Shown here one piece after another: positions 1 to 53,902 of a stretch of 53,902 bases of DNA. The notes under the pieces were generated by a model, which saw only the letters and a list, made by a program, of their open reading frames with translations, did not search any database and was not told the DNA's origin. A program made the position numbers and the translations under genes. The stretch comes from Bacillus sp. AZ43 (GTDB lineage Bacteria; Actinomycetota; Actinomycetes; Mycobacteriales; Geodermatophilaceae), in NCBI GenBank assembly GCA_004570425.1, contig SPQJ01000030.1, positions 1 to 53,902 on the forward strand, read 5' to 3'. Within the stretch, counting starts at the first letter, position 1. Every line of letters starts with the position of its first letter.

Positions 1-2
1 AC

Positions 3-842
3 CCGGCCGACGCCGTCGCCCTGCTGCGCGCCGGGCTCGAGGCCGCGGCGCCGCCGGCGTGCTCCGGCACGCCGCGCCTCGCCGTCCTCTCGGCCGGGGA
101 CGGCGACAACGCCTGGTTCGAGCACCGGCTCCTCGCCGAGGTGCTGGGCGTCCCGCTGGTGCGCGCCGCCGACCTGTGGCCGCGCACCGACGGGGGAGTG
201 GCGGCCGCGGTCGACGGCGACCGGGTGCCCGTCGACGTCCTCTACCGGCGGTTCGACGACGGGCTGATGGCGGGTTTCCGGACCCCGATCGGGCAGCCGC
301 TGGACGTGCTGCTGACCGAGGCGGTGCGCAGCGGCCGGCTCGGGCTGGCCAACGTGCCGGGCAACGAGCTGGCCGACGACGGCGCGCTGTCCGCCTGGGT
401 GCCCGACCTGATCGGCTTCTACCTGGACGAGAAGCCGCTGCTGCCCGGGGTGCGCACCTGGGTGCTGGCCGACGACGGCCAGTGGGCGCAGGTGCGCGAC
501 CGGCTGCACGAGCTCGTCGTCGTCCCGGTGTCGGGGTACGGCGGTCGGGAGGCCGTGGTCGGCCCGGAGTGCTCGGCCGAGGAGCTGGCGTTCCTCCAGG
601 CCGAGGTCGCCTCGGCCCCCTACCGGTTCGTCGCGCGCGAGCCCGTGGTCCCGACGACGCTGCCCACCGTCCGGGACGGCGGCGCGCTGGCGCCGCGGTA
701 CGTCGACCTGCGGGTGCTGTCGGTGGCCGGCGCGGGGGACCGCTCGACGGCGCTGCCGGCGCCGCTGACCCGTGTCGCCGAGCACCCGCACCCGGCGAGC
801 TGGTGGGCCGGCGGCACCAAGGACACCTGGATCCTGCGGTAG
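3..842 (+). CDS. Circularly permuted type 2 ATP-grasp family protein, C-terminal part (5' end outside window)
   Basis: The frame is open from the first bases of the window to a TAG at 840-842, so only the C-terminal ~279 residues are present. Recognisable family pieces are an LSAGDGDNAWFEHRLLAE strand-helix near the edge, the segment VPVDVLYRRFDDG, and the terminus LPAPLTRVA...GGTKDTWILR, which matches how circularly permuted ATP-grasp proteins (DUF404/407 type) end. Such proteins are predicted carboxylate-amine ligases, often found with alpha-E and transglutaminase-like genes; those would lie to the left, outside the window. The substrate is unknown. It converges on the kinase gene with 4 nt between the two stop codons. 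Confidence 0.72.
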   Translation, partial: PADAVALLRAGLEAAAPPACSGTPRLAVLSAGDGDNAWFEHRLLAEVLGVPLVRAADLWPRTDGGVAAAVDGDRVPVDVLYRRFDDGLMAGFRTPIGQPLDVLLTEAVRSGRLGLANVPGNELADDGALSAWVPDLIGFYLDEKPLLPGVRTWVLADDGQWAQVRDRLHELVVVPVSGYGGREAVVGPECSAEELAFLQAEVASAPYRFVAREPVVPTTLPTVRDGGALAPRYVDLRVLSVAGAGDRSTALPAPLTRVAEHPHPASWWAGGTKDTWILR

Positions 843-846
843 GACC

Positions 847-3513
847 TCAGCCCGCCCGGCGGCCCGCGACCTGGCTGGTGATCACGACCGTCGTCCCCTC
901 GGCGCTCGGCGTCGCGGTGATCTCGCCGACCGCGCTCATGAGCGTCGAGCCGCGGCCCCGGTCGAGACTCGGGACGCGCTGCCGCCACTGGCCGTAGTCG
1001 CGCACCGTGATCCTCAGCTCGTCGCCGTCGATCCGGGCGGTCACGTCGACGAACGGCTCCGTCGGGTCCTGGGCGTGCTCCACGGCGTTCGTCGCCGCCT
1101 CGCACGCGGCGAGCAGCACGTCGTAGGCCTGGTCGTCGTCGACGCCGGCGTCGGCCAGCCAGGTGCGCAGCGCGCGGCGCAGTGTGGGGATCGCCGCCGC
1201 GGTCGACGGCAGCCGCCAGCTGCCACCCGGCGACGCGGTGACCTCCCGTGGACCGCGCTGCGCCGGGGGCCCCGCGTAGGGGGCGGGGACCGCCGCGGGC
1301 GGTGCGGCAGCGGCGGCAGGGGGCGCAGGAGCGGCCGCGGGGCGCGCCGCGGAGGTGCGGCCCGCGGCGCGCTCCAGGGCCACCCGCACGCGGGCGATGA
1401 GCTCGTCGGCGCGGAACGGCTTGGCGAGGTAGTCGTCGGCGCCGGCCTCCAGGCCCTCGACCGAGGCCTCCTGGCCGGCGCGGGCGGTCAGCATGATCAC
1501 CGGGATGGCCCGGGTGCCCGGGTCGGAGCGCAGTGCCCGGAGCAGCTCGAAGCCGTCGACCCGCGGCATCATCACGTCGGTCAGGACGATGTCGGGGTGC
1601 CGCTCGGCGACCGCCGCCAGGGCCTCCTCGCCGTTGGCCGTCGTCCGCACCGTCCAGTGGGGGGCCAGCAGCCGGGTCAGGTAGGCGCGCATGTCGGCGT
1701 TGTCGTCGACCACCAGCACGGTCGGACCGCCGGAGCCGGTGGCCGTCCCGTGCGGGCGGGCGGTCTCCTCGGCCCAGCTCTCGGCCTCGCCGCGGGCGGC
1801 CTCGGACGGGCTCGCCGTCCGGCGGGGCTCGTCGGGCGCGACGTCGGGCTCCCCGTAGGGGAGGGCCACCGTGAAGGTGCTGCCGACGCCGGGCTCGCTG
1901 GTGACGGCGACGGTGCCGCCGTGCAACGCGGCCAGCTCGTGCACGAGGGCCAGCCCGATGCCGGTGCCCTCCCGGGTGCGGGCGGTGGCGCCGGCGACCC
2001 GGTGGAAGCGCTCGAACAGGTGCGGCAGCTCCTCGGCGACGATGCCGACCCCGGTGTCGGAGACGGTGAGCCGGATGCCCGCGTCGTCCCCGCCGAGGCG
2101 GACGTCGATGCCGCCGACGAAGGTGTACTTGACCGCGTTGGCGAGCAGGTTGACGACGACCTTCTCCCACATCCGCGGGTCGACGTGGACCGGCCGGGGC
2201 AGCGGCGGGCAGTCGACGGTCAGCCGCAGCCCGGCCCGCTCGGTGGCCGCGCGGAAGATGCCGGCCAGCTCGGCGGTGAAGGAGGGCAGGTCGGTCTCCA
2301 CCCGCACCGGGTTGGCCCGGCCGGCCTCGATGCTGGCGAAGTCGAGCAGGTCGTTCACCAGCCGCTGGAGCCGCTGCCCGTTGCGCAGGGCCAGCTCCAG
2401 CTGCTGCGTCACGCCGGGCGGCAACGGGGTGGAGGCGTCGCCGAGGACGGCGCCGATCGGGCCCAGCAGGAGCGTCAGCGGGGTGCGCAGCTCGTGGCTG
2501 ACGTCGGAGAAGAACGTCGTCTTCGCCCGGTCGAGCTCGGCCAGCGACTCGGCCCGCCGCCGCTCGTCCTCGAAGGCGCGGATGTTGACGACCGCGCCGG
2601 CGAACTGGGCGGCGACCAGCTCGTGGAAGGAGCGGTACTCGGCGTCCAGAGCGCGGTTGGGGCTCGTGCCGGCGACGAGCAGGCCCACCGGATCCGCGTC
2701 GCGGGCAGGAGCCAGCGGCAGCACGACCGCGTCGGTCACCGGGTCCCCGAAGGGGCCGCCGGTGAGTCCCAGCCCGTCGACGCGGGTGGGGAGTTCCCCG
2801 GGGGCGGTCACCTCCCCGGGCAGGACGGCGGCGTCGCACCCGACGGTGGCCACGAGCCGGTACCGCCGATCCCGCGGGTCGGAGAGGTAGACCGCGGCGA
2901 ACGGGATGTCCAGGGCGTCGCCCTCGAGGGCCCGGCACATGGCGGTGACCGTCTCGCCCTCGTCGCCGAGCTGCCCGCCCACGATCGACAGCTGGTGCAG
3001 CAGCCGCTGCCGGCGCTCGCCGAGGATCTGCCCGGTCATCTCGGTGCAGACGGCGTGCATGCCGGCCACCCGGCCGTCGTCGTCGAACGCCGGCGCGTGG
3101 GAGACGGTGAAGTACGTCTCCTCGACGTACCCCGAGCGCTCGAGCCGGAGGAGCAGCCCGGGGAGCCACGAGGCCTCCAGCGTCCGCATGGCGTGCTCGA
3201 TGGGCGGGCCGAGGGCGTCCCAGCCCTCCGCCAGCGTCTCGCGGATGTCCTCGCCGATCGCGGGGTGCTTCGCGCCGATGAAGGGCGCGTAGGCGTCGTT
3301 GTAGAACTGGGTGAACCGCGGCCCCCACGTGAGCACCATGGGGAACTTGGACACGAGCACGGTGCGCACCGCGTGCCGCAGCCCGGCCGGCCAGCCCTCG
3401 ACCGGGCCGACGGGTGTGGCCGACCAGTCCAGGGCCGCCATGAGCCGGCCCGCCTCACCGCCGGCGGCGAACAGGTCGCCGCCGAGGGGCCCGGACGGGA
3501 CATCGGGGGCCAC
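847..3513 (-). CDS. Hybrid sensor histidine kinase-receiver fused to an anti-sigma-factor-like ATPase domain
   Basis: An 888-residue soluble protein with no membrane segment. In order it has a PAS-like sensor (about 20-150), a GAF-like domain (about 165-315), a HisKA dimerisation helix with SHELRTPL (phospho-His about 340), a HATPase with a DTGVGI N/G box (about 440-550), a receiver with TDVMMP (phospho-Asp about 646) and a KPF lysine, a Pro/Ala-rich linker, and a C-terminal RsbW/SpoIIAB-like ATPase containing EAATNAVEHA and a glycine-rich G box. The GTG at 3511-3513 was chosen because GGAGG lies just upstream; a GTG at 3541-3543 would add 10 residues. It probably senses an intracellular cue and passes it both to phosphorelay and to sigma-factor partner switching. 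No response-regulator gene lies beside it. Confidence 0.85.
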   Translation of the reverse strand: MAPDVPSGPLGGDLFAAGGEAGRLMAALDWSATPVGPVEGWPAGLRHAVRTVLVSKFPMVLTWGPRFTQFYNDAYAPFIGAKHPAIGEDIRETLAEGWDALGPPIEHAMRTLEASWLPGLLLRLERSGYVEETYFTVSHAPAFDDDGRVAGMHAVCTEMTGQILGERRQRLLHQLSIVGGQLGDEGETVTAMCRALEGDALDIPFAAVYLSDPRDRRYRLVATVGCDAAVLPGEVTAPGELPTRVDGLGLTGGPFGDPVTDAVVLPLAPARDADPVGLLVAGTSPNRALDAEYRSFHELVAAQFAGAVVNIRAFEDERRRAESLAELDRAKTTFFSDVSHELRTPLTLLLGPIGAVLGDASTPLPPGVTQQLELALRNGQRLQRLVNDLLDFASIEAGRANPVRVETDLPSFTAELAGIFRAATERAGLRLTVDCPPLPRPVHVDPRMWEKVVVNLLANAVKYTFVGGIDVRLGGDDAGIRLTVSDTGVGIVAEELPHLFERFHRVAGATARTREGTGIGLALVHELAALHGGTVAVTSEPGVGSTFTVALPYGEPDVAPDEPRRTASPSEAARGEAESWAEETARPHGTATGSGGPTVLVVDDNADMRAYLTRLLAPHWTVRTTANGEEALAAVAERHPDIVLTDVMMPRVDGFELLRALRSDPGTRAIPVIMLTARAGQEASVEGLEAGADDYLAKPFRADELIARVRVALERAAGRTSAARPAAAPAPPAAAAAPPAAVPAPYAGPPAQRGPREVTASPGGSWRLPSTAAAIPTLRRALRTWLADAGVDDDQAYDVLLAACEAATNAVEHAQDPTEPFVDVTARIDGDELRITVRDYGQWRQRVPSLDRGRGSTLMSAVGEITATPSAEGTTVVITSQVAGRRAG

Positions 3514-3648
3514 GTTCACCTCCGGCCGAGGACAGGGATCCACCGCGGATCAGGGCAAGGGGTGCGCCGGGTCGGCGACCACGACCAGGGTCCGACGGCG
3601 CGTCCCGAGGACGCTACCCGGCGTCCCTGTGAGCGTGCGCGGGGTCCC

Positions 3649-5930
<2,282 letters not shown>

Positions 5931-6094
5931 CTCGCATGCTCCTCTGCGCGCGGGACCCGTGCGCCGTGGATCACACGCGGCACGGGATTGCGGGACGACC
6001 CTAGGCCGTGCGGGCACGCCGGGCACACGGGGCCCCGTCCCGGGCGGCTCCGACCGCCTGCGCGGGGCGCGCCCGCCGGTGCCAGCATGGCGGC

Positions 6095-6742
6095 GTGCCC
6101 GACCTCTCCCGCATGCGCAACGACTACACGCTGGGCCGGTTGAGCGAGGAGGACCTCGCGCCGACCTGGGTGGAGCAGTTCGACCGGTGGTTCGCCGACG
6201 TGGTGGCCGCGGAGCTGCCCGAGCCCAACGCCGTGGTGGTCGCCACCGCGGACGCCGACGGGGCGCCGGACGCGCGCATCGTGCTGATGAAGGGGTACGA
6301 CGCCGACGGCATCGTCTTCGGCACCAGCTACGCCTCGGCGAAGGGCGCCCAGCTGGCGGTGAACCCGCGGGCGGCGCTGGTCTTCCCGTGGCACGCGCTG
6401 CAGCGTCAGGTGCGGGTCACCGGGCGGGTGGAGCGGATCGGCGGCGCCGCGTCCGACGCGCTCTGGGACCCGCGCCCCCGCGAGGCGCAGCTGGCCGCGG
6501 TCGCGTCGATCCAGTCCACCGTCGTCGACTCCCGGGAGGAGCTGGTCGAGCGGGTGCGGGCGCTCGACGAGGCGACCCCGGGGGAGAAGGTGCCGCGGCC
6601 GGAGGTGTGGGGCGGCTACCGGGTGGTGCCGGAGACGGTCGAGTTCTGGCAGGGCGGGGCGGGGCGGCTGCACGACCGGCTGCGGTTCGTCCGCGACGAC
6701 GCCGAGGGGGGCGGCTGGGTCGTCCAGCGGTTGGCCCCATGA
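6095..6742 (+). CDS. pdxH: Pyridoxamine/pyridoxine 5'-phosphate oxidase
   Basis: A 215-residue FMN enzyme oxidising pyridoxine or pyridoxamine phosphate to pyridoxal phosphate. Seen are the N-terminal MRNDYTLGRLSEEDL, the FMN-binding stretch ARIVLMKGYDADG, FPWHALQRQVRVTG, and the C-terminal PRPEVWGGYRVVPETVEFWQGGAG followed by LHDRLRF, the substrate-binding end of PdxH. The GTG start at 6095 is the first in frame; an ATG at 6113 is an alternative six codons later. It supplies PLP, which the nearby serC product needs. Its TGA overlaps the ATG of the MFS gene by 4 bp (ATGA), indicating translational coupling. Confidence 0.94.
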   Translation: MPDLSRMRNDYTLGRLSEEDLAPTWVEQFDRWFADVVAAELPEPNAVVVATADADGAPDARIVLMKGYDADGIVFGTSYASAKGAQLAVNPRAALVFPWHALQRQVRVTGRVERIGGAASDALWDPRPREAQLAAVASIQSTVVDSREELVERVRALDEATPGEKVPRPEVWGGYRVVPETVEFWQGGAGRLHDRLRFVRDDAEGGGWVVQRLAP

Positions 6743-8043
6743 CCTCTCCGGTCGACCCGGTCGAGGGAGGCAAGGCGGTCGAGGAACCGGTGCCGGTGCG
6801 GCGCGACTGGGCCATCGACACCACCCCGCTGCGCAACCCGCACTACCGGCGGCTGTTCTGGGGCGTCGCCGCCACGATGCTCGGCCAGCAGATGACGCTG
6901 GTCGCCGTCCCGTTCCAGGTCTACGCGCTGACCGGGTCGTCGCTGCTGGTCGGCGTCACCTCGATCGTCGCGCTGGTGCCGTTGATCGTCTTCGGCCTGC
7001 TCGGCGGCGCGATCGCGGACGCCATGGACCGGCGGCGGCTGATGCTCATCACCTCCTACGGCGCCGCGGTCACCAGCGCACTCCTGGCGCTGCAGGCGCT
7101 GCTGCCCGGTGGCGGGAACGTGTGGCTGCTGTGGCTGCTCACCGCCTTCGTCTCGGGGTTCGCCGCGGTCAACCAGCCCACCCGCAGCGCGGTCATCCCG
7201 GCGATCGTCGGTCCCGCCGGGGTACCGGCCGCCAACGCGCTGGCCATGACCGTGCGGCAGGTGGGCGTCATCGTCGGACCGCTGGTCGCCGGGGTGCTCA
7301 TCGGGATGGGCGAGCTGTTCCTGGCCTACGCCGTGGACGCCCTCGGGTTCCTCGTCGCCGCGCTGCTGCTGAGCGGCCTGCCGTCCCTGAAGCCCGAGGG
7401 CGTCGCGGGACGTCTGCGGCTCGGCGCGGCCGTCCGCGGGGTGGGGGAGGGGTTCGCCTTCCTGCGCACCCAGCCGGTGCTGCTGATGACCTTCGTCGTC
7501 GACATCATCGCGATGGCGTTCGCCTGGCCCAACGCCGTGCTCCCGGAGCTGTCCGAGACCCGGTTCGAGGGCTCGCCCAACAGCCTCGGCTGGCTGTTCG
7601 CGGGGGTGTCGATCGGCGCCCTGGTGTCGGGGCTGACGTCGGGATGGGTGTCCCGCGTCGACCGGCAGGGCGCGGTCGTGCTCGCCGCCATCGCCGTCTG
7701 GGGCGTGGCGATCATCGGGTTCGGGCTGGCCCCCACCCTCTGGCTCGCCGTCCTCTGCCTGGCCGTGGCCGGGGCGGGGGACATGGTGAGCGCGGTGCTG
7801 CGGTCCTCGATGCTGCAGCTGGCCGCGCCCGACGACATGCGCGGGCGGATGCAGGGCGTCTTCATCGTGGTCGTCGCCGGCGGCCCGCGGCTCGGGGACC
7901 TGCGTGCCGGGGCGCTCGCGAGCGCGGCGTCGGTGAGCGTGGCGATGGTGTCCGGCGGCGTGATCGTGGTCGTCGCGATGGCCGTGGTGGCGCTCGTCGT
8001 CCCGTCGTTCTGGCTCTTCCGGGCCTCGCGCACCTCGGCCTGA
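6739..8043 (+). CDS. MFS transporter, enterobactin-exporter-like
   Basis: A 434-residue protein with about 12 hydrophobic segments. The N-terminal DTTPLRNPHYRRLFWG lead, GGAIADAMDRRR after the second helix, and FAAVNQPTRSAVIPAIVGP resemble the EntS/MFS_3 group of exporters. Substrate is not readable from sequence. It is translationally coupled to pdxH by a 4-bp overlap. The 225 bp after its stop contain GC-rich partial palindromes (for example around 8152-8168) but no gene that I can support. Confidence 0.85.
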   Translation: MTSPVDPVEGGKAVEEPVPVRRDWAIDTTPLRNPHYRRLFWGVAATMLGQQMTLVAVPFQVYALTGSSLLVGVTSIVALVPLIVFGLLGGAIADAMDRRRLMLITSYGAAVTSALLALQALLPGGGNVWLLWLLTAFVSGFAAVNQPTRSAVIPAIVGPAGVPAANALAMTVRQVGVIVGPLVAGVLIGMGELFLAYAVDALGFLVAALLLSGLPSLKPEGVAGRLRLGAAVRGVGEGFAFLRTQPVLLMTFVVDIIAMAFAWPNAVLPELSETRFEGSPNSLGWLFAGVSIGALVSGLTSGWVSRVDRQGAVVLAAIAVWGVAIIGFGLAPTLWLAVLCLAVAGAGDMVSAVLRSSMLQLAAPDDMRGRMQGVFIVVVAGGPRLGDLRAGALASAASVSVAMVSGGVIVVVAMAVVALVVPSFWLFRASRTSA

Positions 8044-8268
8044 CGAGAACCGTTCCAGGGGCTCACCAGGGCCCTTCTGCGGGGGAAGAGGGCTCAGCGA
8101 TCCGTATCGGAGGCCCGATTCCCCGCACGAGGGTCCGGGCAGGTGGTCGTCGAGGCCCGGCCGGGCTCGCCCGCCCCCGAGAGTGGCGAGGACCGGCCGG
8201 GTCGGTCGCGATACTGGCACGGTCCGGTACCGCTTTCGGTGTCGATCCTGTGACGATCGGACACGGAT

Positions 8269-8940
8269 TCAGGCCAGGGCGCCCGCGACCACCTTCAGAT
8301 CGTCGACCAGGGCCGCGAACGCGGCGTCCCGTGCCTCGTCGGGCGTGCGCAGGATCGCCGAGGGGTGCGTGGTCGCGAGCATCCACGTCTGCGACGGCGC
8401 GTCCTCGTCCTCGTCGGCCGGCTCCACCGGCCCGGCCCCCGGAGGCGTCCAGGGCAGGAGCTGCCCGCGGTCCTTCGTGATCCGGAAGGACGGCGAGATG
8501 AGCGCCTTGGCCGCCGTCGCGCCGAGGCAGACGACGACCTCGGGCTGCAGGACGGCGAACTCCGACTCGAGCCACGGCCGGCACGCGCGCAGGTGCTCGG
8601 GACCGGGGGTCTGGTGGATCCGGCGCTTGCCCTTGGGTGTGAACCGGAAGTGCTTGACCGCGTTGGTGACGTAGGCGTCCCGGCGGTCGATGCCGGCCTC
8701 GACCAGCGCCTTGTCGAGCAGCCGCCCGGCCGGCCCGACGAACGGCTCGCCCTTCCGGTCCTCCTGGTCGCCGGGCTGCTCCCCGACCAGCACGATGCGC
8801 GCCGTCTCCGGCCCCTCGCCGAACACCGTCTGCGTGGCGGGCTCCCACAGCTCGCACGCCCGGCAGCCGGCCGCGGCGCTGCGCAGGCCATCGAGACCGA
8901 CGCCGGCGGGCGGCTCCGCGATCCCGTTGCGTTCGCTCAT
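8269..8940 (-). CDS. udgX: UdgX-type uracil-DNA glycosylase (uracil-DNA crosslinking)
   Basis: A 223-residue iron-sulfur uracil-DNA glycosylase. Motif A is GEQPGDQED (53-61), motif B is HPSAILR near the end, and four cysteines (26, 29, 120, 138) are placed to hold a 4Fe-4S cluster. The loop KRRIHQ (105-110) carries His109; this loop is diagnostic of UdgX, which in M. smegmatis excises uracil and stays covalently bound to the abasic site through the equivalent histidine. That is known for the family; here it is inferred. Normal family 4 enzymes lack the loop. The ATG directly abuts a 16-nt palindrome at 8941-8956. Confidence 0.92.
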   Translation of the reverse strand: MSERNGIAEPPAGVGLDGLRSAAAGCRACELWEPATQTVFGEGPETARIVLVGEQPGDQEDRKGEPFVGPAGRLLDKALVEAGIDRRDAYVTNAVKHFRFTPKGKRRIHQTPGPEHLRACRPWLESEFAVLQPEVVVCLGATAAKALISPSFRITKDRGQLLPWTPPGAGPVEPADEDEDAPSQTWMLATTHPSAILRTPDEARDAAFAALVDDLKVVAGALA

Positions 8941-8956
8941 GCGGTGATGACACCGC
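8941..8956. promoter_or_regulatory. 16-nt palindrome abutting the udgX start codon
   Basis: GCGGTG-ATGA-CACCGC, with perfect 6-bp arms, directly touches the udgX ATG and lies in the divergent region shared with the ABC transporter operon. It does not match the actinobacterial LexA box, so a repressor site of unknown cognate factor or a hairpin over the start is possible. Confidence 0.35.
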
Positions 8957-8988
8957 AGCGGCGTCCCGGCCGCGAGGCGGGCGGCCGA

Positions 8989-8994
8989 TAGGTT
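8989..8994 (+). promoter_or_regulatory. Predicted -10 element of the NatAB-type operon
   Basis: TAGGTT, a common actinobacterial -10 hexamer, would start transcription near 9001, about 29 nt before the GTG of the ATPase gene. No clear -35 element is visible. Confidence 0.4.
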
Positions 8995-9029
8995 GGCGAC
9001 AGCAACGGCCACCGACACGTGGGGGAGAT

Positions 9030-9944
9030 GTGCTCGAGTTCGACGGGCTCCGCAAGAGCTTCGGCGACAACCAGGTGCTCGACGGGGTGGGCTTCACCGT
9101 GGCCCCCGGGTCGATGTTCGGCTTCTGCGGCTCCAACGGGGCCGGCAAGACCACCACCATGCGGATCGCGATGGGGCTCGTCCGCCCGGACGCCGGCGAG
9201 GTGCGCTGGCGGGGGCGCGCGCTGGACCAGGCCGGCCGCCGGCGGATCGGTTACATGCCGGAGGAGCGCGGGCTCTACCCGAAGATGAAGGTCGGCGAGC
9301 AGGTCGCCTACTTCGGCCGGCTGCACGGCCTCGACGGCCGGGCGTCGGCGAAGGCCGCGGACGAGTGGGTCGAGCGGCTCGGGCTGGGCCCCCGGCGCGG
9401 CGACGCCGTCGAGAAGCTGTCGCTGGGCAACCAGCAGCGCGTGCAGCTGGCCGCGGCGCTGGTGAGCCGCCCGGAGGTGCTGATCCTCGACGAGCCCTTC
9501 TCCGGCCTCGACCCCATCGGCGTCGACTCCCTCGCCGAGGCGCTGCTCGACCAGGCCCGTGCGGGCGTGCCCGTCGTCTTCTCCAGCCACCAGCTCGACC
9601 TGGTCGAGCGGCTCTGCGACTCGGTCGGGATCCTCGCCCGCGGCCGCATGGTGGCCACCGGCACCGTCGACGAGCTGCGCCGCCGCGAGGCCGGCCGGCT
9701 GCTGCGCGTCGTCGTCCCCGATGCCGCTCCGCACTGGGCGGCGCAGCTGACCGGCGTCCGGGTGGTCTCCGAGCAGGCGGGGGACACCCTCCTGGAGCTC
9801 GCCGACGGCGCCGACGACCAGGCCGTGCTCGCCGCGGCCCTGGCGACCGGCCGGGTCACCCACTTCGCCTGGCAGCAACCCACGCTCGTGGAGCTGTTCC
9901 GGGAGGCCGTCGCCGTCCCGACCGCGCAGGAGGTGGCGGCGTGA
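9030..9944 (+). CDS. ABC transporter ATP-binding protein, NatA-like
   Basis: A 304-residue nucleotide-binding subunit. Walker A is GSNGAGKTT, the signature is LSLGNQQR, Walker B is VLILDEPFSGLDP, and the H-loop is SSHQLD. The GNQQ signature and the GYMPEERGLYPKM stretch are typical of the NatA/DrrA-like exporters. The GTG at 9030 is the only in-frame start; a GGGGGAG lies only 2 nt before it, which is unusually close, so initiation may be atypical. Its stop overlaps the permease GTG by 4 bp. Confidence 0.93.
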   Translation: MLEFDGLRKSFGDNQVLDGVGFTVAPGSMFGFCGSNGAGKTTTMRIAMGLVRPDAGEVRWRGRALDQAGRRRIGYMPEERGLYPKMKVGEQVAYFGRLHGLDGRASAKAADEWVERLGLGPRRGDAVEKLSLGNQQRVQLAAALVSRPEVLILDEPFSGLDPIGVDSLAEALLDQARAGVPVVFSSHQLDLVERLCDSVGILARGRMVATGTVDELRRREAGRLLRVVVPDAAPHWAAQLTGVRVVSEQAGDTLLELADGADDQAVLAAALATGRVTHFAWQQPTLVELFREAVAVPTAQEVAA

Positions 9945-11128
9945 CCGAGCCCCGCACGCTGAGCAGCTCGGCCCTGGTGCGGCTGGTCGCCGCCCGGGAG
10001 ATCTCCGCGCGCATCCGCGACAGGAACTTCATCATCAGCTCGGTCGTGATCATCGTGCTCCTGGTCGGTGCCCTCGGGCTCCAGGTGGCGCTGGGGTCCG
10101 GCGGCGAGTCCACCCGGGTCGGCGTCGTCGACGCCCCGGCCGGGCTGGAGCAGGCGCTCGAGGCGCAGGGCGAGGCGCTGGACGTCGACGTCACCGTCGT
10201 GGAGCTGGACGACGAGGACGCCGCCCGCGCGGCGGTGACCGACGAGGACGTCGACGGCGCCCTGCTCGCCGACGGCGCCGAGCCGCAGCTGCTGGTCCAG
10301 CAGTCCGCCGACGGGGCGCTCCAGGCCGTCGTCCAGGGCGCGGTCGCCCAGCTCGCCGTGGCCGAGCAGTTGGCCGAGGCCGGCATCACCGGGCTGGCCG
10401 CACCGGAGGTCGCCGTCGAGGCGCTGGACCCCGACGCCGACGAGGACGGCCAGCGGGTGATCGCCGCGATCATCGGCATCGGCATGCTCTACGGCCTGCT
10501 CATCCTCTTCGGCCAGTTCGTCGCCCAGGGCGTCGTGGAGGAGAAGGCCAGCCGGGTCGTCGAGCTGCTGCTGGCCACGATGAAGCCCTGGCAGCTGCTC
10601 GCCGGCAAGATCCTCGGGCTCGGTCTGCTGGGGCTCGCGCAGATCGTGGTCATCGCCGTCGTCGGGGTCGGCGGCGCGCTGACCTTCGACATCGTCGACA
10701 TCCCCGGCGACCTGATCGGCACCGCCGTCTCGGTGGTCCTGTGGTTCGTGCTGGCCTACGCCTTCTACGCGGCCATCTTCGCCGTGGGCGCCTCGCTGGT
10801 CAGCCGGCAGGAGGACCTCGGCACCGTGCTGATGCCCACCACCATGGTCCTGGTCGTGGCCTTCGTCGTCGGCGTCCAGGCGTCCGGCGAGCCCGACGGC
10901 ACCCTGGCGACGGTCACCTCGTTCGTGCCCGGCCTCTCGCCGATGGTGATGCCCGTCCGCCAGGCGGCCGGGGACGTCGCCGCCTGGGAGATCGGCCTCG
11001 CCGTGGTCCTGATGCTGGTGGCGATCGCGTTCATCGTGCGGCTGGGCGGGCGGGTCTACGCCGGCGCCCTGCTGCGCACCGGCGGCAAGATCAAGATGAA
11101 GGAGGCGCTCCGCTCGGAGCGCGCTTGA
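9941..11128 (+). CDS. ABC-2 type transporter permease, NatB-like
   Basis: A 395-residue permease. It has one N-terminal membrane helix (about 30-52), a ~125-residue acidic extracellular domain, then five to six helices, with VEEKASRVVELLLATMKPWQLLAGKILGLG split across the cytoplasmic face as in NatB/YhaP-type ABC-2 permeases. It pairs with the upstream ATPase through a GTGA overlap. The family includes sodium and drug exporters; the substrate here is unknown. It is followed by a perfect 10-bp inverted repeat at 11178-11217. Confidence 0.88.
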   Translation: MTEPRTLSSSALVRLVAAREISARIRDRNFIISSVVIIVLLVGALGLQVALGSGGESTRVGVVDAPAGLEQALEAQGEALDVDVTVVELDDEDAARAAVTDEDVDGALLADGAEPQLLVQQSADGALQAVVQGAVAQLAVAEQLAEAGITGLAAPEVAVEALDPDADEDGQRVIAAIIGIGMLYGLLILFGQFVAQGVVEEKASRVVELLLATMKPWQLLAGKILGLGLLGLAQIVVIAVVGVGGALTFDIVDIPGDLIGTAVSVVLWFVLAYAFYAAIFAVGASLVSRQEDLGTVLMPTTMVLVVAFVVGVQASGEPDGTLATVTSFVPGLSPMVMPVRQAAGDVAAWEIGLAVVLMLVAIAFIVRLGGRVYAGALLRTGGKIKMKEALRSERA

Positions 11129-11177
11129 ACCCCTCGGAGGGCCGCCGGGGGGCCCGACCTCACCCTGCGGTGCCCGA

Positions 11178-11217
11178 CCTCGCCCCGCACGGTGGGGACC
11201 GGCACGGCGGGGCGAGG
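11178..11217. terminator. Hairpin after the NatAB-type operon
   Basis: Arms CCTCGCCCCG (11178-11187) and CGGGGCGAGG (11208-11217) pair perfectly around a 20-nt loop. No T-tract follows, as is usual for actinobacterial terminators. The left arm sits in the second of two imperfect tandem ~20-nt units that both begin GCCCGACCTC (11152 and 11172). Confidence 0.45.
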
Positions 11218-11281
11218 ACGACGACGCGCGGCCCACCGCCGGGACCGGTTGGCCGCGATCGGCCCCGGGTAGCGCGGCCGC

Positions 11282-12265
11282 ATGGCGATGCAGCTGGGCT
11301 ACACGATGATGACCGAGCAGGCCGGGCCGAAGGACCTGGTCGCGCACGTGGTCGGGGCCGAGGCGGCCGGCTTCGACTTCGCGGTGAGCAGCGACCACTA
11401 CTTCCCGTGGCTCGACGAGATGGGGCACTCGCCCAACGCCTGGGTGACCCTCGGCGCCGCGGCGCAGGCGACCAGCCGCATCCCGCTGATGACCTACGTG
11501 ACCTGCCCGACGTTCCGGTACCACCCGGCGGTCGTCGCGCAGCAGGCCGCGACGCTGCAGATCCTCTCCGACGGCCGGTTCACCCTGGGGCTGGGCGCGG
11601 GGGAGAACCTCAACGAGCACGTCGTCGGTGCCGGCTGGCCGCCGGCCGACGTGCGCCACGAGATGTTCGTCGAGGCGATCCGGATCATCCGCGACCTGTT
11701 CGACGGCGAGGGCTACACCAACTTCCGCGGCGAGCACTTCGACGTGGAGTCGGCGAAGCTGTGGGACCTGCCCGAGAAGCGGGTGCCGATCGGCTTCGCG
11801 GCCGGCGGCAAGCAGGCGGCCACGATCGCCGGCGAGCTGGCCGACGTCCTCATCGCCACCGACCCGGAGGCCGAGCTGGTCGAGCAGTTCGAGTCGTCGG
11901 GGGGCGCCGGCAAGCCCAAGGTCGCGCAGATGCCGATCAGCTACGGCACCGACAAGGCCGCCGCCGTCACCCGGGCGCACGAGCTGTTCCGGTGGTTCGG
12001 CCTCGGCTGGAAGGTCAACGCCGAGCTGCCCGGCCCGAGCGCGTTCGACTCGGCCAGCTCGTTCGTCCGCGAGGACGACGTCGAGAGCTCCATCCCGTGC
12101 GGCGACGACGTCGGCGCGGTGCTCGAGGGCGCGAGGAAGTACGCCGACGCCGGCTTCACGCACCTGGCGCTCGTGCAGATCGGCGGCGACCAGCAGGCGC
12201 CCTACCTCGAGTGGGCGGAGACGACACTCCTGCCGGCCTGGCGGGAGGCCTTCGGCGGCAGCTGA
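11282..12265 (+). CDS. LLM-class F420-dependent oxidoreductase (FGD-like subfamily)
   Basis: A 327-residue luciferase-like TIM-barrel oxidoreductase. Features are GYTMMTEQAGP at the N terminus, VSSDHYFPWLDEMGHSPNAW, TYVTCPTFRYHPAVVAQQAA, LGLGAGENLNEHVVG and IGFAAGGKQAA, matching the subfamily related to F420-dependent glucose-6-phosphate dehydrogenase. The ATG at 11282 has no ribosome site; TAGCGC lies exactly 6 nt upstream, a weak sign of a leaderless mRNA. It stands alone between the ABC operon and the TPR gene. The substrate cannot be inferred. Confidence 0.88.
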   Translation: MAMQLGYTMMTEQAGPKDLVAHVVGAEAAGFDFAVSSDHYFPWLDEMGHSPNAWVTLGAAAQATSRIPLMTYVTCPTFRYHPAVVAQQAATLQILSDGRFTLGLGAGENLNEHVVGAGWPPADVRHEMFVEAIRIIRDLFDGEGYTNFRGEHFDVESAKLWDLPEKRVPIGFAAGGKQAATIAGELADVLIATDPEAELVEQFESSGGAGKPKVAQMPISYGTDKAAAVTRAHELFRWFGLGWKVNAELPGPSAFDSASSFVREDDVESSIPCGDDVGAVLEGARKYADAGFTHLALVQIGGDQQAPYLEWAETTLLPAWREAFGGS

Positions 12266-12335
12266 GCACACCTTGGGGTGAGGTCACCCGCACGAGAGGC
12301 GCGGGGAGGGCCCGGCTGCCGCGATCATCAGCGGC

Positions 12336-13196
12336 ATGACCGAGGACCTGGACGACCGCCTTGCGCGGCTGCAGGCCTCCGACGACGTCTACGCGCTGAT
12401 CGACCTCGGCTGCGACCTGGCCGACGTCGGGAGGCAGAGCGACGCCGAGTGGTGCTTCCGCCGCGCCGCGGACCTCGGCGACACGGTGGCCTCGTTCAAC
12501 CTCGGGAACGCCCTCGCCGCCCAGCAGCGCTTCGCCGAGGCGGTCGACGCCTACGAGGTGGCGGTGGCCGGCGGCGAGGCCGACGCGTGGCGCAACCTCG
12601 GCAAGGTCCTCGAGGACCTCGGCGACCTGGCCGGTGCCATGCGCGCCTACCGCGGCGCCGTCGACGCCGGCGACCTCGAGGGCGGTCTGCAGCTCGCCTT
12701 CCTCCTCCGCGAGCAGGGCGAGCGGCACGCCGCCATGGACGTCGCCATGGAGATCGCCGCCAAGGGCGACCAGGAGGCCGCGGCCGTCGTCGCCTGCTGG
12801 CGCTGGTGCGCCACGCTCGACCCGGCCCTGGAGCCCGAGCTCCGGGCCGGTGCCGACTTCTTCCCGGCCGCCCGCGCGGACCTCGCCCACCTGCTGCGCG
12901 AGACCGGACGACCGGACGAGGCGCGCTTCGTCCTGGAGAAGGGCGCCAAGCTCGGCGAGGCTGTCGCCTGGCTGCCCCTCGGCAACTTCTACGCCGACGA
13001 GATGGGCGACGACGAGGCGGCCGAGGAGGCCTACCGCGGCGGCATCGCGGCCGGCGAGGCCTACTGCCACCACAACCTGGCCGTCCTGCTGGCCGAGCGC
13101 GGGGACTTCGACGGCGCCGTCGAGCAGTTCCGACTCGGCGCCGCCGCCGGCGACCAGCTCGCCGCCGACGCCCTCCGGGAGCTCGAGCGCGGCTGA
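12336..13196 (+). CDS. Tetratricopeptide/Sel1-like repeat protein
   Basis: A 286-residue protein, without signal peptide, built from repeated ~35-residue helical hairpins. Examples are [28 protein letters not shown], split by the repeat boundary; [22 protein letters not shown]; and [23 protein letters not shown]. The A-G-D turns are TPR/Sel1-like. It probably acts as a protein-interaction scaffold; no catalytic domain is visible. Its TGA is also the first three bases of a 52-nt dispersed hairpin element. A 14-nt palindrome, GGGTGA-GG-TCACCC (12276-12289), lies upstream. Confidence 0.75.
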
Positions 13197-13245
13197 AAGA
13201 GGACCACCCTTCCCCCACGCCTCGCACGCTCGGCGCGGGCCCCTG
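13194..13245 (+). repeat. Dispersed stop-codon hairpin element, copy A
   Basis: A 52-nt unit that begins with the stop codon of the TPR gene (TGAAAGAGGACC) and ends GCCCCTG. It matches copy B (31918-31969, opposite strand) at 41 of 52 positions without a gap. Its core is an 8-pair stem (13214-13221 with 13232-13239, one A-C mismatch) capped by the 10-nt loop TCGCACGCTC. Confidence 0.75.
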
Positions 13246-13296
13246 ACGGGTGGCCGTTCCAGTACCTCCCGACATGAAGCCGTCACACGGGGGCCG

Positions 13297-13302
13297 GATA
13301 CT
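13297..13302 (+). promoter_or_regulatory. Predicted -10 element of ppc (leaderless)
   Basis: GATACT ends exactly 6 nt before the ppc GTG at 13309, so the transcript would begin at or next to the start codon. No Shine-Dalgarno sequence precedes the gene. Confidence 0.4.
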
Positions 13303-13308
13303 GCCCGC

Positions 13309-16110
13309 GTGTCCGAAGCCACTGTCGACGTCGCCGACCTCCGCTCCTCCGGCTCGCCGGGGGCCGGCCGGGCCGACGACGCCCCCCTCCGCGACGACAT
13401 CCGCCTGCTGGGACGCGTCCTCGGCGAGGTGATCGGGTCGCAGGCCGGCCAGGACGTCCTGGACCTGGTCGAGTCGACCCGCGTCGAGGCGTTCAAGATC
13501 CGCCGCTCGGAGGTGGACCGCGCCGAGCTCGCGCGGCGGCTGGCGGGGCTCGACATCCGCTCGGCCAACCACGTGATCCGGGCGTTCAGCCACTTCTCGG
13601 TGCTGGCCAACCTCGCCGAGGACATCCACCACGAACGGCGGCGCCGGTTCCACCGCCGCGAGGGCTCGCCGCCGCAAGCCGGCAGCCTCGCCGCCACGAT
13701 GGCGCTGCTCGACGAGGCCGACCTCGACGCCGACGTCGTCGCCCGGGAGCTCGCCGGCGCGCTGGTCTGCCCGGTGGTGACGGCGCACCCCACGGAGGTC
13801 CGCCGCCGGACCATCTCGCAGGTGCAGCGGCACATCACCGACCTGATCCGGCAGCGCGACCGCGCCGCCGGGGGCGAGCTGGACGAGGGGCAGTGGTCGG
13901 CGCAGCTGTGGCGCTCGGTGCTCACGCTCTGGCAGACGGCGCTGCTCCGGCTGTCCCGGCTGCGGCTGCAGGACGAGATCGACGAGGCGCTGCGCTACTA
14001 CGACCTGTCGCTGTTCGAGGTCGTGCCGGCCATCAACGCCGAGCTGCGCCGCGAGCTGGAGCGGCGCTGGCCCGACGCGGGGCTGCTGCCGCGGCCGATG
14101 CTCCTGCCCGGGTCGTGGATCGGCGGCGACCGCGACGGCAACCCGTTCGTCACCGCCGACGCCCTGCGACGCGCGACCGGCCGGCAGGCCGCGACGGCGC
14201 TGGGTCACTACCTCGACGAGCTCGACGCCCTGCGCGGCGAGCTGTCCATGTCCGACCGGCTGGTCACACCCACCCCGGCGCTGTACCACCTGGCCGAGGC
14301 GTCCCGGGACGACTCGCCGTTCCGCGCCGACGAGCCCTACCGGCGCGCGCTGGGCGGCATCTCCGCCCGCCTGGCGGCCACCGCCCGCGGCGTCCTCGGC
14401 AGCGTGCCCGGGCCGGCGCCGGAGACCCCGCTGCCGCCGTACGAGTCGCCCGACGAGCTGCGCGCCGACCTCGACGTCGTCGACGCCTCGCTGCGCAGCC
14501 ACGGCGCCGGCCCGCTCGCCGACGACCGGCTGCGGCGGCTCCGGGAGGCCGTCGAGGTGTTCGGCTTCCACCTCTGCGGGCTGGACCTGCGGCAGAACTC
14601 CGCCGTCCACGAGGAGGTCGTGGCGGAGCTGCTCGCCTGGGCAGGGGTGTGCGACGACTACGCCGCCCTCGACGAGCCGGCCCGGGTGGAGCTGCTCGCC
14701 CGCGAGCTGACCATGCGCCGCCCGCTGGTCCGCCCGGACGCCGAGCTGTCCGACACCGCGCGCGGTGAGGTCGACGTCCTGGTCGCCGCCGCGGAGCAGG
14801 TGGCGCTGCTGGGCCCGCGGGCGATCCCGAACTACGTGATCAGCATGTGCGAGTCGGTCAGCGACGTCCTCGAGGTCGCCGTCCTGCTCAAGGAGGTCGG
14901 ACTGCTCGATCCCGGCGCCGACGGCGGGCCCACCTGCTCGGTGGGCATCTCGCCGCTGTTCGAGACGATCGACGACCTCAAGGCGGCGGCGACGACGCTG
15001 TCCGCCGTCCTCGACCAGCCGCTGTACCGCTCCCTGCTCGCCTCCCGCGGCGACGTCCAGGAGGTGATGCTCGGGTACAGCGACAGCAACAAGGACGGCG
15101 GCTACCTGGCCGCGAACTGGGCGCTGTACCGGGCGGAGCTCGAGCTGGTCGAGGTGGCGAAGGCGGAGGGGATCCGGCTGCGGCTGTTCCACGGCCGCGG
15201 CGGCACCGTGGGGCGCGGCGGCGGCCCCAGCTACGAGGCGATCCGCGCGCAACCGCCGGGGGCCGTCGCCGGGGCGCTGCGGATCACCGAGCAGGGCGAG
15301 GTGATCGCGGCCAAGTACGCCGACCCCGATCTCGCCCGCCGCAACCTCGAGGCCCTCGTGGCCGCCACCCTGGAGGCCACGCTGCTCGACATCGAGGGGC
15401 TGGGTGCCGACGCGGAGCCGGCCTACGCGCTGCTCGACGACCTGGCCGGCCGCGCGCAGCGGGCCTACCGCGCGCTGGTGCACGACACCCCGGGCTTCGT
15501 CGAGTGGTTCCGGGCGGCCACCCCGATCCGCGAGCTGGGCGAGCTCAACATCGGCAGCCGCCCGCCGTCGCGCAAGGCCGGGGACAAGATCTCCGACCTG
15601 CGCGCGATCCCGTGGGTGTTCAGCTGGTCGCAGGCGCGGATCATGCTGCCCGGCTGGTACGGCACCGGGTCGGCGCTGGAGAGCTGGGTGGACGGGGACG
15701 AGGGCCGGCTGGAGCGGCTGCGGGAGCTGCACCGCACCTGGCCGTTCTTCCGCACGGTGCTGTCCAACATGGGCATGGTCCTGGCCAAGACGGACCTGGA
15801 GCTGGCCGCCCGCTACGCCGAGCTGGTGCCCGACGAGGCGCTGCGGGCCCGCGTGTTCGACCAGATCACCGCCGAGCACGAGCGCACCTGCCGGATGCTG
15901 CTGGCCGTCACGGGGGACGACGAGCTGCTGGCCGACAACCCGTCGCTGGCCCGCTCGATCCGCAACCGCTTCCCGTACCTGGAGCCGCTGCACCACCTGC
16001 AGGTGGAGATGCTGCGGCGCCGCCGCGGCGGGGACGACGACGAGCTCACCCGGCGCAACATCCAGCTGACGATCAACGGCATCGCGACCGCGCTGCGCAA
16101 CAGTGGCTGA
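13309..16110 (+). CDS. ppc: Phosphoenolpyruvate carboxylase
   Basis: A 933-residue enzyme carboxylating PEP to oxaloacetate, the anaplerotic feed for the TCA cycle. Catalytic signatures are [14 protein letters not shown] (H160), [19 protein letters not shown] (K595 in the DSNKDGG motif), and [19 protein letters not shown] (R630 region). The C terminus [11 protein letters not shown] corresponds to the usual QNTG end, with two substitutions. The GTG at 13309 gives a normal family length; the open frame further upstream overlaps the TPR gene and has no family sequence. It overlaps the next gene by 8 bp. Along with citA in this window it supplies the oxaloacetate/citrate node. Confidence 0.96.
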
Positions 16111-17173
16111 CCACCGCGTCGCCGCCGGCGGGGTGGAGCTCGCGCGGGCGGCGGAATCGCTGGAGCTGGCGCCCGCCGCGCTCGCCCCCGCGGTCAGCGA
16201 CCCCGCCTACCGGGTCCTCGCCGGCGACGACGGCACGGCGGTGCTGCTGCGCCGGCAGTGGACGGCCGACGGCGTCTCCGAGGCGGTCCTGCTCGCCGAC
16301 TCCGGCGTCGGCCCGGACGCACCGGCGGTGCTGGCCACGGCGTCGGCGTGGGGCTGCGAGCGGGTGCGCGACCGGCCGGGCGGGCGCGGGGTGCTGCCGG
16401 TCCCGGCGCCCGCGGAGGACACTCCGCTCGCCGACCGGTTCCTCCACCTCGCCGCGCGGGCGGCCACCCGCGTGGAGACCGCCGTGGCGCTGGCCCGCGG
16501 CACCGGCGAGGACCGGGTGAAGGCCGACGGCAGCCCGTCGGTGGCCGCGGACGAGGCCGCCCACCTCGCCGCGGAGGACGTGCTCGGCGCCCTCGGCGTG
16601 CCCGTGCTCAGCGAGGAGCGCACCGACGGCGTCGTGGCCGCCGACGAACCCTGGGTCGTCCTCGACCCGCTCGACGGAACCGGCAACTTCCGGGCCGGGC
16701 TCCCGCCGTGGGCGTTCTCCGCGGGGCTGGTGCGGGCGGGCCGGCCGGTCGCGGGCGTCGTCGTCGACCTGTCGTCGGGCCGTCGCTGGTGGTCCGACGG
16801 CGTCGGGGCATGGCGGGACGGCGTGCCGGTCTCGCCCCGGCCGGGGAGCACGGTCGTCGTCCCCTCGGCGCCGGCCGGGGGCACGGTCGTGGTGCCCGGA
16901 CCGGCGCACCGGGTCCGGGTCACCGGCTGCACCGCCGTGGAGCTGTGCCTGGTGGCCGACGGGTCGGCGGCCGCCTGGCACGACATCGACCGCAGCGGCA
17001 CCCACGCGCACGACGTCGCGGGGGCGCTGGCCGTGCTGCTGGCCGCCGGTGGCGCGGCGCTCGCCCCGGACGGCACCCCGGTGCGGTTGCTGCCCGACAC
17101 CGACGCGCGGATCCGGTTCGTCGCGGCGTCCTCCACCGAGGCCGCGGCCGCGCTGCTGCGCGCCGTCTCCTAG
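16103..17173 (+). CDS. Inositol monophosphatase family protein
   Basis: A 356-residue protein with an N-terminal ~120 residues of unrecognised alpha/beta sequence and a C-terminal metal-dependent phosphatase domain. The metal-binding signature DPLDGTGNF starts at D188; the preceding SEERTD acidic motif and the later [17 protein letters not shown] complete the IMPase pattern. The substrate could be inositol, histidinol or another sugar phosphate. The GTG at 16103 overlaps the end of ppc by 8 bp. Its TAG and the stop of the convergent fprA-like gene share the 4-bp palindrome CTAG (17170-17173). Confidence 0.85.
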
Positions 17174-18579
17174 CGAGCGGCGGCCGCGCGCACCGCGGCC
17201 AGCAGGGCCTCCCGCTCGTGCAGGGTCGTCCGGGCACGGCCGCGGGTGGCGCCGAGTGCGGCCTCGGCGGCGTCGATCGCCCGCCAGTCCTCCAGCAGCA
17301 CCGGCTCGAGTCCCCGCTGCTGGAGCTCGGCCACGAGATCGCCGACCGGTCCGCGCGTGCGCAGCACGCCGGTGGCGACGTCGTCCAGCAGCGCCGCGAC
17401 CGTCTCGCGGGCGTCGTGCTTGTTGTGCCCCACCACCCCGCTGGGCCCGCGCTTGATCCACCCGGCCACGTACTCGCCGGGTGACGGCCGGCCGCCCCGG
17501 AGCACCCGCCCGGCCTCGTGCGGCACCGTGCCGGAGCGCTCGTCCACGGGCAGGCCGGGCAGCGGGGTCCCGAGGTAGCCGACCGAGCGCACCACGAGGT
17601 CGGCCGGGATCACCTCCAGCTCGCCGGTGCCCATGGCGCGGCCGTCGCCGTCGACCGCGGTGCGCTCCACCTCCACGCCGGTCACCCGGTCGGTGCCGAG
17701 CAGCCGCACCGGACGGCGGAAGAACCGCAGCCGCAGCCGCACCCGGCCGTCGGTGTCCGCGTGCTCCGTCCAGCCGCGCAGGACGGCGAGGTTGCGGCTG
17801 ACGTTCCGGTCCGCGGCGGCCCGCTCCTCGCTGCCCGGGTCCAGCTCGAGGTCGGCCGGGTCGACCAGGACGGTGGCCGCGGCCAGCTCGTCGAGCTCGC
17901 GCAGCTCCTGGGTGGTGAAGGTGGCCTGCGCCGGGCCCCGCCGGCCGAGCACGGTGACCTCCTCGACCGGGGCGGCGGCCAGCACGTCGAGGACGTGCTG
18001 CGGCATGTCGGTGGGCTCGAGCTCCTCGGGCGCGCGGGACAGCACGCGGGCGACGTCGAGGGCCACGTTGCCCACGCCGATCACCACCACGGACCGCACG
18101 CCGGCCAGCGCCGCCTCCACCCGCTTCCGGTCGGCGTCGGGGTGGCCGGTGTACCAGGCGACCAGCTCGGTCGCGGCCAGGCTGCCGGGCAGGTCCTCGC
18201 CGTCGATGCCGAGGCGGCGGTCCAGGGAGGCGCCGTAGGTGTAGATCACCGCGTCGACGTGGCGACGGAGGTCGTCGAGGGGGATGTCGACGCCGACGTC
18301 GACGTTGCCCACGAACCGGACCAGCGGGTGGTCGAGGAACCGGTGCAGGGTGTCCCGGATGGCGCGCATCTTCGGGTGATCGGGGGCGATGCCGTGCCGG
18401 ACCAGGCCGAACGGCGTCGGCAGCCGGTCGACCAGGTCGACGGCGACGGGGACGGCGTCCTGGCGGGTCAGGGCGTCGGCGGCGTAGATGCCGGCCGGGC
18501 CGGCACCGACGACGGCGATCCGCAGCGGGTGCGCGGCCGACGGGGGAGCGGGGGCGTCGTCGGCGGGCACGACTGGCAT
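17170..18579 (-). CDS. fprA: NADPH-ferredoxin reductase, FprA type
   Basis: A 469-residue two-dinucleotide-domain flavoprotein that passes electrons from NADPH to ferredoxin. The FAD motif GAGPAGIYAADAL is near residue 25. PTPFGLVRHGIAPDHPK is diagnostic of the adrenodoxin reductase/FprA family, as are the NADPH motif VVVIGVGNVALDVARVL, RGPAQATFTTQELREL, and GYVAGW-like EYVAGWIKRGPSGVVGHNKHDA (split here). The ATG is at 18577-18579. No ferredoxin or P450 gene is adjacent. The gene converges on the phosphatase gene, sharing the CTAG stop palindrome. Confidence 0.93.
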   Translation of the reverse strand: MPVVPADDAPAPPSAAHPLRIAVVGAGPAGIYAADALTRQDAVPVAVDLVDRLPTPFGLVRHGIAPDHPKMRAIRDTLHRFLDHPLVRFVGNVDVGVDIPLDDLRRHVDAVIYTYGASLDRRLGIDGEDLPGSLAATELVAWYTGHPDADRKRVEAALAGVRSVVVIGVGNVALDVARVLSRAPEELEPTDMPQHVLDVLAAAPVEEVTVLGRRGPAQATFTTQELRELDELAAATVLVDPADLELDPGSEERAAADRNVSRNLAVLRGWTEHADTDGRVRLRLRFFRRPVRLLGTDRVTGVEVERTAVDGDGRAMGTGELEVIPADLVVRSVGYLGTPLPGLPVDERSGTVPHEAGRVLRGGRPSPGEYVAGWIKRGPSGVVGHNKHDARETVAALLDDVATGVLRTRGPVGDLVAELQQRGLEPVLLEDWRAIDAAEAALGATRGRARTTLHEREALLAAVRAAAAR

Positions 18580-18642
18580 CCTGTCCCGGCCCGGGCCCTT
18601 CGCACCAGTGCGAGCGGCCGGTCCAGTTCCTCAGGAGGCCCC

Positions 18643-18951
18643 GTGTCCGTCGTCGTCGTCGCCACGATCGTCCCGAAGCCCGACCAGGTCGACGCGGTGC
18701 GCGAGGCGATCCTCGCCGCCGTCCCGAAGGTGCACGCCGAGCCGGGGTGCGAGCGGTACGCCCTGCACGAGGGCGACGGCCGGTTCGTGATGGTCGAGCG
18801 CTGGGAGAGCCCGGAGGCGCTGAAGGCCCACGGCCGCGCGGAGGCGCTCACCACGCTCGGCGGTCAGCTGGCGGACACGCTCGCCGCGCCGCTCGACGTC
18901 CAGCGGCTCACGCCCGTCCCGGCGGGCGACCCGGACAAGGGCGTCCTGTAG
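18643..18951 (+). CDS. Antibiotic biosynthesis monooxygenase (ABM) domain protein
   Basis: A 102-residue ferredoxin-like fold protein. ATIVPKPDQVDAVREAI, the HAEPGCERYALHE strand and FVMVERWESPEALKAHGRAE are characteristic of the ABM/YgiN group of small cofactor-free oxygenases and stress proteins. It starts with GTG after an AGGAGG ribosome site at 18633-18638. It diverges from the ferredoxin reductase with 63 bp between. Quinol or aromatic oxidation is a family possibility, not demonstrated. Confidence 0.85.
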   Translation: MSVVVVATIVPKPDQVDAVREAILAAVPKVHAEPGCERYALHEGDGRFVMVERWESPEALKAHGRAEALTTLGGQLADTLAAPLDVQRLTPVPAGDPDKGVL

Positions 18952-18954
18952 CCG

Positions 18955-19767
18955 TCAGCGGCAGGAGGCGTTGCGGTCCCACTCGTCGCGCACGTACTGG
19001 CTGAGGACCACCTCGCCGCCGGGGACCAGCGGGTCGTCGTCGCAGGCCTCCTCGGCCTGGCGCACGGTGACCGAGCCGGCCAGCCAGCTGTCGAGACCGG
19101 CCAGCACGCTGTCGTCGTCGACGCCCCCGACGATCTGCCGCCACTGCTGGCCCGTGGAGTAGATCCCGACCTCTGCGCCCTGGCCGAGGAGGTACTCGGT
19201 CATGCCCTCCAGGGCCGCCCGGTTGCGCGCCAGCGCGTCGACCGAGCCGACCTGCCAGGTGTTCATCGTCTCCACGTCCAGCCACCACACGTAGCGGGAC
19301 GGCTGGCTGTCCAGGCGCGCGGCCCGGGCGGCCGGGCGGAAGAACGACACGACGCTGTTCTCCGCGCGCTCCCAGCCGTACTCCCACGAGCAGGCCATGG
19401 AGTTGGTGCCGTCGCACGTGCCGTAGGGAGTCACGCCGGTGTCGGGCCAGGTGGTCACCTGGTCCAGCAGCTGGCCGGGGTTGGCCGTGTTCAGGTACAG
19501 CTGGGCGCGCGGCTGGTCCTCGACCTCCCCGGAGGACTCCCAGGCCCACTCCAGCTGCTCCCGCAGGCACGGGTTGGCGCGGGTGGAGAGCCCCCCGTTC
19601 ACCCCGACGACGACGAAGGCGCGCTCCCGGGGGAGGTCGGCGCCGCACTGCGGATGCGAGACGTCGTAACCGACGTCGTCGGAGTCGGCCGACGCGATCC
19701 CGGGCACCAGGAGGCCCGCCACCGCCCCCACGGCGATGACGGCGATCCTCCACGCTGACGATGCCAT
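18955..19767 (-). CDS. Secreted protein, glycoside-hydrolase-25-like TIM barrel (putative)
   Basis: A 270-residue protein with a signal peptide (WRIAVIAVGAVAGLLVPGIASA, split at the hydrophobic core, cleavage expected after ASA). The mature part begins GYDVSHPQCG and contains FVVVGVNGG, QLYLNTANPG, WWLDVETMNTW and VGIYSTGQQW. This order of beta-strand ends resembles the GH25/DUF1906 lysozyme-like barrels. DVSHPQ and WLDVE carry plausible acidic residues, so cell-wall hydrolysis is possible but unproven. Six cysteines in the mature part may form disulfides. The start is ATG 19765-19767 with TACGTT 7 nt upstream and no ribosome site. Confidence 0.7.
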   Translation of the reverse strand: MASSAWRIAVIAVGAVAGLLVPGIASADSDDVGYDVSHPQCGADLPRERAFVVVGVNGGLSTRANPCLREQLEWAWESSGEVEDQPRAQLYLNTANPGQLLDQVTTWPDTGVTPYGTCDGTNSMACSWEYGWERAENSVVSFFRPAARAARLDSQPSRYVWWLDVETMNTWQVGSVDALARNRAALEGMTEYLLGQGAEVGIYSTGQQWRQIVGGVDDDSVLAGLDSWLAGSVTVRQAEEACDDDPLVPGGEVVLSQYVRDEWDRNASCR

Positions 19768-19774
19768 CGGCGGC

Positions 19775-19780
19775 AACGTA
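19775..19780 (-). promoter_or_regulatory. Predicted -10 of the secreted-protein gene (leaderless)
   Basis: TACGTT on the reverse strand, 7 nt before the ATG at 19767. No ribosome site is visible. Confidence 0.4.
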
Positions 19781-19855
19781 CACGCGCCGCGCGCCGTGTG
19801 TCTCCGGGTCGCAGGTGCCCGTGGCCAGGACGGGGCAGTTCCGGGAACGGCCTGG

Positions 19856-20665
19856 TCAAAGTGCCTGGCAGACCGGGCACCAGTACAGGTTTCGGCCGGC
19901 CATCACCTCGGTGCGGATCTCCGTGCCGCAGACCCGGCACGGCAGCCCGGTGCGCCGGTAGACGTAGTGGGCGTCGTCGCGCCGGACCGCCCCGCTGCGC
20001 CGCGAGCGGTCGGGCGGGCGGGTGGAGACGATGCGTCCCATCCGCACCCCGGCGCGCAGGAGCACGACGAGGTCGGCCCACATCGCCTGCCAGAGCGCGC
20101 GGTCGACGGCGCGCCCGGGCCGGAACGGGGACACCCCGTGCCGGAACAGCACCTCGGCGCGATAGACGTTGCCCACACCGGCCAGCACCGACTGGTCCAT
20201 CAGCAGCGCGCCGATCGCGGTCCGGCTGCCGGCGATGCGGCGGTAGGCCCGCCCGCCGTCGGCGCGCGGTCGCAGCGGGTCGGGGCCGAGCCGGGCGAGG
20301 ACGGCCTCCACCTCCGGAGCGGCCAGCACCTCGCAGGCGGTCGGCCCGCGCAGGTCCGCCCAGGCGCCCGCGCCGTCCGGCCCGTCGGCCACCCAGCGCA
20401 TGCGCAGGGCGCCCTTGGCCGGTGGCGGGTCGCCGGTGCCGCCGGCGAACGTGCCGTACAGCCCGAGGTGCACGTGCAGCGAGTCGCCGCCGAAGTCGGC
20501 GAACAGGTGCTTGCCGTAGGAGTACGCCTCCTGCAGCACCCGGCCGTCGAGCAGCGCAGCCCCCGCGGCGAACCGCCCCTGCGGGCTCGTCACGTGCACC
20601 GGCCGCCCCGCGAAGGTCGCCTGCAGGTCGCGCGCCAGCCGGAAGAGGGTGTGCCCCTCAGGCAC
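19856..20665 (-). CDS. nei: Fpg/Nei family DNA glycosylase (Nei1-like endonuclease VIII)
   Basis: A 269-residue bifunctional glycosylase/AP lyase that removes oxidised pyrimidines. The N terminus MPEGHTLFR provides the catalytic Pro2 and Glu3; the lysine in YGKHLF, the helix-two-turn-helix segment IGALLMDQSVLAGVGNVYR, and a C-terminal zinc finger CRVCG...CPVCQ are all intact. The sequence closely follows M. tuberculosis Nei1 as I remember it. The GTG at 20663-20665 is fixed by the need for Pro at position 2. A reverse-strand TAGGCT at 20703-20708 is a good -10 candidate. It is the second base-excision-repair gene of the window, after udgX. Confidence 0.94.
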   Translation of the reverse strand: MPEGHTLFRLARDLQATFAGRPVHVTSPQGRFAAGAALLDGRVLQEAYSYGKHLFADFGGDSLHVHLGLYGTFAGGTGDPPPAKGALRMRWVADGPDGAGAWADLRGPTACEVLAAPEVEAVLARLGPDPLRPRADGGRAYRRIAGSRTAIGALLMDQSVLAGVGNVYRAEVLFRHGVSPFRPGRAVDRALWQAMWADLVVLLRAGVRMGRIVSTRPPDRSRRSGAVRRDDAHYVYRRTGLPCRVCGTEIRTEVMAGRNLYWCPVCQAL

Positions 20666-20702
20666 GGCGGCGGCGGGGGAGCGGGGACGACGGCACGCGC
20701 GG

Positions 20703-20708
20703 AGCCTA
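20703..20708 (-). promoter_or_regulatory. Predicted -10 of nei
   Basis: TAGGCT on the reverse strand would start transcription roughly 30 nt before the GTG of nei. Confidence 0.35.
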
Positions 20709-20731
20709 GGTGGGCCGTGCGACGCGCACGG

Positions 20732-21052
20732 TCAGCGGTCGGCCGTCGCCAGGCCGAAGTGCGGCCGGTCGTCTGCCGCGACGAGATCCACGAGCTCGGG
20801 ATGCTGCTGGATGTAGTGGCGGACGAAGGAGCAGTAGGGCAGGACGGTGAGCCCGCGCTCGCGGGCGGCGTCGAGCACGCCGGCGACCAGCGCCGTGCCG
20901 ATGCCCTTGCCGCCCATGCTCGGGTCGACCTCGGTGTGCGGCAGCGTCATCGTGCTGCCGTCGACGTGGTAGCTGGCCAGACCGACGACGCGGTCGTCGA
21001 CCCGGATCTCGAAGCGTCCCTTCTCGGGGACGTCCACCACCTTCGTGTCCAT
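20732..21052 (-). CDS. Small GNAT N-acetyltransferase (YjdJ-like, acetyltransferase CG type)
   Basis: A 106-residue minimal GNAT. VVGLASYHVDGSTMTLPHTEV, the acetyl-CoA loop MGGKGIGTALV and the helix VLDAARERGLTVLPYCSFVRHYIQQHPE identify the short PF14542-type family, whose substrate is unknown. The ATG at 21050-21052 was preferred because GGAAGGA lies 8 nt upstream; an ATG at 21070 overlaps that site. The 180 bp between it and tRNA-Arg contain both promoters but no gene. Confidence 0.88.
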   Translation of the reverse strand: MDTKVVDVPEKGRFEIRVDDRVVGLASYHVDGSTMTLPHTEVDPSMGGKGIGTALVAGVLDAARERGLTVLPYCSFVRHYIQQHPELVDLVAADDRPHFGLATADR

Positions 21053-21232
21053 CCGTCTGCGTCCTTCCATCCCCCGACGCCGTTGTCGAGAACTGACGTG
21101 TACCCGGCACGGTAGCCCGCGCATGCGGACCTGCGTCTCACTTCTCGTGACGAGTCGGGTGTGGCGGGTGTTCCCCGGGGGACCGGATAGCCTCTCCTCC
21201 GGCGCGGCGACAGCACGTCTCCGCGACGAGGA

Positions 21233-21305
21233 GCCCCCGTAGCTCAGGGGATAGAGCATCGGTTTCCTAAACCGTGTGTCGCAGGTTCGAATCCTGCCGG
21301 GGGCA
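21233..21305 (+). tRNA. tRNA-Arg (anticodon CCT)
   Basis: A 73-nt cloverleaf. The acceptor GCCCCCG pairs with CGGGGGC, D stem GCTC/GAGC, anticodon loop TTCCTAA (CCT at 34-36), T arm GCAGG-TTCGAAT-CCTGC, discriminator A. CCA is not encoded. It reads AGG codons, rare in this genome. A weak GC hairpin (GGGGCG 21356-21361 with CGCCCC 21369-21374) follows and may terminate it. Confidence 0.96.
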
Positions 21306-21453
21306 CCTGCACTTCGTCGGCCGGAACGACGGGCGTCGGTCGGACGTTGCCGGGAGGGGCGCCTGCCCCGCCCCCTTCGTCGAAGAGAGCCATGAGTCCC
21401 GATCACAGTCCCCAGGCCACGACCGCTGACCCGCGAGGGGCGGTGCGTGGCCG

Positions 21454-22851
21454 GTGACCGAAGTGCTCTCCCTCCTGCTCGGCGTGCTGGTGGTCGTGGC
21501 GATCACCGCCGTGACCGGCTACTTCGTCGCCCAGGAGTTCGCCTACATGGCGGTCGACCGGGCGACCCTGGCGGCTCGCGCGGAAGCGGGTGACGCGGCC
21601 GCGGAGCGCGCGCTGCGCGTCACCAAGCGGACGTCGTTCATGCTCTCGGGTGCCCAGTTGGGCATCACGGTCACCGGGCTCCTGGTCGGCTACGTGGCCG
21701 AGCCGCTCATCGGGGAGTCCCTCGGGACCCTGCTGGGCGGCGTCGGCGTCCCGACGGCCGTGGGTGTCGGGGTCGGCGCCGTCCTGGCCCTGCTGCTGTC
21801 CACCGTGGTGCAGATGCTGTTCGGGGAGCTGTTCCCGAAGAACCTGGCCATCTCCCGGCCGGAGCCGGTCGCCCGGTGGCTGGCCGCCTCGACCGTCGTC
21901 TACCTGAAGGTGTTCGGCTGGCTGATCTGGGTGTTCGACCAGGCGTCGAACATGCTGCTGCGGGCGCTGCGGATCGAGCCGGTGCACGACGTCGAGCACG
22001 CGGCCACCGCGCGCGACCTCGAGCACATCGTCGAGGAGTCCCGCGAGAGCGGTGACCTGCCGGCGGAGCTGTCGATGATGGTCGACCGGATCCTCGACTT
22101 CCCGGCCCAGGACGTCGAGCACGCGATGATCCCCCGCCCGCGGGTGGACACCGTGAGCGACACCGAGACCCTCGGGCGCCTGCGGGAGCGGATGGCGTCC
22201 GGCCACTCCCGCTACCCCGTGCTGGAGTCCGGCACGGGCGACGTCGTCGGTGTGGTCCACCTCGCCGACGTGCTCACGACCATCGCGCCGGACACCGCGC
22301 CGGTGACCGCCATCGCCCGCGAGTGCCTCGTGTTCCCCACCTTCACCCGCCTGCCGGACGCGCTGCGCCGGCTCACCGACAGCGGCAACCAGCTGGCCTG
22401 CGTCGTGGACGAGTACGGCGGCTTCGCCGGGGTGATCACGCTGGAGGACCTCGCGGAGGAGCTGGTCGGCGAGATCACCGACGAGCACGACACCGACGTC
22501 GACGGCGGCTACGAGCCCGTCGAGGACGACGGGGTCTGGGAGATGGCCGGGGACGTGCACGTCGACGAGGTGGAGCGGGCCCTCGGCGTCGACCTGCCCC
22601 GCGGGCACTTCGAGACGATCGCCGGACTGGTCATCGCCGTCGCCGGCACGCTGCCCGACCCCGGCACCTCGCTGGACGTCGAACTGCCGCCCGATCCCGG
22701 GGACCTGGTGCTCGTCGACGACCCGGCGCCCCGCCACCTGCACGTGCAGGTGCTGGCCGTCGAGCGGCACGTGCCGTCCCGGGTGCGCCTCGAGCTGCGC
22801 GACCGTTCGGACGCCGCGGTCACGACGACCGACGAGGAGCGCCCCCGATGA
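21454..22851 (+). CDS. CNNM/CorC (hemolysin C) family transporter, first of a pair
   Basis: A 465-residue membrane protein. The N-terminal DUF21 domain has four helices (about 1-190) with GAQLGITVTGLLVGYVAEPL and LFGELFPKNLAI. Two CBS domains (about 210-340) contain HSRYPVLE and VVDEYGGFAGVITLEDLAEELVGEI, split by the strand boundary. A C-terminal CorC_HlyC domain follows (about 355-440). Family members move or sense magnesium and cobalt. GTG 21454 is the only sensible start; no strong ribosome site is visible. It overlaps its paralogue by ATGA. Confidence 0.9.
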   Translation: MTEVLSLLLGVLVVVAITAVTGYFVAQEFAYMAVDRATLAARAEAGDAAAERALRVTKRTSFMLSGAQLGITVTGLLVGYVAEPLIGESLGTLLGGVGVPTAVGVGVGAVLALLLSTVVQMLFGELFPKNLAISRPEPVARWLAASTVVYLKVFGWLIWVFDQASNMLLRALRIEPVHDVEHAATARDLEHIVEESRESGDLPAELSMMVDRILDFPAQDVEHAMIPRPRVDTVSDTETLGRLRERMASGHSRYPVLESGTGDVVGVVHLADVLTTIAPDTAPVTAIARECLVFPTFTRLPDALRRLTDSGNQLACVVDEYGGFAGVITLEDLAEELVGEITDEHDTDVDGGYEPVEDDGVWEMAGDVHVDEVERALGVDLPRGHFETIAGLVIAVAGTLPDPGTSLDVELPPDPGDLVLVDDPAPRHLHVQVLAVERHVPSRVRLELRDRSDAAVTTTDEERPR

Positions 22852-23882
22852 GCGGCGACCCCTGGGTGGTCGTCGTCGCCACCGTCGCCATCGTCGCCCT
22901 GTCCGCGTTCTTCGTCGCCGTGGAGTTCGCGGCGCTCGCGGCCAAGAAGCACCGGCTGGAGGAGGCCGCGCCGAGCAGCCGCGCGGCCCGGGCGGCCCTG
23001 CGCAACTCGTCGGAGCTGACGCTGCTGCTCGCCGGTTCCCAGCTCGGCATCACCGCGGCCACCCTGGCGCTGGGCGCGATCAGCAAACCGGCGGTGCACC
23101 ACTGGCTCACCCCGCTGTTCGAGACGTGGGGCCTCCCGCTGGTCGCCGCCGACGTCGTCGGCTTCGTGCTCGCACTGCTGGTCGTCACCTTCATCCACCT
23201 GGTGGTCGGGGAGATGGCCCCCAAGTCCTGGGCGATCGCCCACCCCGAGCGCTCCGCCACGCTGCTCGCGGTGCCGATGCGCGCCTTCATGGCGGTGTTC
23301 CGGCCGCTGCTCCGGGCCCTGAACGCGGCGGCCAACCGCCTGGTCCGCGCGGTGGGCGTCACGCCGTCGGACGAGCTGGCCGTCGGGCACAGCCCCGATG
23401 CGCTGCGGCACCTCGTGGAGCACTCGGCCAACGTCGGCGCCCTGGACGCCAGCTTCTCGGACCAGATCGCCGGGGTCCTGGAGCTCGAGCGGCTCACCGT
23501 CCGGGAACTGATCGGGCCGGCGGCGCCGGCCGGCGTCCGCGCGCACGCGACCGTCGGCGAGGTCCGGGAGTTCACCCGGCGCTCGGGGCACCTGCGGGTG
23601 CTGCTGGGCGCGGTCGACGGGGAGGAGATCACCGGCGTCGTCCACGTCCGCGACACGCTCACCGCGCCCGACGAGGCACCGGCCGAGCCCTACGCCCGGC
23701 CGGTGTTCGCCCTGGACGCCGCCACCACCGTGCACGCGGCGCTGAAGGCGATGCGGGAGACCCGCAACCACCTGGCCCTGGTCACCGGGTCGGGTGCCGT
23801 CCTCGGTGTCGTCACGCTGTCCGACGTGCTGCGCCGGCTGTTCCCGCAGCGGGGGGAGAACCCGGTCGCTCCTCCGGTCTGA
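22848..23882 (+). CDS. CNNM/CorC family transporter, second of a pair (no CorC_HlyC domain)
   Basis: A 344-residue paralogue of the preceding protein. It has the DUF21 membrane domain (SAFFVAVEFAALAAKKHRLE, GSQLGITAATLALGAISKP, HLVVGEMAPKSWAI) and a shortened CBS pair (VLLGAVDGEEITGVVHVRDTL, then NHLALVTGSGAVLGVVTLSD, split by residue limits). It ends before the C-terminal CorC_HlyC domain carried by its partner. ATG 22848 overlaps the previous stop by 4 bp. The long-plus-short pairing suggests a heteromer; this is inference. Confidence 0.88.
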   Translation: MSGDPWVVVVATVAIVALSAFFVAVEFAALAAKKHRLEEAAPSSRAARAALRNSSELTLLLAGSQLGITAATLALGAISKPAVHHWLTPLFETWGLPLVAADVVGFVLALLVVTFIHLVVGEMAPKSWAIAHPERSATLLAVPMRAFMAVFRPLLRALNAAANRLVRAVGVTPSDELAVGHSPDALRHLVEHSANVGALDASFSDQIAGVLELERLTVRELIGPAAPAGVRAHATVGEVREFTRRSGHLRVLLGAVDGEEITGVVHVRDTLTAPDEAPAEPYARPVFALDAATTVHAALKAMRETRNHLALVTGSGAVLGVVTLSDVLRRLFPQRGENPVAPPV

Positions 23883-23920
23883 CCGGCGGGTTCCGTCCCT
23901 GCCGGGGATACTCCTCCCGT

Positions 23921-23926
23921 TAGGTT
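23921..23926 (+). promoter_or_regulatory. Predicted -10 of the GAF-ANTAR gene
   Basis: TAGGTT would give a start near 23933 and a 20-nt leader carrying the GGAGGGGG ribosome site before GTG 23953. Confidence 0.4.
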
Positions 23927-23952
23927 GCGCGCAACGGAGGGGGACGACGGAC

Positions 23953-24675
23953 GTGCGGAGGACGGGCCCAGGGTCCGCCGTCGAGGGTGGCCGGGACGTC
24001 GTCGGGATGCTGGAGCGGTTCGACGACGTCAGCGGGTTCCTCGACTCCCTCGTCCGGTGGGCGGTCGAGCAGATCCCCGGCGCCGAGGCGTGCGGGCTGA
24101 CCCTCGAGCGGGCCGGCAGGGGGACGACGGTGACCTACAGCGGCGAGCTCGCCGCGCGCGGCGACGAGCGGCAGTACGACCTCGACGACGGGCCGTGCCT
24201 GGAGGCCATGCGCACCGGCCGCGTGGTGGCGGTCCAGGACATGACGCAGGACGGCCGCTGGGGCGGGTACCCGGAGCGGGCGGTGGAGGCCGGGGTGCGC
24301 TCGAGCCTCTCGTTCCCGCTGGCGCTCGGGGAACTGAGCCGCGGCGCGCTGAACCTCTACGCGGGCCGCCCGCAGGCGTTCACCGACGCCGACGAGGCGC
24401 CCGGTCGGTTCTGGGCGGGGCAGGCCAGCGGCGCGGTGACGGTCGCCTGGCGGATGGCCGAGCGTGAGCGGATGGTCGACGACCTCACCCAGGGCATGGT
24501 CAGCCGGCAGGAGATCGGCCAGGCGATCGGGCTGCTGATGGCCCAGCGCCGGTGCACCGCCGACGAGGCGTTCGAGCTGCTCAAGGGAGCCAGCCAGCGC
24601 AGCAACGAGAAGCTGCGGGACATCGCCCGACGCCTGGTCGCCGGGCACGAGGAGGCCGTGCGCTCCGCGCGCTGA
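23953..24675 (+). CDS. GAF and ANTAR domain regulator
   Basis: A 240-residue cytoplasmic protein. The GAF domain (about 25-160) contains YDLDDGPCLEAMRTGRVV and SLSFPLALGELSRGALNLYA, split by residue limits. The C-terminal ANTAR domain (about 175-235) has SRQEIGQAIGLLMAQRRCTADEAFELL, split likewise, ending DIARRLVAG. ANTAR proteins bind paired RNA hairpins and prevent termination; the GAF part probably gates this by a small ligand or redox. GTG 23953 follows GGAGGGGG; an ATG at 24007 is a shorter alternative. I see no obvious double-hairpin target nearby. Confidence 0.9.
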   Translation: MRRTGPGSAVEGGRDVVGMLERFDDVSGFLDSLVRWAVEQIPGAEACGLTLERAGRGTTVTYSGELAARGDERQYDLDDGPCLEAMRTGRVVAVQDMTQDGRWGGYPERAVEAGVRSSLSFPLALGELSRGALNLYAGRPQAFTDADEAPGRFWAGQASGAVTVAWRMAERERMVDDLTQGMVSRQEIGQAIGLLMAQRRCTADEAFELLKGASQRSNEKLRDIARRLVAGHEEAVRSAR

Positions 24676-24689
24676 CGACCCGCGGGAAC

Positions 24690-24695
24690 TAGCGT
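24690..24695 (+). promoter_or_regulatory. Predicted -10 of the 121-aa membrane protein gene (leaderless)
   Basis: TAGCGT, exactly 6 nt before ATG 24702, with no ribosome site in between. Confidence 0.5.
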
Positions 24696-24701
24696 TCGGC
24701 C

Positions 24702-25067
24702 ATGGTGCTGGCCGTCGTCGAGCTCGTGGTGATCCTGGCCGTGATCGCGGTGTTCGTCGTCGTCGGCCGGGCCCTCTGGACGTCGCTGCAGAACGCGACC
24801 CCGGCGCTGCCGGACCGGCAGCGCGCCGAGCTGGCCGCCGCCATCTCGCGGGCCCGGTGGGTGCCGGGGCACGACGAGGTCGACGGCACGACCCGGGTGC
24901 TGGTGCGCCGGACCTACACCGGTCTGGACGGTCGACCTGCGGTCCTCGACGAACGGGTGATGCAGACCTTCCCCGCGCACGATCCGGCGTGGGAGGCCCG
25001 CTTCACCGAGGCGATGTCCGCCGCCCGCTTCCGCTGCGACTACCTCAACGCGGAAGAGGCGCAGTAG
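24702..25067 (+). CDS. Small membrane-anchored protein of unknown function
   Basis: A 121-residue protein with one N-terminal helix (about 2-25, rich in Val/Ile/Leu) followed by a soluble ~95-residue domain. The domain contains RQRAELAAAISRARWVPGHD, RVLVRRTYTGLDGRPAVLDE, DPAWEARFTEAMSAARFR and DYLNAEEAQ. I do not recognise the family. The helix probably faces the domain to the cytoplasm, given the basic residues after it. It has its own predicted leaderless promoter and lies 17 nt before the SRPBCC gene, so the two may be co-expressed. Confidence 0.7.
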   Translation: MVLAVVELVVILAVIAVFVVVGRALWTSLQNATPALPDRQRAELAAAISRARWVPGHDEVDGTTRVLVRRTYTGLDGRPAVLDERVMQTFPAHDPAWEARFTEAMSAARFRCDYLNAEEAQ

Positions 25068-25084
25068 CGGGGCAGGATGAGGGC

Positions 25085-25531
25085 ATGAGTGAGGTCGTCG
25101 CCACCGCAGAACGAGTCGTCCGCGCCCCCGCCGAGCAGGTCCGGGCGGCGCTCGCCGACTACGAGGGGGCCCGCCGGAGGGCGCTGACCGAGCAGTTCAG
25201 CGACTACCGCGTGGAGGCCGGCGGCCAGGGTGCGGGCACCCGGGTGCACTGGCGGTTCGCCGCGACCTCGAAGCGGGTCCGCGACCAGCTGATGGTGGTC
25301 ACCGAGCCGACCGCCGACTCCCTGGTCGAGTCCGACGCGAACTCCTCCATGGTCACCACGTGGACCGTGCTGCCGGCCGACGCCGGTGTCTCCACCGTGC
25401 GCGTGCGCACGACCTGGAACGGAGCGGGCGGTATCGGCGGATTCTTCGAGCGCACCTTCGCGCCGAGGGGGCTGCGGCGGACCTACGAGCAGCTGCTCGA
25501 GCGCCTCGAGGCGGACCTCACCGCGCGCTGA
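25085..25531 (+). CDS. SRPBCC (START/polyketide-cyclase-like) family protein
   Basis: A 148-residue protein beginning ATAERVVRAPAEQVRAALADYE, split at the first strand-helix, and ending LRRTYEQLLERLEADL. This is the beta strand, two helices and long C-terminal helix layout of SRPBCC proteins. The inner HWRFAATSKRVRDQ and MVTTWTVLPA strands form the expected cavity sheet. Such proteins bind hydrophobic ligands; no ligand can be named. Start is ATG 25085. It lies 17 nt downstream of the small membrane protein. Confidence 0.82.
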   Translation: MSEVVATAERVVRAPAEQVRAALADYEGARRRALTEQFSDYRVEAGGQGAGTRVHWRFAATSKRVRDQLMVVTEPTADSLVESDANSSMVTTWTVLPADAGVSTVRVRTTWNGAGGIGGFFERTFAPRGLRRTYEQLLERLEADLTAR

Positions 25532-25561
25532 TCGCGGCGCCGGTCGCGCGCGGAGGGGACC

Positions 25562-26428
25562 ATGGTCTCCGTGACCGCCGCGCCCTCCGCCGACCGCCGC
25601 CAGGAGACCGGCCTGGACGCGCTGGGCGACCTGGTCGCCGAGGGGGACGTCGTCGTCCTCTCCGGGGCGGGGCTCTCCACCGACTCCGGCATCCCCGACT
25701 ACCGGGGCGCGACCGGGAGCCTGCGCCGGCACACCCCGATGACGTACCAGACGTTCACCCGCGACCCCCGTGGCCGGCACAGGTACTGGGCGCGCAGCTA
25801 CGTCGGCTGGCGGCAGATCCGCGGGGCGCGGCCCAACGACGGACACCGCGCGGTGGGGGCGCTGCAGGCGGCCGGACTGGTCGGCGGGGTGATCACCCAG
25901 AACGTCGACGGGCTGCACCAGGCCGGCGGGGCGCGGGACGTCGTCGAGCTGCACGGCGGCCTGGACCGCACCGTCTGCCTGGGCTGCGGTGACGTCGCCG
26001 GGCGGGCCGAGCTCGACGAGCGGCTGCGGGTGGTCAACCCCGGTTTCGGGCCGCGTACCGACGAGATCAATCCCGACGGCGACGCCGAGCTGCCCGACGA
26101 GGTGCTCGACGGGTTCGTGATGGTCGACTGCCTCGCCTGCGGGGGCGGGCCGCTCAAGCCCGACGTCGTCTTCTTCGGCGAGACCGTGCCGCGCGACCGC
26201 GTCGAGCACTGCTTCGGGCTGGTGGAGCAGGCGGGCAGCCTGCTCGTGCTGGGCTCGTCGTTGACCGTGATGAGCGGCTACCGGTTCGTGCTGCGGGCGG
26301 CGAAGCTCGGCATCCCCGTCGCGATCGTCAACGTCGGGCCGACCCGCGGCGACGCGAAGGCCGACGTCCGGGTCGACGCGCCGCTCGGCGAGGTGCTCCC
26401 GGCGGTGGCCGCCCGACTGGCCGGCTGA
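25562..26428 (+). CDS. NAD-dependent protein deacylase, class II (SIRT4-like) sirtuin
   Basis: A 288-residue sirtuin. The NAD site is GAGLSTDSGIPDYRG (35-49), then ITQNVDGLHQ (111-120), catalytic His131 in ELHGGL, and zinc cysteines C139/C142 and C190/C193. FFGETVPRDR and LVLGSSLTVMSGYRF complete the Rossmann part. Length and the long spacer between the zinc pairs match class II. It removes acyl groups from lysines using NAD. Start ATG 25562 has GAGGGGACC just upstream. It has no extra domains of the kind seen in anti-phage SIR2 systems. Confidence 0.93.
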   Translation: MVSVTAAPSADRRQETGLDALGDLVAEGDVVVLSGAGLSTDSGIPDYRGATGSLRRHTPMTYQTFTRDPRGRHRYWARSYVGWRQIRGARPNDGHRAVGALQAAGLVGGVITQNVDGLHQAGGARDVVELHGGLDRTVCLGCGDVAGRAELDERLRVVNPGFGPRTDEINPDGDAELPDEVLDGFVMVDCLACGGGPLKPDVVFFGETVPRDRVEHCFGLVEQAGSLLVLGSSLTVMSGYRFVLRAAKLGIPVAIVNVGPTRGDAKADVRVDAPLGEVLPAVAARLAG

Positions 26429-26470
26429 GCCGACCGGCGGGGCGGCCCCGGCTGACCGAGACTGGAGGCG

Positions 26471-27385
26471 ATGCAGACCTTCCTGCCCGTCGCCGACTTC
26501 GAGGAGAGCGCCCGGCTGCTGGACTCGCCGCGGCTGGGCAAGCAGCGGGTCGAGACCCTCCAGATCCTCCGCGCGATCGAGCTGCCCGACTACGGCTGGG
26601 CCAGCCACCCCGCCGTGGTCATGTGGCGCGGCCGCACGCCGGCCCTCGTGGCCTACGGGCTGGCGATGGCGCGGGTCTGGCGGGAGCGCGGCTTCGCCGA
26701 CACGACCGAGGCGCAGATCGGCGAGTTCGCGCCCGACGTCGTCGGCCGGCCGCAGGCGGAGCTGGCCGCGGCCGGGCTGCTGCCCTCGTGGCTGGGGGAC
26801 GAGGAGCTGCACCGCTCGCACCGCTCCAACCTCGTCGCCAAGGACCCGGGGTTCTACCGGCACCGGTTCGCCGAGCTGTTCGGGCCCGAGCCCGACGACC
26901 TGCCCTACGTCTGGCCGGGGCCGGACGACGTGCCGCCGGTGCCGGAGCCGGAGGGGGAGCGCGTCTGGGTGGTCCGGCCGCGCAACCACAACGAGCTGGG
27001 GGCCTGCCTGGCGGCCGGCGTCGTCGGGCTGGGGGTCCAGTCGGGCGTCGACGTCGACGCCACCGGCCTGACCCCGGCGGAGCTGCGCGCGCTGGCGAAG
27101 GAGCTGTCCGGACGGCGCCCGGCCAAGGACCTGCGCCAGCTGTCGGCGTTCCTCGACGAGATGGCTCCCGGCGACCGCGTGGCGCTGCCCGTCGAGCACG
27201 GTGCGGGGCTGCTGCTGGGCGAGGTGGTCGGCGGCTACCTGTTCCAGGGGCGCGAGCTGCTCCCGCACCGCCGGCCGGCCCGCTGGGAGAAGGTCGTGCC
27301 CCGCTCCGCGGCCCTGCCCCCGGCGACGCTGCAGGACCCCCGCGCGTTGTTCCGGGTCACCCTCGACCCGGCCGCGCTCGGCTAA
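26471..27385 (+). CDS. MSMEG_6728-like (pyrimidine-dimer-glycosylase-related) domain fused to an Mrr/EVE-like N-domain (putative)
   Basis: A 304-residue two-domain protein. Residues 1-150 have MQTFLPVADFEESARLLDSP, RLGKQRVETLQIL, SHPAVVMWRG and DLPYVWP, the pattern of MSMEG_6728-family proteins related to Pyr_excise. After a Pro/Glu linker, residues 163-270 read VWVVRPRN, GVVGLGVQSGVDVDATGLTP, QLSAFLDEMAPGDRVALP and GEVVGGYLF. This is the arrangement of the modified-base-recognition-like N-domain of Mrr-type restriction enzymes. No PD-(D/E)xK motif is evident. Function is unknown; binding or repair of damaged or modified DNA is an inference. Start is ATG 26471, 42 bp after the sirtuin. Its TAA overlaps the stop of the convergent thioesterase. 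Confidence 0.68.
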   Translation: MQTFLPVADFEESARLLDSPRLGKQRVETLQILRAIELPDYGWASHPAVVMWRGRTPALVAYGLAMARVWRERGFADTTEAQIGEFAPDVVGRPQAELAAAGLLPSWLGDEELHRSHRSNLVAKDPGFYRHRFAELFGPEPDDLPYVWPGPDDVPPVPEPEGERVWVVRPRNHNELGACLAAGVVGLGVQSGVDVDATGLTPAELRALAKELSGRRPAKDLRQLSAFLDEMAPGDRVALPVEHGAGLLLGEVVGGYLFQGRELLPHRRPARWEKVVPRSAALPPATLQDPRALFRVTLDPAALG

Positions 27386-27795
27386 CCCGGCAGCGGCACG
27401 TTCTGCAGCCGCACCTGGCCGCGGGCGACCAGCTTGCCGTCGTCGGCCCGGGTGAGCAGCACCTGCCACAGCTGCAGGGTGCGGCCCTGCTGGACCGGCT
27501 CGGCGACCACGTCGACGCGGCCGGCGGTCATCGGCCGCAGGAAGTCGGTGTTGTTGTTGACGCCCACGGCGAACCGGCCGCTCTCCTGCACCGCGAGGCT
27601 GGCGCCGATGCTGGCGGCGGACTCCACGACGGAGCAGTAGACGCCGCCGTGGACGACGCCCCACGGGGTGTGCTGGTCGGGCCCCAGCTCGACGTGGCCG
27701 GTGACCCGGGCGCCGCTCGCCTCGGCGACCTCGAACGCCATCGCCGCGACGAACGGGCTCCTGGCCGTCAGGTCGACCGGCCGTCCGGCGGTCAC
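27382..27795 (-). CDS. PaaI family hotdog thioesterase
   Basis: A 137-residue hotdog-fold protein. TPWGVVHGGVYCSVVESAAS holds the HGG motif and the acidic residue of the PaaI group; FLRPMTAGRVDVVAEPVQQG and LVARGQVRLQNV are the following strands. It hydrolyses acyl-CoA thioesters, often phenylacetyl or long-chain. It starts with GTG 27793-27795, overlapping the stop of the upstream VOC gene by 4 bp (GTGA). Its stop overlaps the convergent gene's TAA. Confidence 0.88.
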   Translation of the reverse strand: MTAGRPVDLTARSPFVAAMAFEVAEASGARVTGHVELGPDQHTPWGVVHGGVYCSVVESAASIGASLAVQESGRFAVGVNNNTDFLRPMTAGRVDVVAEPVQQGRTLQLWQVLLTRADDGKLVARGQVRLQNVPLPG

Positions 27796-28151
27796 GCGTC
27801 CCAGACCAGGCAGAAGGGGTGGCCGACCGGGTCGGCGTACACGCGGAAGTCGCCGCCGCCGCCGGGCAGCCGGCGGGCGCCCAGCGCCAGGACCTTCGGC
27901 TCGGCCTCCTCGACGTCGGCGACCCGGATGTCGAGGTGGAACTGCTGCGGTCGGTCCGGGTCGGGCCAGTCCGGCGGCTGCAGGTCCGGCGCCTGCTGGA
28001 AGGCCAGGCGGTAGCCGGCGCCGGTCACGACCACCCAGTCGTCGCCGGGACCACCCTTGGTGATCTCCATGCCGAGGAGCTCGGCGTAGAAGCCGGCGAG
28101 CGCGTGGGCGTCGGGCGCGTCGATGACGACGGAGTGGAGCTGACCGATCAT
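27792..28151 (-). CDS. VOC family protein (glyoxalase/bleomycin-resistance fold)
   Basis: A 119-residue protein with two beta-alpha-beta-beta-beta halves. The first has HSVVIDAPDAHALAGFYAEL followed by LGMEI; the second has FHLDIRVADVEEAEPKVLAL and FRVYADPVGHPFCLVW. Possible metal ligands are the His of LHSVV, His of FHLDI and a late acidic residue. The substrate is unknown. It is translationally coupled to the thioesterase. CAGGAT lies exactly 6 nt before the ATG at 28149-28151, suggesting a leaderless mRNA. Confidence 0.85.
   Translation of the reverse strand: MIGQLHSVVIDAPDAHALAGFYAELLGMEITKGGPGDDWVVVTGAGYRLAFQQAPDLQPPDWPDPDRPQQFHLDIRVADVEEAEPKVLALGARRLPGGGGDFRVYADPVGHPFCLVWDA
28058..28063 (-). 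other. Placeholder check: no separate element here
   Basis: This stretch is internal to the VOC coding region and holds nothing distinct; the VOC -10 candidate is the CAGGAT at 28158-28163 reported separately. Confidence 0.05.
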
Positions 28152-28157
28152 GCGGCC

Positions 28158-28163
28158 ATCCTG
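28158..28163 (-). promoter_or_regulatory. Predicted -10 of the VOC-thioesterase pair (leaderless)
   Basis: CAGGAT on the reverse strand, 6 nt before the ATG at 28151. The first position deviates from TANNNT. Confidence 0.3.
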
Positions 28164-28269
28164 TCGCGGCGGGGGTGCCTCCGACCAGCCGGGATGCGGA
28201 CGTCGACCGCCGGGAACCGGCCATCCGGTCGGTGTGGTCGCGGTCCGCGCCGTACCGGAGGATCGAGGG

Positions 28270-28968
28270 GTGACCACCCCGACGTCCCCCCGGCTCGGAT
28301 CCCTGACCTGGCTGCCCGCGGCCGAGCGGCCCGACCTCCTCGCCCCGCCGGTCGCCGCCGCGCTGCCGGCCCTGGGCGGCACGGCGTGGGTGGCCGAGAT
28401 CGACGACGAGCTCGCCGACACCGCCGCGTTCAGCGATGCCTACGGCGTGCCGCTCGAGGCCTCCGCCAACTGCGTCGTCGTCGCGGCCCGCCGCGCCGGC
28501 CGGACGTCCCTGGCCGCCTGCCTGGTGCTCGCCACCACACGGGCCGACGTCAACGGCCTGGTGCGGCGCCACCTCGACGCCCGGAAGGCCTCCTTCGCGC
28601 CGCAGGACGTGGCGGTCGCCGAGTCGGGCATGGCCTTCGGCGGCATCACGCCGATCGGCCTGCCGGAGGGGTGGCCGGTGCTCGTCGACGCCGCCGTGGC
28701 CGCCGCGGACCTCGTCGTCGTCGGGTCGGGCAGCCGGGGCAGCAAGCTCGCCGTGCCCGGGGCCGCGCTCGCCGGTCTCCCGTCCGCCGAGGTGCTCGAG
28801 GGGCTGGGGCGGCCGGTCGACCCCGCCCCCGCCCCGCCCGCTCCGGGGCCCGTACCGGTGCGGGCGCCCGACGACCGCGACGTCGGCTGGGGCGAGCGGC
28901 CGGCCGACCCCTCGGCCGACGACCGCCGCTACCTGGAGGACCGGCCGCCCCACTGGGGCAGCGACTGA
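28270..28968 (+). CDS. YbaK/ProRS-associated (aminoacyl-tRNA deacylase-like) domain protein
   Basis: A 232-residue protein. Residues about 30-170 form a YbaK/EbsC domain: TAAFSDAYGVPLEASANCVV, RRHLDARKASFAPQDVAVAE with the conserved lysine, GMAFGGITPIGLPEGWPVLV and DLVVVGSGSRGSKLAV, the GSG loop that binds the tRNA 3' end. Such proteins hydrolyse mischarged tRNAs. The C-terminal ~55 residues are Pro/Asp/Arg rich and look disordered. The GTG at 28270 follows GGAGG at 28257-28261. It converges on mscL with 4 nt between stops. Confidence 0.85.
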   Translation: MTTPTSPRLGSLTWLPAAERPDLLAPPVAAALPALGGTAWVAEIDDELADTAAFSDAYGVPLEASANCVVVAARRAGRTSLAACLVLATTRADVNGLVRRHLDARKASFAPQDVAVAESGMAFGGITPIGLPEGWPVLVDAAVAAADLVVVGSGSRGSKLAVPGAALAGLPSAEVLEGLGRPVDPAPAPPAPGPVPVRAPDDRDVGWGERPADPSADDRRYLEDRPPHWGSD

Positions 28969-28972
28969 ACCC

Positions 28973-29419
28973 TCAGAGCTGCCCGGGCAGCGTCGTCGTC
29001 CCCGGGCCGATCGGGTCGGGACCGGCCCCCTGGCCCTGCTGGGCGCGGAGCAGGTCGCGGATCTCCACCAGCAGCTCGACCTGGGTCGGGGCGACGGGTC
29101 CGGCCTCCTCGCCCCGCTTGCGGCGCTCGAGGATGAGCTTCATCGGCACCACGACCACGAAGTAGACGACCGCCGCGGTGAGCACGAAGGTGATGACCGC
29201 GTTGACGAAGTCGCCCCACGCGAAGGTCTGGCCGTTCACCTCGAACGAGCCGCCGGTCTCGCCGCCGCCGCCGAGCAGTCCGATGAGCGGGCGGAGGAAC
29301 GACTCGGTGAACGACGTGACGACCGCCGTGAACGCCGCACCGATCACGACCGCGACGGCGAGGTCGACGACGTTGCCGCGGAGCAGGAAGTCCTTGAATC
29401 CCTTGATCATGGGGTCCAT
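28973..29419 (-). CDS. mscL: Large-conductance mechanosensitive channel
   Basis: A 148-residue channel. The amphipathic N-terminus MIKGFKDFLLRGNVVDLAV leads into the first membrane helix (VVIGAAFTAVVTSF); TESFLRPLIGLLGG and the periplasmic loop follow. The second helix AVITFVLTAAVVYFVVVVPM is next, then the basic LERRKRG hinge and cytoplasmic helix VELLVEIRDLL. It opens under membrane tension during hypo-osmotic shock. ATG 29417-29419 is used; an ATG three codons later (29408-29410) gives the usual MIKGFK start and may be the true one. Confidence 0.95.
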   Translation of the reverse strand: MDPMIKGFKDFLLRGNVVDLAVAVVIGAAFTAVVTSFTESFLRPLIGLLGGGGETGGSFEVNGQTFAWGDFVNAVITFVLTAAVVYFVVVVPMKLILERRKRGEEAGPVAPTQVELLVEIRDLLRAQQGQGAGPDPIGPGTTTLPGQL

Positions 29420-29442
29420 CCACGCACATCGGCGCCGTGGCG

Positions 29443-30069
29443 TCACGGCGGGCGAGGCAGGCTGAGGGTCAGCGTCGCGCCGGCCGACGCGGCGGCGAGC
29501 GCGGCGGCGGTCGCCGGGTCGACGGCGAGCAGGAGCAGGCCCGCGGCGGGATCGTCCGTGCTGCCGCCCGGGGCGGCGAGGACCAGCGCGGAGGCGGCGA
29601 CCCGCTCGGCCGCGGCGGCATCGGGCCGGGTGGCCAGGACGTCGACGCGATCACCGGTGCCGACGAGGGCGGCGACGCTCAGGTCCGCCAGCCGGACCGG
29701 TGCGGCGACCTGCCCCTCGGGGAGGCGAGCGGTCACCCCGGGGCCGACGAGGCGCGCGTCGGTCACCGGTTCGCCCCTGCGCACGGGGCCGGCCAGCGCC
29801 CGGCCGGCCAGGGCCGCGGGGTCGGGGGCCGTGCCGTCGGGCCGCAGCCCGGGCGGGAACCGGGCCACCACCAGGTCGGAGCCGGTGAGCACCGCGCCCG
29901 CGTCCAGGTCGCCCGCGGCGACGACGACGGGTTGCGCCTCCGGCGGCTCGGCCGACGCCGCCGGGGGGTCCGGCCGCACGGCGAGGGCGAGGGCGACCAC
30001 GAGGAGCAGAGCCGCGGCGACGCGGCGCGCGGTGTGCACCCGCAGGCGCAGCGGACGGAAGCGCGGCAT
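29443..30069 (-). CDS. SAF domain protein, CpaB/RcpC-like
   Basis: A 208-residue membrane-anchored protein: basic N-terminus, one helix (about 16-32), then a SAF domain (about 47-108) with VVVAAGDLDAGAVLTGSDLV and LAGRALAGPVRRGEPVTDAR. A second domain with VGTGDRVDVLATRPDAA and LLLAVDPATAAALAAAS follows. This is the CpaB/RcpC layout of Flp-pilus assembly, yet no other tad gene is here; orphan copies are common in actinobacteria. CAGGCT lies 6 nt before the ATG at 30067-30069, suggesting a leaderless mRNA. Confidence 0.82.
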   Translation of the reverse strand: MPRFRPLRLRVHTARRVAAALLLVVALALAVRPDPPAASAEPPEAQPVVVAAGDLDAGAVLTGSDLVVARFPPGLRPDGTAPDPAALAGRALAGPVRRGEPVTDARLVGPGVTARLPEGQVAAPVRLADLSVAALVGTGDRVDVLATRPDAAAAERVAASALVLAAPGGSTDDPAAGLLLLAVDPATAAALAAASAGATLTLSLPRPP

Positions 30070-30075
30070 GCGTCC

Positions 30076-30081
30076 AGCCTG
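30076..30081 (-). promoter_or_regulatory. Predicted -10 of the SAF-domain gene (leaderless)
   Basis: CAGGCT on the reverse strand, exactly 6 nt before ATG 30069; first position non-consensus. Confidence 0.3.
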
Positions 30082-30166
30082 CGGTGGGCGAGCGGCGGCC
30101 GGTGGGCCGCGGCTCAGCCTGTGGAGACAGCCAGCTGCTGTGGATGCGGCCCGCGATCGGGGGACG

Positions 30167-30472
30167 TCAGTCGGCGGCCTTCGACGAGCTGCCCGCCGTC
30201 GACGAGCTCGACGAGGACGAGGTCTCCTTGGACGACGACGAGCCGGCCGACGAGCTGCTCGAGGCAGAGCTCTCGGAGGACGAGGAGCTCTTCCGGCTGT
30301 CGGTCCGGTAGAAACCCGAACCCTTGAAGACCACGCCGACCGAGCCGTAGACCTTGCGCACCGCGGCGCCGCACTCGGGGCACTCGCTCACCGGTGCGTC
30401 GCTGAACGACTGCACGACCTCGAACTCGTGCTTGCCCTCGGGGTTGGTGCAGGCGTACTGGTACGTGGGCAC
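30167..30472 (-). CDS. FmdB-family zinc-ribbon protein with serine-rich tail (Ruc-like chaperone)
   Basis: A 101-residue protein. An FmdB zinc ribbon (1-50) is followed by GVVFKGSGFYRTDSRK and a disordered tail that is mostly serine from residue 62 on. This layout matches M. tuberculosis Ruc (Rv0991c), an oxidation-activated chaperone with an unstructured C terminus, which like here lies near fthC and galU. The ribbon is altered: C8, C31 and C34 are present, but the usual second cysteine of the first CxxC is Pro11 (CTNPEGKH); His15 might replace it. GTG 30470-30472 follows AGGGAG. Confidence 0.88.
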   Translation of the reverse strand: MPTYQYACTNPEGKHEFEVVQSFSDAPVSECPECGAAVRKVYGSVGVVFKGSGFYRTDSRKSSSSSESSASSSSSAGSSSSKETSSSSSSSTAGSSSKAAD

Positions 30473-30651
30473 GGCGATGGCTCCCTGGTCGTGCGGAAGG
30501 TCTGCTGCGGGTTGGCACTCTCACCCGTCGACTGCCAATGATGCGCCATCGGCCCGCCGTCCGTCCACGCACACGGGGGCAGGTCACCCTCGCGCTGCTG
30601 CCGGGGCACGAGTCGGGCGCCGCTGGACGCCTCCCGCGAGCCCCTGACCAG

Positions 30652-30657
30652 TACGGT
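30652..30657 (+). promoter_or_regulatory. Predicted -10 of the marR gene (leaderless)
   Basis: TACGGT, exactly 6 nt before GTG 30664. Confidence 0.5.
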
Positions 30658-30663
30658 TGCACC

Positions 30664-31158
30664 GTGGCGGACCAGTGGCTGGACGACGAGCAGCAGCGCA
30701 CGTGGCGTGCCTGGCTCGCGGTGTCCGAGCTGCTGCCGCGCGTCCTCGACGCCCAGATGCAGCGCGATGCGGGCATCAGCCACGCGGCCTACGTCGTCCT
30801 GGCGATGCTCTCGGAGTCACCGGCCCGCAGCCGGCGGATGAGCGACCTGGCCCGGCGGGCCAACCAGTCGCAGAGCCGGCTGTCCCACACCGTCGCCCGG
30901 CTCGAGGAGCGCGGCTGGGTCCGCCGGGAACGCGCCGCCGACGACGGGCGCGGCAACCTCGCCGTGCTCACCGATGCCGGTTGGGAGGTCGTCGTGGCGG
31001 CGGCTCCCGGGCACGTCGCCGCCGTCCGGGAGGCCGTCTTCGAGTCCCTCACCGAGGAGCAGGCCCGCGTGTTCGGCGAGGCGCTGCAGGCGATCGGTCA
31101 GCGCCTCGACCCCAGCGGCACCGAGCGCGTGTACGGCGCCACCGACCGTCCGGAGTGA
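30664..31158 (+). CDS. MarR family transcriptional regulator
   Basis: A 164-residue winged-helix regulator. The first helices are WRAWLAVSELLPRVLDAQMQ. The recognition region is RRMSDLARRANQSQSRLSHT followed by VARLEERGWVRRERAADDGR, the classical MarR wing, and the C-terminal helices dimerise. It probably responds to a phenolic or oxidative ligand. GTG 30664 has no ribosome site but a -10 hexamer 6 nt away. It diverges from the Ruc-like gene across 191 bp, which could hold its operator, and converges on the AAA gene with 6 nt between stops. Confidence 0.92.
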   Translation: MADQWLDDEQQRTWRAWLAVSELLPRVLDAQMQRDAGISHAAYVVLAMLSESPARSRRMSDLARRANQSQSRLSHTVARLEERGWVRRERAADDGRGNLAVLTDAGWEVVVAAAPGHVAAVREAVFESLTEEQARVFGEALQAIGQRLDPSGTERVYGATDRPE

Positions 31159-31164
31159 CGCCGG

Positions 31165-31899
31165 TCAGGTGAGGTGGCGCAGGTAGGCCTGCGGCGCCGC
31201 GAGGAACTCCCGCCAGCTCGCGGTGAGCTCGAGATCGTCCCAGCGCGCCTCCCGCAGCCCCCACGGCCCGACCTCCAGCAGGCGGGCCCCGGGCAGCGCG
31301 GCCAGCACCGGTGAGTGCGTGGCGATGACGGCCTGGGCGCCTCCGGCCACCAGCTCGGCGAGCTGCGAGACCAGTGACAGGGTGCCGGTGAACGACAGCG
31401 CCGCGTCCGGCTCGTCGAGCAGGTAGATCCCCCGCGGTGAGACCCGGGACCCGAACAGCGACAGGAACCCCTCGCCGTGCGAGAGCTCGTGGAACCGCGG
31501 CTCGGGACGGTACGAGCTGCTGTTCTCCTCGAGGTAGCTGTAGAGGCCGTGCAGCGTCTCGTCGCGCAGGAAGTAGGCCCAGCGGTCCGCGCCCGGCGAC
31601 CGCTCGACGATCAGGTCGAGCGAGCCGGGCTCGCTGGCGCGGGTGACGTGCCGGGAGTTCACGGATCCGCCCTCGGCGTTGAGGCCGAGGGCGGCCGCCA
31701 GGACCTCCAGCACCGTCGACTTGCCGGACCCGTTCTCGCCGACCAGCACGGTGGCGCCCGGACCGAGCTCGAGGCCCTCGCGCAGGATCTGGGCGATCGC
31801 CGGCACGGTCACCGGCCAGCCCTCCCCGGGAGGCGGCGCCTGCGGGTCCGGCTTGAGCCGGCGCACGGGTCGGCGGTCCACGCCCGCATCCTGTCTCAC
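31165..31899 (-). CDS. AAA family ATPase (SMC/ABC-like, stand-alone)
   Basis: A 244-residue ATPase. Walker A is LVGENGSGKSTVLEVLAAAL, ELSHGEGFLSLFG is the signature-like segment, IYLLDEPDAALS is Walker B, and IATHSPVLAALPGARLLEV contains the switch histidine. This is the OLD/RecF-like short ATPase group, with no nuclease or coiled coil. The start is uncertain: GTG 31897-31899 has GGAGGGGG 11 nt upstream, GTG 31879-31881 has AGGA 7 nt upstream. It follows the accD3-like gene by 67 bp; that gap contains most of hairpin copy B. Function unknown. Confidence 0.85.
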   Translation of the reverse strand: MRQDAGVDRRPVRRLKPDPQAPPPGEGWPVTVPAIAQILREGLELGPGATVLVGENGSGKSTVLEVLAAALGLNAEGGSVNSRHVTRASEPGSLDLIVERSPGADRWAYFLRDETLHGLYSYLEENSSSYRPEPRFHELSHGEGFLSLFGSRVSPRGIYLLDEPDAALSFTGTLSLVSQLAELVAGGAQAVIATHSPVLAALPGARLLEVGPWGLREARWDDLELTASWREFLAAPQAYLRHLT

Positions 31900-31917
31900 G
31901 GCCCCGTCGGCCCCCTC

Positions 31918-31969
31918 CAGGGCACCGCCCCGCGCGTGCGAGGGGCGGGTGGGAGGGGGTCCTCTTTCA
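31918..31969 (-). repeat. Dispersed stop-codon hairpin element, copy B
   Basis: A 52-nt unit, reverse strand, starting with the TGA of the accD3-like gene. It matches copy A at 41 of 52 positions. The stem pairs 31942-31948 with 31925-31931 (seven pairs, no mismatch) around a loop TCGCACGCGC. At stem position 26/41 copy A has G-C and copy B has C-G, a compensatory change. Confidence 0.75.
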
Positions 31970-33496
31970 CCGGCCGAGGTGGCGGTAGCGGTGCAGCCGG
32001 CTGCGGTGCCGCTCGGTGTCGTCGCGTCCCAGCAGCCCGGCCAGCTCCTCGCCGAGCACCCGGCCCAGGCGCAGGCAGAACTCGGTGGGCTCGTCGGCGG
32101 CGTCCGGTCGCTCCGGCACCACCCGGTCGACGATCCCGGCGCGCCACAGGTCCGTGGCCCGCACGCCCTGGTTCGCCGCCATCTCGTCGGCGCGGTCGAC
32201 GGTCCGGTGCACGATCGCCGACGCGCCCTCCGGGGGCAGCGGGCCGAGCCACCCGTTCGCCGCGGCCAGCACCCGGTCGGCGGGCACCAGGGCGAGCGCC
32301 CCGCCGCCGGTGCCCTGACCGAGCAGGACGGCGAGGGTCGGGGCCCTGAGCACCACGAGGTCGTGCAGGCAGCGGGCGATCTCGCCGGCCAGCCCGCCCT
32401 CCTCCGCCTCCCGGGAGAGCGCCGCGCCCGGGGTGTCGATGAGCGTCACGAGCGGCAGCCGGAGCTGCTCGGCCAGGTGCATCCCGCGCCGGGCCTCGCG
32501 CAGGGCGGCCGGCCCGAGCGGGGCCGACATGCTCTGGCCGCGCCGGTCCTGCCCGAGGACGACGCACGGCGCGCCCCCGAAGCGGGCCAGCGCGAGGAGC
32601 AGCCCGGGGTCCTTCTCCCCGGCGCCGGTGCCGGAGAGGCCGACGACGTCGGTGGCCGCGGTCCGCAGCAGCCGTCGCACGCCCGGCCGGTCCGCCCGCC
32701 GCGACGCGGTGACGACCTCCCACGCGGTGCGGCCGTCCTCCGGGTCGTCGGCGTCGGTGCCGTCCTCGGCCGTGGGCCGCTCCGCGCCCTGCACGTCGAC
32801 GTGCCAGGTCTGCCGGGCGGCCAGCACCCGCAGGGCCCGGTCGGCGACCTCGGCGATCTCCTCGTGGGGGACGACGGCGTCGATGAGGCCGCGCTCGGCC
32901 AGGTGCTCGGCGGTCTGCACCCCCTCGGGGAAGGGCTCGCCGTAGAGCGCCTCGTAGACCCGCGGGCCGAGGAACCCGATGGCGGCGCCCGGCTCGGCGA
33001 TCGTCACGTGGCCGAGCGAACCCCACGAGGCGAGCACGCCGCCGAAGGTCGGGTTGCGCAGGTAGACCAGGTAGGGGAGCCCCGCCTCCTTGTGCCGGGC
33101 GATGGCCGCGGTGATGCCGATCATCTGCAGGAAGGCGACCGTGCCCTCCTGCATGCGGGTGCCCCCGGACACCGGGGCGGCCAGCAGCGGCAGGCCCTCG
33201 TCGGTCGCCCGCTCGACGGCGGCGATCAGCCGCTCGGCCGCGGCGACGCCGATGGAGCCGGCGAGGAAGCCGAACTCCCCGGCGACGACGGCCACCCGCC
33301 GGCCGCGCAGCCTCCCCTCGCCGGTGATGATCGACTCGTCCTGACGGCTCTTCTCCGCGGCGGCCCGCAGCTCCTCGGCGTATCCGGCGGAGACGTCCGG
33401 GCGGACGATCGGCGCGTCCCAGGACTGCCACGACCCGGCGTCCAGGACCAGGTCGCGCAGCGTGCGGGCGTCGACGCGGGCGGGCGTGCCGCTCAC
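31967..33496 (-). CDS. accD3: Fused carboxyltransferase (AccD-AccA type, AccD3-like)
   Basis: A 509-residue protein joining beta and alpha carboxyltransferase halves. The beta half (about 1-250) has DESIITGEGRLRGRRVAVVA, SGGTRMQEGTVAFLQM, SWGSLGHVTIAEPGAAIGFL. The alpha half (about 290-500) has LGPAALREARRGMHLAEQLR, LVTLIDTPGAALSREAEEGG, GQGTGGGALALVPADRVLAA and PPEGASAIVHR. The fusion and sequence track M. tuberculosis AccD3 (Rv0904c, recalled). It transfers CO2 from biotin to an acyl-CoA; the biotin carboxylase subunit is not in the window. The GTG overlaps the CoA-transferase stop by 4 bp. The AccD zinc ribbon is absent. Confidence 0.9.
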   Translation of the reverse strand: MSGTPARVDARTLRDLVLDAGSWQSWDAPIVRPDVSAGYAEELRAAAEKSRQDESIITGEGRLRGRRVAVVAGEFGFLAGSIGVAAAERLIAAVERATDEGLPLLAAPVSGGTRMQEGTVAFLQMIGITAAIARHKEAGLPYLVYLRNPTFGGVLASWGSLGHVTIAEPGAAIGFLGPRVYEALYGEPFPEGVQTAEHLAERGLIDAVVPHEEIAEVADRALRVLAARQTWHVDVQGAERPTAEDGTDADDPEDGRTAWEVVTASRRADRPGVRRLLRTAATDVVGLSGTGAGEKDPGLLLALARFGGAPCVVLGQDRRGQSMSAPLGPAALREARRGMHLAEQLRLPLVTLIDTPGAALSREAEEGGLAGEIARCLHDLVVLRAPTLAVLLGQGTGGGALALVPADRVLAAANGWLGPLPPEGASAIVHRTVDRADEMAANQGVRATDLWRAGIVDRVVPERPDAADEPTEFCLRLGRVLGEELAGLLGRDDTERHRSRLHRYRHLGR

Positions 33497-34671
33497 GACT
33501 CGAGCCAGGCGCGGATCGCGTCGCCGTCGGCGCCCAGCACCGGCGGTGCGGCGTGGTCGCGGCGGGTCGTCTCGGTCTCGCCGTCCGGACCCGGGGTGAA
33601 GAACCGCAGCGGCGGCCCGGGCAGCTGCAGCCGGCCGAGCGTGGCGTGCTCGACGTCGACCAGCAGCCCCTGGGACAGCGTCTGGTCCCAGCCGTAGACC
33701 TCGTCGATGGTGCGGACCTTGCCGGCCGGGATGCCGGCGGCCGCCAGCCGGGCCAGCAGTTCCTCGGGGTCGATGTCGGCGAAGGCGCCCTCGAGCAGCT
33801 CGATCACCTGCTGGCGGTGGTCCACCCGCTCGCCGTTGGTGGCCATGCCGGGTGCGTCGGGGTCGAAGCCGAACTCCGCGCAGAGCTTGCGCCACAGCCC
33901 CTCGGAGCCGCAGGAGAGCTGCACGCTGCCGCCGCGGCAGTGGAACAGGCCGTACGGCGCGATCGACGGGTGGTGGTTCCCCTGCGCGCGGCCGACCTTG
34001 CCGGCCACCGTCCACGCCGTCCCCTGGAAGGCGTGCACGCCGACGATCGCCGCGAGCAGCGAGGTGCGCACGACCTGCCCGCGTCCGGTCCGCTCCCGCT
34101 CCATGAGCGCGGCGAGCACGCCGTACGCGCCGTACATGCCGGCGAGGAGGTCGCCGATCGGGACGCCGACCCGCTGCGGGTCGTCGGGGCCGGAGCCGGT
34201 CAGCGACATCAGCCCGCCCTCGCCCTGGGCGATCTGGTCGTAGCCGGCGCGTCCGCCCTCCGGCCCGTCGTGCCCGAACCCGCTGATCGCCAGGGTCACC
34301 AGCCGCGGGTTGAGCTCGGCCAGCACGTCGGTGCCGAACCCGAGCCGGGCCAGCGTGCCGGGCCGGAAGTTCTCCATCAGCACGTCGGCGCGGCGCAGCA
34401 GCTCGGTCAGGGTGGCCTTGTCCGCCTCGTCCTTGAGGTCGAGGGTGATCGACTCCTTGTTCTTGTTGGTCGAGAGGAAGTACGTCGACTCCCGGTCGCC
34501 CGACTCCGGCTGGACGAACGGCGGGCCCCACCCGCGGGTGTCGTCACCGCTGCCGGGGTTCTCCACCTTGATGACGCGGGCGCCGAGGTCGCCCAGCATC
34601 ATCGCGGCGTGCGGGCCCGCCAGGGCGCGCGTTAGGTCGACGACGAGCACGCCGTCGAGAGGTCCGGGCAT
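33493..34671 (-). CDS. CaiB/BaiF family (class III) CoA-transferase
   Basis: A 392-residue transferase. It begins MPGPLDGVLVVDLTRALAGP, then GDLGARVIKVENPGSGDDTR, KESITLDLKDEADKATL, ENFRPGTLARLGFG, and RAGYDQIAQGEGGLMSLTG with the catalytic aspartate of the family (about D169). The C-terminal half has the IDEVYGWDQTL linker region. It moves CoA between acyl-CoA and a free acid by a covalent aspartyl-CoA. The neighbouring MatC-like carrier and fused carboxyltransferase suggest a dicarboxylate such as malonate as the acceptor; this is inference. A GAGGGAG ribosome site precedes ATG 34671. Confidence 0.92.
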   Translation of the reverse strand: MPGPLDGVLVVDLTRALAGPHAAMMLGDLGARVIKVENPGSGDDTRGWGPPFVQPESGDRESTYFLSTNKNKESITLDLKDEADKATLTELLRRADVLMENFRPGTLARLGFGTDVLAELNPRLVTLAISGFGHDGPEGGRAGYDQIAQGEGGLMSLTGSGPDDPQRVGVPIGDLLAGMYGAYGVLAALMERERTGRGQVVRTSLLAAIVGVHAFQGTAWTVAGKVGRAQGNHHPSIAPYGLFHCRGGSVQLSCGSEGLWRKLCAEFGFDPDAPGMATNGERVDHRQQVIELLEGAFADIDPEELLARLAAAGIPAGKVRTIDEVYGWDQTLSQGLLVDVEHATLGRLQLPGPPLRFFTPGPDGETETTRRDHAAPPVLGADGDAIRAWLES

Positions 34672-34756
34672 CGCAGTCTCCCTCGCTCCGCGCCACCGGC
34701 TCCGGCGGCGGACCCGCAGAGTGTCTCAGCGCTGAACTATCGGTGACCAGCACCCC

Positions 34757-36112
34757 TCACAGCCAGCCCGGGACGACGAACACCAGCCAGGCCAGCAGCG
34801 GCCCGACGGCGACGACGATCCCGGAGTAGCCGAGGATCTGCTTGTAGAAGCGGTCGCGGTCGACGTCCTGCGCGTTGGCGAGGACCAGCGCGCCGTTCGT
34901 CGAGAACGGGCTGACGTCGACGATCGTCGAGGCCACCGACAGGGCCACGATGACCCCCACCGTGCCGATGTCGCCGTCCTGCAGGAACGGCACGGCGAGC
35001 GCGATCGCCACGCCGATGATCGCCGTCGACGACGCGAACGCCGAGACGATGCCGCCGATGTAGGCCAGCAGGAGCGCGATCAGCAGCGGTACGCCCAGGC
35101 CGATGACCGCCTCGCCGACGTAGTCGATCGTGCCGGCCTCCTGCAGCACGAAGACGTAGCTGAGGACGCCCGCGATGAGCAGCACCGTCGACCAGCTGAT
35201 CTGGCTGACCGCGCCCTTGTGCCGGGCGGCGGCGAACAGCGCCAGGACCGTCGCCACCGTGATCGCGAGGAAGCCGATGTTGATGTCGAAGACCAGGGCC
35301 AGGACGGCGACGGCGGCGAGCCCCACGAGGGTCAGGACCTGGTCGAAGGTGACCGGCTGGGGGCGGCCCGCGGCGTCGTCGGCGCCCACCCCGCGGTCCT
35401 GGTCGTCCCCGCCGCCGACCGCCGGGCCGGGTGGGGCGCCGTGCCCCCGCACGGTGGTGGACTCCGCGTGCTCGCCGGTGTCCGCCGTCACCACCTCGAC
35501 CTTCCGGCCCAGCAGCCCGCGGCCGCCGAGCGCGAAGAAGAGGACGAGGGCGATCGCCAGGTTGAAGAACAGGCTCCCGAGGAAGACGGTGACCGGGCTG
35601 CTCGTCAGCCCCTCGTCCTCGACGATCGTGTTGACCGTGACGCCGTAGACGCTGATCGGCGAGAAGCCACCACCCTGCGCGCCGTGGATCACCATCATGC
35701 CCATGAGCAACGGGCTGATCCCGTGCCGCGCGGCGAAGGTGAGCGCGATCGGCGCGATGATCGCGACCGCCGCGGGGGAGAGCGCCCCGATGGCGGTGAG
35801 CAGCGCGGTGACGGCGAACATGATCCAGGGGATCGCCGCGACGTGGCCGCCCACCAGGCGGACCGCGCCGCGGACGAGCAGGTCGACGGTGCCGTTGTTC
35901 TGCGCGATCGCGAACAGGTAGGTGACGCCGATCAGCGTCACCACCAGCTCGGCGGGGAAGCCGCCCAGGATGTCGTCGGTGCTCAGGCCGACCGACAGCG
36001 TTCCCACGATGAAGGCTGCCGTGAAGGCCAGCGCCCCCATGTTGATCGGGAGGAACGTGGCGACGGCGAAGATGACGACCAGCGCCAGGATGGTGACGAT
36101 CTCGGGGGACAC
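34757..36112 (-). CDS. MatC-like/SLC13 dicarboxylate carrier
   Basis: A 451-residue permease with about 11-12 membrane segments and a hydrophilic Gly/Asp-rich loop near residue 230-260. The start SPEIVTILALVVIFAVATFL followed by PINMGALAFTAAFIVGTLSV is the MatC_N domain of malonate/dicarboxylate carriers. GAQGGGFSPISVYGVTVNTI and the symmetrical VDVSPFSTNGALVLANA are the two substrate-binding hairpins. GTG 36110-36112 was chosen because GGAGGG precedes it; GTG 36122-36124 would add four residues. It sits upstream of the CoA-transferase and accD3-like genes and 43 bp below fthC. Confidence 0.88.
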   Translation of the reverse strand: MSPEIVTILALVVIFAVATFLPINMGALAFTAAFIVGTLSVGLSTDDILGGFPAELVVTLIGVTYLFAIAQNNGTVDLLVRGAVRLVGGHVAAIPWIMFAVTALLTAIGALSPAAVAIIAPIALTFAARHGISPLLMGMMVIHGAQGGGFSPISVYGVTVNTIVEDEGLTSSPVTVFLGSLFFNLAIALVLFFALGGRGLLGRKVEVVTADTGEHAESTTVRGHGAPPGPAVGGGDDQDRGVGADDAAGRPQPVTFDQVLTLVGLAAVAVLALVFDINIGFLAITVATVLALFAAARHKGAVSQISWSTVLLIAGVLSYVFVLQEAGTIDYVGEAVIGLGVPLLIALLLAYIGGIVSAFASSTAIIGVAIALAVPFLQDGDIGTVGVIVALSVASTIVDVSPFSTNGALVLANAQDVDRDRFYKQILGYSGIVVAVGPLLAWLVFVVPGWL

Positions 36113-36154
36113 GGTCCCTCCCACGGCGTCGAGGGACGAGGTCCGTCCACTGTG

Positions 36155-36748
36155 TCAGTGACCCGCGGGTAGCGCCTGCCAGCCGCCCGAGGGGGTCACC
36201 ACGGCGGTGACCCGCTGGTCGTGGGGCTCCGAGGGCAGCTCGTCGAGCAGCTCGTCGTCGAAGACCACGGCGACGAGCGCGGCGCCGGGGCGCGCGTGCC
36301 GCAGCGCCCGGTCGTAGTAGCCGCCGCCCCGGCCCAGCCGGATCCCGTCGCGGGCGACGGCCACCGCGGGGACGACCACCACGTCCGCCGTCCCGACGGC
36401 GGTCGGCCCCAGCCGGGGCCCGACCGGCTCCAGCAGGCCGAAACGGCCCGGCGCAAGCCGGCCGGTGTCCACCGCCCAGCGCAGCTCCGGCTGTCCGTCG
36501 ACCACCACCGGCAGCAGGACGCGGGCGCCGAGCTGGGTGAAGGCGGCGGGCAGCCGGCCGTGGCCCGGCTCGGTGTCCTCCGGCGCGAACGCCGCGATGG
36601 TCCGCGTGCGGCCCAGGCCCTGGAGGAGCGCCGTCGTGACCGCGGCCGCGGCCGCCCGGCGCTCGGCGAGCGGGCGCGCCAGGCGGCGGGCGGCGCACCG
36701 CTCGCGCAGGGCGGCCTTGGCGGCGGCCACGTCGGGGAGCGGGGGCAT
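36155..36748 (-). CDS. fthC: 5-formyltetrahydrofolate cyclo-ligase
   Basis: A 197-residue enzyme converting 5-formyl-THF to 5,10-methenyl-THF with ATP. Family features are AAKAALRERCAARRLARPLA, PVVVDGQPELRW, FGLLEPVG and the signature VPAVAVARDGIRLGRGGGYY followed by DRAL. ATG 36746-36748 has no ribosome site; TAGCCT lies exactly 6 nt upstream. It is divergent from galU across only 26 bp, and the same divergent pair exists in M. tuberculosis (Rv0992c-Rv0993, recalled). Confidence 0.93.
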   Translation of the reverse strand: MPPLPDVAAAKAALRERCAARRLARPLAERRAAAAAVTTALLQGLGRTRTIAAFAPEDTEPGHGRLPAAFTQLGARVLLPVVVDGQPELRWAVDTGRLAPGRFGLLEPVGPRLGPTAVGTADVVVVPAVAVARDGIRLGRGGGYYDRALRHARPGAALVAVVFDDELLDELPSEPHDQRVTAVVTPSGGWQALPAGH

Positions 36749-36754
36749 TCCGGC

Positions 36755-36760
36755 AGGCTA
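36755..36760 (-). promoter_or_regulatory. Predicted -10 of fthC (leaderless)
   Basis: TAGCCT on the reverse strand, 6 nt before the fthC ATG and only 2 bp from the galU -10 hexamer on the other strand. Confidence 0.6.
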
Positions 36761-36762
36761 GC

Positions 36763-36768
36763 TAGGCT
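36763..36768 (+). promoter_or_regulatory. Predicted -10 of galU (leaderless)
   Basis: TAGGCT, 6 nt before the galU ATG at 36775. Back to back with the fthC -10. Confidence 0.6.
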
Positions 36769-36774
36769 GCCGAC

Positions 36775-37707
36775 ATGTCCAGCCCCACCGCGCGCCCGGC
36801 ACGCAAGGCCGTCATCCCCGTCGCGGGGATGGGCACCCGCTTCCTGCCTGCCACCAAGGCGGTGCCCAAGGAGCTGCTGCCGGTCGTCGACCGGCCCGCG
36901 CTGGAGTACATCGTCGAGGAGGCCGCCCGGGCCGGCCTGCCCGAGGTGCTGATGGTGACCGGCCGGAACAAGGCCGCGATCGAGGACTTCTTCGACCGCA
37001 CCCCGGAGCTGGAGGCCGCGCTCGAGAAGAAGGGCGACGCCGACCGGCTGGCCGCGGTGCACGCCTCCACCGACCTCGCCCACGTGCACTTCGTGCGCCA
37101 GGGCGAGGCCAGGGGGCTGGGTCACGCGGTGCTCCAGGCGGCGGCGTTCGTCGGCGACGAGCCCTTCGCGGTACTGCTCGGCGACGACCTCATCGACACC
37201 CGCGACCACCTGCTCGAGCACATGCTCGCCGTCCAGGCCGAGCACGGCGGTTCGGTGATCGCGCTGCTCGACGTCGGGCGGGAGAACATCGACAAGTACG
37301 GCGCCGTCGCGATCGAGCCCGGCGAGCAGCCGGTCATCGACGGCGACGAGGTGGTCCGCGTGACCGGCCTGGTCGAGAAGCCCCCGGTCGACGAGGCGCC
37401 GAGCAGCCTGGCGATCATCGGCCGCTACGTGCTCGCGCCCCCGATCTTCGAGGTCCTCCGCGAGACCCCGCCGGGCCGCGGCGACGAGATCCAGCTGACC
37501 GACGCGCTGGCCACCCTCGTCGAGCGCGGCGAGCCGGTGCACGGCGTCGTCTTCAGCGGCCGGCGCTACGACACCGGCGACCGGCTGGACTACCTCAAGG
37601 CCGTGGTCCGCCTCGCCAGCGAGCGCGACGATCTGGGCCCGCCGCTGCGCTCGTGGCTGCGCGAGTTCGTCGCCGACCTGCCCACCGAGGGCGCGTCGCC
37701 GTCCTGA
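36775..37707 (+). CDS. galU: UTP-glucose-1-phosphate uridylyltransferase
   Basis: A 310-residue nucleotidyltransferase making UDP-glucose for cell envelope and trehalose synthesis. Signatures are VIPVAGMGTRFLPATKAVPK at the nucleotide site, FVRQGEARGLGHAVLQAAAF, FAVLLGDDLID with the metal aspartate, VTGLVEKPPVDEAPS and the C-terminal RRYDTGDRLDYLKAVV. It is probably transcribed as a leaderless mRNA and followed after 29 bp by glp. The galU-glp-rimJ-sepX order is conserved in actinobacteria. Confidence 0.96.
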   Translation: MSSPTARPARKAVIPVAGMGTRFLPATKAVPKELLPVVDRPALEYIVEEAARAGLPEVLMVTGRNKAAIEDFFDRTPELEAALEKKGDADRLAAVHASTDLAHVHFVRQGEARGLGHAVLQAAAFVGDEPFAVLLGDDLIDTRDHLLEHMLAVQAEHGGSVIALLDVGRENIDKYGAVAIEPGEQPVIDGDEVVRVTGLVEKPPVDEAPSSLAIIGRYVLAPPIFEVLRETPPGRGDEIQLTDALATLVERGEPVHGVVFSGRRYDTGDRLDYLKAVVRLASERDDLGPPLRSWLREFVADLPTEGASPS

Positions 37708-37736
37708 CGGGGCGCGACGAGGGCACCATCGAGGTC

Positions 37737-39170
37737 ATGGACGGCGAGGACAGCACCGGCGCGTACCGCGGCTACCGGGACACCGCGCAGGTCGACATGC
37801 CCATGGCACCGCCGCGGCCGAGCGTCCCCGTCCGCGGGACCCGCCGCGTGACGCCGACCCAGGCCTCCCGACCGGTGCCCGGTCCCCGCGCGGTGGTCGA
37901 CGGGCCGATCCCCCTGCCCGCGGCCGAATCGGTGCCGCTCGACCGCATCTGCACCGTGGAGCGGCACCTCGACGAGATCCTGGGCGCGGTGCCCCAGCCG
38001 CACCCGATCGAGCTCGCCGTCCTCGACGCCCAGGGCCTGCTCTGCGCCGAGGACGTGGAGAGCCAGCGGGCGCTGCCGGCCTTCGACCAGGCCGCGCTCG
38101 AGGGCTACGCCGTCCGGTCCGACGACGTCGCCGGTGCCCTCCCGCAGGCCCCTGTCGAGCTGGCGGTGGTGGGCGAGAGCGTCGCCGGCGCGGGCACCCC
38201 CTCGTCGATCGGCCCCGGCATGGCCATCCGGGTCGCCGCGGGCTCGATGATGCCGGCCGGCGCCGACGTCGTCGTCCCGGCCGTCTGGACCGACCAGGGC
38301 ACCGTCCGGGTCGCCGTCCACGCCGGCCCCCCGGCGGGCGGGTACGTCCGCCGGACCGGTGACGACGTCGCGCCCGGCGACGCCGCCGTGCAGGTCGGCA
38401 CCCCGATCGGACCGGCCCAGATCAGCCTGCTGGCCGCCATGGGCCGCGAGCGCGTGCTCGTGCGGCCGCGGCCCCGGATCGTCGTGCTCAGCGCCGGACC
38501 GGAGCTGGTCGACATCGGCACCGTGCCCGCGCCCGGGCAGGTCGTCGACGTCAACAGCTACGCGCTGGCCGCGGCCGCCCGGGACGCCGGCGCCGAGGCC
38601 TACCGCTCGGGCATCCTGCCCACCGACCCGCGGCGGCTGAGCGAGGTGCTGGAGAGCCAGCTGCTCCGCAGCGACCTGGTGCTGATCGCCGGCACGTTCG
38701 CCGACGGCGGGTTCGACCAGGTGCAGGAGGCGCTGGCCGCGCTGGGTGACATGCGGTTCCGCCAGGTGACCATGCACCCGGGGCCGGCGCAGGGCTTCGG
38801 GCGGCTGGGCCGCGACCAGATCCCGGTGATCTGCATCCCGGGGGAGCCGGTCGCCGCCCTCGTCGCCTTCGAGGTGTTCGTCCGACCGGCCATCCGGTTG
38901 ATGCTCGGCAAGCGGCAGCTGTTCCGCCGCACGGTGCAGGCCGTGGCCGGTCAGCAGCTGTCCTCGCCGCTGGGGTACCGGCAGTACCTGCACGGCACCG
39001 TCATGCGGCACCCCGACGGCGGCTACGTCGTCGAGCCGGTGGGCGACGGCACCGAGGCGCTGATGGCGCGCATGGCGCGGGCGAACTGCCTCATCGTGAT
39101 CGACGAGGACGTCACCGAGGTGGCCGCCGGCGGGCTGGTCACCGTGATGCCGCTGCTGCTCGGCGGCTGA
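37737..39170 (+). CDS. glp: Glp: gephyrin/MoeA-like divisome protein with degenerate catalytic site
   Basis: A 477-residue MoeA-fold protein with a ~65-residue Pro/Arg-rich disordered N-terminal extension. The MoeA core is complete, but enzymatic motifs are altered. The usual N-S-A-M-D-G-Y-A reads DQAALEGYA (D to E122), S-T-G-D-E-L reads SAGPEL (D to P255), G-G-V-S-V-G reads AGTFAD (318-323), and L-P-G-N-P-V reads IPGEPV (N to E370). Molybdopterin insertion is therefore unlikely. In Corynebacterium the orthologous Glp binds FtsZ and the membrane protein GlpR; here the GlpR/SepX gene lies two genes downstream, supporting that role. ATG 37737 lies close behind GAGG. Confidence 0.88.
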   Translation: MDGEDSTGAYRGYRDTAQVDMPMAPPRPSVPVRGTRRVTPTQASRPVPGPRAVVDGPIPLPAAESVPLDRICTVERHLDEILGAVPQPHPIELAVLDAQGLLCAEDVESQRALPAFDQAALEGYAVRSDDVAGALPQAPVELAVVGESVAGAGTPSSIGPGMAIRVAAGSMMPAGADVVVPAVWTDQGTVRVAVHAGPPAGGYVRRTGDDVAPGDAAVQVGTPIGPAQISLLAAMGRERVLVRPRPRIVVLSAGPELVDIGTVPAPGQVVDVNSYALAAAARDAGAEAYRSGILPTDPRRLSEVLESQLLRSDLVLIAGTFADGGFDQVQEALAALGDMRFRQVTMHPGPAQGFGRLGRDQIPVICIPGEPVAALVAFEVFVRPAIRLMLGKRQLFRRTVQAVAGQQLSSPLGYRQYLHGTVMRHPDGGYVVEPVGDGTEALMARMARANCLIVIDEDVTEVAAGGLVTVMPLLLGG

Positions 39171-39171
39171 C

Positions 39172-39789
39172 CTGGACACCCTCCTGCACCCGGGCTGGCC
39201 GGCGCGGCTGACCTCCGGGCCGGTGGAGCTGCACCCGCTCCGCCGGCGCGACGCGGGGGAGTGGAGCCGCCTGCGCCTGGCCAACGAGGACTGGCTCAAG
39301 CGCTGGGAGCCCTCGCACGGGCTGTCCTGGCAGGACCGGCACACACCCGCGGCCTACCGCGCGATGCGGCGCGTGGTCGCCCGCCGCGCCCGCCAGGGCA
39401 CCTCGCTGCCGTTCGCGCTGCGCGTCGAGGGACGGCTGGCCGGGCAGGTGACCCTGGACAACGTGGTGCGCGGCGCCCTGCGGTCGGGGTACCTCGGCTA
39501 CTGGATCGACCGCTCGGTCGCCGGGCGCGGGATCGCGTCGCTCGCCGTCGCCCTCGTCTGCGACCACGCCTTCGGGGCCGTCGGGCTGCACCGGGTCGAG
39601 GCCGACATCCGCCCCGAGAACCTGCCCAGCCGCCGGCTCGTGGAGCGGCTCGGGTTCCAGCAGGAGGGCCTGCTGCGCCGCTACCTCGACATCGACGGCG
39701 ACTGGCGCGACCACGTCGCATACGCGCTCCTGGCCGAGGACCTGCCCGGGGGAGTGCTCGACCGGTGGCGCCGGCACATACCAGGCTGA
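39172..39789 (+). CDS. rimJ: RimJ-like GNAT N-acetyltransferase
   Basis: A GNAT of 205 residues if started at CTG 39172, or 188 from GTG 39223. Core features are VELHPLRRRDAGEWSRLRLA, GQVTLDNVVRGALRSGYLGY followed by WIDRSVAGRGIASLAVALV (acetyl-CoA loop), and HRVEADIRPENLPSRRLVER then LGFQQEGLLRRYL. This is the ribosomal-protein alanine acetyltransferase group. No ATG, GTG or TTG precedes 39223 in frame, yet LLHPGWPARLTSGPV upstream looks like genuine family N-terminus, so a CTG start one base after the glp stop is proposed. Confidence 0.88.
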   Translation: MDTLLHPGWPARLTSGPVELHPLRRRDAGEWSRLRLANEDWLKRWEPSHGLSWQDRHTPAAYRAMRRVVARRARQGTSLPFALRVEGRLAGQVTLDNVVRGALRSGYLGYWIDRSVAGRGIASLAVALVCDHAFGAVGLHRVEADIRPENLPSRRLVERLGFQQEGLLRRYLDIDGDWRDHVAYALLAEDLPGGVLDRWRRHIPG

Positions 39790-39943
39790 GCAGCGACGTC
39801 CGGGGACGGCGCCCGCGACACGCCCCTGTCGTCACACCGGCCACAGAACTCGATCCGCGACACACCGCGCGCCTCCCCGTCCGCGCCCCCTGCGCTGCTT
39901 AACCTCGCCCCTGCGAGTGACTCATGTGACAGGTGGTGTTCGA

Positions 39944-40639
39944 ATGGGATCGGGCGTGCTCTTGGCCGCTCTGGTCGTGCTGTGGTTCGTCGTGCTGGTG
40001 CCCATGGTGGTGACCCGCGGCGACGCGCACAGCGGCCAGGTGGGGCTGGCTGACTCCGGTCGGACGCTGCAGCGCCGTCGGACCGTGGACCCCGTCGTCC
40101 ACGCCGACACCGAGCGCGTCTCGATCGACCGCGACCTGCTGCGCACCAGCGGGGAGCTGCACGTGGACGTGCACGCCCTGCGGCGGCGCACCCTCGGCGG
40201 CCTGGTCGCCCTGGCGGTCCTGTCGCTGGTCGGTGCGCTCGTCCTCAGCGCCTGGCTGTGGCCGGTGCAGGCGCTGCTCGACCTCGCGGTCGTCGGCTAC
40301 GTGCTGGTCCTCCGCAAGGTGGCCCGCCGCGAGCGGATGGCCGCGCGCCGGGCCGCCCGGGCCGCGGCGCGGGCCGCGATGCGGGCCCCGGTCGTCCCGG
40401 CCCAGCGGGAGATGCCCGAGGTGCAGGAGACCGTGGCGCAGGAGGCCCTGCCCCAGCTGCCGCACCCGAGCGTGCCGCTGGCCCCGGTGCACGCCTTCCC
40501 GATCGGCCGCCGCGTCGTGGCCCGCACCCAGCCGCCGGCGGCCGGGTGGCAGCACAGCGCCGTGGTCGGCCTGGACGACGACGACATCGGGTTCGCCGAC
40601 ATCGACGAGTACCAGCCGCGCCGGGTCGCGAACGCCTGA
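39944..40639 (+). CDS. sepX: SepX/GlpR divisome membrane protein
   Basis: A 231-residue protein with an N-terminal helix (SGVLLAALVVLWFVVLVPMV), a basic linker, and two adjoining helices around residues 85-130. A long Arg/Ala-rich then Pro-rich cytoplasmic region follows, ending in an acidic DDDDIGFADIDEY motif. This matches SepX of Streptomyces and GlpR of Corynebacterium, which anchor the divisome and bind Glp. It shares the galU-glp-rimJ block. ATG 39944 was chosen, with AGGTGG upstream; an in-frame GTG at 39917 would add nine residues. A strong hairpin follows its stop. Confidence 0.88.
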   Translation: MGSGVLLAALVVLWFVVLVPMVVTRGDAHSGQVGLADSGRTLQRRRTVDPVVHADTERVSIDRDLLRTSGELHVDVHALRRRTLGGLVALAVLSLVGALVLSAWLWPVQALLDLAVVGYVLVLRKVARRERMAARRAARAAARAAMRAPVVPAQREMPEVQETVAQEALPQLPHPSVPLAPVHAFPIGRRVVARTQPPAAGWQHSAVVGLDDDDIGFADIDEYQPRRVANA

Positions 40640-40648
40640 AACCGGCCT

Positions 40649-40680
40649 CCTGCTCCCCGGTGCTGGCATCGGGGAGCAGG
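40649..40680. terminator. Hairpin terminator after sepX
   Basis: CCTGCTCCCCG (40649-40659) pairs perfectly with CGGGGAGCAGG (40670-40680) around a 10-nt loop, ten bases after the sepX stop. It has no T-tract. It separates the galU-glp-rimJ-sepX unit from tRNA-Ala. Confidence 0.65.
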
Positions 40681-40685
40681 ACCGG

Positions 40686-40691
40686 TAAACT
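40686..40691 (+). promoter_or_regulatory. Predicted -10 of tRNA-Ala
   Basis: TAAACT, ten bases before the tRNA-Ala 5' end. Its -35 region would overlap the sepX terminator stem. Confidence 0.45.
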
Positions 40692-40701
40692 GCTCGGCGA
40701 A

Positions 40702-40775
40702 GGGGCTGTGGCGCAGTCCGGTAGCGCACCTCGTTCGCATCGAGGGGGTCAGGGGTTCAACTCCCCTCAGCTCCA
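40702..40775 (+). tRNA. tRNA-Ala (anticodon CGC)
   Basis: A 74-nt cloverleaf. The acceptor GGGGCTG pairs with CAGCTCC, with the G3-U70 wobble that identifies alanine tRNAs. D stem GCGC/GCGC, anticodon arm CCTCG-TTCGCAT-CGAGG (CGC), T arm AGGGG-TTCAACT-CCCCT, discriminator A. CCA is not encoded. It reads GCG. Confidence 0.97.
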
Positions 40776-40854
40776 CACCTTCACAGCAGGTCCAGCAGAC
40801 GCCGTCGGGGCAGCGCCCCGGCGGCGTTCGCCGTCCAGGAGAGGAACTCCCCGC

Positions 40855-41058
40855 GTGGCCGCAGACGACCCCACCCCGCAGCCGGCGCCGCAGGAGTCAC
40901 GGTTCCGCTGGGTGGCCCGGGGTGTCGTGGCCGCCATCGGCCTCTGGTTCGTCGCCGACGGGCTGAGCGGCGACTCGACGACGGCGCTCGTGGTCGTCGC
41001 CGTCGTCGTGGCGGTGGTCCTGCTCGCCGTCGGCGTCGTGCACCTGCGCCGGCGCTGA
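40855..41058 (+). CDS. Small two-helix membrane protein of unknown function
   Basis: A 67-residue protein. A Pro/Gln-rich 14-residue N-terminus is followed by FRWVARGVVAAIGLWFVADG and TALVVVAVVVAVVLLAVGVV, two membrane helices, and a basic C terminus HLRRR. GTG 40855 follows AGGAGAGGA at a fitting distance, which supports it as a real gene. It lies 80 bp after tRNA-Ala and converges on the enoyl-CoA hydratase with 2 nt between stops. Confidence 0.65.
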   Translation: MAADDPTPQPAPQESRFRWVARGVVAAIGLWFVADGLSGDSTTALVVVAVVVAVVLLAVGVVHLRRR

Positions 41059-41060
41059 CC

Positions 41061-41843
41061 TCAGCGGGCGTTGCGGAAGTCCGGCGCCCGCTTCTCGACG
41101 AACGCCCGCACGCCCTCGCGGCCCTCCGGGTCGGCGGCGGACTCGGCGATCAGCTGCGCCTCGTCGTCCAGCTGCTCCTCCAGCGTGCGCGTCGCGGCCC
41201 GGCGCACGAGGGCGCGGGTGCGGACCATCGCGCGCACGGGCCCCTGGGCGATGTCGCGGGCGACGGCGACCGCGGTGTCGCGCAGCTCCTCGTCCTCCAC
41301 CAGCCGGGCCACGAGGCCGGTCAGGTGCGCCTCGGCGGCGGTGAGCGACCCGTTGCTCAGCATCAGGTCGAGCGCGCGCGGGGCGCCCAGGGAGCGGGCC
41401 AGGGCCCAGGAGGTGCCGCCGTCCGGCGAGAAGCCGATCGCGCGGTAGGCCGGGCGGATCTTCGTCGTCCGGGCGCAGATGACGATGTCGCACGCGCCGA
41501 TCAGCCCGACGCCGGCGCCGGCGACCGCCCCCTGCACGCCCGCCACCACCGGGACCGGGCAGTAGAGCACCGCCTTGATCACCTCGTGCCAGTCGTGCGC
41601 GAGCTGCCCGACGAAGGCGCCGGGGTCATCGGCGTCGGCGAACGAGCGGACGTCGCCGCCGACGCAGAACCGCGGCCCGTTCGCCAGGAGCAGCACGGTG
41701 CGGGTCTGCTCCGGCCGGGCGGCGAAGGCCGCGCCGAGCTCGGCGGCGAGGGCGGGGGTGAGGGCGTTGCCGGTCTCGGGGCGGTCGAGGGTGATCCGCC
41801 AGACGTCGCCGTCGACCTCGGTGAGCACGTGCGGCCGGTCCAT
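41061..41843 (-). CDS. Enoyl-CoA hydratase/isomerase family protein
   Basis: A 260-residue crotonase-fold enzyme. WRITLDRPETGNALTPALAA, GPRFCVGGDVRSFADADDPG (first oxyanion strand) and VVAGVQGAVAGAGVGLIGAC (second oxyanion and active-site helix) are intact. SPDGGTSWALARSLGAPRAL follows. The usual hydratase glutamates are replaced by VGLIGACDIVICA and SPDGGTS, so the reaction may be an isomerisation or hydrolysis rather than simple hydration. ATG 41841-41843 follows GAAGGGA. Substrate unknown. Confidence 0.9.
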   Translation of the reverse strand: MDRPHVLTEVDGDVWRITLDRPETGNALTPALAAELGAAFAARPEQTRTVLLLANGPRFCVGGDVRSFADADDPGAFVGQLAHDWHEVIKAVLYCPVPVVAGVQGAVAGAGVGLIGACDIVICARTTKIRPAYRAIGFSPDGGTSWALARSLGAPRALDLMLSNGSLTAAEAHLTGLVARLVEDEELRDTAVAVARDIAQGPVRAMVRTRALVRRAATRTLEEQLDDEAQLIAESAADPEGREGVRAFVEKRAPDFRNAR

Positions 41844-41889
41844 CGTCGTCCCTTCGTCGGGGATGCCCCGCCCACCGTAGAGCGGGAGA

Positions 41890-43407
41890 TCAGAACCAGG
41901 AGGGGAACCACATCCGCAGCAGCCACTCGGAGTGCGAGAGGGGCTGCCCGGTGAGCACCGGGTAGAAGAAGACGAACGTGGCCCCCACCAGCGCGACGTA
42001 GAGGCACACCGCGCCGAGGCCGATCTGCCGCCGGAGGCTGTCCGCACCGGCCTGGCCGAGGACGTCCTGCAGCACGAGGACGACGGCCAGCACGAAGAAC
42101 GGCAGCGCCGGGGCCATGTAGAAGATGAACATCGTGCGCTCGGGGTTCATGAACCAGGTGAGCCAGCCGGCGGCGATCGCCACGGCCACCGGCACCGAGG
42201 ACGGGTCGCGCCGAGCGACGATCCGCCACGCCAGCCAGACCAGGGCCGGCACGAACGCGAACCACAGCGTCGGCGTCCCGACCATGAGGATGTAGCGGAT
42301 CACCTGGTCGCCCGCCGAGTCGGTGAGCCCCTGCGGGTTCCACAGCAGGATCGGCCGGCCGTTGACCAGCCACGACCACGGCCCGGACTCCCACGGGTGC
42401 GGCGAGGACAGGCCACCGTGGAACTCGAGCCACTTCGCGTGCTCGTGCCACAGCGACCGCAGCGCGTCCGGGATCCACGGGAAGGCGGTGTCCGGGTTCT
42501 GCTGCGCCCACGCCTTGCCCTGCGACGTCTCGCCCAGGAACCAGCCGGTGAACGAGGCGAGGTAGGTGAGCACCGGGACGACGGCCAGTGCCCAGAGCGC
42601 GCCGGGCAGCCCCCGCCGGATCGTCGTCCGCGTGGGGCTCGGGACCCCGGCCTCGCGCCAGGCGGCCCGGTCCCAGACGACGCTGAGCACGGCGAAGAAC
42701 GCCAGGAACCAGATCCCGCTCCACTTCACCGCGCACGCGCAGCCGAACAGCACGCCCGCCGCGATCCGCCAGCCGCGCGACCCGACCCGGGTGGGCGCGT
42801 CCATGGCCCGGATCCGCGCCCGGACGACGTCGCGGTCGACCACCAGGCAGGCGACCGCCGAGACCACGAGGACCTGGAGGAAGACGTCGAGCAGCCCGAT
42901 GCGCGCGAGGGTGAACGAGAACGCGTCGAGGGCGAGGAGCAGGCCGGCCAGCAGGCCGAGCAGCGTCGATCCGGTCAGCCGGCGGGCCAGCCGCACCAGG
43001 ACGACGACGGCGATCGTGCCGGCCACCGCGGAGGGGAATCGCCAGCCGAAGGAGTTGTAGCCGAACAGCTGCTCGCCGACGGCGATGAGCCACTTGCCCA
43101 GCGGCGGGTGGACGATGAAGGAGTACCCGCGGTTGTACTCGAACCCCCAAGTCAGCAGCTCGTGCGCCTGGGGCGGGTAGTACGCCTCGTCGAAGAGCAG
43201 GTCCTTCGGGTAGCTGATGCCCCAGAGCCGGACGGCGAGCGTCAGCGCGCCCAGCACCCCGGTGAGCAGCCACGACAGCCGGGCGTCGCCGGGCAGGGGC
43301 GGGGTGGTGTCCCGGCGGGGGCGCGGGAACGGCAGCCGGCGCGCCCGCGGCGTCGGTGAGGGGCGCCCGGGCGTCGCGTCCGCCCGCTCGGGTGCCAGCA
43401 CCGCCAT
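41890..43407 (-). CDS. pmt: Protein O-mannosyltransferase (dolichyl/polyprenyl-phosphate-mannose dependent, GT39)
   Basis: A 505-residue polytopic enzyme with about 11 helices. The catalytic first loop carries Asp73-Glu74 in LLFDEAYYPPQ, then GYSFIVHPPLGKWLIAVGEQ and WRFPSAVAGT. SFTLARIGLLDVFLQ and CAVKWSGIWFL follow, and late NPERTMFIFYMAPALPFFVL, all Pmt family. It mannosylates secreted proteins from polyprenyl-phosphomannose at the membrane. It is divergent from rsmI over 51 bp, as in M. tuberculosis (Rv1002c-Rv1003, recalled). TACCCT lies exactly 6 nt before the ATG, suggesting a leaderless mRNA. Confidence 0.95.
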   Translation of the reverse strand: MAVLAPERADATPGRPSPTPRARRLPFPRPRRDTTPPLPGDARLSWLLTGVLGALTLAVRLWGISYPKDLLFDEAYYPPQAHELLTWGFEYNRGYSFIVHPPLGKWLIAVGEQLFGYNSFGWRFPSAVAGTIAVVVLVRLARRLTGSTLLGLLAGLLLALDAFSFTLARIGLLDVFLQVLVVSAVACLVVDRDVVRARIRAMDAPTRVGSRGWRIAAGVLFGCACAVKWSGIWFLAFFAVLSVVWDRAAWREAGVPSPTRTTIRRGLPGALWALAVVPVLTYLASFTGWFLGETSQGKAWAQQNPDTAFPWIPDALRSLWHEHAKWLEFHGGLSSPHPWESGPWSWLVNGRPILLWNPQGLTDSAGDQVIRYILMVGTPTLWFAFVPALVWLAWRIVARRDPSSVPVAVAIAAGWLTWFMNPERTMFIFYMAPALPFFVLAVVLVLQDVLGQAGADSLRRQIGLGAVCLYVALVGATFVFFYPVLTGQPLSHSEWLLRMWFPSWF

Positions 43408-43413
43408 GAGTGC

Positions 43414-43419
43414 AGGGTA
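43414..43419 (-). promoter_or_regulatory. Predicted -10 of pmt (leaderless)
   Basis: TACCCT on the reverse strand, exactly 6 nt before ATG 43407. Confidence 0.5.
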
Positions 43420-43446
43420 TGGGACGGCGCGGCCCCACCGACGTGA

Positions 43447-43452
43447 CAGGCT
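43447..43452 (+). promoter_or_regulatory. Predicted -10 of rsmI (leaderless)
   Basis: CAGGCT, exactly 6 nt before GTG 43459; first base is non-consensus. Confidence 0.35.
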
Positions 43453-43458
43453 CCTCCC

Positions 43459-44292
43459 GTGGACGGACGGCTGGTGCTCGGTGGCGCGCCCCTCGGCCAG
43501 CCGGGCGACGTCGGCCCCCGGCTGCGCCAGGTGCTGGCGTCGGCCGACGTGCTCGCCGTGGAGGACACCCGGCGGCTGCACCGGCTGGCCTCCGATCTCG
43601 GCGTCACGTTCGCCGGCCGGGTGGTCACCTTCCACGAGTCGGTGGAGCAGGCGCGGCTGCCCGGGCTGCTGACGGCGTTGAGCGAGGGCGCCACGGTGCT
43701 CCTGCTCACCGACGCCGGCATGCCGTCGGTCTCCGACCCCGGCTACACGCTGGTGCGCGCCGCGATCGAGGCCGGGGTGACGGTGACCTCGGTGCCCGGC
43801 CCCTCCGCGGTGACGACGGCGCTCGCGGTGTCGGGCCTGCCGGTGGACCGGTTCTGCTTCGAGGGGTTCCTGCCGCGCAAGGGCGGGGAGCGGCGGTCCG
43901 CGCTGGCGGCGCTGGCCGACGAGCGCCGCACGATGGTCTTCTTCGAGTCGCCGCACCGGCTGGCCGACGCGCTGCTCGACGCCGCGGCCGCCTTCGGCGA
44001 CGACCGGCCGGCCGCCGTCTGCCGCGAGCTGACCAAGACCTACGAGGAGATCCGCCGCGGCCCCCTGCGCGAGCTCGCGGCCTGGGCGGCGGACGGTGTG
44101 AAGGGCGAGATCACCCTCGTGGTCGGTGGCGCGGTGGCGGCTCCGGTGTCGCTGGAGCCCGCCGAGCTGGCCGCCGCCGTCGCCGCGGAGGAGGCCGCCG
44201 GCGCGACGCGCAAGGACGCCATCCGCGCCGTCGTCACCCGCACCGGCCTGCCCCGCCGCGCCGTCTACGACGCCGTCGTCCAGCACAAGTAG
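43459..44292 (+). CDS. rsmI: 16S rRNA (cytidine1402-2'-O)-methyltransferase
   Basis: A 277-residue SAM methyltransferase modifying C1402 in the 30S decoding centre. VLGGAPLGQPGDVGPRLRQV, ADVLAVEDTRRLHRL, LLTDAGMPSVSDPGYTLVRA, VPGPSAVTTALAVSGLP and FEGFLPRKGGERR are the RsmI signatures; CRELTKTYEEIRRGPL lies near the C terminus. GTG 43459 gives the usual length. Its TAG is followed after 7 nt by the left copy of the 49-nt palindrome. Confidence 0.96.
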   Translation: MDGRLVLGGAPLGQPGDVGPRLRQVLASADVLAVEDTRRLHRLASDLGVTFAGRVVTFHESVEQARLPGLLTALSEGATVLLLTDAGMPSVSDPGYTLVRAAIEAGVTVTSVPGPSAVTTALAVSGLPVDRFCFEGFLPRKGGERRSALAALADERRTMVFFESPHRLADALLDAAAAFGDDRPAAVCRELTKTYEEIRRGPLRELAAWAADGVKGEITLVVGGAVAAPVSLEPAELAAAVAAEEAAGATRKDAIRAVVTRTGLPRRAVYDAVVQHK

Positions 44293-44299
44293 CCCCCGT

Positions 44300-44348
44300 T
44301 GTGCGCTGATCCACCTCATTCGGCGGGGACGAGGTGGAGGAGCGCACA
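44300..44348. repeat. 49-nt palindrome, left copy, bracketing the DUF559 gene
   Basis: A near-perfect hairpin in which position i pairs with 50-i: TGTGCGCT pairs with AGCGCACA, then a 2x2 mismatch (GA opposite GG), then TCCACCTC pairs with GAGGTGGA, with a 13-nt apex. Flanking bases extend the outer stem by one pair. It shares 35 of 49 positions, ungapped, with the right copy. No T-tract follows. Confidence 0.85.
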
Positions 44349-44395
44349 ATCACCGTCCCTGTGGACAGCCGAGGCGGCGCGGGGCGACGTTCCGG

Positions 44396-44401
44396 CACGG
44401 T
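44396..44401 (+). promoter_or_regulatory. Possible -10 of the DUF559 gene (leaderless)
   Basis: CACGGT, exactly 6 nt before GTG 44408. It is weak at the first base but like the marR element TACGGT. No ribosome site is visible. Confidence 0.25.
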
Positions 44402-44407
44402 CTCCTG

Positions 44408-45277
44408 GTGCGACAGGCGGCCGTTCCCGAGTCCCTGCGCAATGACGTCTTCCGAGGATCGGAGGTCGTGGCGGCCGGCCTGCTCACCCGCCGCCAGCTG
44501 GACGGATCGACGTGGCGCCGCCTGATCCAGGACGTGTACGTCCACGCGGCGGTGCCCGTCACCCACCAGTTGCGGACCGAGGCGGCGTGCCTGCTGCTCC
44601 CGGACGCGGTGGTCACCGGGCGCAGCGCTGCCGTCTTGTGGGGGGTGGACCTGGCAGGTGCGGGGGACGACGTCGAGGTGACGATCCCGCCCGCACACGG
44701 GCCCCGGCGGCTACCGGGGCTACGCGTCCGGCGGGCCGATGTCCCGCCCCAGCACCGTAGGCGACGTGCCGGGCTGCCGGTGACGACGCCGGAGTTCACC
44801 ACGGTGTCCCTGGCGGCCTCGCTGCCCGGGGACGACGCGGTCGTGGCCGTGGACCAGATGATCGACTCCGGCATCGTGGACCTGGGACCGGTGCGCGCCC
44901 TGGCCGATGCGTGGCGGGGGTCGGGATCCGCGCGGGCGCGATCAGCGTGCGACCTGGCCGACGGGCTGGCCGGCTCGCCGCAGGAGACCCGGCTCCGCCT
45001 GCTGATCCACCGCAGCGGCCTGCCCCGCCCGGTAGCGCAGTTCCGGGTGATGGAGGGGGATCGCTTCGTCGCTCGCGTCGATTTCGCCTGGCCGGAGCGG
45101 AGGGTGATCGTCGAGTACGACGGGCTCTGGCACGCGGAGGAGGGGCAGTTCGCCAAGGACCGCCGGCGGCTCAACCGGCTGCGGGCAGCGGGATGGACGG
45201 TCGTGTTCGTGACTGCGGCGGACATGCACCGCCCCGTGGAGCTGATCGCGGCCATCGGGGCAGCGTTGGCGCGGTGA
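44408..45277 (+). CDS. AbiEi-like N-domain plus DUF559 (Vsr-like nuclease fold) protein
   Basis: A 289-residue protein. Residues about 10-55 (SEVVAAGLLTRRQLDGSTWR followed by RLIQDVYVHAAV) form the HTH-like N-domain of AbiEi antitoxin-type proteins. The middle (60-190) contains TGRSAAVLWGVDLAG and LRVRRADVPP as in that family. Residues 210-289 form DUF559, a Vsr/PD-(D/E)xK relative: D225 in RVDFAW, E236 and D238 in VIVEYDGLWH, then RRRLNRLRAAGWTVVFVTAADM split at the helix. A DNA endonuclease role is inferred; no AbiEii toxin gene is adjacent. The GTG start is the first available. The whole gene sits between two 49-nt palindromes. Confidence 0.82.
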   Translation: MRQAAVPESLRNDVFRGSEVVAAGLLTRRQLDGSTWRRLIQDVYVHAAVPVTHQLRTEAACLLLPDAVVTGRSAAVLWGVDLAGAGDDVEVTIPPAHGPRRLPGLRVRRADVPPQHRRRRAGLPVTTPEFTTVSLAASLPGDDAVVAVDQMIDSGIVDLGPVRALADAWRGSGSARARSACDLADGLAGSPQETRLRLLIHRSGLPRPVAQFRVMEGDRFVARVDFAWPERRVIVEYDGLWHAEEGQFAKDRRRLNRLRAAGWTVVFVTAADMHRPVELIAAIGAALAR

Positions 45278-45278
45278 T

Positions 45279-45327
45279 CGTGCGCTGGTCCACGTCATCC
45301 AGACGGTATGGCGTGGGTGGGCGCACA
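45279..45327. repeat. 49-nt palindrome, right copy, bracketing the DUF559 gene
   Basis: It begins one base after the DUF559 stop and has the same length and pairing register as the left copy. GTGCGC pairs with GCGCAC, and CCACG with CGTGG; several T-A pairs of the left copy are T-G here. The pair at positions 16/34 is C-G on the left and G-C here, a compensatory change. A G-G mismatch at 9/41 is kept in both copies. Confidence 0.85.
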
Positions 45328-45337
45328 ACGAGGGTGG

Positions 45338-46447
45338 TCAGAGCCAGCCGTTGCGCTTGAAGCCGCGGTAGAGGAAGAAGCAGGACCCGAGGATCACCAG
45401 CCACACCAGCAGGTAGCCGAACCGCCACTCCAGCTCCGGCATGTGCTCGAAGTTCATGCCGTAGATGCCGGCGATCGCGGTGGGGACGGCGATGATGCCC
45501 GCCCACGCCGAGATCTTCCGCATGTCCTCGTTGTCGGCCAGCGTGGTCCGCGCCAGCGACGCCTGCAGGATCGACGACAGCAGCTCGTCGAGAGCGGCGA
45601 CCTGGTCGCGCACCCGGATGGCGTGGTCCTGGACGTCGCGGAAGTAGGAGCGCATCGCCTCGGGCACCGGGTCGACCTGGCGCTCGGCCAGCTTCTGCAG
45701 CGGCAGCTCGAGCGGGGTCACCGCCTTGCGCAGGCTCATCAGCTCGCGCTTGAGCTGGTAGAGCCGGCCGATGTCGTCGGTCCGCTCCGGGCTGAAGACG
45801 GACGTCTCGAGCTCGTCCACGTCCTCGGTGACGGCGCCCGCGACGTCCACGAAGGTGTCGACGACGAGGTCCGCGACGGCGTAGAGGACCGCCGAGGGGC
45901 CCAGGCACAGCAAATCGCGCTGCTGCTCCAGCCGTGCGCGCAGGCCGGTCAGCCCCGAGTGCTCCCCGTGCCGGACCGTGATGACGTACGACGGCCCGAG
46001 GAAGACCATCACCTCGCCGGTGTCGACCACCTCGCTGGTCGCGGTCAGCTCCTCGTGCTCCACGTAGGTCGCCGTCTTGAGCACCATGAACAGCCCGTCG
46101 TCGTACTGCTCGAGCTTGGGGCGCTGGTGGGCGTAGACGGCGTCCTCGACGGCGAGGGGGTGCAGGCCGTACCGCTCGCTGATCGCGGTGAGCTCGCTCT
46201 CCGTGGGCTCGTAGAGGCCCAGCCAGACGAAGCCCCCCTCGGCGCGGGCCGACTCGAGCGCCTCCTCGGGGGAGACGGGCGCCTGCCGGACCCCCCGCAC
46301 GTACACCGCGCAGTCGACGACGACGTCCTCGCCGGCGGGCCGCGGCGGACGCGACCTGGGGGCGCCCGCGGGACGGGGCCGGAGCGTGGGGACGTGGGCC
46401 GGGGGAGGGCCCGCGGGCAGGTCGGCCGGCGTGTGGCTGTCGGACAT
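45338..46447 (-). CDS. corA: CorA family magnesium/cobalt channel
   Basis: A 369-residue channel. An N-terminal ~40 residues are Pro/Arg rich. The large cytoplasmic alpha-beta domain includes GGFVWLGLYEPTESELTAIS and HPLAVEDAVYAHQRPKLEQY, split by residue limits. It ends with the stalk helix and two membrane helices around the selectivity motif YGMNFEHMPELEWRFGYLL. The C terminus is basic (YRGFKRNGWL). ATG 46445-46447 follows GGGAGGTG with 5-nt spacing. It converges on the DUF559 gene; the right palindrome lies between their stops. It may share magnesium homeostasis with the CNNM/CorC pair at 21-24 kb. Confidence 0.95.
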   Translation of the reverse strand: MSDSHTPADLPAGPPPAHVPTLRPRPAGAPRSRPPRPAGEDVVVDCAVYVRGVRQAPVSPEEALESARAEGGFVWLGLYEPTESELTAISERYGLHPLAVEDAVYAHQRPKLEQYDDGLFMVLKTATYVEHEELTATSEVVDTGEVMVFLGPSYVITVRHGEHSGLTGLRARLEQQRDLLCLGPSAVLYAVADLVVDTFVDVAGAVTEDVDELETSVFSPERTDDIGRLYQLKRELMSLRKAVTPLELPLQKLAERQVDPVPEAMRSYFRDVQDHAIRVRDQVAALDELLSSILQASLARTTLADNEDMRKISAWAGIIAVPTAIAGIYGMNFEHMPELEWRFGYLLVWLVILGSCFFLYRGFKRNGWL

Positions 46448-46518
46448 CTGCCCACCTCCCTGGGGTCGGACCCGGTGCGATCCGGCGCCTGCAGCGTAGG
46501 CATGCGGCGCGCCGCGAC

Positions 46519-46552
46519 CCGTCACCCCCGATCCGTCACCCCCGCGGGTGAC
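46519..46552. promoter_or_regulatory. Direct and inverted repeat, possible operator between corA and the membrane-protein gene
   Basis: CCGTCACCCCCG occurs twice (46519-46530, 46533-46544). The second copy forms the left side of a perfect inverted repeat GTCACCC-CCGC-GGGTGAC (46535-46552). This lies upstream of both divergent genes. Confidence 0.4.
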
Positions 46553-46594
46553 TTCTCCCTCCCGCCCCTACAGCAACACCCGCAACGCGACGAG

Positions 46595-46622
46595 CTGACC
46601 GGTGACACCAGCAACCGGTCAG
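46595..46622 (+). promoter_or_regulatory. Hairpin touching the ribosome site of the 46633 gene
   Basis: CTGACCGGT (46595-46603) and ACCGGTCAG (46614-46622) pair perfectly around a 10-nt loop. The right arm runs into the GGGAGAG ribosome site of the next gene, so folding could limit translation, or the palindrome could be an operator. Confidence 0.4.
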
Positions 46623-46632
46623 GGAGAGTTCC

Positions 46633-47286
46633 GTGGCGATCAGCGTCCTCGACGCCCGCGATGCGTTCGCGCCGCAGCAGATGCGCGTGCCGGCCGTCGC
46701 GACGCCCACCACCTCCCGCCGGATCCCGGTCGCCGTCGTCGCCGCCGGTCTGGTCGGCGTCCTGCAGGCGGTCGGCCTGCTGGCGGTCGCCCTCTCCGGC
46801 CTGGACGACGTCCTGCGCCCGGCGGGCCGCCCGGCCGGGTGGCTGGCGGCCGGTGCGCTGGTGGTGCTGGCCGGCTGGATCGTGCTCTGCGCCGGCAGCG
46901 CCGCGGCGCTCGTCGACGGCAGCGGCCGCTCGCTGCTGCGCGGCGTCGCCTGCGCCGAGATGGCCCTGGTGGCCGTGCTGCTCGTCGTCGCGACGATCGC
47001 GTCGGTGCCCAACCCCACGCCGGTCTCGCTCCCGGCGCTCGGCCTGCTGGCCCTCGCCGTCCCGGTCGGGAAGCTGCTGCTCGCCGGCGCCCCGTCCACC
47101 ACGCGCTGGATCGCGCAGGGGCCGCGCACCCGTGTCCGCCGGCCCGACCCGGTGCAGGCCCACCGCGTGCTGGCGACCGTCACCCTGGGCGCCATCGGCG
47201 CCGCGCTCTGCGCGCTGACGATCCTCGCCCCGGTCCCCGCCGGCCAGGCCGGCGATCCGAGCGAAGCGGTGTTCACGCAGGACTGA
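46633..47286 (+). CDS. Polytopic membrane protein of unknown function
   Basis: A 217-residue protein with about five helices: VAVVAAGLVGVLQAVGLLAV, WLAAGALVVLAGWIVLCAGS, GVACAEMALVAVLLVVATIA, ALGLLALAVPVGKLLLAG and VLATVTLGAIGAALCALTIL. The N-terminal 30 residues are soluble. A cytoplasmic loop RWIAQGPRTRVRRPDPVQAH is basic. I do not recognise a family. GTG 46633 follows GGGAGAG, which lies against a hairpin. It ends 37 nt before metG. Confidence 0.7.
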   Translation: MAISVLDARDAFAPQQMRVPAVATPTTSRRIPVAVVAAGLVGVLQAVGLLAVALSGLDDVLRPAGRPAGWLAAGALVVLAGWIVLCAGSAAALVDGSGRSLLRGVACAEMALVAVLLVVATIASVPNPTPVSLPALGLLALAVPVGKLLLAGAPSTTRWIAQGPRTRVRRPDPVQAHRVLATVTLGAIGAALCALTILAPVPAGQAGDPSEAVFTQD

Positions 47287-47311
47287 CCCGGTCCGGGTGG
47301 ACGGTGCTCCG

Positions 47312-47317
47312 TACTGT
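47312..47317 (+). promoter_or_regulatory. Predicted -10 of metG (leaderless)
   Basis: TACTGT, exactly 6 nt before GTG 47324, with no ribosome site. Confidence 0.55.
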
Positions 47318-47323
47318 TGACCC

Positions 47324-49123
47324 GTGAGTGATCGGCACATCCTGACCGCAGTCGCCTGGCCCTACGCGAACGGGCCGCGGCACATCGGCCACGTCTCCGG
47401 GTTCGGCGTCCCCTCCGACGTCTTCAGCCGCTACCACCGCATGGCCGGGGACAAGGTCCTCATGGTCAGCGGCACCGACGAGCACGGCACCCCGATCACG
47501 GTCGCCGCCGACGCCGAGGGCATCACGCCCCGGGAGATCGCCGACCGGAACAACCGGATCATCGTGGGCGACCTGCAGTCGCTCGGGCTGAGCTACGACC
47601 TGTTCACCCGGACGTCGACGGTCAACCACGCGCGGATCAGCCAGGAGATCTTCCTCGGCCTGCTGAAGAACGGCTACGTCTTCCCGAAGACGACGCTCGG
47701 CGCGATCAGCCCGTCGACCGGCCGCACGCTGCCCGACCGCTACATCGAGGGCACCTGCCCGATCTGCGGCTACGACGGCGCCCGCGGCGACCAGTGCGAC
47801 AACTGCGGCAACCAGCTCGACCCGGTCGACCTGATCAACCCGGTCAGCAAGATCAACGGCGAGACGCCGAAGTTCGTCGAGAGCGAGCACTACTTCCTCG
47901 ACCTGCCGGCGTTCACCAAGGCGCTCGGCGACTGGCTGGCCACGCGCAAGAGCTGGCGCCCCAACGTCCTGAACTTCAGCGTCAACCTGCTGGAGGACCT
48001 CAAGCCGCGCAGCTACACCCGAGACATCGACTGGGGCGTGCCGGTGCCCCTCGACGGCTGGCGCGACCGGCCCGACAAGCGCATCTACGTGTGGTTCGAC
48101 GCCGTCGTCGGCTACCTCTCGGCGTCGATCGAGTGGGCCCGCCGCTCCGGCGACCCGGACGCGTGGCGGCAGTGGTGGCAGGCACCGGACTCCGACGCCT
48201 ACTACTTCATGGGCAAGGACAACATCGTCTTCCACTCCGAGATCTGGCCCGCCCAGCTGCTCGGCTACAACGGCGAGGGCGACAAGGGCGGCACGCCCGG
48301 TGACCTGGGCCGGCTCAACCTGCCCACCGAGGTGGTCTCGAGCGAGTTCCTCACGATGGAGGGCCGCAAGTTCTCGAGCAGCCGCCAGGTCGTCATCTAC
48401 GTCCGCGACTTCCTCGCCCGCTACGACGCCGACGCGCTGCGCTACTTCATCGCCGTCGCCGGCCCGGAGAACCAGGACACCGACTTCACCTGGGAGCAGT
48501 TCCGCCGGCGCAACAACGAGGAGCTCGTGGCCGGCTGGGGCAACCTGGTCAACCGGAGCGTCTCGATGGCCGCGAAGAACGTCGGCGCGATCCCGACGCC
48601 GGGCGAGCTCACCGACGACGACCGCGCGCTGCTGGCGACGACGTCCGGGGCGTTCGGCACGGTCGGCGAGCTGCTCTCGCGCAACCGGCAGAAGGCCGCG
48701 ATCGGCGAGGCGATGCGGGTCGTCGGCGAGGCGAACAAGTACCTGTCGGACCAGGCGCCGTGGAAGCTCAAGGAGGACCCGGCCCGCCGGGACACGGTCC
48801 TGCACACGGCGCTGCAGGCGATCAAGGACTGCAACGGCCTGCTGACGCCGTTCCTCCCGCACTCGGCGCAGCAGGTGCACGAGCTGCTGGGTGGCGACGG
48901 CGTGTGGTCGGTGGCGCCCGAGGTCCACGAGGTCACCGATCTCGACGACGGCTCGCCGTACCCGATCATCACCGGGCCCTACGACCAGGGGCAGGCGGTC
49001 TGGGCGTCGACGCCGCTGGCCGCTCCGGGCACCCCGCTCGCGCCGCCGAAGCCGATCTTCACCAAGCTGGACGAGTCGGTCGTGGAGGAGGAGCTCCGGC
49101 GCCTGGAGGAGGGCGGCGCATGA
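47324..49123 (+). CDS. metG: Methionine-tRNA ligase
   Basis: A 599-residue class I synthetase. [19 protein letters not shown] bears the HIGH motif and [13 protein letters not shown] the methionine pocket. The connective peptide has one four-cysteine zinc knuckle (CPICG then CDNCG); the KMSKS equivalent is KFSSSR. The anticodon-binding helical domain includes [10 protein letters not shown] and [11 protein letters not shown]. There is no C-terminal tRNA-binding (EMAP) domain. Likely leaderless. Its stop overlaps tatD by ATGA, giving a metG-tatD unit as in M. tuberculosis. Confidence 0.97.
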
Positions 49124-50022
49124 GCCGCTCGGCGGCCTCCCGCGCGAACAGGCGGGGCGAGGCGCCGCCGTCCCCGGAGCCGTTGCCGGCCCCGGCGCTG
49201 GACAGCCACACGCACCTCGACATCGTCCTGGGCGAGCGGCCGGCCGACGGCGAGCACGGCGACTGGGCCGGCGACGAGGCGGTCGACGCCGAGATCGCGG
49301 CCGCGGCCGCGGTGAACGTGACCCGGCTGGTGCAGGTCGGGGTGGACGTGGCGTCGTCCCGCTGGTCGGCCGAGCTGGCCGCGCGCCACCCGAGCGTGCT
49401 GGCCGCCGTCGCCCTGCACCCGAACGAGGCCGGCGCCGGCCGGGCCGACGACGACGCGCTCGCCGAGATCGACCGGCTCGCCGCGCTGCCCCGGGTGCGC
49501 GCGGTCGGGGAGACCGGGCTCGACCGGTTCCGCACCGGGCCGGAGGGGTGGGCCGCGCAGGAGGCGTCGTTCCGCGAGCACGTCCGCATCGCCAAGCGGC
49601 ACGGCATCGCGCTGGTCATCCACGACCGGGACGCGCACGAGGAGATCCTCCGCGTCCTGGACGACGAGGGCGCCCCCGAGCGCACGGTCTTCCACTGCTT
49701 CTCCGGGGACGCCGTCTTCGCCAAGGCCTGCGTGGAGCGCGGGTTCGTCCTCTCCTTCGCGGGCACCCTGACCTTCGGCAACGCCGCCTACCTCCGCGAG
49801 GCCGCGGCACTCACCCCCGCCGACCAGCTGCTCGTGGAGACCGACTCGCCGTTCCTCACGCCCGTCCCGCACCGCGGCCGCCCGAACTCCTCCCGGCTCG
49901 TGCCGCACACCGTGCGGGCGCTGGCGGAGGTCACCGGCATCGAGCTGACGGAGCTGTGCGCGCAGCTGACCAGCACCGCCGAGCGGGTCTTCGGCCCCTG
50001 GCAGCTCGACGTCGTCACGTAG
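49120..50022 (+). CDS. tatD: TatD family metal-dependent deoxyribonuclease
   Basis: A 300-residue TIM-barrel hydrolase. DSHTHLD gives the first metal ligands, then [17 protein letters not shown] with the bridging glutamate, [18 protein letters not shown] and [12 protein letters not shown]. TatD enzymes are 3'-5' exonucleases/DNases in DNA repair and quality control. It starts with ATG 49120 overlapping metG. The first ~30 residues are an Arg/Pro-rich extension. Confidence 0.93.
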
Positions 50023-50047
50023 CGGCGAACCGGGGGACACTGAGCCC

Positions 50048-50884
50048 GTGGGCCGTCTCATCGCCGTACTGCTGTTCATCGCCGTCCTGGTGCCCGGTGT
50101 CCTGCTGGCCCGGGCCTGGTGGCTGGCCGCCGGGCGTCGCGCGGTCGCCGCGGGCAGCGTGGAGCTGGCCGAGCCCACCGCCGAGGGGCTGCGCACCCTG
50201 CACCGGCAGGCGGTGTTCGGGCGGCGGGTCCGCCTGCTGGGCCTGCTGCTCGGCGTCGCCGGCGTGATCGGCAGCGTCGTCGTCCTCGCCGAGGCGTCGG
50301 TGTTCCTGTGGGTGCCGGTGCTCGTGCTCGGCCTGCTCGCCGGGGTGCTGCTGGCGGAGGCCACCCGGCCCCGGCCGCGGTGGACGACCTCGACGCCGCC
50401 GCGGCGCCCGCGGCAGTCCGAGCTCATCTCCGGCTGGCTGGTCTGGACCATGCGCGTGGTCGTCGCGGGTCAGGTCGCGGCCACGGTGTCGCTCTGGCGG
50501 TCCGGCGAGCTCTCCGACGCGGTGGCCGGCGCCGTGCTGGTGGCCCCGGTCGCCGCCTGGCTGCTCGCGGAGATCGCGCTGCTGCGGGCCGTCCTGCGGG
50601 CGCTGCCGGCGCAGGGGGCCGACGTCCCGGTCGACGAGGCATTGCGCACCTGGACCGCGCACCTGGTCACCGCTGCCACCACGGTGCTGGCGCTGCTGCC
50701 GCTGGGCACCCTGCTGCTGCGCGCCGGCATCGATCCGGACGGCGTGAGCGAGGGCTTCGACGTGCTGCCGGTGGCCCTCGTCGCGGGCGGCTTCTCGGCG
50801 CTGGCGGCGGCGGTCGCGGTCGCCGGATTCCTGCTCACCTGGCTGCGCCCCGTGCGGTCGAGCGCACGCGCCCTGACCGGCTGA
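50048..50884 (+). CDS. Polytopic membrane protein of unknown function
   Basis: A 278-residue protein with about six helices, beginning LIAVLLFIAVLVPGVLLARA. VRLLGLLLGVAGVIGSVVVL and VPVLVLGLLAGVLLAEA form the next hairpin. A loop with RPRPRWTTSTPPRRPRQSEL precedes the second half, which ends FSALAAAVAVAGFLLTWLRP. I do not recognise the family. GTG 50048 lies 25 nt after the tatD stop, so it may be read with metG-tatD. The gene interrupts the otherwise conserved tatD-rpfB order. Confidence 0.7.
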   Translation: MGRLIAVLLFIAVLVPGVLLARAWWLAAGRRAVAAGSVELAEPTAEGLRTLHRQAVFGRRVRLLGLLLGVAGVIGSVVVLAEASVFLWVPVLVLGLLAGVLLAEATRPRPRWTTSTPPRRPRQSELISGWLVWTMRVVVAGQVAATVSLWRSGELSDAVAGAVLVAPVAAWLLAEIALLRAVLRALPAQGADVPVDEALRTWTAHLVTAATTVLALLPLGTLLLRAGIDPDGVSEGFDVLPVALVAGGFSALAAAVAVAGFLLTWLRPVRSSARALTG

Positions 50885-51053
50885 ACGGGGCTTCCTGCCC
50901 GATCCCGGGCGGAACCACCCTGTGGTCTTGCTCACCGGTCACGGGCAGGTCACGCGGAGTGCTCACCTGCACCTTCCGGGATTGATGTCACGCACTGTGT
51001 CGGCGCGCCCACGGACAGCTTGTGAATTCCCCTGGTGTACTTCCTGTGCAGCA

Positions 51054-51081
51054 TTGCCACACGCACCGTGTTCGTTATCGT
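51054..51081 (+). promoter_or_regulatory. Candidate promoter of rpfB in a 316-nt gene-free stretch
   Basis: TTGCCA (51054-51059) and TATCGT (51076-51081) are separated by 16 nt, a fair -35/-10 pair, and would give a leader of roughly 110 nt before rpfB. The gene-free stretch runs from 50885 to 51200. I checked it for the c-di-AMP (ydaO) riboswitch known upstream of some rpf genes and did not recognise its conserved segments. Confidence 0.35.
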
Positions 51082-51200
51082 GTCGTGACCGACAGCCGGG
51101 GTGGAGTACGACCCGGGCGGCGATCCGGCCGGGCGCTCCCGCTCCCGACCGGCTGCCGGCCGAGCTCCTGCCCGGGTTCTGCCAGCCCGTGGAAGTGTTC

Positions 51201-52277
51201 GTGCGCCGCTCCATCCAGCTCGGCCTGTTCGCCGTCGTCCTCCTCGGACTGATCGGCGGCACGCTCGCCTACGTCGCCGCCCAGAAATCCGTGACGCTCA
51301 CCGTCGACGGGCAGGTCCGCAGCGTCGGGACGTACGCCGGCACCGTGGGCGAGATGCTGGAGGACGAGGGCCTCGAGCCGGCGGCGCACGACGTCCTGCT
51401 GCCGGCCGCCGGCCAGCCGGTCGCCGACGGCGACGCGGTCGTCCTGAACCGCGCCCGCCCCCTCGAGCTCACCGTCGACGGCGTCTCCCGCGAGGTCTAC
51501 GTGACCGCGCTGTCGGTCGAGGAGGCCCTGGCGCAGCTGGGCTACCGCGCCGACGGGCTCGTCCTCTCCGCCAGCCGCAGCGAGCGCCTCCCGCTCGACG
51601 GCATGCAGCTGACCATCGCCACGCCGAAGGACATCGTCCTGGTCGCCGACGGCCAGGAGCGCGTCGTCAGCACCACCGCCGCGACCGCCGGCGACCTGCT
51701 CGCCGAGCAGGGCATCGCGCTGGGCGAGAGCGACCGGACCAGCCTCTACCTGGGCCAGGGCCTGCTCAACCGGATGCGCCTGCAGGTGTACCGGGTCGGC
51801 GTCTCGGAGGTCACCGAGACCACCGCCATCGCGCACGAGCGGGTGGAGACCCAGGACCCGAACGCCTACAAGGGCACGAACACCGTGACCCAGGAGGGCC
51901 AGGACGGCGAGCAGGTCACCACCTACCGGGTGACCGTCACCGACGGCGTCGAGACCTCCCGCGAGGTCGTCAGCAGCACCGTCACCCGCGAGGCCGTCGC
52001 CGAGCACGTCACCGTCGGCACCAAGGAGCGCTCGAGCAGCGCCCTGAACTGGGCCGCGCTCGCGGCCTGCGAGTCCGGAGGACGGGCGAGCGTGGTCAGC
52101 TCGAACGGGCTCTACCACGGGCTCTACCAGTTCTCGGTCCAGACGTGGCGGTCCGTGGGTGGCTCCGGCGTCCCCTCCGCCGCGTCGCCGGAGGAGCAGA
52201 CCATGCGGGCGCAGCTCCTCTACGAGCGCTCCGGCGCCGGTCAGTGGCCGCACTGCGGTCCGCGCCTCTTCCGCTGA
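51201..52277 (+). CDS. rpfB: Resuscitation-promoting factor, RpfB type
   Basis: A 358-residue secreted or lipid-free anchored protein. An N-terminal helix ([20 protein letters not shown]) is followed by three DUF348 repeats ([59 protein letters not shown]). A G5 domain (about 205-275) ends in EHVTVGTKE. Last is the lysozyme-like Rpf catalytic domain with [11 protein letters not shown] (catalytic Glu), [14 protein letters not shown] and WPHCGPRLF. It cleaves peptidoglycan and promotes regrowth of dormant cells. GTG 51201 has GGAAG just upstream; GTGs at 51195 and 51189 are alternatives. The rpfB-rsmA-ispE order is conserved. Confidence 0.93.
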
Positions 52278-52287
52278 GCGATCGACG

Positions 52288-53154
52288 CTGAGCACGCTCC
52301 CTGAGCAGCCGGACGGGCTGCTGGGTCCCGCCGCCATCCGCGAACTGGCCCAGCGGCTCGACCTGCGCCCCACCAAGACGCTCGGGCAGAACTTCCTGCA
52401 CGACGCGAACACGATCCGGCGCATCGTCCGGACCGCGGGCCTCCGCCCGGACGACGTCGTCCTCGAGGTCGGGCCGGGGCTGGGTTCGCTGACCCTCGGG
52501 CTGCTGCCCACGTCCGCCGCGGTCCTGGCGGTCGAGATCGACCCGCGGCTGGCCGACCTGCTGCCGGAGACGGTCGCCGACCGGCGTCCCGACCTCGCCG
52601 GCCGGCTGACGGTCGTCACCGCCGACGCGCTGCGGGTGACGGAGCTGCCGGGGCCGCCGCCCACCGCGCTGGTCGCGAACCTGCCGTACAACGTGGCGGT
52701 CCCGGTGCTGCTGAACCTGCTGGAGCTGCTGCCCACGCTGGACCGGGCGCTGATCCTGGTGCAGGCGGAGGTGGCCGAGCGCCTGGCGGCCGGACCCGGG
52801 GAGCCGGCCTACGGGGTGCCGTCGGTGAAGGCCGCCTGGTACGGCGAGGTGAAGCGGGCCGGCGCCGTCGGCCGCAAGGTCTTCTGGCCCGAGCCCAACG
52901 TCGACTCGGGGCTGGTCGCCCTGGTGCGACGGCCCCCGCCCCCGGGCGACCGGGCCGCCACCTTCGCCGTCGTCGACGCGGCGTTCGCGATGCGCCGCAA
53001 GAGCCTGCGGGCGGCGCTCGCGCGCTGGGCGGGCAGCCCCGCGGCCGCCGAGACCCGGCTGCGGGCGGCGGGCATCGACCCGGGCCTGCGCGGCGAGCAG
53101 CTCTCCGTGGCCGACTTCGCCCGGCTGGCCGCGACCGAGCCGGTGGCGCCGTGA
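52288..53154 (+). CDS. rsmA: 16S rRNA (adenine1518/1519-N6)-dimethyltransferase
   Basis: The KsgA/RsmA methyltransferase, 288 residues if started at CTG 52288. Signatures are [33 protein letters not shown] (SAM motif I), [23 protein letters not shown] (catalytic NLPY), and the C-terminal helical domain with [19 protein letters not shown]. The start is odd: no ATG, GTG or TTG occurs in frame between GTG 52159, deep inside rpfB, and the conserved core. The sequence [19 protein letters not shown] right after CTG 52288 looks like a normal family N-terminus. Its stop overlaps ispE by GTGA. Confidence 0.93.
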
Positions 53155-53902
53155 CCGCCGTCGTGGCGCGGGCGCCGGCCAAGGTCAACGTGCACCTCGG
53201 CGTCGGGCCGCTGCGCCCCGACGGCTTCCACGAGCTGCGGACGGTCTACCTCGCCGTCTCGCTGTTCGACACCGTGACCGCCGAGCCGGGCGACGGCCTG
53301 GCGCTGACGGTCACCGGGGAGGGGGCCGACGGGCCGCCCGGCGCCGACCGCGTGCCGACCGACCGGCGGAACCTGGTGTGGCGGGCCGCGGAGCTGCTCG
53401 CCGAGTCCGCGGGCGTGCCCGCGGACGCCACGCTGGCGATCGACAAGTCGATCCCCGCCGCGGCGGGGCTGGCCGGTGGCAGCGCCGACGCCGCGGCCGC
53501 CCTGGTGGCGCTGGACGCCCTCTGGCGCACGCGGGCGAGCCGGGAGGACCTCCTGGACCTCGCCGCCCGGCTGGGCAGCGACGTGCCGTTCAGCCTGCTC
53601 GGCGGGGTCGCGCTGGGCGCCGGTCGCGGGGAGCAGGTGACGCCGGTCCTCACCGGGGACCGCTGGCACTGGGTCCTCGGCATCGCGGGGGAGGGGCTGT
53701 CCACCCCGGCGGTCTACGGGGAGCTCGACCGGCTGCGCGCGGCCGGCCGCGTCCCCGACGTCGCCGAGCCGCCGTCCCCGGAGCCGGTCCTCGCCGCTCT
53801 CCGCAGCGGTCCGGTCGCGGCCCTCGCCGGCGCGCTGGCCAACGACCTGCAGGCACCGGCCCTCGCCCTGCGGCCCCGGCTGGGGCGGGCGCTGCGCGCC
53901 GC
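53151..53902 (+). CDS. ispE: 4-diphosphocytidyl-2-C-methyl-D-erythritol kinase, N-terminal part (3' end outside window)
   Basis: The first 250 codons of a GHMP kinase of the MEP isoprenoid pathway, phosphorylating CDP-methylerythritol at the 2-hydroxyl. [20 protein letters not shown] with catalytic Lys, [15 protein letters not shown], the ATP loop [20 protein letters not shown] and [20 protein letters not shown] are all present. The window ends inside the C-terminal domain. GTG 53151 overlaps the rsmA stop by 4 bp. Confidence 0.95.

What the first reader, a model, noticed from the sequence alone, without database searches (positions are those of the whole stretch)
44300..45327. A nuclease-like DUF559/AbiEi gene bracketed by two equal-length palindromes with compensatory stem change
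Seen: two 49-nt palindromes, 44300-44348 and 45279-45327, share 35 of 49 positions without gaps and fold in the same register (i pairs with 50-i). At pair 16/34 the left copy has C-G and the right G-C; pairs 8/42, 11/39 and 17/33 change T-A to T-G; pair 19/31 is A-C on the left and A-T on the right. A G-G mismatch at 9/41 is kept in both. So structure is conserved while sequence drifts. Between them is only one gene, with an HTH-like AbiEi domain and a Vsr-like DUF559 domain (D225, E236, D238). Known: hairpin-flanked single-gene units occur in REP/RAYT elements, and DUF559 relates to endonucleases. Inference: this is a small non-classical mobile or selfish cassette whose ends are recognised by its own protein, inserted between rsmI and corA. 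An alternative is that the palindromes are family-specific terminators or 3' stabilisers, since both follow stop codons (7 nt and 1 nt).
Basis: partly seen in the sequence, partly recalled or inferred. Interest (0 to 1): 0.8.

Follow-up and report, generated by a model that had tools for sequence, protein, structure and literature searches.

The report
Nuclease genes bracketed by matching palindromes
A soil bacterium's DNA-cutting-enzyme gene sits between two matching hairpin sequences, and related bacteria show the same arrangement with differing hairpins and further hairpin copies scattered through the genome, which looks like an unreported partnership between an enzyme and a family of repeats.

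Summary
The window comes from a Blastococcus-like genome (Actinobacteria; inferred from relatives). In 16 genomes of the genus, 31 of 64 AbiEi-DUF559 genes are bracketed by matched long palindromes, against 0 of 220 control genes. The layout is regular. Palindrome sequence differs between lineages, agrees between the two ends of a gene, and tracks the protein (Mantel p 0.0005, n 28). For three palindrome types tested by pattern, scattered copies concentrate in genomes whose own DUF559 gene carries that type; a fourth type and the window's own type fit less cleanly. This is REP/RAYT architecture, but the enzyme is a PD-(D/E)XK (Vsr/EDxHD-like) nuclease with an AbiEi-like region, not a tyrosine transposase. 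Relatives have the rsmI-corA site filled, inverted, decayed, empty, or holding a distant DUF559 gene with other palindromes. I favour a nuclease-palindrome partnership in which mainly the palindrome spreads, rather than a jumping gene cassette. Binding, cutting and movement are inferred. No structure could be predicted (server busy).

The parts
43459..44292 (+). rsmI, left neighbour, converging on the site
   Evidence: NCBIfam TIGR00096 194.9 bits, cut-off 167.9
44299..44349 (.). left palindrome (49-nt core 44300-44348 plus one more base pair), GTGCGCTG-TCCAC type
   Evidence: covariance model R1 match 67.6 bits, a training member
44408..45277 (+). AbiEi-DUF559 gene, GTG start, 289 aa, stop TGA 45275-45277
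   Evidence: start inferred from alignment with relatives
44510..44923 (+). AbiEi-like region (residues 35-172), proposed palindrome-binding part
   Evidence: PADLOC AbiEi PDLC02228 E 5.3e-12; binding role is inference
45077..45217 (+). DUF559 / Vsr-EDxHD-like nuclease domain (residues 224-270), D225, E236, D238, H242
   Evidence: Pfam DUF559; conservation; PDB profile hits 3hrl, 3r3p
45279..45327 (.). right palindrome, same type, 1 nt after the stop codon
   Evidence: R1 match 45278-45328, 60.1 bits, a training member
45338..46525 (-). corA, right neighbour, converging on the site
   Evidence: NCBIfam TIGR00383 206.6 bits, cut-off 200.75

Best explanation
The gene and its two palindromes are one member of a REP/RAYT-like partnership built on an unrelated enzyme. 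Shown: AbiEi-DUF559 genes in Blastococcus and in some other actinobacteria are often bracketed by a matched pair of palindromes (36-78 nt) in a regular layout; the palindrome type differs between lineages, agrees at both ends and follows the protein; copies of several types lie scattered between genes, often convergent ones, mainly in genomes that carry the gene with that type. Inferred: the AbiEi-like part binds the two inverted half-sites of the palindrome as a pair, and the PD-(D/E)XK nuclease nicks or cuts at or beside palindromes or at gene ends. Repair from another palindrome copy then spreads the palindrome and makes copies alike, so that enzyme and palindromes change together. The gene rides between two copies and is mostly inherited in place, with occasional loss, inversion or replacement.
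For: 31 of 64 versus 0 of 220 bracketed, Fisher p 7e-24. Among 36 DUF559 genes with a stem of 12 or more on both sides 28 match, and 15 of 16 with stems of 17 or more; only 80 of 1,128 pairs of palindromes (stem 17 or more) from one contig do. Co-occurrence, flank copies included: CATAGGTACCTATACNTGC 53 matches in G001, 0 in 15 others, and G001's gene of that type is at most 35% identical to the other 60 DUF559 proteins compared; GCTTTCGGTACCGAAAGC 108 forward matches in G006, 56 in G008, 8 or fewer in the other 14; GAGATCACGTGATCTCGG 40 strand matches in the window's genome, 10 or fewer in the others. Palindrome similarity follows protein similarity: Mantel rho 0.445, p 0.0005, n 28, and among 54 same-site pairs rho 0.64, within-site permutation p 0.0005. 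Some solo palindromes are absent from, or of another family at, the same site in relatives. Distant replicate: a Tsukamurella DUF559 gene has a near-identical 64-nt pair, and that palindrome matches 19 places (both strands, so perhaps half as many copies) in 8 records, all of Tsukamurella tyrosinosolvens, and no other of 72,556 plasmid records. Profile match of the nuclease domain to a mobile intron protein, PDB 3r3p. AbiEi proteins bind pairs of 23-bp inverted repeats 3 or 13 bp apart, 49 or 59 bp in all (PMC7319586, passages), a span like that of these palindromes.
Against: 33 of 64 DUF559 genes lack a detected matched pair at the threshold (some, such as L077 and L080, look paired by eye). 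G002 has 11 dispersed GAGATCTGC palindromes (my count), but none of the 5 of its 9 DUF559 genes whose flanks I tested carries that type. The window's own type is spread less cleanly: G002 has 7 places although its cassette carries another type, and G003 has 6 although it has no gene at the site. Some solo palindromes are shared between species at the same site (G002 and G003; G000 and G002), as plain inheritance would give. In Mycolicibacterium CBMA 226 only one solo copy was found. Comparisons of the two ends used genes chosen for matching ends, which favours my reading. Species relatedness was not controlled. No binding, cutting or movement was observed, and no structure prediction could be run.
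Confidence: 0.6

Rival explanations
1. The palindromes are the operators of an autorepressing AbiEi-like regulator; the nuclease domain does something else, for example repair or defence.
For: AbiEi and Rv2827c bind paired inverted repeats in their own promoters (PMC7319586, passages). The left palindrome ends a median 71 nt upstream of the homology start. The AbiEi match is clear.
Against: It does not explain the right copy at the stop codon, nor the dispersed copies, which often lie between convergent gene ends (16 of 20 in G001; 14 of 25 others), where no promoter is expected.
Confidence: 0.17
2. The palindromes are terminators or 3-prime stabilisers that became alike by gene conversion; the DUF559 gene merely tends to sit next to them.
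For: Solo copies favour convergent gene ends, often within 20 nt of stop codons. DUF559 genes sit between convergent genes in 26 of 55 cases versus 61 of 376 background pairs. Same-site palindromes of different families in different species could be a hairpin kept for its function.
Against: 0 of 220 control genes are bracketed by matched pairs. Three families concentrate in genomes with the matching gene. At most 3 T in the 9 nt after the stem in 20 palindromes of G001. Some orthologous convergent sites do without any palindrome.
Confidence: 0.12
3. A mobile cassette in the strict sense: the gene with both palindromes moves as one unit, for example as a free-standing homing endonuclease.
For: Presence, absence, inversion and replacement at rsmI-corA; on an rsmI gene tree the five intact cassettes need 4 changes; profile match to a mobile intron protein.
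Against: 57 of 61 DUF559 genes fall into 11 clusters of shared neighbours. Solo palindromes outnumber bracketed genes in G001, G006 and G008. The tree is weakly supported and 4 changes is no more than shuffled labels give (mean 4.4).
Confidence: 0.08

Closest known systems
REP/REPIN and RAYT (TnpA-REP) systems
   Same: Enzyme gene flanked by two palindromes that also occur dispersed in intergenic DNA; several distinct pairs in one genome; palindromes keep complementarity and are thought to co-evolve with the enzyme (PMC2817692 and PMC3116915, passages)
   Different: RAYTs are HUH tyrosine transposases; this enzyme is AbiEi plus PD-(D/E)XK with no transposase match. Actinobacterial hosts. No GTAG head on the window's palindromes.
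EDxHD / Vsr-like homing endonucleases (I-Bth0305I)
   Same: Nuclease domain matches PDB 3r3p, a mobile intron protein, E 9.5e-4 (that 3r3p is I-Bth0305I is recalled); PADLOC homing endonuclease model in 10 of 31 members; such an enzyme dimerises on a target of nearly 60 bp (PMC3943268, passages)
   Different: No intron or intein; flanked by palindromes; gene stands in intergenic DNA; no cleavage shown.
AbiE type IV toxin-antitoxin antitoxin (AbiEi)
   Same: AbiEi-like region; AbiEi binds paired 23-bp inverted repeats (PMC7319586, passages)
   Different: No partner toxin gene beside it (neighbours are rsmI and corA); nuclease domain added; palindromes on both sides and dispersed.
Vsr mismatch endonuclease and Caulobacter VsrA (DUF559)
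   Same: Same nuclease superfamily; VsrA contains a DUF559 domain (PMC12907096, passages)
   Different: Score far below the Vsr model cut-off (17.3 versus 97.85 bits); no palindromes or AbiEi part mentioned in the passages seen.

Membership tests
REP/RAYT | enzyme gene flanked by two palindromes | tested here: met
   31 of 64 genus genes, 30 of 80 named loci, partly the same genomes; 33 of 64 not detected
REP/RAYT | same palindromes dispersed in intergenic DNA of the genome | tested here: met
   one type in G002 without a matching gene among those tested
REP/RAYT | HUH / Y1 tyrosine transposase (IS200/IS605-like) | tested here: not met
   Pfam scan of 31 members at E 0.01: DUF559, MTES_1575, AbiEi_1, AbiEi_4 only
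REP/RAYT | GTAG (or GTRG) tetranucleotide head on the palindrome | tested here: not met
   not at the foot of the window's two palindromes; other families not tested systematically
REP/RAYT | coevolution of palindrome and enzyme | tested here: met
   Mantel rho 0.445, p 0.0005, 28 genes; same-site pairs rho 0.64; species relatedness not controlled
REP/RAYT | excision or transposition of the palindrome | tested here: inconclusive
   presence/absence and family differences at some orthologous sites, shared copies at others; no movement seen
EDxHD homing endonuclease | homologous nuclease domain | tested here: met
   3r3p profile hit E 9.5e-4, weak
EDxHD homing endonuclease | gene-less allele is cut and converted | not testable with these tools
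   needs biochemistry or crosses
AbiE toxin-antitoxin | AbiEi-like antitoxin | tested here: met
   PADLOC E 5.3e-12; 29 of 31 members match the same model
AbiE toxin-antitoxin | adjacent AbiEii nucleotidyltransferase toxin | tested here: not met
   flanked by rsmI and corA
Vsr endonuclease | score above the family model cut-off | tested here: not met
   TIGR00632 17.3 bits, cut-off 97.85
Intrinsic terminator | stem followed by a T run | tested here: not met
   20 palindromes of G001: at most 3 T in 9 nt, either direction; window copies are followed by ATCACC and ACGAGG

The most novel reading that the evidence does not exclude
Actinobacteria carry a second, independently evolved REP/RAYT-type system in which a nuclease of the restriction-enzyme fold, aimed by an AbiEi-type DNA-binding part, breeds and renews its own family of intergenic palindromes by cutting and copy repair. 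Many lineage-specific enzyme-palindrome pairs would be diverging side by side.
Probability: 0.5. Interest if true: 0.9.

Novelty: new variant of a known kind. Interest (0 to 1): 0.82.

Why it matters
How REP-type palindromes spread is called unresolved or poorly understood even for RAYTs (PMC3116915, passages; PMC8266576, abstract start in a listing), and one REP superfamily apparently lacks a dedicated enzyme (PMC3733652, passages). A non-homologous enzyme with the same genomic architecture would suggest that a nuclease-palindrome partnership is a recurrent way for short DNA to persist. The many natural enzyme-palindrome pairs make recognition directly testable. It would also suggest a function for DUF559/AbiEi genes now annotated as unknown or as antitoxins.

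Tried and rejected
Jumping cassette as the main mode: weakened by recurrent syntenic sites. Plain terminators: weakened by the controls. Vsr repair enzyme proper: far below the model cut-off. Rfam at gathering thresholds found only two tRNAs in the window. The search for related loci with the single protein found no relative. The pattern GTGCGCTGNTCCAC with one mismatch was too noisy across the genus, so a covariance model was used instead. A first comparison of copy number of the window's type between genomes with and without the gene (p 0.006) counted the copies at the site itself; without them p is 0.008. Phage and plasmid collections hold few relatives of the window protein (8 plasmid records, 1 phage record). 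Structure prediction was never accepted: the server was busy, so no fold search was made. Paper searches, judged from their listings, showed no paper describing DUF559 genes bracketed by palindromes; the library lacks most subscription journals. PMC3610266 was opened for three search terms and was irrelevant.

Full report
Observation. The two palindromes and their stated pairings are exactly as described, fold far better than shuffles, and lie between the stop of rsmI and the stop of corA, which converge, with one gene between them. The gene reads best as 44408-45277. DUF559 is supported by Pfam and the AbiEi part by PADLOC models rather than Pfam. D225, E236 and an acidic residue at 238 are conserved in all 31 aligned relatives, with H242 and D251 nearly so; in 44 relatives D225 is nearly invariant. 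The PDB profile search finds an endonuclease-like protein (3hrl, E 9.1e-5) and a mobile intron protein (3r3p, E 9.5e-4) over the nuclease domain.

The window's genome. It has eight DUF559 genes in all, this one included. The window's palindrome type is found at seven places in it: the two flanks and five solo places on contigs without a DUF559 match (both strands merged, my count; the fifth solo is weak). Another DUF559 gene, on contig C54, is bracketed by two palindromes of an unrelated sequence. That second type occurs at 11 places in this genome (my count of 40 strand matches, the two flanks included); among the other 15 genomes G009 has 10 strand matches, G004 6, four have 2 each and nine have none.

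Genus survey. Relatives' titles place the genus as Blastococcus (for example a contig of 950,647 bases is B. haudaquaticus DSM 44270). At rsmI-corA the 16 genomes show: gene with palindromes on both sides in the same orientation in G000, G002, G007 and G008 (right-hand copies of G002 and G008 read by eye); inverted in G014; frame-broken in G015; a remnant with one whole and one half palindrome in G011; cut off by the contig end in G010; a distant DUF559 gene (32% identity), inverted and with another palindrome type, in G001; no gene but one hairpin in G003, G004 and G006; bare in G005 and G009; an unrelated gene in G012 and G013 (the G012 copy has no Pfam or NCBIfam match).

Statistics. 68 DUF559-type intervals were found in 80 fetched regions; four truncated or remnant ones were dropped (L126, L129, L133, L137). 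Of the remaining 64, 31 have a matched pair at score 20 or more, versus 0 of 220 control genes from the same regions. The matching exceeds what genome-wide palindrome families give: 28 of 36 (stem 12 or more on both sides) and 15 of 16 (stem 17 or more) versus 80 of 1,128 pairs of stem-17 palindromes from one contig. In the 31 cases the left palindrome ends a median 71 nt before the homology start (range 49-172) and the right one starts at -3 relative to the stop (range -10 to 41). 33 of 64 do not reach the threshold. Of 80 named loci kept from a search with eight related proteins, 30 reach it, including Mycolicibacterium, Actinomadura, Pseudonocardia and Amnibacterium; some of these are the same Blastococcus genomes. 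Of 8 plasmid records with a relative I looked at three; two, Tsukamurella and Arthrobacter, have clear pairs.

Dispersal and specificity. CATAGGTACCTATACNTGC gives 53 matches at 34 places (my count) in G001 and none in 15 genomes. GCTTTCGGTACCGAAAGC gives 108 forward matches in G006 and 56 in G008, 8 in G007, 5, 4, 1 and 1 in four others, and none in nine; G006 and G008 each carry a DUF559 gene flanked by it, while the genes at the same site in G007 and G011 have the altered palindrome ACTTTCGGCGCCGAAAGT on one side. For the window's type, after removing the copies at rsmI-corA itself, genomes with the gene or its remains have 5, 7, 3, 5, 3, 3, 1 and 3 places and the others 2, 5, 0, 1, 1, 2, 0 and 0, one-sided p 0.008. 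This is a weaker case: the cassettes of G002, G014 and G015 carry other palindromes, and G003 has copies but no gene there. In 960 kb of G001 there are 50 palindromes of stem 17 or more, of which 13 or 14 are of the gene's type, its two flanks included.

Turnover at sites. The 70-nt palindrome at G001 C1:3146401 is absent from the same gap in G002, G003 and G007; G015 has only a short palindrome over the stop codons. Palindromes at G001 C2:862542 and 876715 are absent in G002 and G004 respectively, and those at G002 C6:46682 and 152370 have no comparable palindrome in G001. At other sites different species have different families: G001 619688 versus G002 and G003; G001 891118 versus G002; G002 C6:74999 versus G001; G002 C5:749015 versus G000. 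Some are shared: G002 and G003 keep the same type at one site, and G000 and G002 at another. Inheritance, gain or loss, and replacement therefore all seem to occur. These are the comparable sites among the sequences held, not a whole-genome count.

Coevolution. Of 32 genes with pair score of at least 16, 28 were used (L090 and L102 broken, L103 not in the protein set, L150 judged doubtful by hand). Palindrome similarity follows protein similarity (Mantel p 0.0005), also among genes at the same site (54 pairs, rho 0.64, within-site permutation p 0.0005) and only weakly between sites (324 pairs, rho 0.19). Ends of one gene resemble each other (median 0.62) more than those of other genomes at the same site (0.41) or elsewhere (0.19), and 17 of 22 genes exceed their same-site median; since genes were chosen for matching ends, this last comparison is biased upwards. 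Species relatedness was not controlled.

Mechanism. AbiEi-type proteins bind two 23-bp inverted repeats 3 or 13 bp apart (PMC7319586, passages), spans of 49 and 59 bp, close to the palindromes here (36-78 nt). Arms of several families are themselves dyads (read by eye). The simplest reading is that the AbiEi part holds the palindrome and the nuclease acts on it. Spread by break and copy repair would make copies alike in one genome, keep both gene flanks in step and let families replace each other at a site. These steps are inference.

Known systems. The arrangement repeats what was reported for RAYTs: always flanked by two REPs, with complementary changes and dispersed copies (PMC2817692 and PMC3116915, passages). 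The enzyme is unrelated, so this is not a RAYT but seems to work like one. Whether these genomes also hold true RAYTs was not tested. The paper searches listed under Tried and rejected showed no description of this arrangement.

Noticed in passing
G006, e.g. C3:117295-117380 and C6:13487-13538: Copies of GCTTTCGGTACCGAAAGC stand in tandem at a 34-nt step, two or three in a row, like the clusters known for REP elements.
   Followed up: no
G002, 11 places listed (e.g. C6:75002, C7:361407): A palindrome type with 11 dispersed copies but no DUF559 gene of that type among the 5 of 9 whose flanks were tested in this genome; possibly relics of an earlier gene type.
   Followed up: partly
G001 C2:542563 and 864849; 590187, 759008 and 929318: Further small palindrome families in the same genome, perhaps belonging to its other DUF559 genes.
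   Followed up: no
L036 and L040, rsmI-corA gap of G012 and G013: An unrelated gene of about 300 codons occupies the same gap, with no palindrome found at the threshold used; the G012 copy has no Pfam or NCBIfam match.
   Followed up: partly
L508 (plasmid record of Tsukamurella tyrosinosolvens NCTC13231): A record labelled plasmid carries gatA and gatC, so some of these records may be pieces of a chromosome.
   Followed up: no
window 44408-45277: The DUF559 gene has lower third-position GC (0.896) than rsmI, corA and the gene at 47324-49123 (0.962-0.982).
   Followed up: no
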